In this document: one piece after another, positions 1 through 64,000 of the stretch
Position numbering within the stretch: the stretch's first letter is position 1
Layout of the letters: each line of letters opens with the position of its first letter
Source of the DNA: Amycolatopsis sp. FBCC-B4732
Lineage (GTDB): Bacteria > Actinomycetota > Actinomycetes > Mycobacteriales > Pseudonocardiaceae
DNA length: 64,000 nucleotides
Direction: 5' to 3'
NCBI RefSeq assembly: GCF_023008405.1
Contig: NZ_CP095376.1
Span: forward strand, 3,124,001 to 3,188,000
Notes under the pieces: model-generated
What the model was told of the DNA's origin: nothing
The model's input: only the letters and a program-made list of their open reading frames with translations
The model's database searches: none
Position numbers and translations under genes: made by a program

Positions 1-180
1 CTGCTTGGCGTTGCGGACGCAGTGCACCCGCTGCCACTGCGCGTCACGCCACTCGGCCTCGGTCACGTCGTGCCAGCCGGGGAAGCGGCGCCAGTCGGGT
101 TCCACCAGCTCGGCGCGGGCGTACTCGTAGGGCTGGTCGAAGGCGGCGGCAGGCGTCACAGGTTCCTGGATCGCAGTCAC
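1..180 (-). CDS. kamA: Lysine 2,3-aminomutase-like protein, N-terminal fragment
   Basis: The first 60 codons of a gene that runs off the left edge. A GTG start follows AGGAGT at 185-190, four bases away. The N-terminus contains YEYARAELVEPDWRRFPGW and then EWRDAQWQRVHCVRNAKQ. From family knowledge this matches the N-terminal segment of actinobacterial KamA, a radical-SAM, PLP-dependent enzyme that converts lysine to beta-lysine. The radical-SAM CxxxCxxC motif and the PLP lysine lie outside the window, so the call rests on this segment alone. The gene is divergent from the amidohydrolase; the 131-bp gap between them must hold both promoters, but I see no convincing -35/-10 pair in it. Confidence 0.72.
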   Translation of the reverse strand, partial: MTAIQEPVTPAAAFDQPYEYARAELVEPDWRRFPGWHDVTEAEWRDAQWQRVHCVRNAKQ

Positions 181-311
181 TTGTACTCCTAGTCGTCGGG
201 AACGCGTGAAAATATCCTGTCATAACGTTCTCACGGAGTAAATCTTCCTGCCTGCTGGCATGTCTTCCCCCAGGTGCAGTAGGCCCGGCGACCAGGGGGA
301 GACTCGGGGGC

Positions 312-1907
312 GTGACGGACGAACACACGACGCTCCTGCTCGGCGGGCGCATCTACACCCCCGCCGGCCCGGACGCCACGGCCATGGCGGTCACCGGCGG
401 CACCGTGGTCTGGGTCGGCCAGGACGCCCCGGCCCGCGCCCTCCACGAAAACGCCGAGATCGTCGACCTCCAGGGCGCCTTCGTCGCCCCTGCCTTCGTC
501 GACGCCCACGTCCACGCCACCGCCACCGGACTGCACCTGACCGGCCTCGACCTCACCGGCGTCCGCGACCGCGCCGAGCTGCTCGGCCGGGTCCGCGCTG
601 CCGTCACCCCGGGCCAGGTCCTGCTCGCCCACGGCTGGGACGAGTCCGCCTGGACCGACCCGCGCCTGCCCAGCCGCGCCGAGCTCGACGACGCCGCCGC
701 CGGCGCGCCCGTCTACCTCAGCCGCGTCGATGTCCACTCCGCGCTCGTGTCCACCGCGCTGGTCGAGCTCGCCCCGGCCGCCCGCGCCGCCGACGGCTGG
801 TCGCCCGACGGCCCGCTGACCCGCGCCGCCCACCACGCCGTCCGCGCGGCCGTACGCGCCGCCATCACGCCCGGGCAGCGCGAACGCGCCCAGCGCGCGT
901 TCCTCGCCGAAGCCGCGAAGCAGGGCATCGTCAGCGTCCACGAATGCGCCGGCCCCGACATCTCCGGCGCCGACGACCTGACCGCCCTCCTCGACCTCGC
1001 CGGCCCGGACACCCCCGAGGTCGTCGGCTACTGGGGCGAGCTCGGCGCGGTGGACACCGCCAAGGCACTCGGCGCCCGCGGCCTCGCCGGTGACCTCTTC
1101 GTCGACGGTGCCCTCGGCTCCCACACCGCCGCCCTGAGCGCCCCGTACGCCGACCACACCGGCGCCGGCACGCTCTACCTCGACGCCCACCGCATCGGCG
1201 AGCACCTGGCCGCGTGCACCGAAGCCGGGCTGCAGGCCGGCTTCCACGTCATCGGCGACGCCGCCGTCGCCGAAGTGGTCGAAGGCTTCCGGCTCGCCGA
1301 GAAGGAGGTCGGGCAGCGCGCGCTCGCCGCCCGCCACCACCGCCTCGAGCACGTCGAGATGGTGACCACCGAGCAGGCGAAACTGCTGGCCGGCTGGGGC
1401 GCGGTCGCCTCGGTGCAGCCGCTGTTCGACGCGCTCTGGGGCGGCCCGGAAGGCATGTACGCCGACCGCCTCGGCCCCGATCGCGCCGCCGGGCTCAACC
1501 CCTTCTCCGCACTGGCCGCCGAAGGTGTGCTGCTGGCCTTCGGCTCCGACGCGCCGGTGACACCGCTCGACCCGTGGGGGAGCGTCCGCGCGGGCGCCTA
1601 CCACCGGACGCCGGGCGCGGGCCTGTCGCCGCGGGCGGCGTTCACCGCCCACACCCGCGCCGGGCACCGCGCGGCCGGCGTCAACGACGGCGTCACCGGC
1701 AGCCTCGTCCCGGGCGCGCCGGCGCACTACGCGATCTGGGACACCACCGACCTCGTCGTGGCCACCCCGGACAGCCGCGTGCAGCGCTGGTCCACCGACC
1801 CGCGCGCGGGTGTGCCGCCGCTGCCGAGGCTCGAACCGGACGCCGACCTCCCGCGCTGCCTGCGGACGGTCCGCGCGGGTGCGGTCCTCCACGACGCCAT
1901 CACCTAG
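312..1907 (+). CDS. YtcJ-like metal-dependent amidohydrolase
   Basis: 531 residues, starting at a GTG preceded by purine-rich GGGGGA/GGGGG. Amidohydrolase-3 family (YtcJ/N-substituted formamide deformylase type), probably cytoplasmic, hydrolysing C-N bonds in an unknown substrate. Visible metal-site elements: HVH at about 66-68 at the end of the first barrel strand, FVDGALGSH at 263-271, GFHVIGD at 310-316, LEHVEM at 345-350 and FGSDAPVTPLDPW near 410-422 with the conserved Asp. It ends 11 bp before lnt on the same strand and may be co-transcribed with it. A long open frame on the opposite strand here is a codon-bias shadow. Substrate cannot be assigned. Confidence 0.88.
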   Translation: MTDEHTTLLLGGRIYTPAGPDATAMAVTGGTVVWVGQDAPARALHENAEIVDLQGAFVAPAFVDAHVHATATGLHLTGLDLTGVRDRAELLGRVRAAVTPGQVLLAHGWDESAWTDPRLPSRAELDDAAAGAPVYLSRVDVHSALVSTALVELAPAARAADGWSPDGPLTRAAHHAVRAAVRAAITPGQRERAQRAFLAEAAKQGIVSVHECAGPDISGADDLTALLDLAGPDTPEVVGYWGELGAVDTAKALGARGLAGDLFVDGALGSHTAALSAPYADHTGAGTLYLDAHRIGEHLAACTEAGLQAGFHVIGDAAVAEVVEGFRLAEKEVGQRALAARHHRLEHVEMVTTEQAKLLAGWGAVASVQPLFDALWGGPEGMYADRLGPDRAAGLNPFSALAAEGVLLAFGSDAPVTPLDPWGSVRAGAYHRTPGAGLSPRAAFTAHTRAGHRAAGVNDGVTGSLVPGAPAHYAIWDTTDLVVATPDSRVQRWSTDPRAGVPPLPRLEPDADLPRCLRTVRAGAVLHDAIT

Positions 1908-1918
1908 AGTTCTCAGTC

Positions 1919-3532
1919 GTGGCAGTCACCGTGGCGGACCCCGAACCGGGCGCCCCGCACCAACCCCCGCGAACCCGGCGGTTCCCCCGCGCGTGGCTCC
2001 TGCGGCTGGCCGGGGCCCTGGTGTCCGGCTTCGCCTACTACCTGAGTTTCGCCCCGCGCCCGCTGTGGTGGCTCGCGCCGCTGGCGTTCGCCGGGTTCGC
2101 CCTCGTGCTGCGCGGGCGCAGCTTCCGCGGCGCGTTCGGCTACGGCTTCGCGTTCGGGTTCGTCTTCTTCCTGCCGCTGCTGACGTGGCTGCTGGACTTC
2201 CTCGGCCCGGACTTCGGCCCGTGGCCGTGGCTGGGCCTGTCGTTCGCGCTGGCGCTCTACTACGGCCTCGCGGGCGGTCTGATCACCCTCGTGGCGCGCC
2301 TGCCGCCGGCGCCGCTGTGGGGCGCGCTGGTGTTCATCGCGCTGGAGACCCCGCGCGCCTGGTTCCCCTTCGGCGGCTTCCCCTGGGGCCGGGTCGCGTT
2401 CAGCCAGCCCGAAGGCGCCTTCCTGCCGCTCGCCTCGATCGGCGGCGCCCCGCTGGTCGGCCTCGCCGTCGTCTTCACCGGCTTCTGCCTGGCCGCGCTC
2501 GCCACCCGCCTGTGGGAGACGCGCGAGGTCACCCGCCCGGCCGTCTTCGCCGCGCTCGGCACCGTGCTGCCGGTCCTCGCCGGGCTCGCGCTGTGGCCGG
2601 CGATCGGCACCGGCGCCCAGGACGGCGAACGCACCATCGCGACCGTCCAGGGCAACGCCCCCGACATCGGCCTCGCCCTGCAGGGTGAGCGGGTGCTGCT
2701 GCGGCGCAACACCATCGCCGAGAGCCAGCGGCTGCTCGACGCCGTCCGCGCCGGGAAAGTCCCCAAGCCGGACCTGGTGCTGTGGCCGGAGAGCGCCACC
2801 ACCGTCACCGGCCCCGACCCGCAGGTCGACCAGCTCGTCGCCAACTTCGGCGTCCCCGCCCTGATCGGCGCGCTCTACGAGCTGCCCGACGGGCACATCC
2901 AGAACTCCGTGATCGCCTGGGACCCGCACACCGGGCCCGGGCAGCGCTACGCGAAGCAGCAGCTGGTGCCCTTCGGCGAGTACGTGCCGGCCCGCAAGCT
3001 CGCCGAGCTCGTCACGCCGTTCCTCGACGCCGAGACCGTCGACATGCTCCCCGGCGACGGCGCCAACCAGACGCTGGCCGTCGCGGGCACCAAGGTCGGC
3101 GTGTTCGTCTGCTACGAGGCCGCGTTCGACTACCCGGCCCGCGACGCGGTGCGCGACGGCGCCGAGGTGCTCGTGGTGCCGACGAACAACGCCTGGTACG
3201 GCGAGAGCGAGATGAGCGTGCAGCAGCTGGCCATGTCCCGGCTGCGGGCGGTCGAGCACGGCCGGGCGGTCGTGGTGTCCGCCGTCTCAGGGGTGAGCGC
3301 GATCGTCGCGCCCGACGGGACGGTGACCAGCTCAACGGGCCTTTTCACCGCGGATTCCCTGGTCGGGCGCGTCCCGCTCCGGACGCAGACTACGCTGTCG
3401 GATCGACTCGGTGCGTGGACGGAGTACGGGCTGCTGGCACTGGCGATCGCCGGGGTGGCCGGCGGGCTCGTACTCCGTTTTCGCACCCGGCGCGCGAGCG
3501 CCGGCACGGCAGCAGGGGAAGCGGCGGACTGA
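1919..3532 (+). CDS. lnt: Apolipoprotein N-acyltransferase
   Basis: 537 residues from the GTG at 1919 (GTG 1931 is an alternative). Lnt adds the third acyl chain to lipoproteins at the outer face of the cytoplasmic membrane. The first ~230 residues hold about six hydrophobic segments. A nitrilase-type domain follows with the expected catalytic triad: Glu291 in LWPESATT, Lys346 in [12 protein letters not shown], Cys398 in [10 protein letters not shown] last hydrophobic segment near 505-525 ends in a basic tail. Immediately downstream is ppm1; in Mycobacterium tuberculosis the two activities are fused in one protein (Ppm1), whereas here they are separate genes, as in M. smegmatis Ppm2/Ppm1. Confidence 0.93.
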
Positions 3533-3558
3533 CCGCCGCGGATATCGGAGGAGCACGG

Positions 3559-4326
3559 ATGTCGCAGGCGCCGCGGGGGGCCCGGGAAATCGATCCGGTG
3601 CTGGTGGTGATCCCGACGTACAACGAACGGGAAAACCTCGGCCCGATCCTGGATCGCTTGCACAAGGTACTCCCGGACGTGCACGTGCTCGTGGTGGACG
3701 ACGGCAGCCCGGACGGCACCGGCGAGCTGGCCGACGAGCGCGCGGCCGCGAACGACCACGTCCACGTGCTGCACCGCACCGAAAAGGCCGGCCTCGGCGC
3801 CGCCTACATCGCCGGGTTCCGCTGGGGCCTGGCACGCGAGTACAACACGATCGTCGAGATGGACGCCGACGGCTCGCACGCGCCGGAGGACCTGCCGCGC
3901 CTGCTGGACGCCGTCGGGGACGCCGACCTGGCGATCGGCTCCCGGTACGTGCCGGGCGGCGCCGTGGTGAACTGGCCGCTCAACCGCCAGGTCCTCTCCC
4001 GCGGCGCGAACGTCTACTCGCAGCTCGCGCTGGGCATGCGCGTGCGGGACATCACCGCCGGGTTCCGCGCCTACCGCCGTCCGGTGCTGGAGAAGCTGGC
4101 CCTCGACGAGGTCAACTCGCACGGCTACTGCTTCCAGATCGACCTGACCGTGCGCACGGCCGACGCGGGCTTCGAGATCGTCGAGGTGCCGATCACGTTC
4201 ACCGAGCGCGAGATCGGCGAGTCGAAGATGAGCGGCTCGATCATCCGCGAGGCGTTCCTGCGGGTGGCGAAGTGGGGCGTGGAGCGGCGCTGGCACCAGG
4301 TGCGGCGGCTGGTCAAGCGCGGCTGA
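3559..4326 (+). CDS. ppm1: Polyprenyl-phosphomannose synthase
   Basis: 255 residues, ATG preceded by GGAGGAGC at a good distance; the frame is open far upstream but that part overlaps lnt. GT2/DPM1-type enzyme transferring mannose from GDP-mannose to polyprenyl phosphate on the cytoplasmic side of the membrane. Motifs: [12 protein letters not shown] (16-27), [11 protein letters not shown] (45-55), the metal/nucleotide site MDADGSH (101-107), IGSRYVPGG, and a C-terminal [10 protein letters not shown]. There are no C-terminal membrane helices, so membrane contact probably goes through Lnt or lipid. Its product is the donor for MptB-type mannosyltransferases, and an mptB-like gene lies at 57961-59505. 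It overlaps the convergent methyltransferase by 14 bp. Confidence 0.93.
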
Positions 4327-5065
4327 GCCGCGCGGTCACGAGCCACGTCCGGGCCCCGAGGAGCACGCCTTCGGGGGTTTCGTGCGCGGCGAAGGCGTCC
4401 CGCAGGCGCGTCACGGCGTGTTCGTCGCCGTCGGGGAGCAGCTGCTTGACGTCGAGCAGGCCAAGCGCGAACTCGGTCGCCGTGGCGGCGTCCGGGCCGT
4501 AGCAGACCGGTTCGCGCAGTGCGGTGAACTCGACGCCGGTGAAGCCGGCGCCTTCGAGCAGCGCCCGGGTGCGGCCGGGGTCGCCGAGGGAGAAGTGCGG
4601 CCCGGGCGGCGGTGGCTCGGCGCCCGGGGCCAGCGCGTCGCGCAGCAGCGAGTACCACTCGTTGCGGTCGCGGTCCTGCCACACGAGCAGCACCAGGCGG
4701 CCGCCGGGACGCAGCGCGCGGGCGAGGTTGGCGAAGGCCGCGGGCGGGTCGGGGAAGAACATCGCGCCGAACCGGGACAGCACGACGTCGAACGCGGCCG
4801 CCGGGAACGGGTGCGTCTGGACGTAGGCGACCTCGAACGCCGCGCCGCCGAGCTCGCGGGCCTTGGCGATGGCCGGCGCGGAGAGGTCGACGCCGAGCGC
4901 GTTCGCGCCCGCCGCGGCGGCTTCACGCGTGGACTCACCGGTGCCGCAGCCGACGTCGAGGACGTCTTCGCCGGGCCGGACGGCGGCCACCGCCCGGAAC
5001 CGCTCGTTGTGCCTGCGGACCTCCTCGTCGAAGATCGCCGCGAACCGGGCCCGGTGTGCACTCAC
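4313..5065 (-). CDS. Class I SAM-dependent methyltransferase
   Basis: 250 residues from a GTG start. Motif [10 protein letters not shown] sits at about 36-44, followed by an acidic strand end [14 protein letters not shown] and the post-motif region [16 protein letters not shown], typical of the UbiE/COQ5-like Methyltransf_11 fold. The substrate is unknown. The gene converges on ppm1 with a 14-bp overlap and is divergent from the PIG-L gene, whose start is 35 bp away; a shared promoter region must lie in that short gap. Confidence 0.85.
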
Positions 5066-5100
5066 GTCGTCTTCTCCCGTTCTGGGCCATCATGGGGCCG

Positions 5101-5895
5101 ATGACGACCATCGTGGCCTTCCACGCCCACGCTGACGACCCCGTGCTGCTCAGCGGCGGCACCCTGGCCCGGGCCGCGGCCGACGGGCACCGGGTGGTGG
5201 TCGTCGTGGCCACCGACGGCATGGTCGCCGAGCACCCGACACCCCGCTGGGGTGAGCTGGAGGCCGCGGCGGCCATCCTCGGCGTGCGGCGCGTCGTGCA
5301 CCTGGGGTACGCCGACAGCGGGCACGGGCCGGAGCTGTACCCGGACCCACCCGGCCGGCAGCGCTTCGCCCGCGCGGACACCGAGGAAGCCGCGCACCGG
5401 CTCGCGGCCCTGCTGCACGAGGAGCGGGCCGACCTGCTGCTCGGCTACGACGCCCACGGCGGCTACGGCCACCCCGACCACGTCAAGGTGCACGAAGTGG
5501 CGCGGCGGGCGGCCCGGCTGACCGGGACCCGGCTGCTGGAGGCCACGCTGCCCCGCGACTTCGCGCTGCGGTTCGTCCGGGTGCTGCGGGCGCTGCGGAT
5601 CCCGTTCCGGTACGACGCCGAGGCGCTCGAGCACGCCTACAGCCCGGGTGCGGCCGTCACCCACCGCTTCGACGTCCGGCGCTTCGCCGGGCGCAAGCAG
5701 GCGGCGCTCGCCGCGCACGTGTCCGACGTCCGCGGTCCCGGGCGGCTCTCGGCGGTGCTGCGGCTGCTCGTGTGGCTGCCGGCACCGCTGTTCGCGGTGG
5801 TCGCGGGCCGTGAGTGGTTCGCCGAGGTCACGCCCGCAGGATCGGCACCCCGAGGTCTGCAAGTTCCTGCACGTTCTGGTCGGCGGAGTCGGTGA
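5101..5895 (+). CDS. PIG-L family deacetylase
   Basis: 264 residues from ATG 5101 (ATG 5092 is also in frame). Zinc-dependent de-N-acetylase fold of the MshB/Mca/PIG-L family. The first zinc motif reads HADDP at 10-14 instead of the usual HPDDE; the metal/base residues H10, D12 and D13 are kept. The second motif is HPDH at 124-127 within GGYGHPDHVKVH. Family members act on GlcNAc-inositol, mycothiol conjugates or antibiotics; the substrate here is not evident. It ends 68 bp inside the convergent DeoR gene, an unusually long tail overlap, so the last ~20 residues may be a non-conserved extension. Confidence 0.85.
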   Translation: MTTIVAFHAHADDPVLLSGGTLARAAADGHRVVVVVATDGMVAEHPTPRWGELEAAAAILGVRRVVHLGYADSGHGPELYPDPPGRQRFARADTEEAAHRLAALLHEERADLLLGYDAHGGYGHPDHVKVHEVARRAARLTGTRLLEATLPRDFALRFVRVLRALRIPFRYDAEALEHAYSPGAAVTHRFDVRRFAGRKQAALAAHVSDVRGPGRLSAVLRLLVWLPAPLFAVVAGREWFAEVTPAGSAPRGLQVPARSGRRSR

Positions 5896-6577
5896 TCACA
5901 CCGGCGACGTCGGCGAAGGGCAGGACGGGGAACCGCGACGCCGCGCCGATCTTCTCGGCGTTGGCCAGGACGTAGGTGTCGGCCGCGCGGCGGGCCAGGG
6001 TGCGTTTCATCGCGGCTTCGTCGGCGTCGCCGGTGGTGAGCCCGGCCTCGGGGTGCACGCCGGTCACGCCGAGCAGGAAGACGTCGGCGCTGATCGCCTG
6101 GGCGGCCTCGGCCGCGGCGGCGCCGCAGGTGACGGCGGAGTGCCGGAACAGCCGCCCGCCGAGCAGGAAGACCTCGACGCCGGGGTGCTCGAGCAGCGCG
6201 ACGGCGACGGTCGGGCTGTGGGTGACGACGGTGGCCTCGAGGTCGCGGGGGAGGGCGTTGGCGACGGCGAGGGTGGTGGTGCCGCCGTCGAGGATGACGG
6301 TCGACCCGGGCCGGACCAGCCCGGCGGCGACCGCGGCGACCCGGTCCTTGCCGGCCACGGCGATGGCGGTGCGGCCGGCGTAGTCGGCGAGCGCGGGGGA
6401 GACGGGCAGCGCCCCGCCGTAGACACGCTGGCACAGCCCGGCCGCGGCCAGGTCGCGCAGGTCCCGCCGGATGCTGTCCTCGGAGACCCCGAGCTCGGCC
6501 GCGACGTCCTTCGCCAGCACCTTGCCCTCACCCGCCAGCCGGGCGAGCAGCAGTTCACGGCGTTCCCCGACCAGCAT
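5828..6577 (-). CDS. DeoR/GlpR-family transcriptional regulator
   Basis: 249 residues; ATG with a strong AGGAGG eight bases upstream. The N-terminal winged helix covers about residues 5-55 (LVGERRELLLARLAGEG, then ELGVSEDSIRRDLRDL). The C-terminal DeoRC sugar-phosphate sensor is recognisable from VILDGGTTTLAVANAL and VFLLGGRLFRHSAVTCG. Such repressors usually sense phosphorylated sugars. The gene is divergent from the nudK-like gene across only 48 bp, which suggests control of that gene and of itself. Confidence 0.88.
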   Translation of the reverse strand: MLVGERRELLLARLAGEGKVLAKDVAAELGVSEDSIRRDLRDLAAAGLCQRVYGGALPVSPALADYAGRTAIAVAGKDRVAAVAAGLVRPGSTVILDGGTTTLAVANALPRDLEATVVTHSPTVAVALLEHPGVEVFLLGGRLFRHSAVTCGAAAAEAAQAISADVFLLGVTGVHPEAGLTTGDADEAAMKRTLARRAADTYVLANAEKIGAASRFPVLPFADVAGVITDSADQNVQELADLGVPILRA

Positions 6578-6589
6578 GCACGGTCCTCC

Positions 6590-6619
6590 TTGTTTCTTCC
6601 GAGTCATGCACATTATGGT
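6590..6619 (+). promoter_or_regulatory. Candidate promoter of the nudK-like gene (leaderless)
   Basis: TTGTTT (6590-6595), an 18-bp spacer and TATGGT (6614-6619), with six bases to the ATG at 6626. The transcript would start at or next to the start codon, consistent with no visible ribosome binding site. The site lies in the 48-bp DeoR/nudK gap, so DeoR binding here could block both genes. Inferred from sequence only. Confidence 0.5.
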
Positions 6620-6625
6620 CGCGAC

Positions 6626-7258
6626 ATGACCTCTTCGACAAGCCCGGCCCGCAACCCGCGCGTCCGGGTCACCGACGTCGAGCTGCTGTCCTCGGCCTGG
6701 TACGTCCTGCGCCGCACGACGTTCGACTTCCAGCACCGCGACGGCCGCTGGACGACCGAGCAGCGCGAGACCTACGACCGCGGCAACGGCGCCACGGTGC
6801 TGCTGTACGACCCGGCGGGCGGCACGGTGCTGCTCACCCGCCAGTTCCGCTACCCGGTCTACGTCAACGACCACCCGGACGGCATGTTCCTGGAGACGGC
6901 CGCGGGCCTGCTGGACACCGACGACCCGGAGACGGCGATCCGCCGCGAGGCCCAGGAGGAGACGGGCGTCCGCATCGGCGCGCTGGAGCACGTGTTCGAC
7001 GTCTACACGAGCCCGGGCTCGGTCACCGAGCGCCTGCACTGCTACGCGGCCCCGTACGACCCGGCCGACCGCGGCGCGGGTGGCGGGATCGCGGCGGAGG
7101 GGGAGGACATCGAGGTGGTGGAGCTGCGGTTCGAGGACGCGCTGAAGATGATCGGCACGGGGGAGATCGCCGACGCGAAGACGATCATGCTCCTGCAGTG
7201 GGCGGCACTGGCCGGCCCGTTCAGCGCGAGCGGGTCCCGGCGGCGAGCAACGTCATGA
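6626..7258 (+). CDS. nudK: NudK-type NUDIX hydrolase (GDP-mannose pyrophosphatase-like)
   Basis: 210 residues. The NUDIX box AGLLDTDDPETAIRREAQEE begins near residue 93 and ends REAQEETGV. Flanking segments YDRGNGATVLLYD, VLLTRQFRYPVYVN, FDVYTSPGSVTE and EDIEVVEL follow E. coli NudK, which hydrolyses GDP-mannose to mannose-1-phosphate and GMP. That would tie it to GDP-mannose supply for Ppm1 2.3 kb away, but ADP-ribose hydrolysis by relatives is an alternative. No Shine-Dalgarno is seen; see the promoter at 6590. The stop codon lies in a short repeat, followed by a strong terminator hairpin. Confidence 0.82.
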   Translation: MTSSTSPARNPRVRVTDVELLSSAWYVLRRTTFDFQHRDGRWTTEQRETYDRGNGATVLLYDPAGGTVLLTRQFRYPVYVNDHPDGMFLETAAGLLDTDDPETAIRREAQEETGVRIGALEHVFDVYTSPGSVTERLHCYAAPYDPADRGAGGGIAAEGEDIEVVELRFEDALKMIGTGEIADAKTIMLLQWAALAGPFSASGSRRRATS

Positions 7259-7300
7259 AAGGGTCGTTCACCTCGCCGGACGCGGTGAAAGGGTCGTTCA
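7256..7300. repeat. Two direct copies of TGAAAGGGTCGTTCA
   Basis: The 15-mer TGAAAGGGTCGTTCA occurs at 7256-7270 and again at 7286-7300, thirty bases apart. The first copy contributes the stop codon of the upstream gene. They sit just before the terminator hairpin at 7338. The function is unknown; a related TGAA-rich motif is in the hairpin at 49013. Confidence 0.7.
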
Positions 7301-7337
7301 TGACATCCGGGCCCGGCGCGCTGAGGTCCGGGTAGGT

Positions 7338-7374
7338 GAAAGGCCCCCGCGGGGGGAGGTCGCGGGGGCCTTTC
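7338..7374. terminator. Bidirectional intrinsic-type terminator between nudK and rbpA
   Basis: A perfect 13-bp stem, GAAAGGCCCCCGC paired with GCGGGGGCCTTTC, with an 11-base loop. It lies between two converging genes. The AAAGG/CCTTT edge gives a short T-run on each strand. Confidence 0.85.
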
Positions 7375-7411
7375 CGTCGTGGTGGTCGCGGTTGCTACGG
7401 GCTGAACGGGA

Positions 7412-7759
7412 CTACGCGGACCGGGAGGTCCGGCGACCCTTCAGCTCGGCGAGACGTTCGTTGAGCAGGTCCTCGAGCTCGGGGATCGTGCGCCGTTCCA
7501 GCAGCATGTCCCAGTGGGTGCGCGGCGGCTTGACCTTCTTCTGCTCGGGCTGCCCACCGTCGACGATCTCCGATTCGCTGCCGTGCAGGCGGCACTCCCA
7601 GACCGTCGGGATCTCGGCGTCGTCGGAGAACGGCACCTCGAACTCGTGGTTCTTCGGGCATGCGTAACGCACGGTGCGGCGTGGAGCGAGGTCGTGGTTG
7701 CGGTCGGTCTCGTAGCTGACCGCTCCCAGCCGGCTTCCACGAAGAACACGGTCGGCCAT
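7412..7759 (-). CDS. rbpA: RNA polymerase-binding protein RbpA
   Basis: 115 residues; ATG with GAAAGGA upstream. RbpA binds the housekeeping sigma factor and core RNA polymerase and stabilises open complexes. The sequence shows the N-terminal tail MADRVLRGSRLGAVSYETDR, the core domain starting RRTVRYACPKNHEF with a later WECRLHG (cysteines in positions that coordinate zinc in Streptomyces RbpA), the basic linker PEQKKVKPPRTHWDMLLERR, and the C-terminal sigma-interaction helix IPELEDLLNERLAELKGRR. It has its own sigma-R-type promoter 57 bp upstream. In M. tuberculosis rbpA is also adjacent to ppm1, so this neighbourhood is conserved. Confidence 0.96.
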   Translation of the reverse strand: MADRVLRGSRLGAVSYETDRNHDLAPRRTVRYACPKNHEFEVPFSDDAEIPTVWECRLHGSESEIVDGGQPEQKKVKPPRTHWDMLLERRTIPELEDLLNERLAELKGRRTSRSA

Positions 7760-7815
7760 AGTGGGGTCCTTTCAGTCAGCTCCGGGGTGGAGCCAGGGTG
7801 ATGCTCACCCTATGC

Positions 7816-7841
7816 AACGACTCAGGGCCCCCGGGGATTCC
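7816..7841 (-). promoter_or_regulatory. Sigma-R-type promoter of rbpA
   Basis: On the minus strand GGAAT (7837-7841) is followed by exactly 18 bases and GTT (7816-7818). This is the GGAAT-N18-GTT consensus of Streptomyces SigR / mycobacterial SigH promoters. Streptomyces rbpA is known to have a SigR-dependent promoter, so thiol-oxidative induction is likely here too. The predicted leader is about 50 nt before the ATG at 7759. Confidence 0.85.
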
Positions 7842-7985
7842 CGGGAGACCATGTCGTTGCTCACGATGAGCTGCGTCACCCGCCGGCATCAGCTTCCTCT
7901 AGTAGGAGGCGTTTCGCGCTCCGGCGTGACGTCAATACGGCCTTCTTAGTGCTGATATCCCCCGGATGGGCTACTGGGGCCTGAC

Positions 7986-8750
7986 TCAGGTCAACCGTAA
8001 CTGACCGTGATGAGCAGTAACCGGCCCCAAGTCACCCGATCGAAAGTGGCGGCGACACAATACCTGATAACGCACCGTAGCGAATTCGGCCTCAAATCGT
8101 GCTGAAGCTGAAGTTTCAACTACGGATTGTTCGGTATCTGCCACCACGACGGTATCGCCTTCCCGCACGACCTCGCCGTCGACCACCCTCGCGTTGAACC
8201 GCCCGGGCAGCCCGCACCAGCACAGCACCTCCACCTGGACCGGCTGCAGCTCGTCCGCCAATTCGAACAGACGAGCGGCTCCCGGGAACAGCCGGCTCCG
8301 GAAGTCCGTCGCGATCCCGAAGCAGTACACGTCGATCTCGACCTCGTCGGCCAGCTCCGCCAGCTGGTCGACCTGGGCGGGGGAGAGGAACTGCGCCTCG
8401 TCCACCACCACGTAGTCCACGTGCTGCCCGCGCGCCCACTCCTGCCGGACCAGGTCCCGCACGTCGGTCTCTTCGACGACCTCCACCGCCTGCCGCGTCA
8501 GCCCGATCCGGCTCGAGATCTGCGGCGCGCCCGAACGGTCGTGGCGCACCAGGATCAGGCCACGCCGCCCCTGCCGGGCGTGGTTGTGGTCGATCTGCAG
8601 CGCGAGCGTCGACTTCCCGCAGTCCATCGGCCCGTAGCAGAACTTCAGCCTGCCCACCGGCGGCGTCCCGCGGCGCGAACCGGCCGCGGGGACCGACGAC
8701 AGGGCGTCCGTGGGGTCGGGGCCGGCGGCCCGGTCGTTCACAAAGGTCAC
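7986..8750 (-). CDS. tdk: Thymidine kinase (type II)
   Basis: 254 residues; GTG start (a second GTG lies nine bases further in). ATP-dependent phosphorylation of thymidine in the salvage pathway. The P-loop GPMDCGKST is at 40-48, Walker-B-like VVVDEAQF at 114-121, and the zinc lasso residues are C177, C179, C232 and H235 (LCWCGLPGRFNAR and YQVLCRRHF). The usual family length is ~190-220, so there is an N-terminal extension of ~30 residues rich in Pro/Ala and of unclear reality. It lies upstream of rbpA in the same direction, with a 226-bp gap that contains the rbpA promoter. Confidence 0.9.
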   Translation of the reverse strand: MTFVNDRAAGPDPTDALSSVPAAGSRRGTPPVGRLKFCYGPMDCGKSTLALQIDHNHARQGRRGLILVRHDRSGAPQISSRIGLTRQAVEVVEETDVRDLVRQEWARGQHVDYVVVDEAQFLSPAQVDQLAELADEVEIDVYCFGIATDFRSRLFPGAARLFELADELQPVQVEVLCWCGLPGRFNARVVDGEVVREGDTVVVADTEQSVVETSASARFEAEFATVRYQVLCRRHFRSGDLGPVTAHHGQLRLT

Positions 8751-8771
8751 GACCGTCGACCCTATCGGGGC

Positions 8772-10172
8772 CTAGAGCACCTCCGGCGGGGTGTTGCCCG
8801 CCGCCACGATCGCCCGCCGCACCGGCACCAGCCACACCAGCACCAGACCCGCCGCGAAGAAGATCACCAGCGCCACGATGGCCAGCCGGAACGACCCCGT
8901 CGCCTGCCCGACCCCGGCGAACACCAGCGGCCCCAGCCACGACGTCCCGCGCTCGCCCACGACGTAGAGCGAGTAGTACTGGGCGTCCTTGCCCGCCGGG
9001 ATCATCTGGCTGAACAACGACCGCGACAGCGCGTTCGTTCCCCCCAGCACCAGCCCGATCCCCACCGCCACCGCGAGGAACTGCAGCATCTGCTTCGGCT
9101 GCACGAAGTACGCCCCGGCCAGCACCACGACCCACAGCACGAGGCTGCCCAGGATCGTCCGCTTCGCCCCGATCCGCCGCGCCACCAGCCCGTGCAGCGT
9201 CCCGCCCAGGTACGCCACGAACTGGATCACCAGGATCGTCATGATCAGCACGCTGTTGCCGAAGCCCAGCTCGTCCTTGCCGTACTGCGCCGACACCGTG
9301 ACCACCGTGTTGATGCCGTCGGTGAAGACCAGGTAGCTGCCCAGGAAGGCCAGCGTCAACGGGTACGCCTTCGCCGACACCAGCGTCTGCCGCAGCTCCG
9401 CGAAGCCCGCCCGCAGCACCGTCCGGCCCGGCACGACGTCGACCGGGGTGTGCCGGCGGGGGAGCCGGCGCACCGCCGGGATCGTGAACGCCGCCCACCA
9501 CAGCCCCGAGGTCAGGAAACAGATCTGCACCGCCATGCCCTCGCTGACCCCGAACGTGGCGTGCCCGAGGTAGAACCCCAGCTGCAGCGCCAGCGCCAGC
9601 CCGCCACCCAGGTACCCGAACGCCCAGCCCTTCGCCGAGATGTCGTCCCGCTCGTCCGGGCTCCCGATGTCCACCAGGAACGAGTAGTAGACGACCAGCG
9701 AACCGCCGTAACCGATGTTCGCGATGATGAACAGCACCACGCCCAGCTGCCAGTCCGACCCCGCGAGGAAGAACATCGCCGCCGCGGCCGCCGCACCCAG
9801 GAACGCGAACCCGCCCAGGATCCGCCGCTTGTTGTGACTGCGGTCGGCCACCGCACCCGCGATCGGCAGGACCAGCACCTGCACCACCGTCGCCACCGAC
9901 AGCAGGTAGCCCCACACCGAACCGGCGGGGAAGTGCAGCCCGAACAACGTCACGTCGCAGTTGTGCAGCGTGTCCGCCTTGCCCGCCGCGTTCAGGCAAG
10001 CGCGGTCCCCATTAAGGGTGAAGTTCGTCTTCGCGTCCGCCGCCGCGATCTCGCTCATGGACAACGCGCCGAACACCGTCGTCGACGACGAATAGAACGG
10101 CGAATTCGCCCAGTCGTAGAAATACCAGCCCCAGCGCTCGCGCTTGGTCGAGCGCGTCCCGGCCAGCGTCAT
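8772..10172 (-). CDS. Atg22/UMF1-family MFS transporter
   Basis: 466 residues; ATG with AAGGAG nine bases upstream. Integral membrane protein with about twelve hydrophobic segments. The N-terminal ERWGWYFYDWANSPFYSSS is the family signature, followed by an extracellular loop with two cysteines (RACLNAAGKADTLHNCD) and the MFS loop AGAVADRSHNKRR. Fungal Atg22 exports amino acids from vacuoles; bacterial substrates are unknown. It ends 21 bp before tdk and probably shares a transcript with it. It is divergent from the Rpf-like gene. Confidence 0.85.
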   Translation of the reverse strand: MTLAGTRSTKRERWGWYFYDWANSPFYSSSTTVFGALSMSEIAAADAKTNFTLNGDRACLNAAGKADTLHNCDVTLFGLHFPAGSVWGYLLSVATVVQVLVLPIAGAVADRSHNKRRILGGFAFLGAAAAAAMFFLAGSDWQLGVVLFIIANIGYGGSLVVYYSFLVDIGSPDERDDISAKGWAFGYLGGGLALALQLGFYLGHATFGVSEGMAVQICFLTSGLWWAAFTIPAVRRLPRRHTPVDVVPGRTVLRAGFAELRQTLVSAKAYPLTLAFLGSYLVFTDGINTVVTVSAQYGKDELGFGNSVLIMTILVIQFVAYLGGTLHGLVARRIGAKRTILGSLVLWVVVLAGAYFVQPKQMLQFLAVAVGIGLVLGGTNALSRSLFSQMIPAGKDAQYYSLYVVGERGTSWLGPLVFAGVGQATGSFRLAIVALVIFFAAGLVLVWLVPVRRAIVAAGNTPPEVL

Positions 10173-10381
10173 CCACGGCTCCTTCGAATCAAGAACTTCC
10201 AGGTCAGCGCGGAGACTACTGGGAGGTAGCGACGACGCTCACAGCACCGCCGAAACCGTGTCCGGTTTGTCGCATCGCGCGCATCCGCCACTTCCGGGGC
10301 AATCACGGTCCCGCCGTCACCGCGTGTCGCGAACAGATGTGAACGGTGTTTCATGTGAGACTGAGGCGCGCAGTGTGTCCC

Positions 10382-10410
10382 TTGTGGTCAGTGGGGCACA
10401 CTCCTACTGT
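10382..10410 (+). promoter_or_regulatory. Candidate leaderless promoter of the Rpf-like gene
   Basis: TTGTGG (10382-10387), a 17-bp spacer and TACTGT (10405-10410), with six bases to the ATG at 10417. A near-perfect inverted repeat AGTGTGTCCC / GGGGCACACT (10372-10381 and 10393-10402) straddles the -35 and spacer and could be an operator. The rest of the 244-bp divergent gap shows nothing further; the sequence lacks the conserved blocks of a ydaO c-di-AMP riboswitch. Confidence 0.5.
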
Positions 10411-10416
10411 GCTCCC

Positions 10417-11088
10417 ATGATCCAGATCCGGAGACGCACCGTCGCGAGAGTCCTGCTCCTCGCCTTCGCCGCCATGGGTCTGCAGCTGACCATCCCCGCC
10501 GTCGCCTCCGCGGACCCCGCGCCGACCGCCTGGGCCAAGCTCCGCATGTGCGAATCCAGCGGCCGCTACGCCACCAACACCGGCAACGGCTACTACGGCG
10601 CCTACCAGTTCGACCTGCCCACCTGGCGCAGCGTCGGCGGCACCGGCCGCCCCGACCAGGCCGCACCCGCCGAACAGGACTACCGCGCCCTCTACCTCTA
10701 CCGCATGCGCGGCTGGCAACCCTGGCAGTGCGCCGGCATGCTCAAGCTCGCCGGCGACGCCGACGCCCGCAGCAAGCGCGTCCCCACCTACGCCGACTCC
10801 GCCTACATCGGTGGCGGCCCCGCACCCCAGCCCACCCCGCCGCCCCCCGGCGGCCCGATGCCCGCCTGGCCCGGCGTCGTCTACTCCTACGGCGACTGCG
10901 CCGCCCCGCTCAAGGCCTTCCAGCTCCGCATGAACGCCTACGGCTACGGCTTCACCGGCACCGGCTGCTACTACGACAAGACCCGCACCGCCGTCCTCGA
11001 CCTCCAACGCGCCAACGGCATCAAGGACAGCGGCCTCCTCGGCCCCAAGACCTGGACCGCCGCCTGGCAGGGCAAAGCACCCCGCTGA
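10417..11088 (+). CDS. Secreted Rpf-like transglycosylase with peptidoglycan-binding domain
   Basis: 223 residues. A basic N-terminus and hydrophobic core give a signal peptide with a likely cut after AVASA (about 32). The Rpf/lysozyme-like domain spans ~36-105: WAKLRMCESSGRYATNTGN with the catalytic Glu46, YYGAYQFDLPTWRSVGG, and a closing GWQPWQCAG cysteine that would pair with Cys45. A Pro-rich linker (APQPTPPPPGG) leads to a C-terminal PG-binding-1 repeat from ~150 (LKAFQLRMNAYGYGFTG ... LDLQRANGIKDSGLLGPKTW). Role: peptidoglycan cleavage and resuscitation/growth stimulation. The start is chosen for the signal peptide and the promoter geometry. Confidence 0.88.
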   Translation: MIQIRRRTVARVLLLAFAAMGLQLTIPAVASADPAPTAWAKLRMCESSGRYATNTGNGYYGAYQFDLPTWRSVGGTGRPDQAAPAEQDYRALYLYRMRGWQPWQCAGMLKLAGDADARSKRVPTYADSAYIGGGPAPQPTPPPPGGPMPAWPGVVYSYGDCAAPLKAFQLRMNAYGYGFTGTGCYYDKTRTAVLDLQRANGIKDSGLLGPKTWTAAWQGKAPR

Positions 11089-11092
11089 CCCC

Positions 11093-11138
11093 CTCGTGAG
11101 TGGTCAGGGCGGTCAGAACCGCCCCAACCACTCACGAG
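11093..11138. terminator. GTGAGTG-type bidirectional hairpin
   Basis: CTCGTGAGTGGT pairs with ACCACTCACGAG (12 bp), then a 2x2 internal loop, then GGGCGGT with ACCGCCC (7 bp) and a four-base loop. It lies between converging genes and contains the TGA stop of the GDPD gene on the minus strand. The same design occurs at 57923-57966. Confidence 0.8.
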
Positions 11139-11923
11139 CCCTGCGACCGCTGCCACGCACCCCGCTCGATCAGCACCTCGCGCAGCAGGTCCGGCCGGTC
11201 CGTCACGATCCCGTGCACCCCCAGGTCCAGCAGCATCCGCATCTCCGCCGGATCGTCGATCGTCCACGTGTGCACCTCGATCCCGGACCGACCCGCGATC
11301 GACACGAACGCCTTGTCCACCACCCGCAACGCACCCTGCCGCACCGGCACCTGCGCCATCGCCCCCAGCACCAGCCGGCCCAGGGGGAGCAGCGGCAGCT
11401 TCCCCCGCGCCCACAACGCGAACGCCGACCGCGGCCCCATCGCCGTCACCAGCTTCGGCCCCGCCAGCTTCCGCAACCGCATCAAACGCGCGTCCGAAAA
11501 CGCCGCCGCCGCCACCCGGTCATGCGCACCCGTCCGCTCCAGCACCCGCACGAACGGCTCCACCGCCCGATCCACCTTCACGTCGATGTTGAACCGCGCG
11601 TCCGGGAGCTCCTCCAGCACTTCCTCCAACCGCGACAACGGCACCTTCCCATCGACCTTGACGCCCTTCAGCTGCTCCCACGTCTGCGCCGCGATCGCCC
11701 CGGCACCATCGGTCGTCCGGTCCAGGTTCGCGTCGTGGTGCACCACCACCACACCGTCCGCCGTCGCGTGCACGTCCGTCTCGAGGTACCGGTACCCCTC
11801 CGCGCACGCCCGCTGGAACGCCGGCAGCGAATTCTCCAACCCGTCCAGCTCATCGAGGTGCCACCCCCGGTGCGCGAAGGCGCGGGGGAGCGGATCGGCC
11901 AGGTACGGGAACGACGGCTGCAT
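11132..11923 (-). CDS. Glycerophosphodiester phosphodiesterase
   Basis: 263 residues from the ATG at 11923, chosen because GGGGG lies just upstream and homologues begin close to the barrel; ATG 11947 would add eight residues. It hydrolyses glycerophosphodiesters to glycerol-3-phosphate. GDPD motifs: [16 protein letters not shown], then [11 protein letters not shown] and [15 protein letters not shown], and C-terminal EVHTWTIDD and [10 protein letters not shown]. No signal peptide is visible, so it is probably cytoplasmic. Its stop is embedded in the hairpin shared with the Rpf-like gene. Confidence 0.9.
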
Positions 11924-11989
11924 CCCCCAAGTGTGCACTTCCGCCATGACCCCGGCATGACCCGGCGATGGCCAGCTAGGGTCTCCCGG

Positions 11990-12361
11990 GTGAGGGAAGC
12001 CGCCGAACTGACCCAGCTCGAACCCGTCCCGGCCCGCCGCGGCGCCCCCAAGCACTGCGGCTGGTGCGGCCGCCGCCTCCCGGAAGCCGGCAACGTCGGC
12101 CGACGGCGCCGCTACTGCGGCCAATCCTGCCGCCAGCGCGCCTACGAACGCCGCACCGCACTCCAGCGAAGCGGACTGCCCGAAGACGCCGTCGTGCTCT
12201 CCGACACCGAGATCGCCGCCCTCCAGGACCGCCTCTTCCAGCTCCGCTGCGCCGCCGAAGACATCGTCACCGCCGTCGACGACGGAGCGGACGCCCGCGA
12301 ACTACGCGGACTCGCCGACGAAATCGCCCGCGCCGCCAAGGACCTCGAACAACTCCGCTGA
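11990..12361 (+). CDS. Small protein with N-terminal zinc-finger-like motif
   Basis: 123 residues; GTG start, no clear ribosome binding site. The motif HCGWCGRRLP, a basic linker GRRRRYCGQSCRQRAYERR, and then a helical acidic C-terminal half make up the protein. The C-x2-C ... C-x3-C pattern with the trailing RQRAYERR resembles CGNR-type and MYND-like finger ends and suggests nucleic-acid binding. I do not recognise a named family. A similar CG..LP..RG.RARFC signature opens the coiled-coil protein at 37345-38397. It is convergent with the recombinase, ending 4 bp before its stop. Confidence 0.7.
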   Translation: MREAAELTQLEPVPARRGAPKHCGWCGRRLPEAGNVGRRRRYCGQSCRQRAYERRTALQRSGLPEDAVVLSDTEIAALQDRLFQLRCAAEDIVTAVDDGADARELRGLADEIARAAKDLEQLR

Positions 12362-12365
12362 CCCC

Positions 12366-13337
12366 TCACGACCCCGCGCCCAACCCGTCCAGGGCCCGGT
12401 ACGTCCGGTTGCTCGCCGCCGCCGCACGCTGCTCACGACCCGTCGCCTCGATGTAGTTCTGGCTCGTCGCCAAGCTCGCGTGCCCCAGCAACGCCATGAT
12501 CTCCGACGCCGTCGCCCCGTCCTCTGCCAACCGCGTCGCGAACGTGTGCCGCAACGCGTGCAAGTTCGCCCCCGCCGGCACCCGGTCGTGCAACCCCGCA
12601 CCCCGGTAACACGACTTCACCAGGTACTCCAGCGCACCCCGCCCGATCGGCTCACCCGCCCGGTCCAGCAGCAACGGCGAACCAGGGGAGGACCGCACGT
12701 TCGGGAACCGCACCCGGCACGACTCCCGGTACCGCTCGATCAGCTCCGCCAGCACCGGCTGCACCGGGATCGACCGATCCCGGCTGCCCTTGCCCTTCAC
12801 GTGCAACCGCAGCTCACCCGCACGCCCCACCAGCGACCGCGACGTCAGCGCCCGCATCTCCGCCGCCCGCAACCCCGCCACCAGCCCCAGCGCGATCACC
12901 AGCACGTCCCGCTCCGGCCACGGATCCCGCGCGCGCCGCGACCCGGCGGCGGCCGCCGACAGCAGCTGCTCCGGGGTTTCCTCACCCCGCAACGGCTTCG
13001 GCGTCAACGCCGGCGTCCGCGGCCGCGCCACCGCACCCATCGGGTTGCCCGGCAGCAAGCCGTCGGCCACGCAGAACGTCAGGAACTGGTTCCACGTCGA
13101 CCACGCCCGCAGCACCGAGCTCTTCGCGTGCCCGTCCGCGAACGCGCCGAACGCCGACCGCAGCGCCGGTCCGGTCAGCTCGGCCACCTCCAGGTCCTCG
13201 GCGGGGCGGCCGAGCTCCGAAACCAGGAGAGTGGTGATCCCGGCGAGGTCCCGCCGGTAGGCGTCGGTGGTGTGCGGCGAGTCCTTGCGCGGCCGGCGGG
13301 CGGCGAAGAAGGCTTGCTGTGCCTCGGAAAGCCTCAT
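12366..13337 (-). CDS. Tyrosine recombinase (XerC/D-like) next to dif
   Basis: 323 residues from ATG 13337 (MRLSEAQQAFFAARRP); in-frame ATGs up to 13409 lie inside the palindrome at 13385-13426 and would add a non-conserved-looking leader. N-terminal SAM-like core-binding domain (~8-100), then the catalytic domain with Arg157 (GLVAGLRAAEMR), Lys181 (HVKGKG), H260-x-x-R263 (HALRHTFATRL), His286 (LLGHASLAT) and Tyr295 (SQNYIEA), i.e. the full RKHRHY set. The size matches Xer proteins rather than phage integrases, and there are no phage genes nearby. The canonical XerC/XerD of the genome are not in view, so this may be a third, dif-linked recombinase. Confidence 0.88.
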   Translation of the reverse strand: MRLSEAQQAFFAARRPRKDSPHTTDAYRRDLAGITTLLVSELGRPAEDLEVAELTGPALRSAFGAFADGHAKSSVLRAWSTWNQFLTFCVADGLLPGNPMGAVARPRTPALTPKPLRGEETPEQLLSAAAAGSRRARDPWPERDVLVIALGLVAGLRAAEMRALTSRSLVGRAGELRLHVKGKGSRDRSIPVQPVLAELIERYRESCRVRFPNVRSSPGSPLLLDRAGEPIGRGALEYLVKSCYRGAGLHDRVPAGANLHALRHTFATRLAEDGATASEIMALLGHASLATSQNYIEATGREQRAAAASNRTYRALDGLGAGS

Positions 13338-13384
13338 GTGGATCTTGTACCGCACAGCACCGACAATTCCGGTGCCCGGGTCCC

Positions 13385-13426
13385 CCGACATTTCATGCAT
13401 AATTGCCATTATGCATGAAATGTCGG
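13385..13426. repeat. 42-bp perfect AT-rich palindrome, dif-like core
   Basis: Left arm CCGACATTTCATGCATAAT (13385-13403), loop TGCC, right arm the exact reverse complement (13408-13426). Read as a Xer site it has arms TTCATGCATAA and TTATGCATGAA around a 6-bp spacer TTGCCA, matching the GCATAA-N6-TTATG layout of bacterial dif sites. It lies 47 bp upstream of the preferred recombinase start, so it could be a recombination site, an autoregulatory operator, or both. Its AT content stands out sharply from the surrounding DNA. Confidence 0.85.
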
Positions 13427-13867
13427 TTTAGCCCGGAGTGGCCCCCTGGGGGATCCGGGTCTTTCGCGAAGGCGATTTCAGGCCCCGAATCGCCTCTCGA
13501 TGTCCACGACGGGGATGCGCACGTATGTTCGAGTACCCGGCCGGCCGTGGGTCGCCTCAGGAGGCCGGATGACCCGAGGCGACCCACGACGACGTTTTGC
13601 GTCGTCGACCTGACATCTCCGGAGACCCACTTGACCCTAGAGTTTCGTCACCGTGACGTTTTGGGGTCGAGTGGCAGGACATCGGCTCTGCGGCTCCAGG
13701 GGATGCTCCTGCGACCCCCAGAAGGCGCCTTCAGGGTTGCGTGGCGCCTGACGCGGGAGAACGGCGGACCGTAAACCTCAGGAGAAGCCGTCCTGGCGAA
13801 GCGAACACACCACCGCCGGGCCCCGGCTTTGGCACCCCTCCTGGCTTCCCGTCGCAGCGTGTCCCTA
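13427..13867. other. Non-coding structured spacer between palindrome and dif
   Basis: About 440 bp without a credible gene: the only open frame (13403-13774, plus) lacks the high third-position GC of real genes here. It holds a 13-bp inverted repeat CGTGGGTCGCCTC / GAGGCGACCCACG (13546-13558 and 13576-13588, 17-base loop), and abutting it CGACGACG / CGTCGTCG (13587-13594 and 13600-13607). Further short dyads follow (GTCACCGTGAC near 13650). A terminus-specific DNA structure or an untranslated RNA are possible; nothing proves either. Confidence 0.6.
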
Positions 13868-13895
13868 AGTGCCGATAATGTACATTATGTCAAGT
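13868..13895. other. dif: Chromosomal dif site (XerCD recombination site)
   Basis: 28 bp made of AGTGCCGATAA (XerC-side arm), TGTACA (spacer) and TTATGTCAAGT (XerD-side arm). It agrees with the actinobacterial dif consensus I recall, TTSRCCGATAATVNACATT followed by ATGTCAAGT, at all positions except the first three. It ends four bases before the stop codon of the SRPBCC gene. It implies a circular chromosome and places this window at the replication terminus. Confidence 0.88.
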
Positions 13896-13899
13896 AACG

Positions 13900-14340
13900 T
13901 CAGTGCCAGTCGCTGATCATGACGTCCCGTGGTGCCGGGGCGCCCTCCCCGGTCTCCACGAGCTGCTTGAGGCTCATCAGGTAGATCGCCCACTTCGTGC
14001 TGCAGTGGTGCATGAACTCGACAGCCTCGCGCCAGCCCTCGTGCTTGAAGAGGACGATCGTGTAGTCGTCGCGCTGCTCCAGGTCCCAGCGGATCGTCGT
14101 GCCGATCCACTCGGGCGGGCCGTCGACGACCTCCCAGCGGACGAGCCGGGCCGGGTCGAGCTCGATGACCTTCATGTCGAAGCCGCCCGGGATGAAGCGG
14201 AACGCGATGACGTCGCCGACGCCGGTCTCCCCTTCGGTCTTCTCGGTCCACCAGCCGGCGAGGCCGTCGATCGTGGTGAGCGCTTCGTAGACCTTGTCCG
14301 GCGTGGCGTTCTGGACGCCGATGCGGTGCAGGATGTCCAT
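13900..14340 (-). CDS. SRPBCC (AHSA1/START-like) protein
   Basis: 146 residues. START-like fold: N-terminal strand MDILHRIGVQNATPDKVYEA, then GLAGWWTEKTEG, RFIPGGFDMKVIELD, VRWEVVDGPPEWIGTTIRWD and a C-terminal helix around MHHCSTKWAIYLMSLKQLVE. It begins two bases after the upstream ArsR stop and is the last gene of the SRPBCC-ArsR-SRPBCC operon. Ligand-binding or stress roles are typical for the family; no specific ligand can be named. Its stop codon lies four bases from dif. Confidence 0.82.
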   Translation of the reverse strand: MDILHRIGVQNATPDKVYEALTTIDGLAGWWTEKTEGETGVGDVIAFRFIPGGFDMKVIELDPARLVRWEVVDGPPEWIGTTIRWDLEQRDDYTIVLFKHEGWREAVEFMHHCSTKWAIYLMSLKQLVETGEGAPAPRDVMISDWH

Positions 14341-14342
14341 TT

Positions 14343-14678
14343 CTACTGCTTCTTCCGTTCGATGGTTTCGGCGATGTGCCTGATGCGGCGGAGCCGGGCG
14401 TCCCAGGCGTTGCCGACGTCGGTGAGCTGCGCGACGGCGCGGGCGAGCTGGGTTTCGTCGACGCGGAACTGCTTTTCGCGTCCTTCGGCCTGTGCGTGCA
14501 CGAGGCCGACGCGGTCGAGGATGGCGAGGTGCTTGGCGACGGCCTGGCGGGTCACCGGGAGGTGCTCGCTGAGGCTGGTCGCGGTCCCCCGGCCTTCGGT
14601 GAGCAGGAGGTCGAGCATGCGGCGGCGGGTGGGGTCGCCGATGGCCGACCAGAGGTCGTCGTCCACGGTGGTGCTCAC
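14343..14678 (-). CDS. ArsR-family transcriptional regulator
   Basis: 111 residues from a GTG that overlaps the previous gene's stop as GTGA (14675-14678), implying translational coupling. The winged helix is clear: WSAIGDPTRRRMLDLLLTEG, then LSEHLPVTRQAVAKHLAILD and GLVHAQAEGREKQFRVD. There are no ArsR/SmtB metal-binding cysteine cluster motifs, so it is probably a non-metal sensor paired with the flanking SRPBCC proteins. Two GCAAC-N5-GTTGC operators lie at the operon promoter. Confidence 0.88.
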   Translation of the reverse strand: MSTTVDDDLWSAIGDPTRRRMLDLLLTEGRGTATSLSEHLPVTRQAVAKHLAILDRVGLVHAQAEGREKQFRVDETQLARAVAQLTDVGNAWDARLRRIRHIAETIERKKQ

Positions 14679-15121
14679 CGGGTGGCCCCCACCTCGGCGG
14701 CGCGGGCGGGCAGGCGGGGCAGGAAGTGGTCCCAGCCGCTTTCGTGGTCGGCGTATTCGGCGGCGATCTTGGCTTCGTCCCAGCCGCGTTCGCGGAAGCC
14801 GGTTTCGGTCATCCGCAGGCGGGTGCCGGTGGCGGTGGGTTCGAGTTCGAAGACGACGAGGAAGGAGTTGCCGGGTGCGGCGGTCTCCCCCTCGGCGTGG
14901 GTCCAGCGGAAGGAGAAGAGCTTCGGCGGGATGGCGTCGACGACGGTGAAGCGGACTTGCTGGCCGTCGAAGGCGATGTGGCCTTCTCCCCCGGGTTCGA
15001 CGGGGTAGTCGGCTTCGTCGGGCCACCATTCGCGGACGTGTTCGGGGTTGCTGACGACGTCGAAGACGACGTCGGGGGTGGCGTCGATGTGGAGTTCGCG
15101 TTCGAGGGTGCCGTGGTCCAT
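14675..15121 (-). CDS. SRPBCC (AHSA1-like) protein
   Basis: 148 residues from ATG 15121 with AGGAG upstream; upstream in-frame ATG 15184 would read through the operator. Sequence features: LHIDATPDVVFDVVSNPEHVREWW, VRFTVVDAIPPKLFSFRW, SFLVVFELEPTATGTRLRM, TETGFRERGWD and a closing helix. First gene of the three-gene operon; the ArsR downstream overlaps it by 4 bp. Family: activator-of-Hsp90-ATPase-like START domain, cytoplasmic, ligand unknown. Confidence 0.85.
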   Translation of the reverse strand: MDHGTLERELHIDATPDVVFDVVSNPEHVREWWPDEADYPVEPGGEGHIAFDGQQVRFTVVDAIPPKLFSFRWTHAEGETAAPGNSFLVVFELEPTATGTRLRMTETGFRERGWDEAKIAAEYADHESGWDHFLPRLPARAAEVGATR

Positions 15122-15135
15122 GTCCGCTCCTTTGT

Positions 15136-15195
15136 GCAACGTTTGGTTGCGTGTCACGTTAGCTCGCGGGGCGCGGATGTGCAACCTTCAGTTGC
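15136..15195 (-). promoter_or_regulatory. ArsR-controlled promoter with two GCAAC-N5-GTTGC operators
   Basis: On the minus strand TTGCAC (15179-15184), a 17-bp spacer and TAACGT (15156-15161) form the promoter of the SRPBCC-ArsR-SRPBCC operon. Two copies of GCAAC-N5-GTTGC lie at 15181-15195, overlapping the -35, and at 15136-15150, just after the start point. That geometry fits autorepression by the operon's ArsR. The upstream operator also lies within the 3' end of the acetyltransferase gene. Confidence 0.75.
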
Positions 15196-15669
15196 GTTGA
15201 GGTCGTGCTGCACCCAGGCGACGTCGTGCCAGGCGCCGTGCTTCCAGCCGACGCGGCGGTAGACGCCCGCCGGCTCGAAGCCGAGGGTGCGGTGCAGTCC
15301 GGCGCTCGCTTCGTTCGGCAGGGTCATGCCGGCGAAGGCGCGGTGGAACCCGCGCTCGCGCAGCCGTTCGAACAGCTCCTCGTACAGGGCGCGCCCGGCG
15401 CCGGTGCGGCGGCGGCCGCGTTCGAGGTAGATGCTCGTTTCGCAGGACCACCGGTAGGCGGCGCGGGCGGCGAACGGGGTGGCGTAGGCGTAGCCGGCGA
15501 TGTGGTCGTCGTCTTCGAGGACGAGCCAGGCGTGGGCCGCGGTGATGCGGCGGGCCATTTCGGTGGTGTCGGGCGCTTCGGTTTCGAAGGAGATGACGGT
15601 GTCGGTGACGTAGGGCGCGTAGATGGCCGCACAGGCGGGGGCGTCGGCGGTGGTGGCATCGCGAATCAT
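15154..15669 (-). CDS. GNAT N-acetyltransferase, phosphinothricin/L-amino-acid type
   Basis: 171 residues. The acetyl-CoA pyrophosphate-binding segment is RGRRRTGAGRALYEELF. The C-terminal block LPNEASAGLHRTLGF, then VYRRVGWKHGAWHDVAWVQ, is characteristic of Bar/PAT and related MnaT-type acetyltransferases acting on phosphinothricin, methionine sulfone or similar amino-acid analogues. It is divergent from the XRE/cupin regulator with a 43-bp gap containing TGGCT-N8-AGCCA (15669-15686), so that regulator probably controls it. The last codons overlap the ArsR operon promoter. Confidence 0.87.
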   Translation of the reverse strand: MIRDATTADAPACAAIYAPYVTDTVISFETEAPDTTEMARRITAAHAWLVLEDDDHIAGYAYATPFAARAAYRWSCETSIYLERGRRRTGAGRALYEELFERLRERGFHRAFAGMTLPNEASAGLHRTLGFEPAGVYRRVGWKHGAWHDVAWVQHDLNATEGCTSAPRELT

Positions 15670-15712
15670 GGCTCATATGGTAGCCAGAATGGGTCGTATA
15701 GTATCCTCGGTT

Positions 15713-16276
15713 ATGACCGATCCCCTGTCCGCCCGCTTAGCGGCCACCGTGCACGCCACCCGCACGTCCCGCGGTCTTTCGGCCGCGGCGCTCGCCGACC
15801 GCTCGGGGGTGTCGCGCGCGATGATCGGCAAGATCGAGCGGGGCGACGTCCAGCCGACGGCGGCGTTGCTGGCGAAGCTGTCGGACGCGCTGGGCCTGAC
15901 GCTCTCGGAGCTGATCGCCCGAGCCGAGGGCGACGAGCGGCGGCTGGTGCGGGCGGCGGACCAGCCGGTGTGGGTGGACCCGGAAACCGGCTACCGCCGC
16001 CGCGCCGTCTCCCCCGCCGCCGGCCGGCCGCTGGAGCTGGTGGAGGTCGAACTGCCCCCCGGCGCCGAGGTGGCGATGGCGGCGGGGACGTACGCGTTCC
16101 TGCACCAGCAGATCTGGGTGCTGGCCGGGCAGCTGCGGTTCCACGAGGGTGCGCAAGTGCACGAGCTGGCGGCCGGGGACTGCCTGCAGCTGGGCGCGCC
16201 GTCGGACTGCGTGTTCGCGAACCCGGGTGCGCTCCCCTGCCGGTACCTGGTGGCGTTGCTCAAGCACGCCACCTGA
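15713..16276 (+). CDS. XRE-family regulator with C-terminal cupin domain
   Basis: 187 residues from ATG 15713; upstream ATGs in frame overlap the acetyltransferase. The HTH_3 domain covers ~8-62 (TRTSRGLSAAALADRSGVSR, AMIGKIERGDVQPTAALLAK), followed by a cupin sensor (VEVELPPGAEVAMAAGTY, QIWVLAGQLRFHEG, HELAAGDCLQLGAPSDCVF). Paralogues of this layout often regulate a neighbouring GNAT gene. A TATAGT box at 15697-15702 lies ten bases before the ATG and may be the -10 of a near-leaderless transcript. Confidence 0.87.
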   Translation: MTDPLSARLAATVHATRTSRGLSAAALADRSGVSRAMIGKIERGDVQPTAALLAKLSDALGLTLSELIARAEGDERRLVRAADQPVWVDPETGYRRRAVSPAAGRPLELVEVELPPGAEVAMAAGTYAFLHQQIWVLAGQLRFHEGAQVHELAAGDCLQLGAPSDCVFANPGALPCRYLVALLKHAT

Positions 16277-16286
16277 CGGTGATCGG

Positions 16287-17246
16287 TCAGGTGGCGTCGA
16301 CGCCGGTGAGTTCGGCCGACAGCGCCCACAGGCGGGCGGCTTCGCTCGGGTCGATGGCGTAGTCGCGGACACCCACCCGGAGGCCGACGTCGGTCACGCC
16401 GTCGCCCTCGGGGGCGAGTCCGGCGATGTCGCAGTCTTCGAGGTAGACGCCGCCGTGGCCGTCGAGCTGGGGTGAGGTCGCGGCCCAGACCTGGGTGGCC
16501 GCGCCGGCTTCGGGGGTCTTGAAGTAGCCGCTGGGGACGCCGTTTTCGTCGACCCAGCCCTGGGCGACGCGCTCCTCCTGCGGGATGTGGCGGGCGAGGT
16601 TGGTCAGGATCGAGCCGGGGTGCAGGGCGAAGGCGCGTACTCCGCGGTCGCGGCCGAACCGGTCGAGGTGGACGGCGAAGAGGATGTTGGCCGTCTTGGC
16701 CTGGCCGTAGGCGAGCCACTTGTCGTAGCCGGTCTCGAAGTGGGGGTCGGCCCAGCGGACGGGTGAGAAGTGGTGGCCGCGGGAGGAGACGGAGACGACG
16801 CGTGCGCCGTCGGTGATGGCCGGCCAGAGGCGGTTGACCAGGGCGAAGTGGCCGAGGTGGTTGGTGGCGAACTGGGCTTCCCAGCCGGGCCCGACCCGGG
16901 TTTCGGGGCAGGCCATGATGCCGGCGCTGTCGATGACGACGTCGAGGCGGCGGCCGGTGTCGAGGAAGCGGTCGGCGAAGGCGCGGACGCTGTCGAGGTC
17001 GCCGAGGTCCAGTTCATCGACCTCCGCGAGGCCTTCGAGCGCGGCTTCGGCGGTGGCGCGGCGGCGGGCGGGGACGACGACGTGGGCGCCGGCGTTCGCG
17101 AGGGCGCGGGTGGTTTCGAGGCCGATGCCGGAGTAGCCGCCGGTGACGAGGGCGAGCTTGCCGGTGAGGTCGATGCCGTCGAGGACTTCGGCCGCGGTGC
17201 TGGTGGCGCCGAAGCCGGAACCGATCTTGTGCTGCGGGGTGGTCAT
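16287..17246 (-). CDS. Short-chain dehydrogenase/reductase
   Basis: 319 residues from ATG 17246. Rossmann fold: TGGYSGIG (NAD(P) loop, ~35-42), LDLGDLDSVRAF, VIDSAGIMACPE (NxAG variant DSAG), the active-site region SVSSRGHHFSP with YDKWLAYGQAKTANILFA supplying the YxxxK motif. Closest in pattern to retinol-dehydrogenase/oxidoreductase SDRs of actinobacteria. There is no ribosome binding site; the promoter has MerR-type geometry and would give a leaderless mRNA. It converges on the XRE gene. Confidence 0.9.
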   Translation of the reverse strand: MTTPQHKIGSGFGATSTAAEVLDGIDLTGKLALVTGGYSGIGLETTRALANAGAHVVVPARRRATAEAALEGLAEVDELDLGDLDSVRAFADRFLDTGRRLDVVIDSAGIMACPETRVGPGWEAQFATNHLGHFALVNRLWPAITDGARVVSVSSRGHHFSPVRWADPHFETGYDKWLAYGQAKTANILFAVHLDRFGRDRGVRAFALHPGSILTNLARHIPQEERVAQGWVDENGVPSGYFKTPEAGAATQVWAATSPQLDGHGGVYLEDCDIAGLAPEGDGVTDVGLRVGVRDYAIDPSEAARLWALSAELTGVDAT

Positions 17247-17253
17247 GGTTTCG

Positions 17254-17284
17254 ACGGTAGGAGCTGGAGTGCGCTCCAGCGCAA
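17254..17284 (-). promoter_or_regulatory. MerR-type promoter of the SDR gene
   Basis: On the minus strand TTGCGC (17279-17284) and TACCGT (17254-17259) are separated by 19 bp. The spacer contains the dyad GCTGGAG-N4-CTCCAGC (17263-17280). An overlong 19-bp spacer with a central dyad is the hallmark of MerR-activated promoters. Seven bases separate the -10 from the ATG. No MerR gene is in the window, so the regulator is elsewhere. Confidence 0.72.
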
Positions 17285-17301
17285 GCACGCGGGAGGATCT
17301 C

Positions 17302-17685
17302 GTGGAGTGGGTGCTGGTGCTGAGGTGCGGCGGTTCCGGGAAGCCGGTGTTCGCGCGGCGGCTCGGTGTGTTGATCGCGGCGCCGCGACGGATCCTGGAC
17401 GGCGACCTCGGACCGTACGACGTCCTGGAGGTGCGGCTGGCGGCGGACACAGCGGTGGTGCTGAACCCTTCGCCGGCGCGGTGTGCGTGGCGCGCGCTGC
17501 GCCGGGGACGTGAGCGCTGGGACTTCGGGCGGTGGCTGCTGATCTACCGGTGGCGGCACCTTGCGGAACTGCGGCGGGCGCTGCCGGCGTCCGATGTGGA
17601 CGTCGTCGAGCTGCGCTCGCCTCGCGCGGTGGCTGCTTCCTCGGCCGCGTTGACTGAAGCAGTGAATCAGTGCTTCACTTCTTGA
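17302..17685 (+). CDS. Shortened P-loop kinase-like protein (degenerate)
   Basis: 127 residues; GTG with GGGAGG eight bases upstream. The segments VLVLRCGGSGKPVFARRLG, then RRILDGDLGPYDVLEVRLAA, DTAVVLNPSPARCAWRALRR and ERWDFGRWLLIYRW follow the FlaR/topology-modulation-protein family of small P-loop kinases. Two oddities: the residue after the P-loop Lys is Pro instead of Ser/Thr, and about 25 residues that normally sit between the P-loop helix and the IDG strand are missing. It is probably inactive as a kinase or a decaying gene. It ends one base before the TetR start. Confidence 0.55.
   Translation: MEWVLVLRCGGSGKPVFARRLGVLIAAPRRILDGDLGPYDVLEVRLAADTAVVLNPSPARCAWRALRRGRERWDFGRWLLIYRWRHLAELRRALPASDVDVVELRSPRAVAASSAALTEAVNQCFTS
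17655..17679. promoter_or_regulatory. Candidate TetR operator upstream of the aidB operon
   Basis: Two nested dyads, TGAAGCA-N9-TGCTTCA (17655-17677) and AGTGAA-N7-TTCACT (17661-17679), eight bases before the TetR GTG. They lie within the 3' end of the preceding gene. Probably an autoregulatory operator. Confidence 0.55.
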
Positions 17686-17686
17686 C

Positions 17687-18292
17687 GTGCCCTACCGCCG
17701 CACCCCCAAGGTGCAGGAACGCCTGGATGCCCAGCGCGAGACGATCGTCGCCGCGGCGACCGAGCAGCTCGCCGAGCACGGCTACGGCGGGTGCTCCGTT
17801 GCCGCCGTCGCCGAGCGCGCCGGGGTCGCCGTCGGCAGCGTCTACAAGCACTTCCCCACCAAGGCCGACCTGGTCGTGCACGTGTTCCGGCAGGTCGTGA
17901 CCCGCGAGGTGGAGGCCGTGCGGGCCGCGTCCGCGCGGCCGGGTGAGCCCGCCGAGCGGGTGCTGGCCGTGTTCGAGACCTTCGCCCAGCGCGCGCTCAA
18001 GGCGCCCCGGCAGGCCTACGCGCTGCTCGCCGAGCCGGTCGACGCGCTGATCGACGCCGAGCGGCTCGAGTTCCGGCGGGCGTTCACCGAGGTCGTCGCC
18101 GAGCACGTCGCCGCCGGGGTGAAGCAGGGCGCGCTGCCGCCGCAGGACGGCCGGCTGACCGCCGCCGCGCTGGTCGGGGCCGCCGCCGAAGTTCTCATCG
18201 GTCCGTTGACCAGCGGTAACGCCGGTGACGTCGCCGAGCTCCGCACGTTCGTCGTCCGCGCTCTAGGAGGTTCCGATGCCCGCCACGCATGA
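17687..18292 (+). CDS. TetR-family regulator of the aidB-like gene
   Basis: 201 residues from a GTG start. The N-terminal HTH spans ~18-62 (IVAAATEQLAEHGYGGCSV, AAVAERAGVAVGSVYKHF); the C-terminal half is a helical ligand-binding domain. The 3' end overlaps the aidB-like start by 17 bp on the same strand, so the two are translationally coupled. A dyad operator sits immediately upstream. Confidence 0.88.
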   Translation: MPYRRTPKVQERLDAQRETIVAAATEQLAEHGYGGCSVAAVAERAGVAVGSVYKHFPTKADLVVHVFRQVVTREVEAVRAASARPGEPAERVLAVFETFAQRALKAPRQAYALLAEPVDALIDAERLEFRRAFTEVVAEHVAAGVKQGALPPQDGRLTAAALVGAAAEVLIGPLTSGNAGDVAELRTFVVRALGGSDARHA

Positions 18293-19898
18293 GGTCACCA
18301 ACCAGGTCCCGCCCCTGGCCGGCCACGACGCCGGGGACGACCCCGCGCTGCTCGAAGGGCTGGAGCGGGCGGGCGCGGGCTGGGCCGCGGCCGAGGTGCA
18401 CGAGCTGGGCCGGCTGGCCGGGAGCGAGCAGGTCCAGGAGTGGAGCCGGCTGGTCAACGAGAACGAGCCGGTGCTGCGCACCCACGACCGCTACGGCAAC
18501 CGGATCGACGAGGTGGAATTCCACCCGCACTGGCACGACCTGATGACCGTCGCGGTGAGCCACGGCCTGCACGGCACGCCGTGGCAGGACCCGCGCGAAG
18601 GCGTGCACGCGGCCCGCGCGGCGAAGTTCTACGTCTGGGGCCAGGCCGAGGCCGGGCACAGCTGCCCGATTTCGATGACCTACGCCGCGATCCCGGCGCT
18701 GCGCGCCAACCCCGAGCTCGCCGCGCGGTACGAGCCGCTTCTGGCCGCGACCGAGTACGACTTCGGGCTGCGCGAGCCGGGCACCAAGCGCGGCCTGATC
18801 GCGGGCATGTCGATGACCGAGAAGCAGGGCGGCTCCGACGTCCGGGCCAACACGACCACCGCGACCCCGAGCGCCGACGGCAGCTACACCCTCGTCGGGC
18901 ACAAGTGGTTCACCTCCGCGCCGATGTCGGACATGTTCCTGACGCTGGCGCAGGCGCCGGGCGGGCTGTCGTGCTTCCTGCTCCCCCGCGTCCTGCCCGA
19001 CGGTTCGCGCAACCCGATCCGGCTGCAGCGGCTGAAGGACAAGCTGGGCAACCGGTCGAACGCGTCCTCGGAGATCGAGTACGACGACGCCGTCGGCTGG
19101 CTGGTCGGCGAAGAGGGCCGCGGGGTCCGCACGATCATCGAGATGGTCAACAACACCCGGCTCGACTGTACGCTGGGCAGCGCGTCCGGGATGCGGCTGG
19201 GCGCCGTGCGCGCGGTCCACCACGCGACCCACCGGCACGCCTTCGGCAAGGCGCTCGTCGACCAGCCGCTGATGGCCAACGTGCTGGCCGACCTGGTGGT
19301 CGAGTCCGAAGCCGCGACGACGGTGGCGATGCGGCTGGCCGCGGCGGGCGACCGGACCGGCGACCCGCAGGAGCAGGCGTTCCGGCGGCTCGGGCTGGCG
19401 GTGTCGAAGTACTGGGTGTGCAAGCGGGCGCCGGCGCACGCCGCCGAAGCCCTCGAATGCTTCGGTGGCAACGGTTACGTCGAGGAGTCGGGCATGCCGC
19501 GGCTCTACCGCGAGGCGCCGCTGTCGTCCATTTGGGAGGGTTCGGGCAATGTGGCGGCGCTGGACGCGTTGCGCGCCATGGGCAAGCAGCCCGAATCGGT
19601 GGCCGCGTTCTTCACCGAGGTCGAGCAGGCCGCCGGCGGCGACGCGCGGCTGGACGACGCCGTCGACCGGCTCCGCAAGGAGCTGACCGACCTGGACGCG
19701 ATCGAGTACCGCGCGCGCCGCGTGGTGGAGTCGATGGCGCTGGTCCTGCAGGGCTCGCTGCTGGTGCGCCACGGCCACGCGGCGGTCGCGGACGCGTTCT
19801 GCGCCTCCCGCTTCGGCGGCGACTGGGGCATCGCCTTCGGCACGCTCCCGGCCGGCGTCGACACGGGAGCGATCATCGAGCGCGCCGCCGTGCGCTAG
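18276..19898 (+). CDS. aidB: AidB-type acyl-CoA dehydrogenase-fold protein
   Basis: 540 residues; ATG with AGGAGG seven bases upstream. FAD-binding acyl-CoA dehydrogenase fold with the AidB subgroup sequence: VPPLAGHDA, FHPHWHDLM (~82-90), EAGHSCPISMTYAA, the flavin-contact GMSMTEKQGGSDV (177-189), GHKWFTSAPMSD, LKDKLGNRSNASSEIEYDDA and a late SSIWEGSGNVAALDALR. E. coli AidB belongs to the adaptive response to alkylating agents and binds DNA. Here a TetR gene precedes it rather than Ada, so the inducer may differ; isovaleryl-CoA-type dehydrogenase activity is an alternative. Confidence 0.92.
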   Translation: MPATHEVTNQVPPLAGHDAGDDPALLEGLERAGAGWAAAEVHELGRLAGSEQVQEWSRLVNENEPVLRTHDRYGNRIDEVEFHPHWHDLMTVAVSHGLHGTPWQDPREGVHAARAAKFYVWGQAEAGHSCPISMTYAAIPALRANPELAARYEPLLAATEYDFGLREPGTKRGLIAGMSMTEKQGGSDVRANTTTATPSADGSYTLVGHKWFTSAPMSDMFLTLAQAPGGLSCFLLPRVLPDGSRNPIRLQRLKDKLGNRSNASSEIEYDDAVGWLVGEEGRGVRTIIEMVNNTRLDCTLGSASGMRLGAVRAVHHATHRHAFGKALVDQPLMANVLADLVVESEAATTVAMRLAAAGDRTGDPQEQAFRRLGLAVSKYWVCKRAPAHAAEALECFGGNGYVEESGMPRLYREAPLSSIWEGSGNVAALDALRAMGKQPESVAAFFTEVEQAAGGDARLDDAVDRLRKELTDLDAIEYRARRVVESMALVLQGSLLVRHGHAAVADAFCASRFGGDWGIAFGTLPAGVDTGAIIERAAVR

Positions 19899-20386
19899 CC
19901 GCGTTCGGCTCGCCGCCGGGCGAGCTCCTCGACGGCGCTGGGGAGGGTCACCTCGAAGTCGATGAGCTTCGCCCAGGTCGGGGTGACGACGATGCGGACC
20001 ATGCCGTCGTAGAGCGAGCGCACCTCGCGCTCCCACTCCACGCGCTGCTCGGACGTCATCTCGTAGCTGCCGTTCATCGTCAGGTACTCCTGCGGGATGC
20101 CGTCGACGACGTCGAGCTCGGCGCGGCCGCGCAGCAGCAGGATCTTCGGCGGGTGGGACTCGGTGTCGATCGTCATGGCGACGGCCGGGTTCGCCCGCAG
20201 GGAGCGCAGCTTCGGCATGTTCTTCGCGGTGCACATGACGATCTCCGCGCCGTTCCAGGTGAACGCCATCGGGACCGACCTCGGGGTGCCGTCCTGGGCG
20301 ACGTAGGCCAGGCGGGTGATGTCGCGGGCCAGCAGTTCCTTGCTGTAGGGCCGGTTCAGCACCTCGGTGATCTCGTTCTGCTCCAC
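19895..20386 (-). CDS. PPOX-fold flavin/F420-binding protein
   Basis: 163 residues. Split-barrel pyridoxamine-oxidase-like protein: LLARDITRLAYVAQDGTPRS, VPMAFTWNGAEIVMCTAKN, KLRSLRANPAVAMTIDTE. The pattern fits F420- or FMN-dependent oxidoreductases of actinobacteria, or a haem-binding relative. It is convergent with aidB, overlapping it by four bases. The 76-bp gap upstream holds GCGGCC-N6-GGCCGC (20406-20423), possibly the terminator of the TetR gene behind it. Confidence 0.8.
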   Translation of the reverse strand: MEQNEITEVLNRPYSKELLARDITRLAYVAQDGTPRSVPMAFTWNGAEIVMCTAKNMPKLRSLRANPAVAMTIDTESHPPKILLLRGRAELDVVDGIPQEYLTMNGSYEMTSEQRVEWEREVRSLYDGMVRIVVTPTWAKLIDFEVTLPSAVEELARRRAERG

Positions 20387-20462
20387 GGTGTCCTCCGTCT
20401 CCGGGGCGGCCGGTGGTGGCCGCTGCTACCCCTGGGACGGAGCCGTCACCGGGTTTTCGACA

Positions 20463-20996
20463 TCAGCCGCCGAGCGCGTCGAGGGCGCCGGCGACCGCGG
20501 CGGCTTTGAGCTCCTCGACGGGGGCGTCGGGGAACTGCATGCAGACGTCCTGGAGGCCGCCGAGGGCCAGGATCGCGCGGGCCTGGCGCGCGAGCGTCGG
20601 GGACGGGCCGCAGATCAGTTCAGTGAGCCGGGTGCGCCAGCCCAGCACCTTGTCGATCAGGCCGAGCTCCGCCAGGGTCGGCATCTCGGCCAGCAGCATG
20701 ATCACGTCCGCGCGGTGGCGGTAGTTGAAGTCGAAGAACCCCTCGATCAGCTCCCGCACCGGCGCGTCGCCGCGGGCCTCCTGGGTGCGGAGGAACGCTT
20801 CGCCGTCGTCGAGCATGGGCTGGACGATGCTGAGCACGAGGTCGTCGCGGGACGGGAAGTGGTAGTAGAGCGCGGGTTTGGTGATGCCGAGCCGGCCGGC
20901 GATGTCCTGGAGGCTGGTGCGCTGGACGCCCTGGCTGGTGAACAGGTCGCGGGCGACGTCCAGGATGCGCTGCTTGGTGTCGGAGGGTTTCGGCAC
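20463..20996 (-). CDS. TetR-family regulator
   Basis: 177 residues; GTG start. HTH at ~8-52: RILDVARDLFTSQGVQRTS, LQDIAGRLGITKPALYYHF. It is divergent from the FAD oxidoreductase gene across 77 bp that hold a large inverted repeat, so it very likely represses that gene and itself. Confidence 0.9.
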   Translation of the reverse strand: MPKPSDTKQRILDVARDLFTSQGVQRTSLQDIAGRLGITKPALYYHFPSRDDLVLSIVQPMLDDGEAFLRTQEARGDAPVRELIEGFFDFNYRHRADVIMLLAEMPTLAELGLIDKVLGWRTRLTELICGPSPTLARQARAILALGGLQDVCMQFPDAPVEELKAAAVAGALDALGG

Positions 20997-21010
20997 CCGC
21001 CCAGCATAAC

Positions 21011-21062
21011 TGACTTAACGATAGGTAAGGACCCGTGGTACAACTTACCTACCGTTAAGTCA
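21011..21062. promoter_or_regulatory. Long inverted-repeat operator between TetR and FAD oxidoreductase
   Basis: TGACTTAACGATAGGTAAG (21011-21029) and CTTACCTACCGTTAAGTCA (21044-21062) are reverse complements with one mismatch, separated by 14 bp. Each arm is itself a pseudo-palindrome of the type CTTA.C....G.TAAG, so two TetR dimers could bind, one covering each gene's promoter. Confidence 0.8.
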
Positions 21063-21073
21063 GGGAGGTACTC

Positions 21074-22285
21074 ATGCGGATCCTCGTCTCCGGCGCGAGC
21101 ATCGCCGGCCCCGTGCTGGCGTATTGGCTCAGCCGTCACGGCTTCGACGTCACCGTCGTCGAACGCGCCCCGGCGCTGCGCAAGACCGGCGGCCACGCGG
21201 TCGACCTGTTCCGGCCCGCCATGGACATCACCGAGAAGATGGGCGTGCTGCCCCGCGTGGAAGCGCTCAAGACCGGCACCACCCGGATGACCCTGCACCG
21301 CGAAGGCGTCCGCCGGCCGGCGCGGGTGGACCTGTCGAAGATCTTCCAGGCCACCTCCGACCGGCACGTCGAGATCATGCGCGACGACCTCGGCGAGATC
21401 TACTACGACGCCGGCCGTGACGACGTCGAGTACCTCTTCGGCGACTCCGTCACCGCCCTCTCCCCCGACGGCGACGTCACGTTCGAGCACGCCGCGCCCC
21501 GCCGCTTCGACATCGTCGTCGGCGCCGACGGGCTGCACTCGAACATCCGCCGCCTGGTCTTCGGCGAGGAGGCCGGGCTGACCCGGTTCATCGGGGCGTA
21601 CCTGGCGGTGCTGTCCCTGCCGGACACCCTCGGCCTCGACGGCGAGACGGTGATGCACCTCGGCGCCGGCCGCACCGCGGGCATCTACAGCGCCCGCCAC
21701 CTCGACGACGCCCGCGCGGTGTTCCTGTTCCGCCGCGACGAGGAGCTCGGCTACCACCACCGCGACGTCCTGCGGCAGAAAGAACTGCTGCGCGAGGCGT
21801 ACGCCGGGATGCACCCGCAGGTCGACGAGTGGCTCGCCGGACTGGACGGGCCGGGCCCGTTCTACTTCGACTCGATCACCCAGCTGCGGCTGGACACCTG
21901 GTCACGTGGCCGCGTCACCCTCGTCGGTGACGCGGGCTACTGCCCCGGCCCGGCGGTCGGCGGCAGCACGAGCCTGGCGGTGCTCGGCGCGTACGTCCTG
22001 GCCGGCGAGCTGGCCGCGGCGGGCGGCGACCACGAACGCGCGTTCGCCGCCTACGAACAGGAGATGGGCGAGCTGGTCCGCAAGAGCCGCGCCTTCGCCG
22101 TCGGGGCGGCCCGGAGCCTGATCCCGGCGTCGCGGGCGGGGGTCTGGGCGCTGACCACCGGCGGCCGGCTGATCTCGGCCCTGCCGGCCGGGGTGAGCCG
22201 CGCGGTCGCGAAGCTCAACACCGGCGGTGTGCGGATGCACGACTCGATGCCGGTCAAGGACTACGAGGTCGCCCCGGTGGCCTGA
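21074..22285 (+). CDS. FAD-dependent monooxygenase
   Basis: 403 residues; ATG preceded by GGGAGG. PHBH-fold flavoprotein: N-terminal dinucleotide motif VSGASIAGPVLAYWLSRHG (5-23), the middle GADGLHSNIRR and the second FAD motif VTLVGDAGYCPGPAVGGST. Closest in pattern to TetX/salicylate-hydroxylase-like enzymes; likely hydroxylates or inactivates an aromatic compound. It is controlled by the divergent TetR, suggesting induction by its substrate. Followed by a strong terminator. Confidence 0.9.
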   Translation: MRILVSGASIAGPVLAYWLSRHGFDVTVVERAPALRKTGGHAVDLFRPAMDITEKMGVLPRVEALKTGTTRMTLHREGVRRPARVDLSKIFQATSDRHVEIMRDDLGEIYYDAGRDDVEYLFGDSVTALSPDGDVTFEHAAPRRFDIVVGADGLHSNIRRLVFGEEAGLTRFIGAYLAVLSLPDTLGLDGETVMHLGAGRTAGIYSARHLDDARAVFLFRRDEELGYHHRDVLRQKELLREAYAGMHPQVDEWLAGLDGPGPFYFDSITQLRLDTWSRGRVTLVGDAGYCPGPAVGGSTSLAVLGAYVLAGELAAAGGDHERAFAAYEQEMGELVRKSRAFAVGAARSLIPASRAGVWALTTGGRLISALPAGVSRAVAKLNTGGVRMHDSMPVKDYEVAPVA

Positions 22286-22327
22286 CGGTGGTGCTCGGCG
22301 TCGGCCGCGGCACCCGAGGAAGCACGG

Positions 22328-22359
22328 GCGGGCGCGCGGGGAGGAGCCCGCGCGCCCGC
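22328..22359. terminator. Terminator hairpin
   Basis: GCGGGCGCGCGGG (22328-22340) pairs perfectly with CCCGCGCGCCCGC (22347-22359) around a six-base loop. It lies in the 157-bp gap between the converging FAD oxidoreductase and SWIM genes. No T-tract follows, as is usual in very GC-rich genomes. Confidence 0.75.
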
Positions 22360-22442
22360 ACCCCCAGTGGCCCGGCGGTACGCCGCCGTTGCCGGACAGG
22401 AGGCAGCTGCCCGTGCGCTGGATACCGCGAATTTCGTGGATT

Positions 22443-23534
22443 TCAGCCCGTGAGCAATCCCGGATCCGGCTCCGGCGGGCCCGAGGGCCACCAGGTGTCG
22501 CCGTCGAGGCGGTACGGGTGCCACCGGCCGCGGCGGTCCAGCCGCAGCTGGAGCGCGCCGATCGTGCAGTGGTTGCGCTCGAACACCGGGGCCTCGTCGG
22601 CGAGTGCGGCCCGCGCGGCCGCCAGCACCGGCTTCGGCGGGGTCCACGCCGAGTCCAGGACCTCCAGCCCGTCCCGGCCGCCGAAGGTCCACGCCGCGAC
22701 CGCCCGGTCGAACTCTTCACCCGTGCCCAGCCGCTCCGCCACGGCGGGGAACTCCGCCGCCAGCCGCACCGCGTCGGGGCGCCGTCCCGGCCACGGCTCG
22801 CCCGCCAGCACCGCCCGGGCCTGCGCCGAAGCGTTGGCCGCCAGCAGCGCGAACACCTCCGCGGGCACCCCCGGCGCCGCCGGGATCGACGGCGACCCCG
22901 AGGGCCGGAACGCGTCCAGCTCCGGCAGCGGCCCCGGTGTCCGGTCCGCCGCGGCGACCGCGGACACCACCGGCGCCAGCCGGCTCTCCAGCTCCTCCCG
23001 GATCTCCCGCTCACCCCGCCCGCGCATCAGCAGCAGCACGAACGGGTCCGCGTCCAGCAGCCACGACGCCTGGAACGACAACGCCGCCGCGTGCCGGCAC
23101 GGCAGTTCCCAGCCCGGGCAGTCGCACTCCGGGTCGAGGTCGCCGATCACCGGCAGCAGGTGCACGCCGGCGTCGTCGGCCGCCTCGACCAGGTCGTGCG
23201 GCATGTCCCGGTCCAGCAGCGCCGCCAGGTGCCCCGCTCGCGAGGCGACCCGGTCGAAGAACCGCGTCCAGTCGACGTCGGACAGCTCGGCCAGCCGCAG
23301 CTCCGTGCGGTACGGGCCGCCGTCGGCGTCGTCGACCACCGCCGCGATCCGGCCCGGGCTCACCGTGATCGGCCCGACCAGCCCGGCCGCGGCGTACCGG
23401 CGGCCCTTCTTCAGCTGCCGCAGGTCCAGCGCGGTGTCCTCCATCGCGCGCACCCACGCCCGTCCCCACCACGAACGGGCGAGGTGCCCGGCCGCCCCGA
23501 ACGCGGGAAACCCGCGCACCCGGTCGTCGGTCAT
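22443..23534 (-). CDS. SWIM zinc-finger protein
   Basis: 363 residues; the ATG overlaps the helicase stop as ATGA (23531-23534). The SWIM motif CxCx7CxH is seen as CDCPGWELPCRHAAA at about 137-151. The N-terminal SWWGRAWVRAMEDTALDLRQ and LKKGRRYAAAGLVG are typical of the SWIM partner encoded with bacterial SNF2 proteins. It probably forms a DNA- or protein-binding partner of the helicase; the pathway is unknown. The C-terminus GRWHPYRLDGDTWWPSGPP is a compact Trp-rich tail. Confidence 0.88.
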   Translation of the reverse strand: MTDDRVRGFPAFGAAGHLARSWWGRAWVRAMEDTALDLRQLKKGRRYAAAGLVGPITVSPGRIAAVVDDADGGPYRTELRLAELSDVDWTRFFDRVASRAGHLAALLDRDMPHDLVEAADDAGVHLLPVIGDLDPECDCPGWELPCRHAAALSFQASWLLDADPFVLLLMRGRGEREIREELESRLAPVVSAVAAADRTPGPLPELDAFRPSGSPSIPAAPGVPAEVFALLAANASAQARAVLAGEPWPGRRPDAVRLAAEFPAVAERLGTGEEFDRAVAAWTFGGRDGLEVLDSAWTPPKPVLAAARAALADEAPVFERNHCTIGALQLRLDRRGRWHPYRLDGDTWWPSGPPEPDPGLLTG

Positions 23535-26080
23535 CCGCGGCTCCTCAGTTCGACGAGCTCCGCGAGCTCGGTGTCCGACAGTTCCGTCAACGCCGCCTCG
23601 CCACCGGCCAGCACCGCGTCCGCCAGCGCCCGCTTCTCCCGCAGCATCGCCGCGATCCGGTCCTCGACCGTGCCCTCGGCGACGAGCCGGTGCACCTGCA
23701 CCGGTTTCGTCTGCCCGATCCGGTACGCCCGGTCGGTCGCCTGGTCCTCCACCGCCGGGTTCCACCAGCGGTCGAAGTGCACGACGTGGTCGGCGCGGGT
23801 CAGGTTCAGCCCCGTCCCGGCCGCCTTCAGCGACAGCAGGAACACCGGCACCGCACCCTCCTGGAACCGCGCCACCAGCTCCTCGCGCCGGGGCACCGGC
23901 GTGCCGCCGTGCAGCAGCTGCGTCGCGATCCCGCGCCCGGCCAGGTGCTTCTCCAGCAGCCGCGCCATGGCGACGTACTGGGTGAACACCAGCACCGCGC
24001 CCCCTTCGGCGAGGATCGTGTCCAGCAGCTCGTCGAGCAGCTCCACCTTGCCCGAGCGGCCACCCGGCTCCTTGAGGTACTGCGCCGGGTGGTTGCAGAT
24101 CTGCTTGAGCGCGGTCAGCAGCTTCACGATCCGCCCGCGCCGCGCCATCCCGTCGCTGGCGGCGATGTCGGCCATCAGCTCCCGCACGACCGCCTCGTAC
24201 AACGCCACCTGGTCGGGGCTCAGCGCCACCGGCCGGTCGGTCTCGGTCTTCGGCGGCAGCTCGGGCGCGATCCCGGGATCGGACTTGCGCCGCCGCAGCA
24301 GGAACGGCCGCAGCAACCGCGAAAGCCGCTCGGCCGCCGCCGGGTCCCCGGCCTCGATCGGCTTCGCCCAGCGCTCCCGGAACTCCGCCAGCGACCCCAG
24401 CAGCCCCGGTGCCGACCAGTCCAGGATCGCCCACAGCTCCGAGAGCGTGTTCTCCACCGGCGTGCCGGTCAGCGCCACCCGCGCCGCCGCCGGCACCAGC
24501 CGCAACGCCTTCGCCGTGCCCGAACGGTGGTTCTTCACGTGCTGGGCCTCGTCGGCGACCAGCAGCCCCCACCGCACCCCGGCCAGCGGCGCCGGATCGG
24601 TGCGCAGCGTGCCGTAGGTCGTCAGCACGAACCCGTCGAGCTCCTCGAGCGAGCGGGCGCTGCCGTGGAAGCGCCGCACCGGCACCCCGGGCGCGAACCG
24701 GCGGATTTCGCGTTCCCAGTTGCCCAGCAGCGACGCCGGGCACACCACCAACGTCGGCCCCGAAGCGCGGTGCAGGTGCAGCGCGATCAGCGTGACCGTC
24801 TTGCCCAGGCCCATGTCGTCGGCCAGGCACCCGCCGAGACCCAGCCCGGTGACGGTGGCCAGCCACTGCAGCCCGCGCAGCTGGTAGTCCCGCAGCTGGG
24901 CAGCGAGCCCGGCCGGGGGCACCTCGGGTTCCGGTGGCGCGGACAGCCGTTCCCGCAGCCGCGCCAGCCAGCCCTCGGTGACGACCTCGACCACTTCGCC
25001 GTCGACCTCGGTGGTGCCGGTCAGCACCGCACCGAGCGCGTCGACCGGGGTCAGCGGCTTCAGCACCCGCTCCCGCGCCTTCGCCGCCAGCGCCGGATCG
25101 ACCAGCACCCACCGGTCACGCAGCCGCACCACCGCCCGGCGCGCCTCGGCGAGCTCGTCCAGCTCCGCCTCGGTCAGCACCTCCCCGCCCAACGCGAGCT
25201 GCCAGTCGAACTCCAGCGCGCGCCCGCCGCCGAAGAACGACGGCAGGTCGCCCGGTACGTCACCGGAGCGGACCACGGCTCGCGCGGTCAGCGCTCCGGC
25301 GAGCTCGGCCGGCCAGTGCACCTCGATGCCGGCGGCCGCCAGCCGCGGGGCCGCGGCCGCGACCAGCTCGGTCACCTCGTCTTCGCCCAGCGCCAGCTCG
25401 TCCGGCACCGCCGAGGTCAGCAGCGGGCTCAGCGCCGGCCAGACCTGCGCACCCCGCCGCAACGCCAGCACGACGTCGATGCGCGCCCGCGGCCCGAACC
25501 GGCCGGCCTCCCACAGCTCCGCCGCGTCGGCGAGCTGCCCGGGCTCGGCCAGGCTGTGCACCTGCACCACCGCGCGGTAGCGCCCGGCGTCGAACCCGCC
25601 GGGTGCCTCGATCCGCAGCGAGACGCGGATGCCGGAGTCCAGGCCCGCGGCCAGCTCGTCGGCCCAGTCGCGCAGCGGCTCGGCCCGCTGCGGGGCGACC
25701 GCGGCGAACAACCTCGTCCCGGCCGCCTTCGCCGCGGCGGGCGTGCGGGGCAGCGTGTCGGCGACGGCGTCGAGGAAGGCCCGCAGCAGCGGCTCCGGAG
25801 CGCGTTCGTCCGGCGGCATCGCGGCCGCGAGGTCGCGCAGCCACGCGGCTTCGGCCGGTTCCAGCGGGCCGACGCGCCAGGCGTCGTACCCGCCCGCGGT
25901 CACCCCAGGCAGCAGCCGTCCCGCGGCGACCAGCCGCAGCGCCGCCGTCGCCGCGGTCGCCCAGAACCCGCCCGGCTCGCCCAGCAGTTCCCCGAGTCCG
26001 TCCACCACCGACAGCTCACGGCCGTCCAGGACGAGCCGTCCGGCCCGCGGTGGTTCCCCCGGTGTGAAGTCGACGTTCAG
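23531..26080 (-). CDS. SNF2-family DEAD/DEAH helicase
   Basis: About 849 residues. The N-terminal ~370 residues are a poorly conserved SNF2-associated domain. The ATPase follows: LRDYQLRGLQWLATV, DDMGLGKTVTLIALHLH (motif I), VVCPASLLGNWEREI, VADEAQHVKN (motif II), LTGTPVENTLSELW (III). The C-terminal lobe has VLVFTQYVAMARLLEKHL, LSLKAAGTGLNLTRAD (V) and ATDRAYRIGQTKPV (VI). ATP-driven DNA translocase of unknown target. No ATG or GTG is available at the expected start; a CTG at 26078-26080 gives a CTGA overlap with the permease stop, with GAGAGG eight bases upstream. The start is therefore tentative. Confidence 0.88.
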   Translation of the reverse strand: MNVDFTPGEPPRAGRLVLDGRELSVVDGLGELLGEPGGFWATAATAALRLVAAGRLLPGVTAGGYDAWRVGPLEPAEAAWLRDLAAAMPPDERAPEPLLRAFLDAVADTLPRTPAAAKAAGTRLFAAVAPQRAEPLRDWADELAAGLDSGIRVSLRIEAPGGFDAGRYRAVVQVHSLAEPGQLADAAELWEAGRFGPRARIDVVLALRRGAQVWPALSPLLTSAVPDELALGEDEVTELVAAAAPRLAAAGIEVHWPAELAGALTARAVVRSGDVPGDLPSFFGGGRALEFDWQLALGGEVLTEAELDELAEARRAVVRLRDRWVLVDPALAAKARERVLKPLTPVDALGAVLTGTTEVDGEVVEVVTEGWLARLRERLSAPPEPEVPPAGLAAQLRDYQLRGLQWLATVTGLGLGGCLADDMGLGKTVTLIALHLHRASGPTLVVCPASLLGNWEREIRRFAPGVPVRRFHGSARSLEELDGFVLTTYGTLRTDPAPLAGVRWGLLVADEAQHVKNHRSGTAKALRLVPAAARVALTGTPVENTLSELWAILDWSAPGLLGSLAEFRERWAKPIEAGDPAAAERLSRLLRPFLLRRRKSDPGIAPELPPKTETDRPVALSPDQVALYEAVVRELMADIAASDGMARRGRIVKLLTALKQICNHPAQYLKEPGGRSGKVELLDELLDTILAEGGAVLVFTQYVAMARLLEKHLAGRGIATQLLHGGTPVPRREELVARFQEGAVPVFLLSLKAAGTGLNLTRADHVVHFDRWWNPAVEDQATDRAYRIGQTKPVQVHRLVAEGTVEDRIAAMLREKRALADAVLAGGEAALTELSDTELAELVELRSRG

Positions 26081-26859
26081 TTCCCCAGCCTCTCGTATCG
26101 GCGCACGGACAGCGGCACGAAGACCGCGAGCAGCACCAGCGGCCAGACGAGCGCCATCAGCACCGGGTGCGCGCTCACCCAGGACGTCCCGGCCGCGCCG
26201 GGGTTGCCGAACAGCACCCGCGCGGCGGTCACCGTCGAGGACAACGGGTTCCACTCCGCCACGGTTCCCAGCCACGCCGGCATCGTCGCCGTCGCCACGA
26301 ACGCGCTGGAGAGGAACCCGAACGGGAACTCCAGGGTCTGCGCGAGCGTCACCATCGACGGGTCCGACGTCAGCAGCCCCAGGTAGATCCCCGCCCACAC
26401 CAGCGCCGTCCGCAGCAGGAGCAGCAACCCGACCGCGGCCAGCGTCTCGCCGAGCGAGCCGTGCGGGCGCCAGCCCACGGCGAACCCGCAGCCCAGCAGC
26501 ACCACCAGCGCCAGCACCGCGTTCGCCAGGTCCGCGGCCACCCGCCCGGTGAGCACCGCCGACGGCGACATCGGCAGCGACCGGAACCGGTCGGTGACCC
26601 CCTTGGCCGCGTCGTCCAAGACCGCGATCATCGTCCCGGACAACCCGAAGGCCATCGTCATCGCGAACATCCCCGGCATCAGGAACTCCCGGTAGGAGCC
26701 GCCGCCGGGCACGCTCATCCCGCCGCCGAGCAGGTAGGCGAAGATCAGCACCATCAGGATCGGGAACGCCACCACGGTGGCCAGCCGGGCCGGGCGCCGC
26801 GCCAGCTGCGCCAGGTAGCGCTGGGTCAGCGTCCAGCCGTCGGCCAGTGCCCACCTCAT
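26077..26859 (-). CDS. ABC-2 type permease (DrrB-like)
   Basis: 260 residues; ATG overlapping the ATPase stop (ATGA, 26856-26859). Six hydrophobic segments: VVAFPILMVLIFAYLLGGG, GMFAMTMAFGLSGTMIAV, LANAVLALVVLLGCGFAVGW, LAAVGLLLLLRTALVWAGI, the loop LLTSDPSMVTLAQTLEFPFG, and a C-terminal LMALVWPLVLLAVFVPLSV. It includes the ABC-2 motif FRSLPMSPSAVLTGRVAADL. Exporter of hydrophobic compounds together with the upstream ATPase; substrate unknown. Confidence 0.9.
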   Translation of the reverse strand: MRWALADGWTLTQRYLAQLARRPARLATVVAFPILMVLIFAYLLGGGMSVPGGGSYREFLMPGMFAMTMAFGLSGTMIAVLDDAAKGVTDRFRSLPMSPSAVLTGRVAADLANAVLALVVLLGCGFAVGWRPHGSLGETLAAVGLLLLLRTALVWAGIYLGLLTSDPSMVTLAQTLEFPFGFLSSAFVATATMPAWLGTVAEWNPLSSTVTAARVLFGNPGAAGTSWVSAHPVLMALVWPLVLLAVFVPLSVRRYERLGN

Positions 26860-27782
26860 CGCGCCACCCCCGTCAGCTCCAAGAACACCTCGTCGAGCGT
26901 CGGGTGCCGCAGCGCCACGTCGGCGAACGCCAGCTCCGACGCCGCCAGCTCCCGCACGACGCCGGTCAGCATCGACGGCTCGGCCGGCGCGCTCACCCGC
27001 AGCTCCTCGGTGACCGGTTCGGCGCCGGTGACCCGGGCCAGCAGCGCCGCCGCCGGGCCGAGCGCGGCCGGATCGGTCACCGCCAGCTCGATCCGCGTCG
27101 CCCCCAGCGAGCCCTTCAGCTCCGCCGGTGTCCCTTCGGCGACGACGCGCCCGTGTTCGACCAGCGAGATCCGGTCGGCCAGCTGGTCGGCCTCCTCCAG
27201 GTACTGGGTCGTGAGCAGCACGGTCGTGCCATCGGCGACCAGCGAGCGCACCGCCCGCCAGACCTCGAGGCGGCTGCGCGGGTCCAGCCCGGTCGTCGGC
27301 TCGTCGAGGAACAGCACCCGCGGTGCCGCCAGCAGCGAAGCGGCCAGGTCGAGACGGCGGCGCATCCCGCCCGAGTAGGCCGACACCGGCTTCGGCCCGG
27401 TCTCGGCGAGACCGAAGCGCTCCAGCAGGTCGTCGGCCCGGCGGGCGGCTTCGCGGCGGCCCAGGTGGTGCAGCCGGCCGAACAGCACGAGGTTCTGCCG
27501 CCCGGACAGGATTTCGTCGACCGCGGCCTGCTGGCCGACCAGCCCGATCATCGACCGCACCTTCGCCGGTTCGGTGGCGACGTCGAAGCCGGCGATCCGG
27601 GCGACGCCGCCGTCGTGGCGCAACAGCGTGGACAGCACGCGCACCGCTGTCGTCTTGCCCGCGCCGTTCGGCCCCAGCAGGCCGCACAGGGTGCCCGCCG
27701 GAACGGACAGATCGAACCCGTCGAGGGCGTACGCGTCGCCGTAGCGCTTGCGGAGCCCCTCGGCATGGATCTGCGAAGTCAT
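26856..27782 (-). CDS. ABC transporter ATP-binding protein (DrrA-like)
   Basis: 308 residues. Walker A GPNGAGKTT at 37-45, Q-loop IGLVGQQAAVDEILSGRQN, signature YSGGMRRRLDLAAS, Walker B VLFLDEPTTGLD, and the C-terminal ~80-residue extension seen in the daunorubicin-resistance (DrrA) family. Forms a half-transporter pair with the ABC-2 permease encoded 4 bp overlapping downstream. It is divergent from a TetR gene and its two operators. The SNF2/SWIM genes continue on the same strand with 4-bp overlaps, so they may share this transcript. Confidence 0.92.
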   Translation of the reverse strand: MTSQIHAEGLRKRYGDAYALDGFDLSVPAGTLCGLLGPNGAGKTTAVRVLSTLLRHDGGVARIAGFDVATEPAKVRSMIGLVGQQAAVDEILSGRQNLVLFGRLHHLGRREAARRADDLLERFGLAETGPKPVSAYSGGMRRRLDLAASLLAAPRVLFLDEPTTGLDPRSRLEVWRAVRSLVADGTTVLLTTQYLEEADQLADRISLVEHGRVVAEGTPAELKGSLGATRIELAVTDPAALGPAAALLARVTGAEPVTEELRVSAPAEPSMLTGVVRELAASELAFADVALRHPTLDEVFLELTGVAR

Positions 27783-27799
27783 TCTCCCCCTCTTACTCT

Positions 27800-27845
27800 G
27801 TACGTTGTACGAAGATCGAGGTTAGCACAACTCCGTACAAAGTAC
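27800..27845. promoter_or_regulatory. Two GTAC-N3-GTAC operators (TetR/DrrAB gap)
   Basis: GTACGTTGTAC (27800-27810) and GTACAAAGTAC (27835-27845), each followed by GAAGA, lie 35 bp apart in the 81-bp gap between the divergent ABC ATPase and TetR genes. The dyad symmetry and placement make them likely binding sites of that TetR. Confidence 0.7.
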
Positions 27846-27863
27846 GAAGAACGGGTGGGCACA

Positions 27864-28640
27864 ATGACCGGCATGAGCACGGAGGACACCGACGAAGGCG
27901 ACCCGCGCAGGGCGATCGAGCTGCTCTGGGGCGTCTCGGAGCGCCCGCGCCGCGGCCCGAAACCGAAGCTGACCACCCTCGACGTCGTCCGCGCGGCCGT
28001 GTCGCTGGCCGACGCCGACGACATCGAGGCGGTCACCATCCGCCGGGTCGCCGAGCTCCTGGGCGTCTCCGCCATGTCGCTCTACACCTACGTACCCGGC
28101 CGCGCCGAGCTGGTCGACCTGATGATCGATCACGTCCACGGCGAGCTCGACGCCCCCGAGCCGGGCCTGGTCTGGCGTGCGGCGCTGACCGCCGTCGCCG
28201 AAGCGCAGTGGCAGCTCTTCCACCGCCACCCGTGGCTGCTGCAGGTCACCACCAGCCGCTCGCCACTCGGCCCGCACAGCTTCGCCAAGTACGAAAACGA
28301 GCTGCGCGCGGTCGAGGGCATCGGCCTCGACGACGTCGAGATGGACGCCGTGGTCAGCCTGATCACCGGGCTCGTCCGGACCACCGCGCGCAGCTCGGTC
28401 GACAACGCCCGGCTGGTCCGCACGACCGGCCTGACCGACGCGCAGTGGTGGGAGCGCGCCGCGCCGGTGCTGGCCGGCATCCCGACCGCCGGCGCGGCGC
28501 ACCACCCGATCTCCTCCCGGGTCGGCACGGCCGCGGGCGAAGCCCACAACGCCGCGGAGAACCCGGGCTACACCTTCCGCTTCGGCCTCGCCCGCCTCCT
28601 GGACGGCATCGAAGCGCTCGTCTCAGAGCGCCAGCAGTAG
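27864..28640 (+). CDS. TetR-family regulator of the exporter
   Basis: 258 residues from ATG 27864 (ATG 27873 possible). A ~35-residue N-terminal extension (EDTDEGDPRRAIELLWGVSE, then basic RPRRGPKPKL) precedes the HTH (VVRAAVSLADADDIEAVTIR, RVAELLGVSAMSLYTYVPG). The C-terminal domain is of the TetR_C_1 type (HPWLLQVTTSRSPLGPH). Such proteins control adjacent DrrAB exporters. The last 18 bases overlap the convergent P450 gene. Confidence 0.9.
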   Translation: MTGMSTEDTDEGDPRRAIELLWGVSERPRRGPKPKLTTLDVVRAAVSLADADDIEAVTIRRVAELLGVSAMSLYTYVPGRAELVDLMIDHVHGELDAPEPGLVWRAALTAVAEAQWQLFHRHPWLLQVTTSRSPLGPHSFAKYENELRAVEGIGLDDVEMDAVVSLITGLVRTTARSSVDNARLVRTTGLTDAQWWERAAPVLAGIPTAGAAHHPISSRVGTAAGEAHNAAENPGYTFRFGLARLLDGIEALVSERQQ

Positions 28641-29792
28641 CCGCGCGGGCCGCCAGGTCCCGCCGTCGGGCGCGCGCGGCACGTCACCGGCCAGGGCCAG
28701 GTCCGGGAAGCGCGCGAAGAGCAGCGACAGCGCCACCTCGGTCTCCACCCGCGCGATCGACGCGCCCAGGCAAAAGTGCGGGCCGTGCGAGAACCCCAGC
28801 TGGGCCGGGCCGGTGCGGGTGACGTCCAGGCGATCGGCGCCGTCGAAGACCCGCGGATCGCGGTCGGCGGCCACCATCGCCGCGGTCACCCGCTCACCCG
28901 CGCGGATGAGCTCGCCGTCGATCTCGACGTCCTCACACGCGAATCTCGGCGTGGTCAGCAGCTGCGGGCTGCAGAAACGCATCAGCTCCTCGACCGCCCC
29001 CGGCCACCGTCCGGGCTCCGCGCGCAGCAGGTCCAGCTGATCCGGGTGCCGCAGCAGCGCCTCGACGGCGTTGGCGATCAGGTTCACCGGGGTCTGCCCG
29101 GCCAGCACCAGGTGCCAGACCAGGGTGACCAGCTCGGTGTCGGTGAGCCGGTCGTCGTCTTGGGCGCGCACGAGATCGCCGATGAGGTCGTCGCCCGGGT
29201 GAGCCCGGCTGCGCGCCACGGCTTCCTTCGCGCCTTCGATGATCGCCGGGATGGCCGTGGCGAAGTCCGGTCCGACTCCGCTCGCGACCGCGGCGCCGTA
29301 CTCGCGCCAGCGCGGGCGGTCGGCCTCCGGGATGCCGGTCAGCTCGCAGATGACGTCCATCGGCAGCGGCCGCGCGAAGTGCGCCACCAGGTCCACGACG
29401 CCGTCCTCGGCTTGCGCGGGCAGGGCGTCGAGCAGCCCCTGGGTGACGGCGGCCAGGCGCGGCCTCAGCTGAGCGGCGCGCTTCGGGGTGAACGCCGGGG
29501 CGACCAGCCGCCGCAGCCGCAGGTGCTCGGGGCCGTCCTGCTCGGCCATGGTCCTCATGTACGCGAGGCAGTGCTCGGGGATGCCGGGCGGGCGCATGAA
29601 GCTCTCGGCCCGGACCTCGAAGCGCGGATCGGCCAGCATCGCGCGGGCTTCGGCGTAGCGGGTCAGCGCCCAGAACGGGCCGAACCCGGGGATGACCAGC
29701 TTGGCCACCGCGCTCACTTCGCGCGCCTGGTCGTAGGCGGTGAACGGGTCGGTGAGCACCGCGAGGTCCGTGAGATCGATTTCGGGGGTCAT
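28623..29792 (-). CDS. Cytochrome P450
   Basis: 389 residues. Soluble class I P450: haem loop LGFSHGPHFCLGASIARVE with the axial Cys341, ExxR in VEELMRFCSP, PERF region equivalent FDGADRLDVTRT. The I-helix reads HLVLAGQTPVNLIANAV; aligned with the usual AGHETT it has Gln in place of the acidic residue while the Thr is kept. It starts 86 bp from the divergent TetR-like gene, which probably regulates it. No ferredoxin gene is adjacent, so redox partners come from elsewhere. Substrate unknown. Confidence 0.92.
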   Translation of the reverse strand: MTPEIDLTDLAVLTDPFTAYDQAREVSAVAKLVIPGFGPFWALTRYAEARAMLADPRFEVRAESFMRPPGIPEHCLAYMRTMAEQDGPEHLRLRRLVAPAFTPKRAAQLRPRLAAVTQGLLDALPAQAEDGVVDLVAHFARPLPMDVICELTGIPEADRPRWREYGAAVASGVGPDFATAIPAIIEGAKEAVARSRAHPGDDLIGDLVRAQDDDRLTDTELVTLVWHLVLAGQTPVNLIANAVEALLRHPDQLDLLRAEPGRWPGAVEELMRFCSPQLLTTPRFACEDVEIDGELIRAGERVTAAMVAADRDPRVFDGADRLDVTRTGPAQLGFSHGPHFCLGASIARVETEVALSLLFARFPDLALAGDVPRAPDGGTWRPARLLLAL

Positions 29793-29802
29793 CCACCACT
29801 CC

Positions 29803-29832
29803 AGATGTTCAAAACAGATGTTCTTATCATCT
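29803..29832. promoter_or_regulatory. AGATGTTC direct repeat / AGATG-CATCT dyad
   Basis: AGATGTTC occurs at 29803-29810 and 29816-29823 (13-bp period), and the second copy forms AGATG-N7-CATCT with 29828-29832. Located 11 bp upstream of the P450 start in the divergent gap. Candidate binding site for the TetR encoded opposite. Confidence 0.5.
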
Positions 29833-29878
29833 CAGTGGTCACGGTATCTTGATCCGCGACGCCGCGGCAAGGAGGACG

Positions 29879-30949
29879 ATGGTCAGGCTCAGCAGGGCGG
29901 AAACCCAGGAACGCAACCGCGCCAGGGTGCTGGCCGCCGCCCGGGACGAGTTCGCCCACCGCGGCTTCCGCGACGCCAAGATCGACGTCATCGCCGAACG
30001 CGCCGAGCTCACCCGCGGCGCGGTCTACTCCAACTTCCCCGGCAAGCGCGCCCTGTACTTCGCCGTCCTGGCCGACCTCGCCGAACGCGCACCCCGCCCC
30101 GCCACCCCGCCCGCGGACCCGAGCGCACCCGACGTCCTGGCCGCGTTCGCCCGCGCCTGGGTCGCCCGCCTGCCCCTGGCCACCGACAGCGAGGGCGAAG
30201 ACGCCCGCCTCGCCCGCGACCTGCTGCCCGAAGTCCTCGCCGACGAGCACACCCGGCGGCCGTTCGCGCAGCTCATGCGCGTGAACGCCATCCTGCTCGG
30301 GCTCGCCCTCGAACGCGCACGCCCGGGACGGCGGCTCGTGCGGGTCGCCGAAGCCGCCCTCACCACGCTGCACGGCGCGAGCCAGCTCGCGGCCGCCGCA
30401 CCCGGCTTCGGCGAGCCGTTCCACATCGTCACCGCCTGCGCCGCGCTGCTCGACCTCGGCCTGCGCGACGACTGGCCGGCGGAACCGCCGATCACCACCC
30501 AGGCCCGCCCCGCCGACGACCCCTGGCAGCCGCCGCCGGCCGTGGACCTCCTCACCGGGGAGGCGAGCAAGCCCGGCGACGGCGTCGTCACCGTCCTCGG
30601 CCTGCACCGTGCCGCGGCCTTCGAAGAAGCCGTCCGCACCGGCGCCGACGTCACCGCCGTGCTCGTCACCAGCGACCCCGGCGAACTCGCGGCACTGGCC
30701 CGCCTCGCCGTCGCCGACCTGCGCGGCTGCCTCGACCAGGCGATCACCCCGCCCGCCCGTCCCCGGCTGCGGCTCGTCTGCGACGCGAGCGGGGACCTGG
30801 CGGCGGCCGCCGGCGTCACCGCGGTCAGCGACGCCACCGAAGCGGCCGTCCGCGTCGAAGGCAGCCGGATCGTCGCCCGCGCCGAAGGGTTCGGCGCCTG
30901 CCACGCGGCCGCTGTCGGTCCCGGCCCGGCCCGTTCGTCGGGCAGGTGA
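29879..30949 (+). CDS. Long TetR-family regulator with extra C-terminal domain
   Basis: 356 residues; ATG with AAGGAGG five bases upstream. The HTH is at ~10-58 (RARVLAAARDEFAHRGFRDA, DVIAERAELTRGAVYSNF). TetR proteins are usually ~200 residues. From ~215 there is an added alpha/beta-looking domain: GVVTVLGLHRAAAFEEAVR, TAVLVTSDPGELAALARLAV, RPRLRLVCDASGDLAAAAGV, VRVEGSRIVARAEGFGAC. Its strand order resembles a thioredoxin/peroxiredoxin-like fold, though I see no CxxC. Divergent from the P450. The last 40 bases contain the candidate ECF42 promoter of the next gene. Confidence 0.82.
   Translation: MVRLSRAETQERNRARVLAAARDEFAHRGFRDAKIDVIAERAELTRGAVYSNFPGKRALYFAVLADLAERAPRPATPPADPSAPDVLAAFARAWVARLPLATDSEGEDARLARDLLPEVLADEHTRRPFAQLMRVNAILLGLALERARPGRRLVRVAEAALTTLHGASQLAAAAPGFGEPFHIVTACAALLDLGLRDDWPAEPPITTQARPADDPWQPPPAVDLLTGEASKPGDGVVTVLGLHRAAAFEEAVRTGADVTAVLVTSDPGELAALARLAVADLRGCLDQAITPPARPRLRLVCDASGDLAAAAGVTAVSDATEAAVRVEGSRIVARAEGFGACHAAAVGPGPARSSGR
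30913..30941 (+). promoter_or_regulatory. Candidate ECF42 promoter of the first sigma gene
   Basis: TGTCGG (30913-30918), a 17-bp spacer ending CCCGTT, and CGTCGG (30936-30941), 28 bp before the sigma GTG. It matches two further sites at 32185 and 40114 and the TGTCGA/CGWC motif reported for Streptomyces ECF42 promoters as I recall it. It implies autoregulation of the sigma gene. It lies inside the 3' end of the TetR gene. Confidence 0.65.
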
Positions 30950-30968
30950 ACCGGCGGGAGGAGCAGAA

Positions 30969-32246
30969 GTGGACGTCGAGACCGCGGTCGCCGCAGCGTT
31001 CCGTGAAGAGTGGGGCCAGGTCGTGGCCACGCTCATCCGCGTCACCGGCGACTGGGACCTGGCCGAGGAGTGCGCCCAGGAGGCGTTCGCCCTCGCCCTG
31101 CGCACCTGGCCCCGCGACGGCGTCCCGAAACGGCCCGGCGCCTGGCTGACCACCGCCGCCCGCAACCGCGCCACCGACCGGCTCCGCCGCGCCGCCGTCG
31201 GCGCCGCCAAGCTCGAGGAGGCCGGCCGCGTGCACGTCCCCGAAAACACCGCAGCCCCCGACGACGAAAGCGGCGTCACCGACGACCGGCTGCGGCTCAT
31301 CTTCACCTGCTGCCACCCCGCGCTGGCCACCGAAGCACAGGTCGCGCTCGCGCTGCGCACCCTCGCCGGCCTGTCCACCGCAGAGATCGCCCGCGCCTTC
31401 CTCGTCCCGGAAGCGACCATGTCGCAACGGCTCGTGCGGGTGAAGCGCAAGATCCGCCACGCCCGCATCCCCTACCGCGTCCCGCCCGCGCACCTGCTGC
31501 CCGAACGCACCAACGCCGTGCTCGGCGTGCTGTACCTGACGTTCAACGAGGGCTACTCCGCCAGCGCCGGACCCGACCTGCAACGCCCAGACCTCGCCGC
31601 CGAAGCCGTCCGGCTCGCCCGCGTCCTCGCCGGGCTGATGCCCGACGAACCCGAAGCCCTCGGCCTGCTCGCACTGCTGCTGCTCCAGCACGCCCGCCGC
31701 GCCACCCGCGTCGGCGCCGGCGGCGAGCTCGTCCCCCTCGAAGAGCAGGACCGCACCCGCTGGGACACCGAGGCGATCACCGAAGGCACGCAGCTCCTCG
31801 AGACCGCGCTGCGCCGCCGCCGGCCCGGGCCGTACCAGGTCCAGGCCGCCATCGCCGCCTGCCACGCCACCGCCGCCCGCGCCGCCGACACCGACTGGCC
31901 CCAGATCGCCGGCCTCTACGGCGAGCTGCGCAAGTTCGTCCCCAGCGCCGTCGTCGAGCTCAACCGGGCCATCGCGGTCGGCATGGCCGAGGGCCCCGCG
32001 ACCGGTCTCGCCCTGCTCGACGAACTGGACCTGGGCGGCTACCACCTGCTGCCCGCCACCCGCGCCGACTTCCTGCGCCGGCTCGGCCGCCGCGAAGAAG
32101 CCGTGCGGAGTTACACCGCCGCCCGCGAGCTGGCGCCCACCGACGCCGAGCGCGCGTACCTCACGCGAAGAATTTCGGAGACGCTGTCCATCCGGGGCGA
32201 TCCCGTTCGTCGGGAGGACGAACCCCGACCGGAGGAGACCCCATGA
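30969..32246 (+). CDS. ECF42-type RNA polymerase sigma factor
   Basis: 425 residues; GTG with GGGAGGAG upstream. Sigma2 region at ~5-70 (FREEWGQVVATLIRVTGDWD, AEECAQEAFALALRTW), then RPGAWLTTAARNRATDRLRR, and sigma4 with LRTLAGLSTAEIARAFLVPE and ATMSQRLVRVKRKI. The remaining ~230 residues are the TPR-like C-terminal extension typical of ECF42 (VLYLTFNEGYSASAG, ARVLAGLMPDEPEALGLLAL, RPGPYQVQAAIAACHA, AVVELNRAIAVGMAEGPATG). ECF42 factors lack anti-sigma genes and pair with DGPF proteins; a DGPF gene lies two positions downstream. It overlaps the hydrolase start by 4 bp. Confidence 0.92.
   Translation: MDVETAVAAAFREEWGQVVATLIRVTGDWDLAEECAQEAFALALRTWPRDGVPKRPGAWLTTAARNRATDRLRRAAVGAAKLEEAGRVHVPENTAAPDDESGVTDDRLRLIFTCCHPALATEAQVALALRTLAGLSTAEIARAFLVPEATMSQRLVRVKRKIRHARIPYRVPPAHLLPERTNAVLGVLYLTFNEGYSASAGPDLQRPDLAAEAVRLARVLAGLMPDEPEALGLLALLLLQHARRATRVGAGGELVPLEEQDRTRWDTEAITEGTQLLETALRRRRPGPYQVQAAIAACHATAARAADTDWPQIAGLYGELRKFVPSAVVELNRAIAVGMAEGPATGLALLDELDLGGYHLLPATRADFLRRLGRREEAVRSYTAARELAPTDAERAYLTRRISETLSIRGDPVRREDEPRPEETP
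32185..32213 (+). promoter_or_regulatory. Candidate internal ECF42 promoter
   Basis: TGTCCA (32185-32190), a 17-bp spacer ending CCCGTT, and CGTCGG (32208-32213). Located within the last codons of the sigma gene and 30 bp before the hydrolase ATG. It would give extra transcription of the hydrolase/DGPF genes. Confidence 0.6.
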
Positions 32247-33034
32247 CCACCCTCGACGTTCCCGGCGCCACCCTCACCTACGACGTCACCGGCAGCGGCC
32301 CCGTCCTGCTGCTCGTGCCCGGCGGCGCGGCCGACTCCACCGTGTTCGCCCCGATCCGGCCGCTCCTGGCCGAGGACCACACCGTCGTCACCTACGACCC
32401 CCGCGGCATCTCCCGCAGCCCGCTGCACGGCGAGCCGGGGCCCGACACCATCCGCGAACACGCCGACGACGTGCACCGCCTGCTGACCGAACTCGGCCCG
32501 GCCGACGTCTTCGCCAGCAGCGGCGGCGCCATCACGCTGCTCGAGCACGTCGTGCGCCACCCCGGCCAGGTCCGCACCGTCGTGCTGCACGAACCGCCGG
32601 TCACGCGGTACCTCGGCCCCGACGTCCTCGACGGCCCGGACATCCCGGCGATCTACCGCGAACACGGCATCGGCGCCGCCATCGCCGCGTTCATGGAGAT
32701 GGCCGGGTTCGACATCGCCCCGCCCACCGACCCCACACCCGGAGAACTCGCCCACATGAAGGTGATGGAAGGCAACTTCGCCTACTTCTTCGGGCACCTG
32801 ATGGCCGCCATCGGCGCCTACGAGCCCGACCTCGACGCGCTGCGGGCGACGTCCGCGCGGCTGGTCGTCGGCGTCGGGGAGAAGTCCGCCGGCCTGCCCG
32901 CCCACGAAGCGGGCCTGGGCCTGGCCACCGACCTCGGGCTGACCGCCGAACCGTTCCCCGGCGACCACGGCGGCTTCGAAGCCGAGCCGGCCGCCTTCGC
33001 CGCGCGCCTGCGCGGCGTGCTGGAAGGATGCTGA
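32243..33034 (+). CDS. Alpha/beta-hydrolase
   Basis: 263 residues; ATGA overlap with the sigma gene and GGAGGAG upstream. Alpha/beta-hydrolase fold: LLLVPGGAADSTVFAPIRP (oxyanion region), VVTYDPRGISRSPLHG, nucleophile elbow FASSGGAI (Gly/Ala-x-Ser-x-Gly variant) and GDHGGFEAEPAAFA with the catalytic His. Second gene of the sigma/hydrolase/DGPF operon, so probably part of the ECF42 response. Substrate unknown. Confidence 0.88.
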   Translation: MTTLDVPGATLTYDVTGSGPVLLLVPGGAADSTVFAPIRPLLAEDHTVVTYDPRGISRSPLHGEPGPDTIREHADDVHRLLTELGPADVFASSGGAITLLEHVVRHPGQVRTVVLHEPPVTRYLGPDVLDGPDIPAIYREHGIGAAIAAFMEMAGFDIAPPTDPTPGELAHMKVMEGNFAYFFGHLMAAIGAYEPDLDALRATSARLVVGVGEKSAGLPAHEAGLGLATDLGLTAEPFPGDHGGFEAEPAAFAARLRGVLEGC

Positions 33035-33035
33035 C

Positions 33036-33371
33036 ATGCGGTACCTGCTGATGATCGCCGGCGACGAGAGCGCCGAGGAGCACCAGGACGACGGCTGCGG
33101 CGGCTGGGGTGAGGACCTCGAACGCCGCGGCAAGATCCACGGCGGCGGTGGCCTGCGCCCGCCGTCGGAAGCCACGACCATCCGGGTCCGCGACGGCGAA
33201 GTCCTGCTCACCGACGGGCCGTTCGCCGAGGCCAAGGAACAGATCGGCGGCTTCGTCGTCATCGAGTGCGACGACCTCGACGAAGCCCTCGAAATCGCGG
33301 CCAAGCACCCGGCCGCCACCTACGGCAGCATCGAGGTCCGCCCGATGCTCGGACCGGCGGACTTCGCCTGA
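33036..33371 (+). CDS. DGPF/YCII-like domain protein
   Basis: 111 residues. Dimeric alpha+beta barrel: MRYLLMIAGDES, LRPPSEATTIRVRDGEVLLT, then the hallmark DGPFAEAKEQIGGFVVIECD and a closing AAKHPAATYGSIEVRPM. DGPF proteins are the conserved partners and known transcriptional targets of ECF42 sigma factors; the biochemical role is unresolved. It starts one base after the hydrolase stop and overlaps the next gene by one base (TGATG). Confidence 0.9.
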   Translation: MRYLLMIAGDESAEEHQDDGCGGWGEDLERRGKIHGGGGLRPPSEATTIRVRDGEVLLTDGPFAEAKEQIGGFVVIECDDLDEALEIAAKHPAATYGSIEVRPMLGPADFA

Positions 33372-33856
33372 TGCCCACGATCGTCCAGCGCCCGGCCCAG
33401 CGCTACGTCGCCGAGCGCGCCACCGTCGCCATCCCGGAGTTCCCGCGCATCGCCGACCGGCTGCCGCCGCTGATCGGCGGCCTCGCCGCCCGCGGGGTCA
33501 CCTTGGCGGGAGCGCCGTTCTTCCGCTACCGCGTACTGCACCAGGGGATGCGGTTCACCGTGGAAGCCGGCGTGCCCGTCGATGGCGACGTCGAGGTGGA
33601 CGACCCGGCCTTCCCCGACGAGCTCCCGGCGGGCCGGTACGTCCTCGACACCTACGTCGGCGCCCCGGACGGCCTGGCCGCCGCGACGGCGTCGGTCCTG
33701 GAGTGGGGCGCCGCCGAGGGCATCGAATGGGACCGCCGGGAAGCGGCCGACGGCGAAGAGTGGGGCTGCCGCCTGGAAGTGCTGCGCAGCAACCCCCTCG
33801 AAGTGCCGGACCCCGCGCAGTGGGTGACCGACCTGCTCTTCCGCGTCGCGGACTGA
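33371..33856 (+). CDS. GyrI-like small-molecule-binding protein
   Basis: 161 residues; TGATG overlap with the DGPF gene, so last gene of the operon. Bacterial transcription activator effector-binding (GyrI/AraC-E) fold: VQRPAQRYVAERATVAIPEF, then a central GAPFFRYRVLHQGMRFTVEAGVPV and a C-terminal WVTDLLFRVAD strand. Such stand-alone domains bind amphipathic compounds. In this context it may sequester or hydrolyse the compound that triggers the ECF42 response, which is inference. Confidence 0.82.
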   Translation: MPTIVQRPAQRYVAERATVAIPEFPRIADRLPPLIGGLAARGVTLAGAPFFRYRVLHQGMRFTVEAGVPVDGDVEVDDPAFPDELPAGRYVLDTYVGAPDGLAAATASVLEWGAAEGIEWDRREAADGEEWGCRLEVLRSNPLEVPDPAQWVTDLLFRVAD

Positions 33857-34306
33857 TCAGCGCCGGGTGAGCACGGCCGCGACCAGGCAGCCGAAGCCGG
33901 CCGTGCTCACCACCGCGCGCACCACGTTCCAGCGCACCCACACCGCCTCGAACTGCGCCCGCACCGCCGCGTAGTCGTCACCGCCGGCGTCCAGCGCGTT
34001 GTTGAGCGGGACGTTCACCACCCCGGTGATCACCAGCATCGCCACCAGGAACACGAATCCGGCGATCACCCACGGCCGCGCACCGGTGTCGAGGAACACC
34101 GCCACGCCCGCCAGCACGGGCGCGCCCAGGAACGTCAGCAGGAACACCGGGTTCACGATCGCGACGTTGATCCCCCGCATGCCCTCGACGAACGTCTTGT
34201 CGTCGCCACGCGCCAAACCGGGCAGGACCGAGCAGGCGTAGGCGTAGAACAGCCCGGCGATCAGCCCGGCAGCGACCAGCGCGGCCACCAGCACCACAGT
34301 GGACAT
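33857..34306 (-). CDS. DUF1772 integral membrane protein
   Basis: 149 residues. Four hydrophobic segments: VVLVAALVAAGLIAGLFYAY, VNPVFLLTFLGAPVLAGVAV, VIAGFVFLVAMLVITGVVN and a C-terminal VRAVVSTAGFGCLVAAVL. The motif VPLNNALD followed by WVRWNVVRA is characteristic of the DUF1772/anthrone-oxygenase-like family. Encoded 17 bp downstream of the NmrA-like gene, as an operon; the two families co-occur often. Abuts the convergent GyrI-like gene. Confidence 0.85.
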   Translation of the reverse strand: MSTVVLVAALVAAGLIAGLFYAYACSVLPGLARGDDKTFVEGMRGINVAIVNPVFLLTFLGAPVLAGVAVFLDTGARPWVIAGFVFLVAMLVITGVVNVPLNNALDAGGDDYAAVRAQFEAVWVRWNVVRAVVSTAGFGCLVAAVLTRR

Positions 34307-34323
34307 CGGTTTCCCCTTCTCCT

Positions 34324-35145
34324 TCACCGGGCCCAGACCCCGGTCGCCGCGGCATCTTCGGCGTAGGTCGCGAAGTCGGTCGCCGGGCGGCCCAGCACCC
34401 GCTCGACGTCGGTCGTCAGCGTCGAGTTGCGGCCGTCGAGCACCCGGCCGAACAGCTCGACCAGCGCACCGGCTTCCTCCTCCGGCACCCCCTGGGCGGC
34501 CGCGCCCGCGGCGAACTCCGCCGCGGAAACCGGAACATAGCGGACATCCCGCCCCGAGGCGGCCGAGATATCCGCGGCGGCGTCGGCGAAGCTCAGCAGG
34601 CGCGGCCCGGTCAGCTCGTACCGCCGCCCGGTGTGCCCGGGCTCGGTGAGCACCCGCACGGCCACGTCGGCGATGTCGCGGACGTCGACGAACGGCTCGG
34701 TCACCGAGCCCGCCGGCAGCGCGATCTCGCCGCCGCGCACCGCGTCCAGGAGGAAGTGCTCGCTGAAGTTCTGCGCGAACCAGCTGCACCGCAGGACCGT
34801 CCAGCCGGTACCGGCGTCCCGCACGATCTGCTCGCACGCCTCGGCTTCTTCCTCGCCGCGGCCGGAGAGCAGCACCAGGTGCCGCACGCCGCCGGCCACG
34901 GCCAGCTCGGCGAACGCGTGGATGTCACCGGCCGCCGCCGGCACCACGAGGTCCGGGTAGTAGGTCAGGTAGACGGCGTCGATGCCGTCCAGCACCGGCT
35001 TCCAGGTCTCGCGGTCACCCCAGTCGAACGGCGGCGCGCCGCGGCGCGAGGTGATCCGCACCGGCAGATCGCGCTCCCGCAGCCGGTCCGCGACGCGGCG
35101 CCCGGTCTTGCCGGTCCCGCCCACCACCAAGTAGTTCGTTGTCAT
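34324..35145 (-). CDS. NmrA-like NAD(P)-binding protein
   Basis: 273 residues. Atypical SDR: N-terminal YLVVGGTGKTGRRVADRLRE (5-24), a strand VRITSRRG, then VRHLVLLSGRGEEEAEACEQ and TVLRCSWFAQNFSEHFL (the NmrA/azoreductase-like region) and a substrate lobe ending YAEDAAATGVW. Probably an NAD(P)H-dependent quinone/azo reductase or redox sensor. It is divergent from the AraC regulator, which likely activates it. Confidence 0.88.
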   Translation of the reverse strand: MTTNYLVVGGTGKTGRRVADRLRERDLPVRITSRRGAPPFDWGDRETWKPVLDGIDAVYLTYYPDLVVPAAAGDIHAFAELAVAGGVRHLVLLSGRGEEEAEACEQIVRDAGTGWTVLRCSWFAQNFSEHFLLDAVRGGEIALPAGSVTEPFVDVRDIADVAVRVLTEPGHTGRRYELTGPRLLSFADAAADISAASGRDVRYVPVSAAEFAAGAAAQGVPEEEAGALVELFGRVLDGRNSTLTTDVERVLGRPATDFATYAEDAAATGVWAR

Positions 35146-35227
35146 GGCCGTGAGTCAACCGGCCCGCAGTGAGACTCTCCATAGTTCAGAGCCTCGATGG
35201 CATGTTCCAGCGTCTACACTCACGATC

Positions 35228-36172
35228 ATGGACCCGCTCGCCGCCCTCCTCGACGGCCCCCGCGCCCACGGCGCGTTCCTGCTGCGCTCGGTCATGACCC
35301 CGCCGTGGGCGCTGCGCATCGAAGACCGGGCACCGCTGACCGTCGTGGCCGTGGTCCGCGGCGAAGCGTGGATCGTGCCCGACGCCGGCGAAGCGGTCTC
35401 GCTGGGCGAAGGCGACGTCGCGATCGCCCGCGGCCCCGACCCGTACCTGGTCGCCGACCACCCCGGTACCCCGCCGCAGGCGATCATCCTGCCCGGCCAG
35501 GAGTGCCGCACCCCCGACGGCGGGCACCTCACCGAGCTCACCGGCCTCGGTGTCCGCACCTGGGGCCACGGCACCGACGGCCCGGTCGTGCTGCTCACCG
35601 GGACGTACACGATGGAAGGCGAGCTGAGCAAACGGCTCCTGGCGGCACTGCCCGCCCTGATCGTGCTGCGCGCGGCCGACTGGCCGACCCCGCTGGTGGC
35701 GCTGCTCGCCGCGGAGATCGGGCGGGACGTACCGGGCCAGGAAGCCGTCCTCGACCGGCTGCTCGACCTGCTGCTGATCGCGGCGCTGCGAGCCTGGTTC
35801 GACCGGCCGGACACCGCGGCACCGGCCTGGTACCGCGCCCACGACGACCCGGTCGTCGGCCAGGCGCTGCGGCTGCTGCAGCACCAGCCCGCCGAGCCGT
35901 GGACGGTCGCCGAACTCGCCTCGGCCACCGGCATTTCCCGCGCGGCGCTGGCCCGCCGCTTCGCCGTGGCGGTCGGCGAGACCCCGATGGCCTACCTGAC
36001 CGGCTGGCGCCTCGCACTGGCCGCGGACCTGCTGCGCCAGCACCGGGAAACCACGATCGGCTCGGTCGCCCGCCAGGTGGGGTACGGCAGCGCGTTCGCT
36101 CTCAGCACGGCCTTCAAGCGCGAGTTCGGGGTCAGCCCGCAGCAGTACCGGACGCGGGAACCAGCGTCGTGA
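35228..36172 (+). CDS. AraC-family regulator with cupin sensor
   Basis: 314 residues from ATG 35228; TACACT at 35215-35220 is seven bases upstream, suggesting a leaderless start. The N-terminal cupin_6 domain (~1-180: LTVVAVVRGEAWIVPDAGEA, GDVAIARGPDPYLVADHPG) is followed by two AraC HTH motifs at ~215-310 (WTVAELASATGISRAALARR and TTIGSVARQVGYGSAFALST, then FKREFGVSPQQYR). It is divergent from the NmrA-like gene, the usual arrangement for this subfamily. The 3' end overlaps the convergent SnoaL-like gene by 41 bp. Confidence 0.9.
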   Translation: MDPLAALLDGPRAHGAFLLRSVMTPPWALRIEDRAPLTVVAVVRGEAWIVPDAGEAVSLGEGDVAIARGPDPYLVADHPGTPPQAIILPGQECRTPDGGHLTELTGLGVRTWGHGTDGPVVLLTGTYTMEGELSKRLLAALPALIVLRAADWPTPLVALLAAEIGRDVPGQEAVLDRLLDLLLIAALRAWFDRPDTAAPAWYRAHDDPVVGQALRLLQHQPAEPWTVAELASATGISRAALARRFAVAVGETPMAYLTGWRLALAADLLRQHRETTIGSVARQVGYGSAFALSTAFKREFGVSPQQYRTREPAS

Positions 36173-36563
36173 GCGCGGCTCCGGTGGCGGCGTCGAACGG
36201 CACCGAACTGTGCTCGTGCACGATCTTCCAGCCGTCGTCACCCCGCCGGAAACCGACGGTGGAGCGCACCCACATCGACACCTCGGTGCCGTCGGTCATG
36301 GTGCCCTCGACCTGGTAGAGGTAGTGCGCGAACCCGACATCGCCGCCGGTGACCACCTCGAGGTCCCGGATCTTCATCCCGATTTCCGTGCGGTAGGCGC
36401 CGAACCACTGCGCCAGCCGGGCCCGCTCGGCGTCGCGCCCCCGGTCCCGCAACGCACCGACCGCGTCGAACAGCGTGACGTCCTCGGCGTACTGCGCGAC
36501 GAGGGCCTCGACGTCCTTCGCCGCCACCGCCGCGACCCGGGCTTCGATCAGCGCGGCGGTCAC
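36132..36563 (-). CDS. SnoaL-like/nuclear-transport-factor-2 fold protein
   Basis: 143 residues from a GTG that overlaps the preceding stop as GTGA (36560-36563). NTF2-like cone fold: LIEARVAAVAAKDVEALVAQ, YAEDVTLFDAVGALRDRG, ARLAQWFGAYRTEIGMKIRD, FAHYLYQVEGTMTDGTEVS and WKIVHEHSSVPFD. Last gene of the ArsR-AHSA1-SnoaL operon. Function unknown. Its last ~14 codons run into the AraC gene on the other strand. Confidence 0.84.
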   Translation of the reverse strand: MTAALIEARVAAVAAKDVEALVAQYAEDVTLFDAVGALRDRGRDAERARLAQWFGAYRTEIGMKIRDLEVVTGGDVGFAHYLYQVEGTMTDGTEVSMWVRSTVGFRRGDDGWKIVHEHSSVPFDAATGAALTTLVPASGTAAG

Positions 36564-36991
36564 TTCAGCGCCTCGCCGAGGCGGTCCAGCCAGTCGCCCG
36601 TGCCCTGCTCGCGCCACTGCGGCTCCTCGGCGCCGTCGAGGAAGGTGCCTTGCTCGGTCAGGACCAGCCGGGTGCCGTCGCCGTCGGCTTCGAGCTCGAC
36701 CGTGGTGATCGAGACCGTGGCGAGCACCTCGTCGCCGCTCAGCGTCGTGGCGTAGACGATCCGCCGGTCCGGCACGATGTCGTGGTACGTCGAGGTGACG
36801 CTCAGCTTGGCGTCGTCCGGCCCGGTCGCGCCGACGGTTTCCGTGCCGCCGACCCGGAAGTCCAGGGTGTGGGTGCCGGCGGGGACGAACCAGCGGGCCT
36901 TCGCGGCCGGGTCCGCCCACGCGGCGAACACCCGCTCCGGGGGTACGGGGTAGCTGCGTTCGAGGGTGAAGGTGGCGTGCTTGACGGTCAT
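36560..36991 (-). CDS. SRPBCC (AHSA1-like) protein
   Basis: 143 residues; ATG with GGAAGGGAG upstream and an ATGA overlap with the ArsR stop (36988-36991). START-like signature: TLERSYPVPPERVFAAWADP, KARWFVPAGTHTLDFRVGGT, IVYATTLSGDEVLATVSITT, GTRLVLTEQGTFLDG. Middle gene of the ArsR operon at 36132-37335. Ligand unknown. Confidence 0.88.
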   Translation of the reverse strand: MTVKHATFTLERSYPVPPERVFAAWADPAAKARWFVPAGTHTLDFRVGGTETVGATGPDDAKLSVTSTYHDIVPDRRIVYATTLSGDEVLATVSITTVELEADGDGTRLVLTEQGTFLDGAEEPQWREQGTGDWLDRLGEALK

Positions 36992-37335
36992 GACGTGCTC
37001 CCTTCCGAGGTCTCCGGCCCGGCGAGGAAGCCGCCGAGCCGGTCGAGCCTGCCCTCCCACGTGGTGCGCTGCCGTCCCAGCCAGTGCTCGCCGGCGCGCA
37101 GCACCTCCGGTTCGATCCGGCAGGTGCGCACGCGGCCGACCTTCTCCGACCGCACGATCCCGGCGGTTTCCAGCACCTGGAGGTGCTGCACCACCGCGGG
37201 CAGCGACATGGTCAGCGGCTCGGCGAGCTCGCTGACCGACGCCGGCCCGCGCACGAGCCGCTCCACCAGCGCCCGCCGCGTCCGGTCGCCCAGGGCGCGG
37301 AACACCAGGTCCAGCGACTCCTCATGGTTAAGCAT
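36988..37335 (-). CDS. ArsR-family regulator
   Basis: 115 residues. Winged helix: LDLVFRALGDRTRRALVERL, VSELAEPLTMSLPAVVQHLQ, VLETAGIVRSEKVGRVRTCR. First gene of a three-gene operon (ArsR, AHSA1, SnoaL). The promoter gives a leaderless transcript and carries CTTAAG-based palindromes, consistent with autorepression. No metal-site motif is visible. Confidence 0.9.
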   Translation of the reverse strand: MLNHEESLDLVFRALGDRTRRALVERLVRGPASVSELAEPLTMSLPAVVQHLQVLETAGIVRSEKVGRVRTCRIEPEVLRAGEHWLGRQRTTWEGRLDRLGGFLAGPETSEGSTS

Positions 37336-37336
37336 C

Positions 37337-37383
37337 TACTTAAGTTAGGCTCGCTCGGCCGATTGGTCAAGTAACTGCTTAAG
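37337..37383 (-). promoter_or_regulatory. Leaderless ArsR promoter with CTTAAG operators
   Basis: TTGACC (37365-37370), a 17-bp spacer and TAACTT (37342-37347) on the minus strand, with six bases to the ATG at 37335. The near-palindrome TACTTAAGTTA (37337-37347) covers the -10, and a second CTTAAG (37378-37383) lies above the -35. The whole region overlaps the 3' end of the coiled-coil gene, whose stop codon is TAA at 37345-37347. Confidence 0.7.
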
Positions 37384-38397
37384 TGTTTCGGGGAGCTCCG
37401 GCGTCTCTCGCACAACAGTGAGCACCCGGGCCAGTTCACGCTCGGCCGCGTCGCCCCGGGCCAGCGCCGTGCGCAGTTCGGCGCCGAGGTTCGTGGTGGT
37501 CTCGTGCATCGACCGGACGGTCTGCTCGTGCGCGGCCTGCGCCTCGGCGAGCCGCTGGTCGAACCCGGCCCGCAGGCGTTCGGCGTCGACGCGGGCCCGC
37601 TCCTCCTGCGCGGCGACCGTCTTGACGTGGTCTTCGCGCACGGCGTCGAGGCGCGCCTGAACGGCGTCCGCGCGGCTTTCGGCTGCCTCGGTCCGCGCCT
37701 CGGCGACCTGGCTACGACCCCGTTCCTCGTCGACGGCGGTCCGGGCGGCGGCCAGTTCGGCGGTCAGCGTGGCGATCGCGGCAGCACGCTCGCCGGCCAG
37801 CGCCGCGGAGGCGTCGGCACGATCGGCGACCCGGGCGAGTTCGTCCCGGACCGCGGCCAGCTGCCCCTCGGCCCGCTGCTGCTCCTGCACGGCGGCGCGC
37901 CGGGCCGCCCGCTCCTCGTCCCGCTCCCGCAGCGCGGCGGTCTTCTCCTTCTCGGCCGCGGCCGCCGCTTCGACGGCCGCTTCGGCCTCGTCCCGGTCTT
38001 GAGCGGCGGCGGCTTCGGCGCGGCCGCGCTGCAGGCGGTGTTCGTCGGCTTCGGCCAGCGCCGCATCCCGTTCGGAGAGGGCGGCGGCGGTCGTCGCCTC
38101 GAGCTGGTGGCGCAGCGTCGTGAGCGTCTCCACGAGCCCGCGAGCGGGTTCGAGTACCCGGTCGACCTGCCCGGCGAGGGCGGTGACGGCGGTGTCGTCG
38201 AGTTCGGTGTCGCTCTCCCGCAGCGACTCGGCGTCGGCCAGCACGGCTTCGGCGTCCCGGCAGTTGAGGTTCCGCCGCCCCCAGGTCTTCCCGTCCTGAC
38301 AGAACCGGGCTCGGCTTCCCCGCCCCACCGCGGGCGGCAGCGGCGCCCCGCACCGCCGGTACTCGCAAACCCGGATCTGACCAGCGTCTTCCGTCAT
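37345..38397 (-). CDS. Zinc-finger/coiled-coil protein of unknown function
   Basis: 350 residues from ATG 38397. Residues ~8-45 carry a cysteine-rich segment, VCEYRRCGAPLPPAVGRGSR, then ARFCQDGKTWGRRNLNCRD. From ~75 to the end the protein is a long Ala/Glu/Arg-rich heptad coiled coil (for example ERDEERAARRAAVQEQQRAE). This resembles plasmid KfrA-type DNA-binding coiled-coil proteins in layout but not in the N-terminal motif. The cysteine motif is close to that of the small protein at 11990-12361. Upstream DNA is unusually AT-rich with two dyads, hinting at transfer or tight self-regulation. Confidence 0.75.
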   Translation of the reverse strand: MTEDAGQIRVCEYRRCGAPLPPAVGRGSRARFCQDGKTWGRRNLNCRDAEAVLADAESLRESDTELDDTAVTALAGQVDRVLEPARGLVETLTTLRHQLEATTAAALSERDAALAEADEHRLQRGRAEAAAAQDRDEAEAAVEAAAAAEKEKTAALRERDEERAARRAAVQEQQRAEGQLAAVRDELARVADRADASAALAGERAAAIATLTAELAAARTAVDEERGRSQVAEARTEAAESRADAVQARLDAVREDHVKTVAAQEERARVDAERLRAGFDQRLAEAQAAHEQTVRSMHETTTNLGAELRTALARGDAAERELARVLTVVRETPELPETLKQLLDQSAERA

Positions 38398-38415
38398 GAT
38401 CAGAACCCTATCAAA

Positions 38416-38463
38416 GCTTCTGGTTAGAACTAGAAGCAACTGTTCAAAATCAGAAGATATCTG
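38416..38463. promoter_or_regulatory. AT-rich dyads upstream of the coiled-coil gene
   Basis: GCTTCTGGTT-AG-AACTAGAAGC (38416-38437, one mismatch pair) and CAGA-N5-TCTG (38451-38463). Both lie within 70 bp upstream of the coiled-coil gene in AT-rich DNA and are candidate autoregulatory operators. Confidence 0.5.
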
Positions 38464-38496
38464 GACACTTGTTTGAGTTTGGATAAGGTCACATAT

Positions 38497-38548
38497 CCCA
38501 ACCCAGAACCGCCTGGAGGCCGAACCGGCCCCTCGAAAACTGGGTGGG
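38497..38548 (-). terminator. Compound hairpin after the second ECF42 gene
   Basis: Outer arms CCCACCCAG and CTGGGTTGGG (minus strand) with one bulge enclose an inner GGCCGG / CGGCC hairpin. It begins directly after the sigma gene's stop codon at 38549-38551 and precedes the coiled-coil gene's promoter. Confidence 0.55.
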
Positions 38549-39745
38549 CTATCCGGGACGCTCCAAGACGCCGAGTTTGCGCTCCAGAAGCGCCCGCTCG
38601 GCGGCATTGCCCGTCAGCTCGATCGCCGCCGCGTACGCCTCGGCGGCCTCCCTCGCGCGACCCAGCCGGTCCAGCAGATCCGCCCGGATCGCGTGGTACA
38701 GCCCGAAGCGCGGCAGATCGAGCGCCTCGACCAACGCCAGACCCGCCGCCGGACCGTCGACCTCGGCGACCGCGACCGCGCGGTTCACCGCCACCACCGG
38801 CGTCGGCGTGACCGCCAGCAGCTGGTCGTACAGCGCCTTGACCTGCGTCCAATCGGTCGGCGCGTCGCTGTGGACGGCCTGGATCGCCGCCTGGATCTGG
38901 TACGGGCCGGGCTGGTTGCGCCGCAGGCAACGGCGGACGATGTCCTGGCCCTCGGCGATCAACGCCGTGTCCCATCGGGACCGGTCCTGGTCGCCCAAGA
39001 GCACCAGGTCGCCGTCCGGAGTGGTGCGGGCGGCTCGTCGTGAGTGGCTGAGCAGCAGCAACGCGAGCAGGCCCCAGACCTCCGGCTCGTCGGGCATCAA
39101 CCCGGCCAGGGCGCGGGCGAGCCGGATCGCTTCCTCGCACAGGTCGTCGCGGACCAGGTGCTCCCCCGTGCTCGCCGCGTAGCCCTCGTTGAAGATCAGG
39201 TACAGCACGCTCAGCACCCCGGACAGCCGCGCGGGCAGGTCGGCGTCCTGGGGGACGCGGTACGGGATGCCGGCGTCGCGGATCTTGTTCTTCGCGCGGA
39301 CGATCCGCTGGGCCATCGTCGGTTCGGGGACCAGGAACGCGGCCGCGATCTCCGTCGTGCTCAGGCCGCCCAGGAGCCGGAGCGTCAGCGCGACCTGGGT
39401 GGCGCGGGCCAGCGCGGGGTGGCAGCAGGTGAAGATCAGCCGGAGCCGGTCGTCGGGCACAGCGCCCTCCTCCACGGGCTCGGCTTCGGCGTGCACGAGG
39501 GCCGCCTGGGCGTACTTGTCCGCCCGCGCGGCCTCCCTGCGCAGGCGGTCGACCGCGCGGTTGCGGGCGGTGGTGATGATCCAGCCCGCCGGGCTCGGCG
39601 GGAACCCGGTGGCCGGCCACCGGCGGACGGCCTCGGCGAACGCGTCCTGCACCGCCTCTTCGGCGACGTCGATGTCGCCGAAGACCCGGACCAGCACCGA
39701 CACCGCACGCCCGTACTCGGCGGCGTAGACGTCCTCGACCCTCAT
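38549..39745 (-). CDS. ECF42-type RNA polymerase sigma factor (second copy)
   Basis: 398 residues; ATG overlapping the DGPF stop (ATGA, 39742-39745). Sigma2: YAAEYGRAVSVLVRVFGDID, AEEAVQDAFAEAVRRW; SPAGWIITTARNRAVDRLRR; sigma4: LRLLGGLSTTEIAAAFLVPE. C-terminal extension: VLYLIFNEGYAASTG, ARALAGLMPDEPEVWGLLAL, QPGPYQIQAAIQAVHS, VVAVNRAVAVAEVDGPAAGL. Same family as 30969-32246 but clearly diverged. It sits downstream of its DGPF gene, the reverse order of the first module. Confidence 0.93.
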   Translation of the reverse strand: MRVEDVYAAEYGRAVSVLVRVFGDIDVAEEAVQDAFAEAVRRWPATGFPPSPAGWIITTARNRAVDRLRREAARADKYAQAALVHAEAEPVEEGAVPDDRLRLIFTCCHPALARATQVALTLRLLGGLSTTEIAAAFLVPEPTMAQRIVRAKNKIRDAGIPYRVPQDADLPARLSGVLSVLYLIFNEGYAASTGEHLVRDDLCEEAIRLARALAGLMPDEPEVWGLLALLLLSHSRRAARTTPDGDLVLLGDQDRSRWDTALIAEGQDIVRRCLRRNQPGPYQIQAAIQAVHSDAPTDWTQVKALYDQLLAVTPTPVVAVNRAVAVAEVDGPAAGLALVEALDLPRFGLYHAIRADLLDRLGRAREAAEAYAAAIELTGNAAERALLERKLGVLERPG

Positions 39746-40086
39746 CCGCTGAACGGTCGCACCTCGACCGGCAGCGGTGCCACCGCGTCGGCGAGCCGCC
39801 CGCCCCAGACCAGGGCGGCGTCGAGGTCGGGCGTGGTGATGATCGTGAACCCGCCGAGGTGCTCCTTGCCCTCGGCGTAGGGACCGTCGGTGACGAGGGT
39901 GTCGCCGTCCCGGGCCCGCAGCACGGTGGCGGTCGAGGGCGGGTGCAGGCCCCCGGCGAACACCCACGCTCCGGCCGCCTTGAGATCGGCGTTCAGGGCG
40001 TCGAGCTCCTTGACGATCCCGTCGAGCACGTCCGCGGGCGGGGTGGGGCCGTCGGGCTGGTAGATGCTGAGCAGGTACTGCTTCAC
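39742..40086 (-). CDS. DGPF/YCII-like domain protein (second copy)
   Basis: 114 residues from a GTG with AGGAGG six bases upstream; a longer in-frame ATG would run through the promoter. KQYLLSIYQPDGPTPPADV, LHPPSTATVLRARDGDTLVT, then DGPYAEGKEHLGGFTIITTP. The DGPF motif is DGPY here. First gene of a two-gene operon with the ECF42 sigma; an ECF42-type promoter precedes it. Confidence 0.9.
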   Translation of the reverse strand: MKQYLLSIYQPDGPTPPADVLDGIVKELDALNADLKAAGAWVFAGGLHPPSTATVLRARDGDTLVTDGPYAEGKEHLGGFTIITTPDLDAALVWGGRLADAVAPLPVEVRPFSG

Positions 40087-40113
40087 GTCGTCCTCCTCGG
40101 TGCCTTCACCGCT

Positions 40114-40142
40114 GATACGAACGGAGACCGGCCGGATCGACA
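40114..40142 (-). promoter_or_regulatory. Candidate ECF42 promoter of the second DGPF/sigma operon
   Basis: On the minus strand TGTCGA (40137-40142), a 17-bp spacer ending CTCCGTT, and CGTATC (40114-40119), 28 bp before the DGPF GTG. It shares TGTC, TCC-GG and CCGTTCGT with the sites at 30913 and 32185. Confidence 0.7.
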
Positions 40143-40186
40143 GCGTCCGGCGCATTTTCCGTGGACACGACCGGCAAGATCAAGGT

Positions 40187-40978
40187 GTGCAGATCCGTGC
40201 GTCCGACCACGAGACCACCGTGACCGCCCGCGGCACCCGCGGCCCCGCCGTGGTGCTCGTCCATTCGCTCGGCCTGGACCGCCGGATGTGGGACCCGGTG
40301 CTCGACCGGCTCGCCACCGGCCGGCGGGTGTTCGCCTACGACGTGCGTGGGCACGGATCCGCCGCCGGCGCGCCCCTGCCGTTCACCATGGCTGCCACCG
40401 GTGCCGACCTCGTCGCGGTGCTGGACGCGCTCGAGCTCGGCATCGCCCACGTCGCCGGGTTGTCGCTGGGCGGGGCGATCGCGCAGACCGCCGCCGTCGC
40501 CGCACCCGGCCGCTTCGCCTCGCTGACCTTGCTGGGTGCCCCGGACCGGCCGGTCCCGGCGGCGTTCGAGGACCGGGCGCGGATCGCCGAAACCGAGGGC
40601 ATGGCCGCACTGGTCGGGCCGACGCTCGAACGGTGGTTCACCGCGGCGGGGCTCGCAGCGGACACCGAAGGCGTGCGCTATGCCCGCGAGTGCCTCGCTT
40701 CGTTCGACCCCGTCACGTGGGCATCGATCTGGCGCGGCTACGGCGGTCTCGACGTCTTCCGGCGGTTGCGCGGCTTCCCGGCGCCGGCACTGGCGCTCGC
40801 CGGTGAGGCCGACGCGTCGATCACCATCGACGGCATGGCCGCCGTCGCCTCGCGGATCGGCGGCGGCGCGAAGCTGGAAGTCGTTCCCGGCGCCCCGCAC
40901 ATCCAGCCGCTCGAACGCCCCGATGAGGTGGCCGACGCCCTGGACCGGTTCCTGCCCGCGGAGATCGACATCCCGTAA
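40187..40978 (+). CDS. Alpha/beta-hydrolase (lactonase/esterase-like)
   Basis: 263 residues from GTG 40187; the ribosome binding site is weak and the start is uncertain by a few codons. Fold elements: VVLVHSLGLDRRMWDPVLDR, VFAYDVRGHGSAAG, nucleophile elbow GLSLGGAIA, APALALAGEADASI (acid), GAPHIQPLERPDEVADAL (His). Pattern resembles 3-oxoadipate enol-lactonase-type hydrolases. It is divergent from the second DGPF/ECF42 operon; the first ECF42 operon also contains an alpha/beta-hydrolase. Confidence 0.86.
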   Translation: MQIRASDHETTVTARGTRGPAVVLVHSLGLDRRMWDPVLDRLATGRRVFAYDVRGHGSAAGAPLPFTMAATGADLVAVLDALELGIAHVAGLSLGGAIAQTAAVAAPGRFASLTLLGAPDRPVPAAFEDRARIAETEGMAALVGPTLERWFTAAGLAADTEGVRYARECLASFDPVTWASIWRGYGGLDVFRRLRGFPAPALALAGEADASITIDGMAAVASRIGGGAKLEVVPGAPHIQPLERPDEVADALDRFLPAEIDIP

Positions 40979-40987
40979 CCTCGGCGC

Positions 40988-42031
40988 GTGCCCGACCTGG
41001 AACCGGTGATCGACGCCGCCCTCGCCGCCGCCGGCCCGCAGGACCGGCTCGCGCTGCTCGACGAAGCCGCTGCCCGCCACGTCGACGGGCAGCGGCCGCC
41101 CAACACGCTCAAGGCCTACGCCCAGGACTGGCAGGTGTGGCAGGACTACACCGCCGAGGCCGGGATCCCGCCGCTGTCGGCGACGATCGGGGCGCTGACC
41201 GGGTTCGTCGTGTGGCTCGAACGGGGGCGCACGCTGCGCCCGGACGAACGCGCCGTGCCCGAAGTGCCCGAGCGGGCCGCGCCGGCGGCGCCGTCGACGA
41301 TCGAGCGGCGGCTCACCGGGGCGCTCGCCGGGCTGCGGCACCACAAGGTCGTCGTCGACCCCGAAGCGAGCCGCGCCGCCTGGCGCGCGTTGAAGGGGTA
41401 CCGGCAGCGGCTCGCCCGGGAGGGCGTCCAGCGCGGGCGCGGCAAGGCCACCATGGTGACCCTCGCCGACCTGCGGGCGATGTCGCGCGCCTGCCCGGAC
41501 ACCCTCGCCGGCGCCCGCGACCGGGCGATGCTGCTGATCGGGTTCCCGATCGCCGCGCGCTGCTCGGACCTGGCGAACCTGCTGGTCACCGACGTCGAGC
41601 CGGTCGACGACCGGGGGCTGGCGGTGACCGTGCGGCACGGCAAGAGCACCGGCGACATAGTCGTGCCGCGCCGCGAAAGCCCGGAAACGGACCCGGTGCG
41701 GGCGTGGCACGCGTGGCGCTCCGGCGCCGGGATCAGCGAGGGCCCCGCGTTCCGCCGGGTGGACCGGCACGGCAACGTCGGCGAGCCCGCGTTGAGCACT
41801 ACCGGCGTCAACCAGATCCTGACCCGGGCCGGGGTCCGGGCGGGCCTGCCGTACCCGGTGACGGGGCACTCGCTGCGGTCCGGGTTCGCGACCGAGGCGC
41901 GCCGGGCCGGCGCGGACGACCTCGCCATCGCCGACCAGGGCCGCTGGGTGCGCGGCAGCCGCGCGCTCTACGAGTACATCCGCCGGGTCGACCAGTGGAA
42001 CGACAACGCCGCGGGCGTGCTCGACCTCTGA
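40988..42031 (+). CDS. Tyrosine recombinase/integrase
   Basis: 347 residues; GTG start. N-terminal core-binding domain (PNTLKAYAQDWQVWQDYTAE, TIERRLTGALAGLRHHK) and a catalytic domain with Arg191 (FPIAARCSDLANL), Lys219 (VRHGKS), H294-x-x-R297 (GHSLRSGFATEA), Trp320 (QGRWVRGS) in the second His position, and Tyr328 or 330 (RALYEYIRR). The pattern is that of integrases and resolvase-like recombinases of plasmids and chromosomes. No attachment-site repeat, excisionase or phage gene is seen beside it, so the target is unknown. Confidence 0.88.
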   Translation: MPDLEPVIDAALAAAGPQDRLALLDEAAARHVDGQRPPNTLKAYAQDWQVWQDYTAEAGIPPLSATIGALTGFVVWLERGRTLRPDERAVPEVPERAAPAAPSTIERRLTGALAGLRHHKVVVDPEASRAAWRALKGYRQRLAREGVQRGRGKATMVTLADLRAMSRACPDTLAGARDRAMLLIGFPIAARCSDLANLLVTDVEPVDDRGLAVTVRHGKSTGDIVVPRRESPETDPVRAWHAWRSGAGISEGPAFRRVDRHGNVGEPALSTTGVNQILTRAGVRAGLPYPVTGHSLRSGFATEARRAGADDLAIADQGRWVRGSRALYEYIRRVDQWNDNAAGVLDL

Positions 42032-42032
42032 G

Positions 42033-42197
42033 TCACCGGGCCGGCCGGGTGGCGCCGACGACTTCGCCGTCGAGGCGGGCGAGCCAGCTGCCGCAGACGC
42101 AGCGCACGTAGTCGAGCCGGTGGGAGGCGCGCTGGGCCGCGGTCGCCGGCAGTTCGGCGAGCGGCCAGCCGCAGCGGGGGCAACGGTTGACGTCCAT
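42033..42197 (-). CDS. 54-residue zinc-ribbon protein
   Basis: A short open frame beginning MDVNRCPRCGWPLAELPA and ending in GEVVGATRPAR. Cysteines form a CPRC knuckle (6-9) and a CVC pair (33-35 in YVRCVCGSWLARLDG). High third-position GC and conserved-looking cysteine spacing favour a real gene. No ribosome binding site is visible. It converges on the recombinase, whose stop is a base or two away, and is divergent from the CGNR gene. Confidence 0.62.
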   Translation of the reverse strand: MDVNRCPRCGWPLAELPATAAQRASHRLDYVRCVCGSWLARLDGEVVGATRPAR

Positions 42198-42223
42198 GCC
42201 CCCGATCGTGCTGTAATGACTTT

Positions 42224-42733
42224 GTGCACTTCAACCCTTACGGCGGCCCGGCGGCGCTGGTGGCCGCGGACCTGGTGAACGCGGGGTCGGCGAGCGAGCT
42301 CCTGGACGGCATGGTCGGCAACGGCATGGCGATCCAGTTGCTGACCGACGACGAAGCCACCCGCATCGCCGACTGGGCCCACCACCTGCGGCCGGTGTTC
42401 GCCGCCCGCCCCGAGGACCGCCCGGAGCTGGTCAACGCGCTGCTCGCGGAAGCGGCGTGCCGCCCGTACATCACCAGCCACGACGGCAAGCCGCCCCACC
42501 TGCACTACTCGGCGGAGGACGCCGGGCCGGTCGGCCGGGTCCGCGCGTACACGGCGGGCGGGCTGGCGCACCTGGTGTGCGAGGCCCCGGACCGCCTGGG
42601 TATCTGCGGCCGCGAAGGGTGCGAGGTGGCGTACGTCGACACGTCCCGCAACGGCCGGCGGCGGTTCTGCTCGACCCGGTGCGCGACGCGGGTGCACGTG
42701 GCCGACCACCGGGCGCGGCAGGTCAGCGCCTGA
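42224..42733 (+). CDS. CGNR zinc-finger (ABATE domain) protein
   Basis: 169 residues; GTG with TGTAAT at 42212-42217 six bases upstream and TTGACG at 42187-42192, so probably leaderless. N-terminal ABATE domain (ALVAADLVNAGSASELL, IADWAHHLRPVFAARPED) and C-terminal CGNR finger CGREGCEVAYVDTSRNGRRR, FCSTRCATRVHVADHR. Proteins of this family are putative stress-linked transcription regulators. Confidence 0.86.
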   Translation: MHFNPYGGPAALVAADLVNAGSASELLDGMVGNGMAIQLLTDDEATRIADWAHHLRPVFAARPEDRPELVNALLAEAACRPYITSHDGKPPHLHYSAEDAGPVGRVRAYTAGGLAHLVCEAPDRLGICGREGCEVAYVDTSRNGRRRFCSTRCATRVHVADHRARQVSA

Positions 42734-42789
42734 CGAGGGCCGGCTGGGTGCCCGGCGATGGCCGCGGCGGGTTTGCTTAGACTGACGAC

Positions 42790-43566
42790 ATGAGCAAGCG
42801 CTTAGTGGCCCTGGGGGATTCGTTCACCGAAGGTGTCGGTGACGACGATCCCGCTTACCCGAATGGTGTGCGTGGCTGGGCCGACCGGGTCGCCGAACAG
42901 CTCGCCGCGCGGGAGCCCGGGTTCCGGTACGCCAACCTCGCCATCCGGGGGAAGCTGATGCCGCAGATCCTCGGCGAGCAGCTCGAGCCCGCGCTGGCCA
43001 TGGCGCCCGATCTCGTCACCCTCTACGCCGGCGGCAACGATCTCATGCGGCCCAAGGTCGACATCGACGCGCTGATGGTCGACTACGAGGCCGCCGTCGC
43101 GCGGATCCGGGCGACCGGGGCGCGGCTGGTGCTGTTCACCGGGGTCGACGGGGTCGAGGACGCGCTGTTCCGCAAGATGCGGGGGCGGGTCGCGATCTAC
43201 AACGAGTTCGTGCGCGCCATCGCGACGAAGCACGGTGCGCTGCTGGTGGACATGTGGGCGATGCGGCAGCTGCGCGACCGGCGGCGGTGGGCCCCGGATC
43301 GCCTGCACCTCAACGCCCACGGCCACACCGAGGTCGCCATCGCGGTGCTGGCGGCTCTCGGTGCCGAACACTCGCTGACCGCCGCGGAGCTGGGGCCGCG
43401 CGAGGTGCCGAGCGCCGCTGTCCGGCGCAGCGAGAACCTGCGGTGGGCGCAGGAGCACGCGCTGCCGTGGGTGCGTCGCCGGCTGCGGGGCGAGTCCTCC
43501 GGGGACACGCTCACCGCGAAGCGCCCGGCGCTCGAGCCGGTCGCCTCAGCGCCGCTCCCCCGCTGA
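42790..43566 (+). CDS. SGNH/GDSL hydrolase
   Basis: 258 residues. Block I LVALGDSFTEGVGDDDP (Ser12), block II ANLAIRGKLMPQ, block III YAGGNDLMRP and block V APDRLHLNAHGHTEVA with Asp/His. There is no signal peptide, so it is probably cytoplasmic; esterase or lipase-like activity, substrate unknown. TTAGACT lies seven bases upstream of the ATG, consistent with a leaderless mRNA. The 3' end overlaps the convergent TetR gene by 21 bp. Confidence 0.88.
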   Translation: MSKRLVALGDSFTEGVGDDDPAYPNGVRGWADRVAEQLAAREPGFRYANLAIRGKLMPQILGEQLEPALAMAPDLVTLYAGGNDLMRPKVDIDALMVDYEAAVARIRATGARLVLFTGVDGVEDALFRKMRGRVAIYNEFVRAIATKHGALLVDMWAMRQLRDRRRWAPDRLHLNAHGHTEVAIAVLAALGAEHSLTAAELGPREVPSAAVRRSENLRWAQEHALPWVRRRLRGESSGDTLTAKRPALEPVASAPLPR

Positions 43567-44154
43567 CGGGCGGAGGCCATCGAAGAGGATCGTCACGGCC
43601 CGGTCGCGCAGGCGCGCGTCCGGGCCGGCGTACTCGGCAGCGCGCGCGACCCCGATGATCACCGTGATCAGCTCGCCGACAACGAGGTCCTCGCGCACCG
43701 CGCCCGCACCCTGCGCGCGGGAAAGCAGCACGCCGAGGGACTCCATCAGGCGGGCACCGATGTCGGACTTCGACACCGGCACGGTGACCCCGGCCGCCGT
43801 GAGCGCCTCGAAGTAGGCGTTCTTCGCGCTCGACATCTCGATCCAGCTGGTCAGGAAGGTGAAGAACGCGCCGCCCGGATCCGCCGAGTCCGCCGCGACG
43901 GCGGCTTCGGCCTCGTCCACGAAGCGGCGCAACCGGGCGAAGAGCACCGCTTCGAGCAGCGCTTCCTTCGTCGGGAAGTGCCGGAACACCGTGCCGATGC
44001 CGACGCCGGCCGCGCGGGCGACTTCTTCCGTGGGCGCCCCGGTCCCCTTGGCGGCGAACACGCTCTCGGCGGCCTCCAGCACCCGCGCGCGGTTGCGGCG
44101 GGCGTCGGCGCGCAGCGGTTTGGACGCGGCGGGATCAGCGGTCGCGGGGCTCAC
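43546..44154 (-). CDS. TetR-family regulator
   Basis: 202 residues; two adjacent GTGs (44154, 44157) can start it. HTH at ~20-62: RARVLEAAESVFAAKGTGAP, EEVARAAGVGIGTVFRHFPT. It overlaps the upstream SRPBCC gene by 20 bp on the same strand, so it is the fourth gene of the VOC-ArsR-SRPBCC operon. Confidence 0.88.
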   Translation of the reverse strand: MSPATADPAASKPLRADARRNRARVLEAAESVFAAKGTGAPTEEVARAAGVGIGTVFRHFPTKEALLEAVLFARLRRFVDEAEAAVAADSADPGGAFFTFLTSWIEMSSAKNAYFEALTAAGVTVPVSKSDIGARLMESLGVLLSRAQGAGAVREDLVVGELITVIIGVARAAEYAGPDARLRDRAVTILFDGLRPSAGERR

Positions 44155-44611
44155 CACCCGATCGTAACCGGGCCGGGTCCGGCAGCGTGTCCAGCAACCG
44201 GGCCAGCGCCTTCGGCACATGGGAGCGCCAGCCGCCGCCCATGATCCGCCGGGAGACGCGCTGGAACTCGTCGTCCGGGTCGAAGCCTTCGTGGCTGAGG
44301 AACAGCCGGGTGCCGGTGCCTTCGGGCACCAGCCGCCAGGTGACCGTCCACTGCGGACCCCAGCGGATGCTGAGCTTGCGTTCGGGCTCGACCTCCAGCA
44401 CCTCGCACGCCACCGGGCCTCCGGCGAACCCGGCCGCGGGCACCGGCTCGGCCAGCAGCTGGAACCGGTGTCCCACCACGGGTTTGATGTCGTTGGGCAT
44501 GTTCATCCACCGCTCGAGCAGGTCCGGCTCGGTCAGCGCGCGCCACACCTTGCGGGCCGGGTGGGCGAGGAACTGGTCGACGTGGATCGCGGTCGGATCG
44601 TCGTCGGTCAC
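44135..44611 (-). CDS. SRPBCC (AHSA1-like) protein
   Basis: 158 residues from GTG 44611, overlapping the ArsR stop as GTGA. IHVDQFLAHPARKVWRALTE, LLERWMNMPNDIKPVVGHRF, LSIRWGPQWTVTWRLVPEGT, FLSHEGFDPDDEFQ. START-like ligand-binding fold. Third gene of the operon starting at 45272. Confidence 0.87.
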   Translation of the reverse strand: MTDDDPTAIHVDQFLAHPARKVWRALTEPDLLERWMNMPNDIKPVVGHRFQLLAEPVPAAGFAGGPVACEVLEVEPERKLSIRWGPQWTVTWRLVPEGTGTRLFLSHEGFDPDDEFQRVSRRIMGGGWRSHVPKALARLLDTLPDPARLRSGGEPRDR

Positions 44612-44928
44612 AGGTCGTCCTCTTCGTCGAGCAGGTCTCGCAGGGTGGTGAGCTTGCTCCGCCAGAAGCGTTCGTACGGCGTGAGCCAGTCCGCGACTTC
44701 CTCCAGCGGCGCCGCGTCGAGGCGGTAGACGCGGTTGCGGCCCTGCCGCTGCTCGGCGACCAGGCCGGCCTCCCGGAGCACCCGGAGGTGTTCCGACAGG
44801 CTCGGCCGGGCCATCTCGAACCGTTCCGCGATCGAGCCGGCCGCCATCGGCCCGTCCAGCAGCAGCCGCAGGACCTCGCGCCGGGCCGGGCTGGCCAGCG
44901 CGGCGAAGACGTCGTCGTTGACCGGCAT
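44608..44928 (-). CDS. ArsR-family regulator
   Basis: 106 residues; ATG overlaps the VOC stop by one base (TGATG). Winged helix: DVFAALASPARREVLRLLLD, GSIAERFEMARPSLSEHLRV, LREAGLVAEQRQGRNRVYRL. C-terminal YERFWRSKLTTLRDLLDEED is typical of ArsR proteins paired with SRPBCC/VOC genes. Probable autorepressor at the perfect palindrome 45287-45302. Confidence 0.9.
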   Translation of the reverse strand: MPVNDDVFAALASPARREVLRLLLDGPMAAGSIAERFEMARPSLSEHLRVLREAGLVAEQRQGRNRVYRLDAAPLEEVADWLTPYERFWRSKLTTLRDLLDEEDDL

Positions 44929-45272
44929 CAGTTCGGCACGGTGCCGAAGTCCGACGGCTGGAGCAGGCCGAGGGTGCGGCCGTCGAGGTCCTTGAACGAC
45001 GTAGCCCGCCCCCACGGCCGCTCCTCCGGCTCGGCCACCTCGACCCCGGCGGCCCGCAGCGCGGCGACGTCGGTGTCGAGGTCGGTGACCTGCTGGTCGG
45101 TCAGCACGACCCCGGTCTTCGCCCCCTTCGGCGCGACCAGCACGAACCGGCCGCCCTCGGGCGTGCGGCGGTCGACGAACGCTTCGAAGCCGAGCTTGCC
45201 GACGTAGAAGTCCCGCGCGCGGGCGTGGTCGGCGACCGGCAGGGTCAGGAACTGCACGTGGGTGATCGTCAT
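44928..45272 (-). CDS. VOC-family (glyoxalase-like) protein
   Basis: 114 residues from ATG 45272, chosen because the promoter places the transcript start at this codon; ATG 45284 would lie upstream of the predicted start point. Paired beta-alpha-beta-beta-beta fold: THVQFLTLPVADHARARDFY, GKLGFEAFVDRRTPEGGRFV, KTGVVLTDQQVTDLD, GRATSFKDLDGRTLGLLQP. Such proteins are metal-dependent lyases/dioxygenases or antibiotic-binding proteins. First gene of the VOC-ArsR-SRPBCC-TetR operon. Confidence 0.88.
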   Translation of the reverse strand: MTITHVQFLTLPVADHARARDFYVGKLGFEAFVDRRTPEGGRFVLVAPKGAKTGVVLTDQQVTDLDTDVAALRAAGVEVAEPEERPWGRATSFKDLDGRTLGLLQPSDFGTVPN

Positions 45273-45279
45273 GCCACCG

Positions 45280-45309
45280 ACCATACGTAGGAGATCTCCT
45301 ACATGTCAA
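45280..45309 (-). promoter_or_regulatory. ArsR-type promoter/operator of the VOC operon
   Basis: Minus strand TTGACA (45304-45309), 18-bp spacer, TATGGT (45280-45285), seven bases to the ATG at 45272. The spacer contains the perfect 16-bp palindrome GTAGGAGATCTCCTAC (45287-45302). A repressor bound there would sit exactly between -35 and -10. The -35 overlaps the last codons of the upstream FAD monooxygenase gene. Confidence 0.82.
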
Positions 45310-46822
45310 TCGGGTCGCCGAACCACCGTTCCAGTGCCGTGCGGAGGGCCTTGCGCTCGGTGTCGTCGGGCTCCGGTGAGCTGGACGCCCAGGCGACGTA
45401 GCCGTCGGGGCGGATGAGCAACGCCGTCACCTCCCCCGGCGCCCGGCCGGAGACGAGGTCGACCCGGTCGGTCCAGCCGCGCAGGTCGTCGCCGAGCGAG
45501 CCGGTGAAGTCCAGCAGCAGCGGCCGGGCCGTCGTGGTCAGTTCGGCGAGCCGGGTGCCGTCGGCCAGCTCCAGGTCCGGGGCCCAGCGGCCGTCGAGCG
45601 GGTGGTCGGTGGCCGGTTCGTACCGGACGTCGGCGCCGGACATCAGGTTCGCGATGTGCTGCACCGTGCTCGGCAGCCGCAGCAGCTCGCCGAACAGCTC
45701 GCGCAGTGCGGTGACGTCGCGCCCGGGCGTGATCAGCGCGGCCTGGGCCTGGGTGTGCATGACGACGCGCTCGGCGACCGGGCGGCGTTCGCTCTCGTAG
45801 GTGTCGAGCAGCCCGGCCGGGGCCCAGCCGCGCACGGTGGCCGCGAGCTTCCAGCCGAGGCCGACCGCGTCCTGCAGCCCGAGGTTGAGGCCAGGGCCGC
45901 CGATCGCGGAGTGGACGTGCGCCGCGTCGCCGACCAGCAGGACGCGGCCCTCGCGGAACTTGTCGGCGAGGCGGGTGTTGCGTCCGCGCAGCCGGCGCAG
46001 CAGGTGCGGGCCGTCGCCTTCGGGCGGGCCGATCGGCAGGTCGAACCCGAGGACGCGGCGGATGCTCGCGCGCTGCGCGTCGAGGGTCATCGGCGGTTCG
46101 TCGCCCGTTTCCTCCTCGTCGGTCCACTCCATCGTGGTGACGAGCGGGCCGGCCGGGAACGGCGCGTAGACGAACAGGCCGGTTTCGGTGCGGTAGTGGA
46201 AGAACGGCGGGATGACGCCGTGCCCGGGCACCCGCAGGCCGCCGGACGCCGGGTCGACGAACTCGGCGGGCACGGTGGCGTTGGACGTCTGGGACAACGT
46301 GCGGTCTTCGGTGACGCCGGGGAAGCCGATGCCGGCGAGTTTGCGGGTGATGCTGCGGCCGCCGTCCGCGCCGACGAGGTACCGCGCGCTGATCCGCGAC
46401 GGGCCACCGGGACCGGAGACGTCGAGGGTGACCGCGTCGGCGTCCTGGCCGAGCCCGGTGAGTTCGTGGCCGCGGCGGATTTCGACGCCGAGTTCGGCGG
46501 CGCGTTCGCCGAGCATCGCCTCGACGCGCCGTTGCGGCACGCCGAGGATGTTCAGCGGGTTGGGGTCGGTCAGGGTGAGGTCCAGGCGCATCGCCCCGAA
46601 GACGAACGCGGGCGGGGGCGGGCCGAGCGGGCCGGCCAGCCGCTCGTGCAGGCCGCGGCGGTCGAGGAGGCGGACGACCTGGCCGACGAGCCCGTTGGCG
46701 CGGTTCTCGGTGGTGGGCTCTGGCAGCCGTTCCAGCACCAGGGGGCGAACCCCGGCGAGGGCGAGTTCGCAGGCGAGCATGAGGCCGTTGGGCCCGGCTC
46801 CGGCGATGACGACGTCTTCCAT
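45299..46822 (-). CDS. FAD-dependent aromatic monooxygenase
   Basis: 507 residues. PHBH-fold class A flavin hydroxylase: VVIAGAGPNGLMLACELALA (4-23), the YLVGADGGRSITRKLAGIGF motif, and VLLVGDAAHVHSAIGGPGLN. A C-terminal ~100-residue thioredoxin-like domain (RPLLLDFTGSLGDDLRGWTD, ALLIRPDGYVAWAS) is typical of phenol/polyketide hydroxylases and rifampicin monooxygenases. Possible role in detoxifying an aromatic drug. A TetR gene lies upstream on the same strand, 78 bp away. Confidence 0.92.
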   Translation of the reverse strand: MEDVVIAGAGPNGLMLACELALAGVRPLVLERLPEPTTENRANGLVGQVVRLLDRRGLHERLAGPLGPPPPAFVFGAMRLDLTLTDPNPLNILGVPQRRVEAMLGERAAELGVEIRRGHELTGLGQDADAVTLDVSGPGGPSRISARYLVGADGGRSITRKLAGIGFPGVTEDRTLSQTSNATVPAEFVDPASGGLRVPGHGVIPPFFHYRTETGLFVYAPFPAGPLVTTMEWTDEEETGDEPPMTLDAQRASIRRVLGFDLPIGPPEGDGPHLLRRLRGRNTRLADKFREGRVLLVGDAAHVHSAIGGPGLNLGLQDAVGLGWKLAATVRGWAPAGLLDTYESERRPVAERVVMHTQAQAALITPGRDVTALRELFGELLRLPSTVQHIANLMSGADVRYEPATDHPLDGRWAPDLELADGTRLAELTTTARPLLLDFTGSLGDDLRGWTDRVDLVSGRAPGEVTALLIRPDGYVAWASSSPEPDDTERKALRTALERWFGDPIDM

Positions 46823-46900
46823 GGCGGAACTCCTTCTGGGGCAAGCACTGTGGGCAGCACGAAATGGCCCGTCGAGCGGGCAGCTTCGGATTCGGATGGG

Positions 46901-47512
46901 TCAGCGCGGTTCGGGCAGGCCGGCGGCGAGCCGGCCGAACACGTCGCGCAGGAGCGTTTCGAGCGGTGGGGGCGGCTCAGCGACGAGCCACTGCTGGGTG
47001 ACGACGTTGAGCGCGGCCCCGACGACCCCCGCGACGAGCCGCGGGTAGATGTCCCGGGCCGGGTCGGTGCCGGTGCGGTCGGCGACGGCGGTGGCGAACT
47101 CGGCCTCGGCCGCCGCGCCGGCTTTCTGGAACTCGCCCTGCAGTGCGGGTTCCGCGACCATCAGCCGCAGCCCTTCGATCCACGACCGGTCGGCGGCTTG
47201 CCCGGTGGGCTCGCCGAGCGGGAACCCCTCGAGCGCCGCCTGGGTGACGGCCTCCCAGATCGGTTCGCCGTCGGGCCGCTCCCGCAGCGCGGCGGCGATC
47301 GCCCGCGCCCGGTCGTGGTGGCGGGCGACGATGGCTTCGCCCTTGCTGCCGAAGTAGTTGCTGAAGGTCCGCGTGGACACCCCGGCTTCGGCGGCGATGT
47401 CTTCGATCCGGACGTTGTCGAAGCCGCGTTCGACGGTCAGCCGGATGGCCGCCCAGCTCAGCGCGATGCGCGTCTCGTGCTTCTTGCGCTCGCGCAGGCC
47501 TTTGGCGTCCAT
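46901..47512 (-). CDS. TetR-family regulator
   Basis: 203 residues from ATG 47512. HTH at ~12-55: RIALSWAAIRLTVERGFDNV, EDIAAEAGVSTRTFSNYFGS. The C-terminal domain resembles MftR-type regulators (WIEGLRLMVAEPALQGEF). It is upstream of the FAD monooxygenase and divergent from the MHS transporter; either could be its target. A tandem repeat upstream is the likely operator. GCCCG-N5-CGGGC downstream (46867-46881) may be a weak terminator. Confidence 0.88.
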   Translation of the reverse strand: MDAKGLRERKKHETRIALSWAAIRLTVERGFDNVRIEDIAAEAGVSTRTFSNYFGSKGEAIVARHHDRARAIAAALRERPDGEPIWEAVTQAALEGFPLGEPTGQAADRSWIEGLRLMVAEPALQGEFQKAGAAAEAEFATAVADRTGTDPARDIYPRLVAGVVGAALNVVTQQWLVAEPPPPLETLLRDVFGRLAAGLPEPR

Positions 47513-47531
47513 GCACCCACCATAGCGAGTT

Positions 47532-47562
47532 TTGCCGAATCTGCAAAGTTGCCGAATCTGCA
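47532..47562. promoter_or_regulatory. Tandem TTGCCGAATCTGCA repeat, TetR operator candidate
   Basis: Identical 14-mers at 47532-47545 and 47549-47562 (17-bp period), 20 bp upstream of the TetR ATG. Each copy has TGC..GCA end symmetry. The spacing suits two repressor dimers on nearly the same face of the helix. Confidence 0.62.
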
Positions 47563-47665
47563 CTTTAGTTCATCACCGACCGGACGAGATACCGGTCATC
47601 GATCGCCTAAACCTTCCACGGGCGTCACACTGTCGTGTGACATCAGTCACCGGAGGTGTTGCGAG

Positions 47666-49009
47666 ATGGTCCTGGGCGACAACGGCGTCACTCACAAGGT
47701 GGAGGCGGACAGCAAGTCCGGCAAGGTGCAGGTCCGGCGGGCCGCGCTGGCGAGCGCGATCGGCACGACGATCGAGTGGTACGACTTCTTCCTCTACAAC
47801 ACCGCGGCGGCACTGGTCTTCCCGCACCTGTTCTTCCCCGCGTCGAGTGCGTACGCGGGAGCCATGCAGTCCTTCGCCACCTACGCGGTCGGGTTCGCCG
47901 CACGCCCGGTCGGGGCCGCGATCTTCGGGCACTGGGGTGACCGGATCGGACGGAAGGCGACGCTGATCGTCACCCTGCTGCTGATGGGCATCTCCTCCGG
48001 CGTGGTCGGGATGCTGCCCGGCACGTCGGCGATCGGGTTCGCCGCGCCGCTGCTCCTGGTGCTGCTGCGGCTGGTGCAGGGCATCGCCATCGGCGGTGAG
48101 TGGAGCGGCTCGGTGCTGCTCGCGATGGAGTGGGGCGACCAGAGGAAACGCGGCCTGCTGGGCAGTTTCGCGCAGATCGGCGTCCCGGTCGGGCTGGTGC
48201 TCGGCACCGGCGGCATGACGCTGCTGTCGGCAACGCTCTCCCCCGAGGCGTTCGACTCCTGGGGCTGGCGGCTGCCGTTCCTGGCCAGCCTGATCCTGGT
48301 CGGGGTCGGCCTGGTGATCCGGCTGAAGATCCTCGAGACGCCGATGTTCGCCAAGCTCGTGGAGAACCGGCAGACCGCGAAGACGCCGGTGCTCGACGCG
48401 ATCAAGCACCACTGGCGGGAAATCCTGCTCTCGGCCGGCGTCCGGTTCAGCGAGCAGATGCCGTTCTACCTGTTCACCAGCTACGTGCTGATCTACGTCG
48501 TCGCGCGCCACGAGTTCAGCAAGACGTTCGTGCTCAACGCGGTCCTCGTCGGGGCGGCGTGCGAACTGGCGCTGATCCCGCTGTTCTCGTCGCTGTCGGA
48601 CCGCTTCGGACGCAAGAAGGTGTACCTGACCGGCGCGGTGTTCACCGCGGTGATCGCGTTCCCGTACTTCACGATCCTGGCGCACGGCAGCCACGCGCTG
48701 GTGTTCGTCGCGGTGGTGGTGTCGTTCGTCCCGCACGCGCTGCAGTACGGGCCGCAGGCGGCGCTGATCGGCGAGAGCTTCCCGACGCACCTGCGCTACG
48801 GCGGTGCCGGGCTGGGTTACCAGCTGGCTTCGGTGTTCGCGGGCGGGCCGGCGCCGCTGCTGGCGACGTGGCTGCTGCACACGACCGGGACGCCGTACTC
48901 GATCTCGGGCTACATCGTGCTCTCGGCGGTGGTCACGGTGGCGTGCGTGATCGCGTTGAAGGACCGTTCGAAGGCCGACATCGACGACGTTTCCGTGTAC
49001 CAGCGCTGA
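47666..49009 (+). CDS. MHS-family MFS transporter
   Basis: 447 residues; ATG with GGAGG nine bases upstream. Metabolite:H+ symporter signature: ASAIGTTIEWYDFFLYNTAA near the N-terminus, AAIFGHWGDRIGRKATL (MFS motif A), LRLVQGIAIGGEWSGSVLLA, LSDRFGRKKVYLTGA. Twelve predicted membrane segments. Relatives carry shikimate, proline/betaine or citrate; the substrate here is unknown. Followed by a perfect terminator. Confidence 0.92.
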   Translation: MVLGDNGVTHKVEADSKSGKVQVRRAALASAIGTTIEWYDFFLYNTAAALVFPHLFFPASSAYAGAMQSFATYAVGFAARPVGAAIFGHWGDRIGRKATLIVTLLLMGISSGVVGMLPGTSAIGFAAPLLLVLLRLVQGIAIGGEWSGSVLLAMEWGDQRKRGLLGSFAQIGVPVGLVLGTGGMTLLSATLSPEAFDSWGWRLPFLASLILVGVGLVIRLKILETPMFAKLVENRQTAKTPVLDAIKHHWREILLSAGVRFSEQMPFYLFTSYVLIYVVARHEFSKTFVLNAVLVGAACELALIPLFSSLSDRFGRKKVYLTGAVFTAVIAFPYFTILAHGSHALVFVAVVVSFVPHALQYGPQAALIGESFPTHLRYGGAGLGYQLASVFAGGPAPLLATWLLHTTGTPYSISGYIVLSAVVTVACVIALKDRSKADIDDVSVYQR

Positions 49010-49012
49010 AAG

Positions 49013-49049
49013 CCGTGAAGGCCACCTCGACTCGAGGTGGCCTTCACGG
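49013..49049. terminator. Bidirectional terminator hairpin
   Basis: CCGTGAAGGCCACCTC (49013-49028) pairs perfectly with GAGGTGGCCTTCACGG (49034-49049) around GACTC. It lies between the converging MHS transporter and SPFH genes. Confidence 0.85.
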
Positions 49050-49060
49050 TGTTCGGTGCG

Positions 49061-50491
49061 TCAGCGGCGCGGGCCGCCCTGGGGGCCGCCGAACGGGGGC
49101 TGCTGCGGGAACGGCCCGCTGCCCGGGTTCTGCTGCTGCGGGCCGCCGAACTGGCCCGGGGGCGGCGACTGCGGTACCGGCTGGCCCTGGTACTGCTGGG
49201 CACCCGGGGGCGGCCCGGCCGGGGACTGCGGCTGGGGCAGCGCCGGCTGGCCGCTCTGCGGGGTCGGCGGCTGCTGCGGGGCCGGCGTGACCTCCGTGCC
49301 GCGGTCCTCGTCCGGTTCCGGCGCGGGCTGCGGCTGGGACGGGCGCGGGATCGACGGCCGCGCGGACGGCGCCGACGGGGCCCCGATCGCCGGGACCTCC
49401 TTGCGGGCCACGGCTTCCGCGGCCGCGACGGCCTCGGCGACCTTCGGATCGCTCTTGGTCTCGAACCAGCTGGAGACCTCTTCGTCCTCGAGGTCGGGCT
49501 TGGCCGGGACGTCGTCCTCCTTCGGCGGCTCGTAGCGGAAGACCCCGTCGTCACCGGGGGCACCGAGCGCGCGGGCGAAGCCTTCGAGGGCCTTGCCGTA
49601 GTCGCTGGGGATCATCCAGACCTTGTTCGCGTCGCCCTGCGCCATCTGCGGCAGCGTCTGCAGGTACTGGTAGGCCAGCACCTCCGGGGTCGGGCGGCCG
49701 GCCTTGATCGCGGCGAACACCTTCTCGATCGCCTTCGCCTGACCCTGCGCCTGCAGGTACCGCGCGGCCCGCTCACCCTGCGCCCGCAGGATCCGGGACT
49801 GCCGCTCGGCTTCGGCGGCGAGGATGGTGGCCTGGCGGGCACCTTCGGCGGAGAGGATCTGGCTCTGCTTCTGACCTTCCGCCGTCTTGATCGCGGACTC
49901 CCGCTGACCTTCGGCGGTGAGGATCATGGCGCGCTTCTCGCGGTCGGCGCGCATCTGCTTCTCCATCGAGTCCTGGATGGAGGGCGGCGGGTCGATCGCC
50001 TTCAGCTCGACCCGGCTCACGCGGATGCCCCACCGGCCGGTCGCCTCGTCCAGCACCCCGCGCAGCTGGGTGTTGATGGAGTCGCGGGAGGTCAGGGTCT
50101 GCTCGAGGCTCATGCCACCGACGACGTTGCGGAGCGTGGTGGTGGTCAGCTGCTCGACACCGACGATGTAGTTGGAGATCTCGTACACCGCGGCGCGCGA
50201 GTCCGTGACCTGGAAGTACACGACGGTGTCGATCGACACCGTCAGGTTGTCCTCGGTGATCACCGGCTGCGGCGGGAACGAGACGACCTGCTCGCGCAGG
50301 TCGATCCGGGCGCGCACCTTGTCCAGGAACGGCACGAGGATGTTCAGGCCCGGTGAGGCGACCGTGCGGAACCGGCCGAGCCGTTCGATCACGGCGGACT
50401 GGGCCTGCGGCACCACCATGACCGCCTTGGCTATCGTGATGACCACGAGCAGGGCCAAGGCTATGACCAGCCCGATCACAAATCCGGTCAA
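49061..50491 (-). CDS. SPFH/Band 7 (stomatin-like) membrane protein
   Basis: 476 residues; TTG start with AAGGGGAA six bases upstream. One N-terminal membrane helix (VIGLVIALALLVVITIAKAV), SPFH domain at ~30-190 (VIERLGRFRTVASPGLNILV, LREQVVSFPPQPVITEDNLT, TTLRNVVGGMSLEQTLTSRD), then a repetitive coiled coil of AEGQ/AE units (TAEGQRESAIKTAEGQKQS), a YLQTLPQMA motif and a ~130-residue Pro/Gln-rich tail ending GGPQGGPRR. QmcA-like scaffold of membrane microdomains. Encoded with NfeD and a short SPFH protein on the same strand. Confidence 0.93.
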   Translation of the reverse strand: MTGFVIGLVIALALLVVITIAKAVMVVPQAQSAVIERLGRFRTVASPGLNILVPFLDKVRARIDLREQVVSFPPQPVITEDNLTVSIDTVVYFQVTDSRAAVYEISNYIVGVEQLTTTTLRNVVGGMSLEQTLTSRDSINTQLRGVLDEATGRWGIRVSRVELKAIDPPPSIQDSMEKQMRADREKRAMILTAEGQRESAIKTAEGQKQSQILSAEGARQATILAAEAERQSRILRAQGERAARYLQAQGQAKAIEKVFAAIKAGRPTPEVLAYQYLQTLPQMAQGDANKVWMIPSDYGKALEGFARALGAPGDDGVFRYEPPKEDDVPAKPDLEDEEVSSWFETKSDPKVAEAVAAAEAVARKEVPAIGAPSAPSARPSIPRPSQPQPAPEPDEDRGTEVTPAPQQPPTPQSGQPALPQPQSPAGPPPGAQQYQGQPVPQSPPPGQFGGPQQQNPGSGPFPQQPPFGGPQGGPRR

Positions 50492-50507
50492 GAGAATTTC
50501 CCCTTAC

Positions 50508-50996
50508 CTAGTACCATTCTTGCGCGGTTGACGGTGTCTCGGGTGCCGCCGGGCGCCGTACCGAAAGCTCGAGCTTCCGCACGGCGACGCCCCAGCGGCC
50601 GGTGGTGTCGCGCAGGACCGTCCACACCGTGCGGTGGAGGTCCCCCGGCGCGGCGACGGCGCGCTCGGCGGTGGTCCGGCCGGCTTCCTGCCGCAGCGCG
50701 GTGCGCACCAGCTGTTCGATCGCGATGGCCGGGTTGCTGATCGCGTAGGTCGCCAGCTGCGGGTCGGTGATCGTGAAGACGATTTCGAAGCCGGCGTCGA
50801 CCTCCTTGCCGTCCCCCGTGGCGACCGGCCGCGGCGGCGCGGACAGGATCTGCTCGCCCAGGTCGACGCGCACCCGGACGCTGTCGACGAAGGGCAGCAC
50901 GAAGTGACGGCCGGGACCGAGGACGACGCGGAACTTCCCGAGCCGTTCGATCACCGCGGCCCGGCCTTCGCCGACGGTGACGAGACCGAGGCTCAC
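50508..50996 (-). CDS. Short SPFH-domain protein
   Basis: 162 residues from a GTG that overlaps the NfeD stop as GTGA (50993-50996). It is an SPFH domain only: VGEGRAAVIERLGKFRVVLG, RVRVDLGEQILSAPPRPVAT, FTITDPQLATYAISNPAIAI, TVWTVLRDTTGRWGVAVRKL. It lacks the membrane helix, coiled coil and tail of the neighbour, to which it is clearly paralogous. It may cap or co-assemble with the full-length protein; this is inference. Confidence 0.84.
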   Translation of the reverse strand: MSLGLVTVGEGRAAVIERLGKFRVVLGPGRHFVLPFVDSVRVRVDLGEQILSAPPRPVATGDGKEVDAGFEIVFTITDPQLATYAISNPAIAIEQLVRTALRQEAGRTTAERAVAAPGDLHRTVWTVLRDTTGRWGVAVRKLELSVRRPAAPETPSTAQEWY

Positions 50997-51427
50997 GGCT
51001 CGGTCGCCACGACGGCGGTGGCCCCGGAGATCTCGACGACGGTGACCGACGTGCCGGGCTGGATGGGCGGGAGGTGCTCGGACATGCTGCGCGCCGACCA
51101 GACGTCCCCGGCCAGCTTCACCCGGCCCGCCTCGTAGTCCACTGTGGACACGACGACGGCGCGCGCCCCGATCAGCGCCTCGATGCCGGTGTGGTGGGTC
51201 GGGCCGGCGAGGAAGCGCCGTTTGAGCGCGGGCCGCACCAGCACGAGCATGCCGACGGAGGTGACGGCGAACACGGCGACGTCGATGAAGACGTTCCCGG
51301 TGAGCACCTCGGCGCCGGCGCCGAAGAGCGCGGCGACCCCCAGCATGATCAGCACGAAGTCGCCGGAGACGACTTCCGCGATCATCAGGGCGATGCCGAC
51401 GATCAACCAGACCAGTGCCCAAGACAT
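50993..51427 (-). CDS. NfeD-like membrane protein
   Basis: 144 residues. Three hydrophobic segments in the first ~70 residues (ALVWLIVGIALMIAEVVSG, LIMLGVAALFGAGAEVL, IDVAVFAVTSVGMLVLVRPA) and a C-terminal OB-fold NfeD domain (GARAVVVSTVDYEAGRVKLA, GTSVTVVEISGATAVVA). NfeD proteins are regular partners of SPFH proteins. First gene of the NfeD/short SPFH/SPFH operon. An inverted repeat GCGCCGG-N6-CCGGCGC (51447-51466) lies upstream, between DUF3097 and this gene. Confidence 0.9.
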   Translation of the reverse strand: MSWALVWLIVGIALMIAEVVSGDFVLIMLGVAALFGAGAEVLTGNVFIDVAVFAVTSVGMLVLVRPALKRRFLAGPTHHTGIEALIGARAVVVSTVDYEAGRVKLAGDVWSARSMSEHLPPIQPGTSVTVVEISGATAVVATEP

Positions 51428-51511
51428 GGCTTCATGCTCTCAGATCGCGCCGGATCGCACCGGCGCAGTGACGGGACGTGACCTTCGCGTGACCTGGGAC
51501 AAATCGGACAT

Positions 51512-52327
51512 TCAGTCCTCCTCGGCGGGTTCGGTGACGAAGTCGATGAGCCGCTCCACGGCCCCGATGAGCGGGGTCTCGAGGTCGCGGAAACTGCTCA
51601 CCCCGCTCAGGACACGTTGCCAGCCTTCGAAAGGTTGCCCCCAGCCGAGCGCGTCGCAGATCCCCTGCTTCCACTCGGTGCCGCGCGGGATCTTCGGCCA
51701 CGCCTCGATCCCGACCGCCGCGGGCCGCACGGCTTCCCAGACGTCGATGTACGGGTGCCCGGTGACCAGCACGTTCTCGTCGCGGACGGCCGCGACCAGC
51801 CGCGACTCCTTGCTGCCGGGGACGAGGTGGTCGACCAGTACGCCCAGGCGGCGGCCGGGGCCGGTGCCGAACTCGGCGATGCGGTCGGCGAGCACGTCGA
51901 CGCCGTCCAGCGGTTCGACGACGACGCCTTCGACGCGCAGGTCGTGGCCCCAGACGCGTTCGACGAGCTCGGCGTCGTGCTTGCCTTCGACCCAGATGCG
52001 GGAGTCGCGGGCGACGCGGGCCCGCAGGCCCTGGACCTTGACCGAGCCGGACGCCGAGATCTGCCGCTCGGGTGCCTTGGCCGGGGCCTTGAACGGCACC
52101 AGCGTCACCGGCTTGCCCTCCAGCAGGAAGCCGGCGGGGACGAACGGGAAGACGCGGTGGCGGCCCTTGGCGTCTTCGAGCACGACGTTGCCGTACTCGA
52201 TCTTCACCACCGCGCCGCAGAAGCCGCTGACCGGGTCCTCGACCACGAGCCCGGGTTCGGCGGGGACCTCCGGCACCTTCTTGCGGCGCTTGCCGGCGAG
52301 CACGTCGTCATAGGAGTGGGAGCGCAC
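51512..52327 (-). CDS. DUF3097 family protein
   Basis: 271 residues. Conserved actinobacterial protein: SHSYDDVLAGKRRKKVPEVP at the N-terminus, then RIWVEGKHDAELVERVWGHD (~110-129), LGVLVDHLVPGSKESRL, VTGHPYIDVWEAVRP. The EGKHDAEL segment followed by a LVDHL strand resembles a TOPRIM-like core, but this is my reading rather than an established assignment. Role unknown. Confidence 0.85.
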   Translation of the reverse strand: MRSHSYDDVLAGKRRKKVPEVPAEPGLVVEDPVSGFCGAVVKIEYGNVVLEDAKGRHRVFPFVPAGFLLEGKPVTLVPFKAPAKAPERQISASGSVKVQGLRARVARDSRIWVEGKHDAELVERVWGHDLRVEGVVVEPLDGVDVLADRIAEFGTGPGRRLGVLVDHLVPGSKESRLVAAVRDENVLVTGHPYIDVWEAVRPAAVGIEAWPKIPRGTEWKQGICDALGWGQPFEGWQRVLSGVSSFRDLETPLIGAVERLIDFVTEPAEED

Positions 52328-52378
52328 GACCTGGGAACTTAGCGGCCGTGGCGCCCTCGGCGGGGCGTGCCACGCCGG

Positions 52379-53272
52379 TCAGCGGGACAGTTCCAGCAGG
52401 GCTTCGGTGAACGGAGTGCGCTCGCCGCGGCGCAGCGGTGCGTGGGCGGCCAGCGGAGCGAGCGCGGCGCACCACGCGAGGGCGCGGTCCGCGTCGAGGC
52501 CGGGCAGGTGCGGCCGGAGCGCTTCGACGCCGTCGTCCAGCGTGCCGCCGGCGGCCAGCGGCAGGTAGAGCCAGTCGGCGAGGTCGAAGGCCGGGTCGCC
52601 GACGCTCGGTCGCGGGTCGATCGCGACCAGGCCGCGGCCGGGGCCGGCGTCGAGGACGTTGCCCGGGTGCAGGTCGCCGTGCACGACCGCGACCGGTCCG
52701 TCCTGGGCCAGTGCCATCGCCCGGTGCCGGGCCCGCGCGAGGAGTTCCGGAGTCAGGTACGGCTCGGCCGCGGAGCCCGAGCCCACGACGGTGCGCTCGG
52801 TGATGTCGTACATGAACGTCACCCGGTCGGTGAGCGGCGGCAGGTCTTCAGAGGGCTTGACGCCGTGCAGCTCGGCCAGCATTTCGCCCAGCTCCGGCCA
52901 CGGGACCTCGCGGCCGCGCAGTTCGGTGCCGGGGACCAGGCCTTCGAGCAGGATCGCGCCGGCGTCGAGGTCGGTGCCGAGGACCTGCACCGCCCGCGTG
53001 CACCCGGCCCAGGCGCGCAGGCCGGTGGCCTCGAGCCGGGCGACCTCGGGGTCCGGGGTCAGCTTGAGCACGCGCAGGTCGCCGCCGGGGCCGGTGCACA
53101 GCAGGGTGCGGCCGGTGTTGCCGGGCCGGGCCTCGCGGACGGTCAGCCCCCACCGCGCGCTCAGGCGGGCGACCAGGCCGGGGAAGGTGTCGCACCAGGG
53201 TTCGGCCAGGTCGGCGCCGAAACGGCCGACGAGCCGGGCCCGGGTCGCGGCGTCGATCAGAACAGCGGCCAC
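52379..53272 (-). CDS. Aminoglycoside phosphotransferase-like kinase
   Basis: 297 residues from GTG 53272. Protein-kinase-like fold: GDLRVLKLTPDPEVARLEAT (ATP-anchoring Lys), EMLAELHGVKPSEDLPPLTD, Brenner motif VVHGDLHPGNVLDAGP, and the DPR variant of the metal motif, LVAIDPRPSVGDPAFDLADW. Related to hydroxyurea/streptomycin-6-phosphotransferase-like APHs. It overlaps the SCO1664-family gene by 16 bp and may act in the same pathway. Drug resistance is not implied. Confidence 0.85.
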   Translation of the reverse strand: MAAVLIDAATRARLVGRFGADLAEPWCDTFPGLVARLSARWGLTVREARPGNTGRTLLCTGPGGDLRVLKLTPDPEVARLEATGLRAWAGCTRAVQVLGTDLDAGAILLEGLVPGTELRGREVPWPELGEMLAELHGVKPSEDLPPLTDRVTFMYDITERTVVGSGSAAEPYLTPELLARARHRAMALAQDGPVAVVHGDLHPGNVLDAGPGRGLVAIDPRPSVGDPAFDLADWLYLPLAAGGTLDDGVEALRPHLPGLDADRALAWCAALAPLAAHAPLRRGERTPFTEALLELSR

Positions 53273-54060
53273 GGGATGGCGCGCCAGTCGTCGCCCGGCT
53301 CGGGGAAGATGCCTTCGGCGAGCAGGACGTCGGTGCGGTCGGCGAGCGCGCGGATCTCGAAGCCGGTGATGTGCTCGGCCAGGGTCTCGCCGAGGCCGCC
53401 GTCGAGCTCCGAACGCAGCTTGCGCAGCTTCTCGACGACGTCCGGCGGTACCGGCTCGCCGATCCAGCCCCACAGCACGGTGCGCAGCTTCGGGTCGGTG
53501 TGCAGGCAGATGCCGTGGTCGACGCCGTAGACGCGGCCGTCGACGCCGGGCAGCAGGTGCCCGCCCTTGCGGTCGGTGTTGTTGACGACGATGTCGAGCA
53601 CGGCGAGGTCGCGCAGCCCGGGGTGGTCGGCGTGGGCCAGCACCGCGGGTTCGCCGAGCCGGTCGTGGGCGTGCAGCACCGGGCGCCAGCCGTCGGGGAC
53701 GTCGTCGGGCGGGAGGACCTCGACGAGGTCGTCCTCGGTGGTCTCGACCCACAGCTGGACCATGCCGGGACCGAACGGCCCGTCGCGCAGCACGGTCGGC
53801 GGGATGGCGCCGACGCCGGCGGCGTCGGCGATGATCGCGGTGGCTACTTCGCGTCCGGCCAGCGTGCCGTCGGGGAAGTCCCACAGCGGCCGCTCCCCCG
53901 ACACCGGCTTGTAGACGACCCGGCCGGTGACACCGTCGAGCTCGATGGCGCAGAAGAGCGTGACGTTGGAGGCGTCCACCAGCCGGCCTTCGACGTCGAT
54001 GCGGCCGTGGGTGACCAGCTCGCGCGACGCCGGGTCGGCCGGATCGGGGGTGGGGGCCAT
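53257..54060 (-). CDS. SCO1664-family PI3/4-kinase-like protein
   Basis: 267 residues. Conserved actinobacterial family (TIGR03843 as I recall): VDASNVTLFCAIELDGVTGR, VVYKPVSGERPLWDFPDGTL (ATP-binding Lys), VLDIVVNNTDRKGGHLLPG with the catalytic Asp-Arg-Lys, and VYGVDHGICLHTDPKLRTVL with the metal-binding Asp. Resembles HipA/PI3K-type small kinases. In many actinobacteria it lies beside DUF3090 and near mshC; here DUF3090 precedes it by two bases but mshC is not in the window. Confidence 0.88.
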   Translation of the reverse strand: MAPTPDPADPASRELVTHGRIDVEGRLVDASNVTLFCAIELDGVTGRVVYKPVSGERPLWDFPDGTLAGREVATAIIADAAGVGAIPPTVLRDGPFGPGMVQLWVETTEDDLVEVLPPDDVPDGWRPVLHAHDRLGEPAVLAHADHPGLRDLAVLDIVVNNTDRKGGHLLPGVDGRVYGVDHGICLHTDPKLRTVLWGWIGEPVPPDVVEKLRKLRSELDGGLGETLAEHITGFEIRALADRTDVLLAEGIFPEPGDDWRAIPWPLF

Positions 54061-54062
54061 GG

Positions 54063-54638
54063 TCAGTCTTCGTCCGCGTCGGTCTCGCGCCGGTAGCCGT
54101 TCTGCCGGGGGCAGATGTGGCCGGCCGGGTCGAGCGGCTCGCCGCACAGCGGGCACGGCTTGCGGCCGGCGTTGACGACGCGGTCGGCTCGCTCGGCGAA
54201 GGCGCGGGCGGCGGCCGGGCTGAGGAACACGCGGACGGCGTCCGGGCCCTCCTCGGTGTCGTCGAGCACGACCGTTTCGTCGACCTCGCCCTCGGTGATG
54301 GCGAGCAGCTCGATGACGACGGCGCTGGAGTCGGCGTCCCAGCCGAGGCCCATCGTGCCGACGCGGAACTCCTCCTCGACCGGCACGGTGAGGGGGTCGA
54401 CGTCGACGAGGTCCTCGGGGACGTCGTCGGGTACGTCGGCGCCGAAGCGGCTGGCGACCTCTTCGAGGAGCGAGCTGAGCCGCTCCGCGAGGACGACGAC
54501 CTGCTGCTTCTCGATGGTGACGCTGATGGTGCGCACGTCCTCCGATGCCTGGAGGTAGAACGTGCGATCGCCGGGCTCGCCGACGGTGCCGGCGACGAAA
54601 CGATCCGGCTGGCGGAAGACGTGGATTACGCGAGACAT
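54063..54638 (-). CDS. DUF3090 family protein with zinc-ribbon tail
   Basis: 191 residues from ATG 54638. SRVIHVFRQPDRFVAGTVGE, FYLQASEDVRTISVTIEKQQ, VGTMGLGWDADSSAVVIELL, FLSPAAARAFAERADRVVNA and the C-terminal zinc ribbon CPLCGEPLDPAGHICPR. Conserved partner of the SCO1664-family protein; function unknown. Divergent from the S9 peptidase with a 76-bp gap. Confidence 0.9.
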   Translation of the reverse strand: MSRVIHVFRQPDRFVAGTVGEPGDRTFYLQASEDVRTISVTIEKQQVVVLAERLSSLLEEVASRFGADVPDDVPEDLVDVDPLTVPVEEEFRVGTMGLGWDADSSAVVIELLAITEGEVDETVVLDDTEEGPDAVRVFLSPAAARAFAERADRVVNAGRKPCPLCGEPLDPAGHICPRQNGYRRETDADED

Positions 54639-54714
54639 AGCACTGTCGACCCTAGGCCACGGCCGCATGATCGGCATCCGCCGCCCCACCTTCGCGGGCC
54701 GCTAGCCTCTGGGG

Positions 54715-56628
54715 GTGTCTCGGATCTCCCCGTACGGAACCTGGTCTTCGCCCATCACCGCCGCCGAGGTGGCCGCCGCCGGTGGCGGCCCGCAGTGGCT
54801 CGACGTCGTCGGGGACGAGGTGTGGTGGGCCGAGGCGCGGCCCGGTGAGCAGGGCAGGGTCGCCCTGGTGAAGGCCGTGCCGGGCGGGACCGAGGACGTG
54901 CTGCCCGCCCCGTGGAACGTCCGCAACCGGCTGCACGAGTACGGCGGGCGGCCGTGGGCGGTCACCGGCGGTGCCGTCGTGTTCACGCACTGGTCGGATC
55001 AGCGGGTTTACGCGCTGAGCGAAACCGGTGTGGTGCCGCTGACACCGGAGCCCGCCGAGCCCCAGGGCGTCCGCTACGGCGACCTCCGGGCCGGGGCGTC
55101 GGGTGAGGTGTGGGCGGTGCGCGAGCGCGCCACCGGGCCGCGGCCGACCGACGTCGAGCGGGAGCTGGTGGCGATCGCGCTGTCCGGCGGCGAGCGGGTG
55201 CTGGCCGCGAGCCACCGGTTCCTGACCGTGGCGAAGCTGTCGCCGGACGGGCGGCACGCGGCCTGGTTCGGCTGGGACCACCCGGCGATGCCGTGGGACG
55301 GGACCGAGCTGTGCGTCGCGCCGGTGGCCGAGGACGGTTCGTTCGGGCCGCACGAAGTCCTCGCCGGCGGCGCCGAGGTTTCGGTGTGCCAGGTCGAGTG
55401 GGAGACGTCTTCGACGTTGCTGGCGTTGCTGGACCCGGACGGCTGGTGGAACCTGCACCGGGTCGGCCTGGACGGGTCGGTGGTCAACCTCGCGCCGGTG
55501 GAACAGGAACTGGGCGGGCCGCTCTGGAAAGCGGGTTCGCGCTGGTTCGCCCCGCTGGGCGGCGGGCGGCACGCGGTGCTGGCGTCGGGACGGCTCGCCG
55601 TGCTCGACGAGGCGGACGGCTCGGTGACGCCGCTGGGCGAGGAGCTGACGGCGTGGTCCTCGACCGGGTTCGCCGCCTTCGACGGCGGGGTGGCCGGGGT
55701 CGCGGCGGGGCCGGTGCGGGAAGCCGCGGTCGTGCACCTGGCCGGGTCGGTGCTGACCGAGCTGACGCCGCAGCCGGAGCTGCCGGCCGAGTACCTGCCG
55801 GTGCCGCAGGAGCGGGTGATCACGACCGCGGGCGGCGACGAGGTCCCGGTGGTGCTGTACCTGCCGGCGAACCCGGAGTTCGCGGCTCCCGGTGGTGAGC
55901 TGCCGCCGCTGCTGGTGCAGGTGCACGGCGGGCCGACCGGGCAGCACTTCCCGGTGCTGGACCTGGAGATCGCGTACTTCACCAGCCGCGGCATCGGCGT
56001 GGCGGCGGTGAACTACGGCGGGTCGACCGGGTTCGGCCGGGCCTACCGGGAGCGGCTGCGCGAGCAGTGGGGCGTGGTGGACGTGGCCGACTGCGTGGCG
56101 GTGGCCGAGGCGCTGGTGGCGGCCGGGCTGGCCGACGGCGGCCGGCTGGGGATCCGCGGCGGCAGCGCGGGCGGGTTCACCGCGGCGGCGTCGCTGACCA
56201 CGACGAAGACGTACCGGGCGGGCACGGTGATGTACCCGGTGCTGGACCTGGCCGGGTGGACCGGCGACGAGGGCGACACGCACGACTTCGAGTCGCGCTA
56301 CCTCGACGGGCTGGTCGGGCCGTTGCCGGCGGCGAAGCAGCGGTACGTCGAGCGGTCGCCGCTGGCGAACGCCGCGTCGCTGGCCGGGCCGGTGCTGTTC
56401 CAGCAGGGGCTGGAGGACCGGATCTGCCCGCCGGAACAGGCGGACCGGTTCGTGGCCGGGCTGGCCGGACGCGGCATCGCGTACGCCTACCAGCGGTTCC
56501 CGGGTGAGCAGCACGGCTTCCGGCAGGCGGCGACGATCGTGGCGGCGCTGGAGGCGGAGCTGTCGTTCTACGGCCAGGTGCTGGGCTTCGATACGCCGGC
56601 CGTGGCGCGCCTGGAGCTGTCCCGGTGA
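54715..56628 (+). CDS. S9-family prolyl oligopeptidase-type peptidase
   Basis: 637 residues from GTG 54715; TAGCCT at 54703-54708, six bases upstream, suggests a leaderless mRNA. N-terminal beta-propeller (~1-370) with WDHPAMPWDGTELC and a C-terminal alpha/beta-hydrolase domain: LLVQVHGGPTGQHFPVLDLE, GGSTGFGRAYRERLREQWG, nucleophile GIRGGSAGGFTAA, acid LEDRICPPEQADRF and His in FPGEQHGFRQAATI. No signal peptide, so cytoplasmic; likely dipeptidyl-peptidase or acylaminoacyl-peptidase. Overlaps the next gene by 4 bp. Confidence 0.92.
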   Translation: MSRISPYGTWSSPITAAEVAAAGGGPQWLDVVGDEVWWAEARPGEQGRVALVKAVPGGTEDVLPAPWNVRNRLHEYGGRPWAVTGGAVVFTHWSDQRVYALSETGVVPLTPEPAEPQGVRYGDLRAGASGEVWAVRERATGPRPTDVERELVAIALSGGERVLAASHRFLTVAKLSPDGRHAAWFGWDHPAMPWDGTELCVAPVAEDGSFGPHEVLAGGAEVSVCQVEWETSSTLLALLDPDGWWNLHRVGLDGSVVNLAPVEQELGGPLWKAGSRWFAPLGGGRHAVLASGRLAVLDEADGSVTPLGEELTAWSSTGFAAFDGGVAGVAAGPVREAAVVHLAGSVLTELTPQPELPAEYLPVPQERVITTAGGDEVPVVLYLPANPEFAAPGGELPPLLVQVHGGPTGQHFPVLDLEIAYFTSRGIGVAAVNYGGSTGFGRAYRERLREQWGVVDVADCVAVAEALVAAGLADGGRLGIRGGSAGGFTAAASLTTTKTYRAGTVMYPVLDLAGWTGDEGDTHDFESRYLDGLVGPLPAAKQRYVERSPLANAASLAGPVLFQQGLEDRICPPEQADRFVAGLAGRGIAYAYQRFPGEQHGFRQAATIVAALEAELSFYGQVLGFDTPAVARLELSR

Positions 56629-57524
56629 GGCCGCCCCGGGTGCGGGCCGGTGACACGGTGGCGCTGGTGGCGCCGTCCGGGCCGGTGCCGGCGGACCTGC
56701 TGGAGAAAGCGCTGCCGGTGCTGAGCGGCTGGGGTGTCGAGGTGCGCGTCGGGCCGTGCGTGCGTTCGACGCCCGGATCGCCGCCGTACCTGTCCGGTTC
56801 GGACGCGGCGCGGGCGGCGGAGTTCACCGAGGCGTGGCTGGATCCGGGCGTGCGCTGCGTGCTGGCCGCGCGCGGCGGGTACGGCGCGCAGCGGATGCTG
56901 GACCTGGTGGACTGGGCGGCGTTGCGGGACGCGGGTCCGAAGGTGCTGGCCGGGTCGTCGGACATCACGGCGCTGCACCGGGCGGTGGACGTCCACTTGG
57001 GACTGTCCAGTTTATTCTCCCCGATGCCGGCGAGCGTGCTGTTCGACGACTTCGCGGTGGAGCACCTGCGGCGGGCGCTGTTCGAGCCCGAGCGGAACCT
57101 GGTGGTCCGCGGCGGTGCCCCGCTGGTGCCGGGGCGGGCTTCGGGGACGTTGACGGGCGGGAACCTGTCGTTGCTGGCGGGCGGTCTCGGCACGCCGGAG
57201 GCGGGTTCGGCGCGGGACGCGGTGGTGCTGCTGGAGGACGTGACGGAGAGCGTGTACCGGCTGGACCGGATGCTGACGCAGCTGCTCCGCGCCGGCTGGT
57301 TCGACGGCGTCCGGGGGATCGTGCTGGGTTCGTGGGCGGCGTGCGGCGACCCGGCGGAGGTGCGCGGGTTGCTGCTGGAGCGGCTGGGGCCGTTGGGGGT
57401 GCCGGTGGTCGAGGAGTTCGGGTTCGGGCACGTGGCGTCGTCGCCGACGTTGCCGCTGGGCGTGCCGGTGACGCTCGACGCGGACCTGGGGACGTTGACG
57501 TTCGACTCCCCCGCGCTGACGTGA
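56625..57524 (+). CDS. LD-carboxypeptidase / MccF-like (S66) peptidase
   Basis: 299 residues; GTGA overlap. S66 family: DTVALVAPSGPVPADLLEKA, VLAARGGYGAQRMLDLVDW, catalytic Ser in VLAGSSDITALHRAV, Glu in VLLEDVTESVYRLDRMLTQL and His in FGFGHVASSPTLPLGVPVTL. Acts on the L,D bond of murein tetrapeptide during recycling, or on peptidyl-nucleotide antibiotics of the microcin C type. Operon with the S9 peptidase suggests peptide turnover. Confidence 0.92.
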   Translation: MRPPRVRAGDTVALVAPSGPVPADLLEKALPVLSGWGVEVRVGPCVRSTPGSPPYLSGSDAARAAEFTEAWLDPGVRCVLAARGGYGAQRMLDLVDWAALRDAGPKVLAGSSDITALHRAVDVHLGLSSLFSPMPASVLFDDFAVEHLRRALFEPERNLVVRGGAPLVPGRASGTLTGGNLSLLAGGLGTPEAGSARDAVVLLEDVTESVYRLDRMLTQLLRAGWFDGVRGIVLGSWAACGDPAEVRGLLLERLGPLGVPVVEEFGFGHVASSPTLPLGVPVTLDADLGTLTFDSPALT

Positions 57525-57928
57525 AGCTCTCGGCCGAGGAGGCCCGCGCCCGGTTCGCCGCGGCGCGGGTCGCGCGGCTGGCGACGGCGTCGGCTTCGGG
57601 GGTGCCGCACCTGGTGCCGGTGACGTTCGCGGTGCACGGGGATCAGGTGGTGTTCGCGGTGGACCACAAGCCGAAGTCGTCGACGTCGTTGCGGCGGCTG
57701 GCGAACATCGCGGAGAACCCGGCGGTGTGCTTCCTCGCCGACGGGTACGCGGAGGACTGGGCGGAGCTGTGGTGGGCGCGGGCGGACGGCGTCGCCGAGG
57801 TGGTGTCCGAGCGGGCGGAGCCGGTTTCGTGGCTGGTGGCGAAGTACGAGCAGTACGTGGCCCGCCCACCGGAGCACGCGGTGGTGGTGACGACGGTCCA
57901 CACCTGGCGCGGCTGGTCGGGGTCGTGA
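57521..57928 (+). CDS. PPOX-class F420-dependent oxidoreductase
   Basis: 135 residues from a GTG overlapping the previous stop (GTGA). Split barrel: AARVARLATASASGVPHLVP, VTFAVHGDQVVFAVDHKPKS, RRLANIAENPAVCFLADGY, WWARADGVAEVV, WLVAKYEQY. Matches the small TIGR03668-type F420 proteins of mycobacteria and relatives. Its TGA stop lies inside the terminator hairpin at 57923. Confidence 0.86.
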   Translation: MKLSAEEARARFAAARVARLATASASGVPHLVPVTFAVHGDQVVFAVDHKPKSSTSLRRLANIAENPAVCFLADGYAEDWAELWWARADGVAEVVSERAEPVSWLVAKYEQYVARPPEHAVVVTTVHTWRGWSGS

Positions 57929-57966
57929 GTGTTCAGGGCGGTTCCGACCGCCCTGAACACTCACGA
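57923..57966. terminator. GTGAGTG-type bidirectional terminator carrying both stop codons
   Basis: A perfect 20-bp stem: TCGTGAGTGTTCAGGGCGGT (57923-57942) with its reverse complement at 57947-57966, loop TCCG. The TGA stop of the PPOX gene (57926-57928) and that of mptB (57961-57963, minus) are in opposite arms. Same design as 11093-11138. Confidence 0.88.
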
Positions 57967-59505
57967 GCGGTGGTCGCTGAGGAACTTCTCCGGGCGGCGC
58001 CACGCGTCGATGATGCCCAGCGGGTCCGGCCGCAGCAGGGACGCCGCCGAGTACAGGCTGGCCACCACGACCAGGGCGATGAACCACCAGTCGTACAGGG
58101 CCTGCTCGCCCGTCGGGTAGTACACGAGCGTCACGAACACCGACACCGCGACCACCAGCGCCAGGTGGCGCGGCTGCCACTTGAACGCCGACAGGAGCAC
58201 GAAACCCCAGGTCAGGTACCACGGCAGGGTCGGCGGCATGAGGATCGCCACCGCCAGCAGGGAGATGCCCGCGCGGTAGACCGCCTCCGTGCCGCCGCCG
58301 CGGGCGAGCCACCACTGGCGGACGCCGAAGGCGATCAGCAGCAGCATCCCGGCCGCCCGGGCCACCGTCACGAACGGCGACACCTGGACGTCCACGACGA
58401 TGTGGACCAGGTTGTAGAACACCTCGCCGATGCCGGTGGGGATGTTGAGCCAGTTCGCGATGAGCTGCGGGGCCTTGAGCCCGGACCACCAGCCCATGTT
58501 GAGCGAGCCCAGCGAGATCCACGTGCCCGCCACGAACACCGGCAGGAACAGGCCGACCGAGGCCGCGCCGGCGCGCAGGAAGTTGCGGACCTTCGACTCG
58601 CCGGGGAGGTGGTTGGCCCACATCCAGACGATGAACGGCAGCGCGATCGCCGCCGTCGGCTTGATGAGCATGCCGATCGTCACCAGGACCACCGCGACGA
58701 CGTGCTTGCGCTCCAGGGCGGCGAGGACGCCGATGGTGAGGAACGCGAGCATCATCAGGTCGTTGTGCGGGCCGCCGAAGAGGTGGATCACCATCATCGG
58801 GCTGGCCACCGCGAGCCACAGCGCGACCGGGAGCTTGCCGCCGAGGTGCTTGACCAGCCGCGGGAGCGCCCACAGCGTCCCGGCGAGCCCGGCCAGCAGG
58901 ACGACGCGCATCAGGATGACGCCGAGGATCATGTTGTCGCCGGTGGTGGCGACCACGCCCTTCGAGATCAGCAGGAACAGCGGCCCGTACGGGGCCGGGG
59001 TGGTCTGCCAGAGCGGGTGGACGTTCTGCACCACGTTCGGCAGCACGTCGAGCTCGGCCGGGCCGTTGGCGTACGGGTCGAGCCCGTAGAGCAGCTGGGC
59101 GCCCTGGCCGAGGTAGGAGAAGACGTCGCGGGTGAACAGCGGCGGCGAGATGAGCAGCGGCGCCATCCAGCAGCCCGCGGCGACCAGGATCGGGCGGCTG
59201 CCGATGCGCCCGGCCAGCACGTAGCGGCCGAGGCGGACCCAGGCCCACACGACGAGGCCGAAGCCGGTGTAGAGGACGGCGTTGGCGAGCATGCGCCCGT
59301 GGCCGTAGCGGATCCACGAGAGCGGGCCGTGGCCGAGCACGGGGTCCTTGATCAGGATGCCGCCGGCGCCGAAGGCGGCGAGCATGAGCAGGGTGCTCCC
59401 GACGGTGCCCATCGCGATCGTGCGGTACGGGAATCGCGAGGGCACGCGGAGCCGCTCGGCCAGTCCGGCCGAGGGCGTCTGTGCGGGGTCGGTGGTGGTC
59501 GCCAT
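57961..59505 (-). CDS. mptB: Polyprenyl-phosphomannose-dependent alpha-1,6-mannosyltransferase
   Basis: 514 residues from ATG 59505. GT-C (GT87-like) polytopic membrane enzyme with about 12-13 hydrophobic segments. Landmark loops: ISPPLFTRDVFSYLGQGAQL (the acidic DxF catalytic loop after the first helices), GLDPYANGPAELDVLPNVV, TPAPYGPLFLLISKG, FGGPHNDLMMLAFLTIGVLA, GMLIKPTAAIALPFIVWMWA, LPWYLTWGFVLLS. This fits mycobacterial/corynebacterial MptA/MptB, which build the alpha-1,6-mannan core of lipomannan using the Ppm1 product. MptA versus MptB cannot be separated with certainty. Confidence 0.85.
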   Translation of the reverse strand: MATTTDPAQTPSAGLAERLRVPSRFPYRTIAMGTVGSTLLMLAAFGAGGILIKDPVLGHGPLSWIRYGHGRMLANAVLYTGFGLVVWAWVRLGRYVLAGRIGSRPILVAAGCWMAPLLISPPLFTRDVFSYLGQGAQLLYGLDPYANGPAELDVLPNVVQNVHPLWQTTPAPYGPLFLLISKGVVATTGDNMILGVILMRVVLLAGLAGTLWALPRLVKHLGGKLPVALWLAVASPMMVIHLFGGPHNDLMMLAFLTIGVLAALERKHVVAVVLVTIGMLIKPTAAIALPFIVWMWANHLPGESKVRNFLRAGAASVGLFLPVFVAGTWISLGSLNMGWWSGLKAPQLIANWLNIPTGIGEVFYNLVHIVVDVQVSPFVTVARAAGMLLLIAFGVRQWWLARGGGTEAVYRAGISLLAVAILMPPTLPWYLTWGFVLLSAFKWQPRHLALVVAVSVFVTLVYYPTGEQALYDWWFIALVVVASLYSAASLLRPDPLGIIDAWRRPEKFLSDHRS

Positions 59506-59552
59506 TTCCGTTCGGAGATTACACACCGCGCCTGGGCGGGCTTCCCGCAGTG

Positions 59553-61205
59553 TCAGGTTTCCACGGTGCGGCGCTGGGCCGTGCCGCCGGGCAGGGCGGC
59601 CAGCAGGGACTTCGTGTACTCGTGGTGCGGGTCGAGCAGGACCTGTTCCACCGTCCCGGTTTCGACCAGCTCGCCGCGGTACATCACGGCGACGCGGTCG
59701 GCGATGTTCCAGGCCAGCCCGAGGTCGTGGGTGATCACCAGCGCGGCCAGGCCGAGTTCGCGGCGCAGCCGCAGCAGCAACCCGAGGATCTCGCCGCGGA
59801 CCGACGCGTCGAGGGAGGCGACCGGTTCGTCGGCCACCAGCATCGACGGCTCGAGCGCCAGGGCACCGGCGATGACGACGCGCTGGCGCTGGCCGCCGGA
59901 GAGCTGGTGCGGGAGCCGGTCGGCGTACTTCTCCGCCGGCCGCAGTTCCGCGGCCTCCAGTGCCCGGTGGACGACCGCGCGCTCGTCGGCGAGCTTGTGG
60001 ATCCGCGGGCCTTCGGCGACGGCCTCGTACACGGTGTGGGCGGGGTTCAGCGCGCTGGTCGGGTCCTGCAGCACCAGCTGGACCTGGCGGCGGTAGGCCT
60101 TGAGGCCGGCGCCGGAGGCCGGGACCGGCTTGCCGTCGTAGCGGACCACGCCGGAGTCGGGTTTCTGCAGGCCGAGCAGCGTCCGGGCGAGCGTTGTCTT
60201 GCCGGAGCCGGACTGGCCGACCAGCGCGACGATCTCGTCGCGCGACACCGTGAGGTCGACCCCGGCGACGGCGTCGATCCGCTTGCCGGTGCGGTCGCGG
60301 AAGGACACGCGCAGGTTCTCCGCGGCCAGCAGCGGCTCGCCGCCGGCGACGCGGTCGGCCGGTTCGGGCAGTAGCGGGGTGCTGGTCGCCGGCGCGAAGC
60401 GGGACACGGGGTCGCCGACGGTCGGGAACGCCGCGGCGAGCGCCCGGGTGTGCTCGTGCTTCGGCGCGCCCATCACCTCGGCGCTGGGCCCTTCCTCGAC
60501 GATCTGCCCGTCGTACATCACGGCGATGCGCTCGCAGGTCGAGGCGAGGACGGACAGGTCGTGGCTGATCATGATCAGCCCGATGTCCTGTTCGGCGACC
60601 AGCCGCGAGAGCAGGGCGAGGACCTGGGCCTGGACGATGACGTCGAGGGCGGTGGTCGGCTCGTCGGCGATGATCAGCCGGGGCGAGCAGGCCAGTGCCA
60701 TCGCGATCATGACGCGCTGCTTCTGCCCGCCCGACAGCTCGTGGGGGTAGGCGCCGGCGCGGCCCGGGGGCAGGTCGACCTGGGTGAGCAGTTCGGCGAC
60801 GCGGGCGTCGACCGCGGCGTCGGTGAGCGCGCCGCCCTCGGGCGGGTGCAGCCGGATCGGCTCGGCGATCTGCTCGCCGATCTTGCGGACCGGGTTGAGC
60901 GCGTGCATGGCGCCCTGGAACACCACCGACGCCTCGGCCCAGCGGACCGCGCGCAGGCGGCCCCACTTCATGGCGGTGACGTCTTCGCCGTCGAGGGCGA
61001 TCTCGCCGGTGATCTTCGCCGAGCGCGGCAGGAGCCGCAGCACGCTCATGGCGACGGTGGACTTGCCCGACCCGGACTCCCCGGCGACGCCGAGGGTGCC
61101 GCCGGGGTCGAGGGTGAGGTCGACGCCGCGGACGGCGGGCACCTCCTGGTCTCCGACCGCGTAGGTGACGGTGAGGCCGGTGAGCTGCAGCAGCGGGGTG
61201 GTCAC
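59553..61205 (-). CDS. Peptide ABC transporter ATPase, fused OppD-OppF type
   Basis: 550 residues from GTG 61205. Two complete nucleotide-binding domains in one chain. First: GESGSGKST, VVFQGAMHALNPVRKIGEQI, LSGGQKQRVMIAMALA, LIIADEPTTALDVIVQAQVL, MISHDLSVLASTCERIAVM. Second: GQSGSGKTTLARTLLGLQ, VLQDPTSALNPAHTV, LSGGQRQRVVIAGALA, MLVADEPVASLDASVRGEI, VITHDLGLAWNIADRVAVMY. Powers the permease pair encoded upstream. Overlaps the DppC-like gene by 4 bp. Substrate probably oligopeptides. Confidence 0.93.
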   Translation of the reverse strand: MTTPLLQLTGLTVTYAVGDQEVPAVRGVDLTLDPGGTLGVAGESGSGKSTVAMSVLRLLPRSAKITGEIALDGEDVTAMKWGRLRAVRWAEASVVFQGAMHALNPVRKIGEQIAEPIRLHPPEGGALTDAAVDARVAELLTQVDLPPGRAGAYPHELSGGQKQRVMIAMALACSPRLIIADEPTTALDVIVQAQVLALLSRLVAEQDIGLIMISHDLSVLASTCERIAVMYDGQIVEEGPSAEVMGAPKHEHTRALAAAFPTVGDPVSRFAPATSTPLLPEPADRVAGGEPLLAAENLRVSFRDRTGKRIDAVAGVDLTVSRDEIVALVGQSGSGKTTLARTLLGLQKPDSGVVRYDGKPVPASGAGLKAYRRQVQLVLQDPTSALNPAHTVYEAVAEGPRIHKLADERAVVHRALEAAELRPAEKYADRLPHQLSGGQRQRVVIAGALALEPSMLVADEPVASLDASVRGEILGLLLRLRRELGLAALVITHDLGLAWNIADRVAVMYRGELVETGTVEQVLLDPHHEYTKSLLAALPGGTAQRRTVET

Positions 61206-62098
61206 TTCTTCAACCTCGGGTTGAGCACGGTCTCCAGGCCCCGGCCGACCAGGGTGAAGAAGAGGACGACGAGGACGATCGCGATGCCCGGCGGGAGCAC
61301 GTTCCACCAGGCGCCGCGGCTGATGGCGCCGTTGTTGAGCGCGCTTTCGAGCACCAGGCCCCAGGTGACGGAGTTGGGGTCGCCGACGCCGAGGAACGAC
61401 AGGGTCGCGTCGGCGATGACGGAGTTGCCGACCACGAGCGTGGTGTTGGCCAGCACGAGCGGCATGACGCCGGGCAGGACGTGCTTGCCGATGACGTGCA
61501 GGTGGCCGCCGCCGAGGGCGTGGGCGCGTTCGATGTAGGGGCGGCTTTCGATGGTCAGCGTCTGCGCCCGGACCAGCCGGGCGGTGCTGGGCCAGGCGGT
61601 GAGGCCGATGGCGACGATGATCGTGCCGACGCCCTTGGGCAGCACCGCCGAGAGCGCGATCGCGAGGATCAGCGACGGCAGGACCAGGAAGAAGTCGGTG
61701 AACCGCAGCAGCGCGGCCGACACCCAGCCGCCGAAGTGCGCGGCGGCGATGCCGATCAGCGTGCCGATGATGACCGACAGCAGCGCGGCGGAGAACCCGA
61801 CGAGCAGGGAGATCCGGCTGCCCCAGACGGTCATCAGCAGCACGGACCGGCCGAAGTTGTCGGTACCGAGCCAGAACTCGCCGCTGGGCGGGGAAAGCGG
61901 CTCGCCGGTCGCCTTGGTGACGTCGAGGCCGCTCTGGTCGCTGATGAGCGGCAGCAGCAGGGCGACGAGCACGGTGGCGCCGAGCAGGACCAGCCCGACG
62001 AGCGCGGCGCGCTGCCCGGCGAACTCCCGCCAGGTCCGGACGATCGACGCGCGCCGCCGGCTCCACGCGATCCGGCGCGGTGTCTCCGCGGTGGTCAT
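61202..62098 (-). CDS. Peptide ABC transporter permease (DppC/OppC-like)
   Basis: 298 residues; ATGA overlap with the DppB-like gene and GTGA overlap with the ATPase. Six hydrophobic segments; N-terminal OppC region ALVGLVLLGATVLVALLLPL, GEFWLGTDNFGRSVLLMTVW, and the EAA loop ERAHALGGGHLHVIGKHVLP that docks on the ATPase. Confidence 0.93.
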   Translation of the reverse strand: MTTAETPRRIAWSRRRASIVRTWREFAGQRAALVGLVLLGATVLVALLLPLISDQSGLDVTKATGEPLSPPSGEFWLGTDNFGRSVLLMTVWGSRISLLVGFSAALLSVIIGTLIGIAAAHFGGWVSAALLRFTDFFLVLPSLILAIALSAVLPKGVGTIIVAIGLTAWPSTARLVRAQTLTIESRPYIERAHALGGGHLHVIGKHVLPGVMPLVLANTTLVVGNSVIADATLSFLGVGDPNSVTWGLVLESALNNGAISRGAWWNVLPPGIAIVLVVLFFTLVGRGLETVLNPRLKK

Positions 62099-63120
62099 GA
62101 GGTACGCACCCTCGGGTCGAGCACGCGGTAGAGCAGCTCCGCGAGCAGGTTCATCAGCACCACCGCGCTCGCCAGCACGGTGAACACGCCTTGGAGCACC
62201 GGCAGGTCGGGGCCGTGCAGGGCGTCGTAGGTCAGCTGCCCGAGGCCGGGCCAGCTGAACACGGCCTCGACGGTGACCGCGCCGGCGACGACCTGGCCGA
62301 ACTGCATGAACACCAGCGTGGTGGTCGGCAGCAGGGCGTTGGGGACGGCGTGGCGCTTGCGGACGAGGTCGTCGCGCAGGCCCTTGGCGCGGGCGGTGGT
62401 GAGGTAGTCGGCGTTCATCTCCCCCAGCAGCGACGACCGCATGATCAGCATGTACTGGGCGTAGAACACCGCCAGCAGCGTCACGCACGGCAGCACCAGG
62501 TGGTGCAGGACGTCGAGGGTCTGGGAGAGGACGTCGGGCGCGGCGTCCGGGGAGTGCATGCCGCGGCTGGGGAACAGGCCGTTGGTCACCACGAGCAGCA
62601 TCAGGCCGAGCCAGAACTGCGGGACCGACCAGAGGGTCAGGGCGATCCCGGTCTGGGCGCGGTCGAAGAAGCTGTCGCGGCGCCAGGCGGCGCGGATGCC
62701 CAGCCACAGCCCGATGAGCACGGCCAGGACGGTGGCGCTGCCGACGAGCAGGATGGTCGGCCAGAGCCGTTCGCCGATCATGTCGGCGACCGGGCGGCCG
62801 TTGTTGAGCAGCCGGGACTCGCCGAGGTCGCCGTGCAGCAGGTCCCAGAAGTACTGGCCGAACTGGACGAAGACGGGCTTGTCGACGCCCATCTTCTCGC
62901 GCAGCTCGGCGATCTGCTGGGGGCTGGTGACGCGGTCGCGGGTCATCGCGGCGACGGGGTCGCCGGGGAGCATCCGGAAGAGGAAGAAGAACAGGACGAC
63001 CACCAGCACGACGCTGACGACCGCTTCGAGGACCTTCTGGAGGACGAACCGGGCGGTGCCGGTCCCGCCGCGGTGCTCGTCGGGGTCGACGAGCACCGCG
63101 GCTTGTTCGGGGGCGGTCAT
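62095..63120 (-). CDS. Peptide ABC transporter permease (DppB/OppB-like)
   Basis: 341 residues from ATG 63120, two bases after the substrate-binding gene's stop. Hydrophobic N-terminal segment VVSVVLVVVLFFFLFRMLPG followed by DPVAAMTRDRVTSPQQIAEL, then FGQYFWDLLHGDLGESRLLN (DppB periplasmic motif), and the EAA loop YLTTARAKGLRDDLVRKRHA. The N-terminal ~28 residues before the first helix are longer than usual. Confidence 0.93.
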   Translation of the reverse strand: MTAPEQAAVLVDPDEHRGGTGTARFVLQKVLEAVVSVVLVVVLFFFLFRMLPGDPVAAMTRDRVTSPQQIAELREKMGVDKPVFVQFGQYFWDLLHGDLGESRLLNNGRPVADMIGERLWPTILLVGSATVLAVLIGLWLGIRAAWRRDSFFDRAQTGIALTLWSVPQFWLGLMLLVVTNGLFPSRGMHSPDAAPDVLSQTLDVLHHLVLPCVTLLAVFYAQYMLIMRSSLLGEMNADYLTTARAKGLRDDLVRKRHAVPNALLPTTTLVFMQFGQVVAGAVTVEAVFSWPGLGQLTYDALHGPDLPVLQGVFTVLASAVVLMNLLAELLYRVLDPRVRTS

Positions 63121-63122
63121 GC

Positions 63123-64000
63123 CTACTCGCGGTCTTCCGACGTCTTGCCGCGGCGGCTCAGGACGATCCCGCCGCCGACCAGGACCACCACGACGACCGC
63201 GCCGATGACGATCCACAGCACGGTGTTGCCGGAGCCGGAGTCGGCGGTGTTCTCGGTGCCGGCCGGGGTGGCGCCGTAGACGCCCCAGTAGCCGGTCTGC
63301 TCGAGGATCGCGCCCTTGGGCTGCGGCTGGGTGGTGAAGCCGGAGAACTTGTCGGAGCGGTAGGCCTCGAGCGCGTTCTGGTAGTCCAGGACGATCGTCG
63401 GGTACTGGCTGTAGAGCCGCGCCTGGGCCTGCTTGACGTAGTCGGCGCGCTTGGCGTCGTCGGTCTCGGTCAGCTGCTTCTTGTAGAGCTCGTCGTACTG
63501 GGCGTCGCAGAAGAACGTGTCGGTGCTGCCGCCCTTGGCGTCCGCGCTGGGGCGGGCGGCGCAGGTGTGCAGCGAGAGCGCGTAGTCCGGGTCGGGGTTG
63601 GTGCCGTAGCCGCCGATGGCAAGGTCGTACTTGCCGGTGGCGGTGCGGTCGGACAGCTCGTCGTCGGAGACCAGGTCCTGCTTGACGGCGATGCCGATTT
63701 CCTTGAGCCAGCCGGAGACGTACTGGGCGACGCCCTGGTCGTAGCTGCGGTTGGAGTGGCCGGTCAGGCGCAGTTCCAGCTTGGCGCCGCCGGGGGCGGT
63801 GCGGATGCCGTCCGGGCCCTTCTGGTAGCCGGCCTGCTCCAGGGTGGTGTTGGCGGCGGCGAGGTCGAACTTGACCTTCTCGCTGTCGCTGGGGTCCCAG
63901 TGGTAGGCGCCGTAGACGGCGGGCACGACGCCGCCGCCGACCTGGCCGAGGCCCTTGAGCACCTTGTCCACGATCGCCTGGGTGTCGACGGCCTGGGTGA
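63123..64000 (-). CDS. Peptide ABC transporter substrate-binding protein, C-terminal part
   Basis: The gene continues beyond the right edge; the frame is open to 64000. SBP_bac_5-type lobe: VPAVYGAYHWDPSDSEKVKF, DLAAANTTLEQAGYQKGPDG, KLELRLTGHSNRSYDQGVAQ, WLKEIGIAVKQDLVSDDELS, YDLAIGGYGTNPDPDYALSL and ARLYSQYPTIVLDYQNALEA. Unusually it ends in a membrane helix, VLWIVIGAVVVVVLVGGGIV, with a basic SRRGKTSEDRE tail, so it is anchored at its C-terminus. First gene of the operon with the two permeases and the double ATPase. Confidence 0.92.
   Translation of the reverse strand, partial: TQAVDTQAIVDKVLKGLGQVGGGVVPAVYGAYHWDPSDSEKVKFDLAAANTTLEQAGYQKGPDGIRTAPGGAKLELRLTGHSNRSYDQGVAQYVSGWLKEIGIAVKQDLVSDDELSDRTATGKYDLAIGGYGTNPDPDYALSLHTCAARPSADAKGGSTDTFFCDAQYDELYKKQLTETDDAKRADYVKQAQARLYSQYPTIVLDYQNALEAYRSDKFSGFTTQPQPKGAILEQTGYWGVYGATPAGTENTADSGSGNTVLWIVIGAVVVVVLVGGGIVLSRRGKTSEDRE

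Follow-up and report, generated by a model that had tools for sequence, protein, structure and literature searches.

A dif-like symmetric palindrome and a third Xer-type tyrosine recombinase as a probable single-recombinase system beside dif in Amycolatopsis and related actinomycetes

In the 64,000-nucleotide stretch of Amycolatopsis sp. FBCC-B4732 DNA analysed here (the window), a symmetric dif-like palindrome and the tyrosine recombinase gene next to it are probably the target and the enzyme of a dedicated single-recombinase Xer-type system that works beside XerC, XerD and dif. We give this reading, with a chromosomal role that is probably dimer resolution at the terminus and with an additional plasmid branch, a probability of about 0.6. 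The pair is very likely functional, and we put slightly better than even odds on its chromosomal job being terminus dimer resolution or the unlinking of sisters beside XerCD. The original prediction, made from the sequence of the window, had suggested an undescribed single-recombinase terminus system. A symmetric site of its own, an enzyme distinct from XerC and XerD and retention beside dif were all found; the terminus inversion that it also suggested was not seen and is not expected of a single-copy site. A search of the open-access literature, without bioRxiv, returned no description of this recombinase-site pair in the titles and opening lines of abstracts that it listed. The features of the locus are as follows.

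13385..13426, no strand: symmetric dif-like site, an inverted repeat of 19+4+19 bp with centre TGCC
12366..13337, minus strand: third tyrosine recombinase of Xer type, 323 aa if translated from its likely true start
13338..13409, minus strand: in-frame extension of the recombinase open reading frame, probably untranslated, with a conserved promoter-like block, TGTCGGTG...GTACAAGATCCAC, immediately ahead of the ATG
13646..13658, no strand: small palindrome CGTCACCGTGACG, between the site and dif, a neighbour rather than a part of the system
13868..13895, plus strand: canonical dif AGTGCCGATAATGTACATTATGTCAAGT, a 28-mer and the sole dif in the genome

The two arms of the palindrome (13385-13403 and 13408-13426) are 19 nt each and 100% complementary, with a 4-nt loop, TGCC, between them. 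It had been described as a perfect palindrome of 42 bp, which is correct for the arms and not for the centre, where the bases are unpaired (38 of the 42 bases pair). Its reading as an Xer site with arms of 11 bp around a 6-bp spacer was borne out (TTCATGCATAA-TTGCCA-TTATGCATGAA, spacer TTGCCA). A search of the genome, a single contig of 10.19 Mb, found the palindrome core only once, and the core that it had been said to have in common with dif was confirmed: with at most one mismatch, the dif core GATAATNNNNATTATG matched only dif and the palindrome genome-wide. In the window the site gave one match at up to three mismatches, against a mean of 0.00 in 100 shuffles. The palindrome lies 441 bases from the dif 28-mer, close to the predicted 0.46 kb, and 47 bases separate it from the downstream ATG 13337, where the recombinase gene probably starts. 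The dif of the window is spelled like the dif suggested for Frankia in the available text of PMC3025954.

The full open frame of the recombinase (12366-13409, minus strand) starts within the palindrome. Judged from sequence comparison, the true start is likely ATG 13337, because of where similarity to the orthologs begins, the conservation of the ATG and of a GTACAAG block before it, and the in-frame stops upstream. When the longer reading is used, many orthologs align only from residue 15 or 24 onwards. The ATG stands at codon 25 of that reading in 71 of 71 genus loci, preceded by the same GTACAAG block in 70 of them, and 35 of the 71 have an in-frame stop within the 24 codons before the position of ATG 13337. 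The six catalytic residues noted in the prediction are complete (R157, K183, H260, R263, H286 and Y295), and the R-K-H-R-H-Y set is intact in 188 of 188 aligned loci. Pfam detects the catalytic domain only (Phage_integrase).

The enzyme is neither XerC nor XerD. Against the NCBIfam XerC and XerD models the window protein scored 143.3 and 116 bits, respectively, and failed both cut-offs (335.15 and 329.6). The genome's own XerD (C1:1434647) passed the XerD cut-off with 345.2 bits, and its own XerC (C1:6122589) reached 297.8 bits, which is under the cut-off of 335.15 and still far higher than the score of the window protein. The latter shares 30-31% identity with each of the two enzymes. These sub-cut-off scores, together with the genome's own XerC and XerD elsewhere, ruled out the ordinary XerC or XerD; since both of those are encoded elsewhere, the window enzyme is a third Xer-type recombinase. 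By sequence it is also neither XerS (46 bits; cut-off 267) nor archaeal XerA (79 bits; cut-off 220), and among solved structures the chain nearest in sequence is that of a XerD (1a0p, E 2e-14).

Within Amycolatopsis the gene and the palindrome are retained together. Among 80 genomes of the genus, the recombinase gene was present in 71, the strict palindrome in 69 and both in 69. Relatives that keep the recombinase and lack the palindrome, which the prediction had named as evidence against itself, are nearly absent: 2 of the 71 are without the strict form, and both have an altered one (L128, L146). In the nine genomes without the gene, the palindrome is missing too. We found dif in eight of these nine, and within 1.5 kb of it there was no half-site in seven and a single GGATAA in one. 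The strict site occurs as a single match in 66 of the 69 genomes that have it; G066 and G103 have a second strict match elsewhere, the pair in G002 stems from overlapping contig ends, and the wider pattern gives a second match in G012 as well. Site and dif both lie in the stretch at 69 of 71 genus loci, with the orientation of dif constant. As for the remaining two, L147 is a contig end whose dif is on its other contig (L082), and in G101 dif lies ~4.2 kb from the altered site. Synteny, which had been proposed as a check, showed the recombinase and its palindrome conserved near dif across the genus and in other families.

We also observed a second perfect Amycolatopsis palindrome, with spacer GAGC, beside a 709-aa HTH protein (L085:3038, G066:C55). 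At the second sites of two Amycolatopsis genomes (L083 and L085), no related recombinase was found within 3 and 6 kb, respectively.

Beyond the genus, the gene was called at E up to 1e-40 and the site by the pattern TGSATAAN6TTATSCA. Among 397 genomes of the order, 121 had gene and site, 3 the gene only, 5 the site only and 268 neither; among 394 genomes of the class, the corresponding numbers were 32, 1, 4 and 357. The reversed site pattern, used as a control, matched 0 of 397 and 1 of 394 genomes. Fisher tests of this co-occurrence, which ignore kinship among the genomes, were extreme; because site and gene are often adjacent, linkage can account for much of it, and the genomes are also not independent of one another. 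At the threshold used, the gene is absent from 9 of 80 Amycolatopsis and 361 of 394 class genomes, and the site occurs almost only in genomes with the gene. We infer from this co-occurrence that the site belongs to the enzyme.

In three of the site-only genomes of the order (G160, G284, G340), the contig ends at the site, just where the gene would be expected to start, and the other two (G239, G255) are mycobacterial. The gene-only genomes of the order comprise a gene fragment (G395), a locus with an altered site (G436, L233) and G404. In the class, the single gene-only genome (G659) has an altered site (L275), and the site-only genomes are G239, G255, G497, with a 4.9-kb contig holding site and dif, and G761. 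In family f1, which holds Amycolatopsis, the site was found in 51 of 51 genomes with the gene and 0 of 28 without it. Eighteen of these 51 genomes (Pseudonocardiaceae) carry a more distant gene copy of 49-53% identity, and each of the 18 has a site match somewhere in the genome; in 14 of them, neither site nor dif lies in the stretch searched on the upstream side (5 kb; 14 kb in four). At L207 (G291), too, neither was found in 5 kb upstream, although this genome has one site. Kribbella proteins (P0026, P0028, P0037 and others) are 76-79% identical to the window protein, above several Pseudonocardiaceae genera, which suggests lateral transfer of the gene.

On chromosomes the site is tied to dif. 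At loci with one site and one dif, the distance between them was 328-999 bp in Amycolatopsis (median 486; 69 loci), 259-1044 bp in other f1 genera (median 293; 14 loci), 281-1417 bp in Micromonosporaceae (median 571; 69 loci, 65 genomes) and 300-951 bp in family f31 (median 471; 19 loci), or 0.26-1.42 kb overall in 172 loci of 168 genomes. The Micromonosporaceae set holds four genomes twice, and in the f31 set G620 appears twice (L338 and L383). Left out of these distance counts were loci at which the site or dif lay outside the stretch, was altered or had an off-pattern spelling (L146, L147, L207, L319, L320, L323, L326, L338, L343, L275-L278, L281, L384 and L078). We found no canonical dif close to the site at the f31 loci L275-L278, L281, L343 and L384, where 1.5 to 14 kb were searched, or within 3 kb upstream at L320 (Salinispora oceanensis). 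We considered L320 as a recombination junction and rejected this, as its upstream homology breaks ~30 bp outside the site core and not in the spacer. The orientation of dif relative to the gene is opposite in Micromonosporaceae and Amycolatopsis; thus, the neighbourhood is not one frozen block. Because the site lies a few hundred bases from dif, a role at the terminus is the most likely one.

The layout of the site is kept across families in clade-specific spellings.

Amycolatopsis: TGCATAAT-N4-ATTATGCA
Micromonosporaceae: TGCATAATAT.CCTTATGCA
Family f31: TGCATAA-N6-TTATGCA
Other f1 genera: TG[CG]ATAAT...TTAT[GC]CA

In 51 of 71 Amycolatopsis sites the arms agree at all 11 positions; elsewhere this is less frequent, and many sites match at 7-9 of 11. 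The 6-bp spacer of the site is palindromic in 0 of 183 loci, a count that leaves out G230 (L397), which has a palindromic spacer 1.7 Mb from the gene with no dif near. The spacer of dif is palindromic in 61 of 69 Amycolatopsis, 2 of 14 other f1, 19 of 70 Micromonosporaceae and 1 of 19 f31 loci. Sites with like arms have their direction in the spacer, and those with a symmetric spacer have it in the arms; with identical arms nothing else gives the site a direction, and an asymmetric spacer is therefore needed. The contrast between the two kinds of spacer is that of one genus, because dif spacers outside Amycolatopsis are mostly not palindromic either.

Among close relatives, the site spacer was found in both orientations (Amycolatopsis loci L075-L077, L084 and L086-L152), an example from nature of a spacer inverting between short perfect repeats. 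On the Amycolatopsis gene tree, a quick tree with many weak branches, the four spellings account for at least 8+2+1+1 flips. We dropped these flips as proof of recombination: they occur mostly in sites with perfect arms, so a switch of the replication template in a hairpin explains them equally well. The long palindrome had also suggested a telomere resolvase. That reading was rejected, as the spacer is not palindromic.

If the pair is a single-recombinase system, four copies of the one recombinase would synapse two sites, carried by the sister chromosomes of a dimer or by two plasmid copies, with one protomer bound to each of the like 11-bp arms. Cleavage would occur where the arms meet the 6-bp spacer, and strand exchange would follow; where the arms are identical, the asymmetric spacer alone would set the direction of the site. 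On chromosomes, the pair would form a second terminus system, probably in the FtsK zone, for dimer resolution or the unlinking of sister termini. Such a system would recombine its sites in an FtsK-dependent manner and may resolve dimers. On plasmids it would resolve multimers and could occasionally trap modules between two sites. Against this reading, no recombination product was seen, and the cell already has the means to resolve dimers in XerC, XerD and dif.

The closest known counterparts are XerH/difH and XerS/difSL, in which, according to the available text of PMC2731167, a single tyrosine recombinase acts on its own dif-like site, which may adjoin the gene and lies near the terminus. Like XerH/difH of Helicobacter and Campylobacter and XerS/difSL of streptococci, the window pair consists of one recombinase and its own dif-like site near the terminus; it has a complete catalytic set, two arms around a 6-bp spacer and one site per chromosome. 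It differs from them in that its genome keeps XerC, XerD and dif, so that its enzyme is not the sole Xer. Because XerH/difH and XerS/difSL stand in for XerCD, we do not place the pair in their class. The excerpted text of PMC9765430 describes XerL/dif of Legionellales as another system with a single recombinase, and Coxiella carries xerL on a plasmid; unlike the window genome, according to the same excerpt, the XerL order had no other known Xer/dif, and the XerL site does not lie beside a second, canonical dif. The ATAA-N6-TTAT layout and the terminus position are those of actinobacterial XerCD/dif, as given in the available part of PMC3025954, but XerCD are two enzymes on two different arms. 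On large plasmids, a recombinase adjoining its own site is said to be usual in the accessible portion of PMC5357621; unlike those recombinases, pairs of the window type are mostly chromosomal and tied to dif.

If the single-recombinase reading is correct, one terminus is served by two recombination systems simultaneously, whereas the known single-recombinase Xer systems replace XerCD. It would then be testable why the cell keeps both, be it for timing in mycelial growth, sister unlinking, safety from elements that exploit XerCD or plasmid traffic. Actinomycete genetics would also gain a compact symmetric recombinase-site combination, and there would be a clue to the way in which defence genes may gather beside dif.

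Relatives of the window protein were also found on plasmids, in 84 of 72,556 PLSDB records at E up to 1e-10 (32 Mycobacterium, 18 Rhodococcus and 7 Mycolicibacterium), the better ones being ~35-40% identical to it. We looked in 14 selected plasmid loci for palindromes of the [AG]TAAN6TTA[TC] type whose arms match at 9 or more of 11 positions. In nine of them such a palindrome lies up to 1 kb upstream of the gene with its arms respelled, for example TGCTAGATAA and ACGTGGATAA; in the other five none was found in 2-3 kb on either side.

Three stretches in Mycobacteriaceae hold defence-type genes between two sites, counting pairs of known position less than 20 kb apart; outside this sample are a pair 99 kb apart in G203:C1 and second matches in G012, G223, G358 and G459. 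On the G203 chromosome, two sites 0.9 kb from dif bracket matches to QatA, QatC and QatD, with no QatB match in the bracketed stretch (L388:5189-11435); the recombinase relative of this genome is on a separate 191-kb replicon. On plasmid p1 of M. gordonae (L518:6509-16692), two sites bracket AbiEi/AbiEii, a NACHT-type ATPase and a DUF2290-helicase pair, and the recombinase lies just outside. The third is a 17-kb plasmid stretch seen at its ends only (L390, L080): a ThiF protein lies 3.7 kb in from one end, and the opposite end has NB-ARC and TPR proteins. In all three cases the two bracketing sites have different spacers. Beside the sites of the two mycobacterial site-only genomes, G239 has two defence-candidate matches, and in G255 two genes beside the dif-near site have no PADLOC or Pfam match.

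Modules between Xer-type sites are also found in the pdif modules of Acinetobacter plasmids, as far as the available descriptions of these go. Those use the host XerC and XerD, unlike the sites here, which match the third recombinase. Spacers of pdif modules vary.

The bracketed genes permit a wider proposal, possible but rather doubtful: a second full Xer system in actinomycetes that acts at the terminus near dif, resolves its own plasmids and, in Mycobacteriaceae, moves anti-phage defence modules between sites on plasmids and beside dif. The same plasmid records and the three bracketed stretches would also fit a system that is basically one of plasmids, for multimer resolution or for exchange of modules and between plasmid and chromosome, and that became fixed on chromosomes, where the terminus site serves as a docking place, as for pdif modules or elements that exploit Xer, and not for dimer resolution. 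We consider this unlikely. The single strict match in 66 of 69 Amycolatopsis genomes and the retention beside dif across whole genera look like housekeeping. The bracketed stretches number three, one of them seen at its ends; the G255 genes are without a match, and the bracketing spacers are unlike in each case.

The small palindrome between site and dif bears on a different explanation, in which the large palindrome is a terminus element bound by another protein and the recombinase merely shares its history. The small palindrome CGTCACNGTGACG was found at 68 of the 69 Amycolatopsis loci, close to dif in 7 of the 8 genus genomes without the recombinase, and in 7 of 14 other f1, 0 of 70 Micromonosporaceae and 0 of 19 f31 loci. 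It is a dif-linked element that tracks dif and not the recombinase. The large palindrome behaves likewise in that it tracks dif better than it tracks the gene. Unlike CGTCACNGTGACG, however, it is gone where the gene is gone (0 of 9 genus and 0 of 28 family genomes), it accompanies the gene at 9 of 14 plasmid loci, which have no chromosome terminus, and it keeps the Xer-site layout with clade-specific spelling. A role for some other protein is thus very unlikely.

The prediction had offered a simpler alternative, that the palindrome is the gene's operator, and its position in most Amycolatopsis and Micromonosporaceae loci would suit an operator or promoter element through which the recombinase or another regulator controls the gene. 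The distance from the site to the aligned gene start has a median of 76 bp in Amycolatopsis (maximum 1155), 88 bp in other f1 genera (maximum 1600) and 51 bp in Micromonosporaceae (maximum 269, at L233, a partial alignment), and symmetric arms would fit a dimeric repressor. In f31, however, the median is 2711 bp and the maximum 6910 bp, while the site stays 0.3-1 kb from dif. Of eight f31 intervals between site and gene, seven contain the same 780-residue gene and six the same 364-residue gene, which we take, from inspection by eye, to be phosphoketolase-like and acetate-kinase-like. Two f31 genomes (G620, G628) have the site downstream of the gene, and in G092 and G074 ~1.1 and ~0.4 kb of other sequence with open reading frames separate the gene from an intact site. 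The promoter-like block stays with the gene and not with the site. An operator must stay with its promoter and the site does not; therefore, the site does not act as operator of the gene. These loci contradict that alternative. We rejected it as the sole function of the palindrome on the separation of site and gene, and we hold it to be highly improbable as an explanation.

Equally improbable is a decayed integrative element at dif that left an integrase and its attachment site, a reading to which an integrase-like gene beside a core site near dif and the possible lateral transfer suggested by the Kribbella relatives lend themselves, but which conflicts with the complete catalytic set in 188 of 188 loci, the single dif and the scarcity of phage relatives. 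As predicted, phage genes were absent from the three neighbours in a Pfam scan, which are a GDPD phosphodiesterase, an AHSA1-type protein and a transglycosylase-type protein. The best matches to the window protein in a phage collection were 28-29% identical, and 21 viral contigs that match the palindrome (GC 33-50%) held no related recombinase in the stretches examined. A phage integrase with its attP was rejected on the lack of phage relatives and of phage genes among the three neighbours. A 56% copy of the gene stands at the end of three IMG/VR contigs, and both site and dif fall within them; we do not regard this as phage cargo and read it as a boundary call.

Elsewhere in the window, a second tyrosine-recombinase domain, for which no link to the palindrome was seen, lies at 41468-41980 on the plus strand (G000:C1:3165468-3165980) in a 350-aa open reading frame (Phage_integrase, 42.5 bits). 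The GC skew of the window flips sign at the locus, from -0.18 at 10-14 kb to +0.14 at 14-18 kb, and varies elsewhere in the window too.
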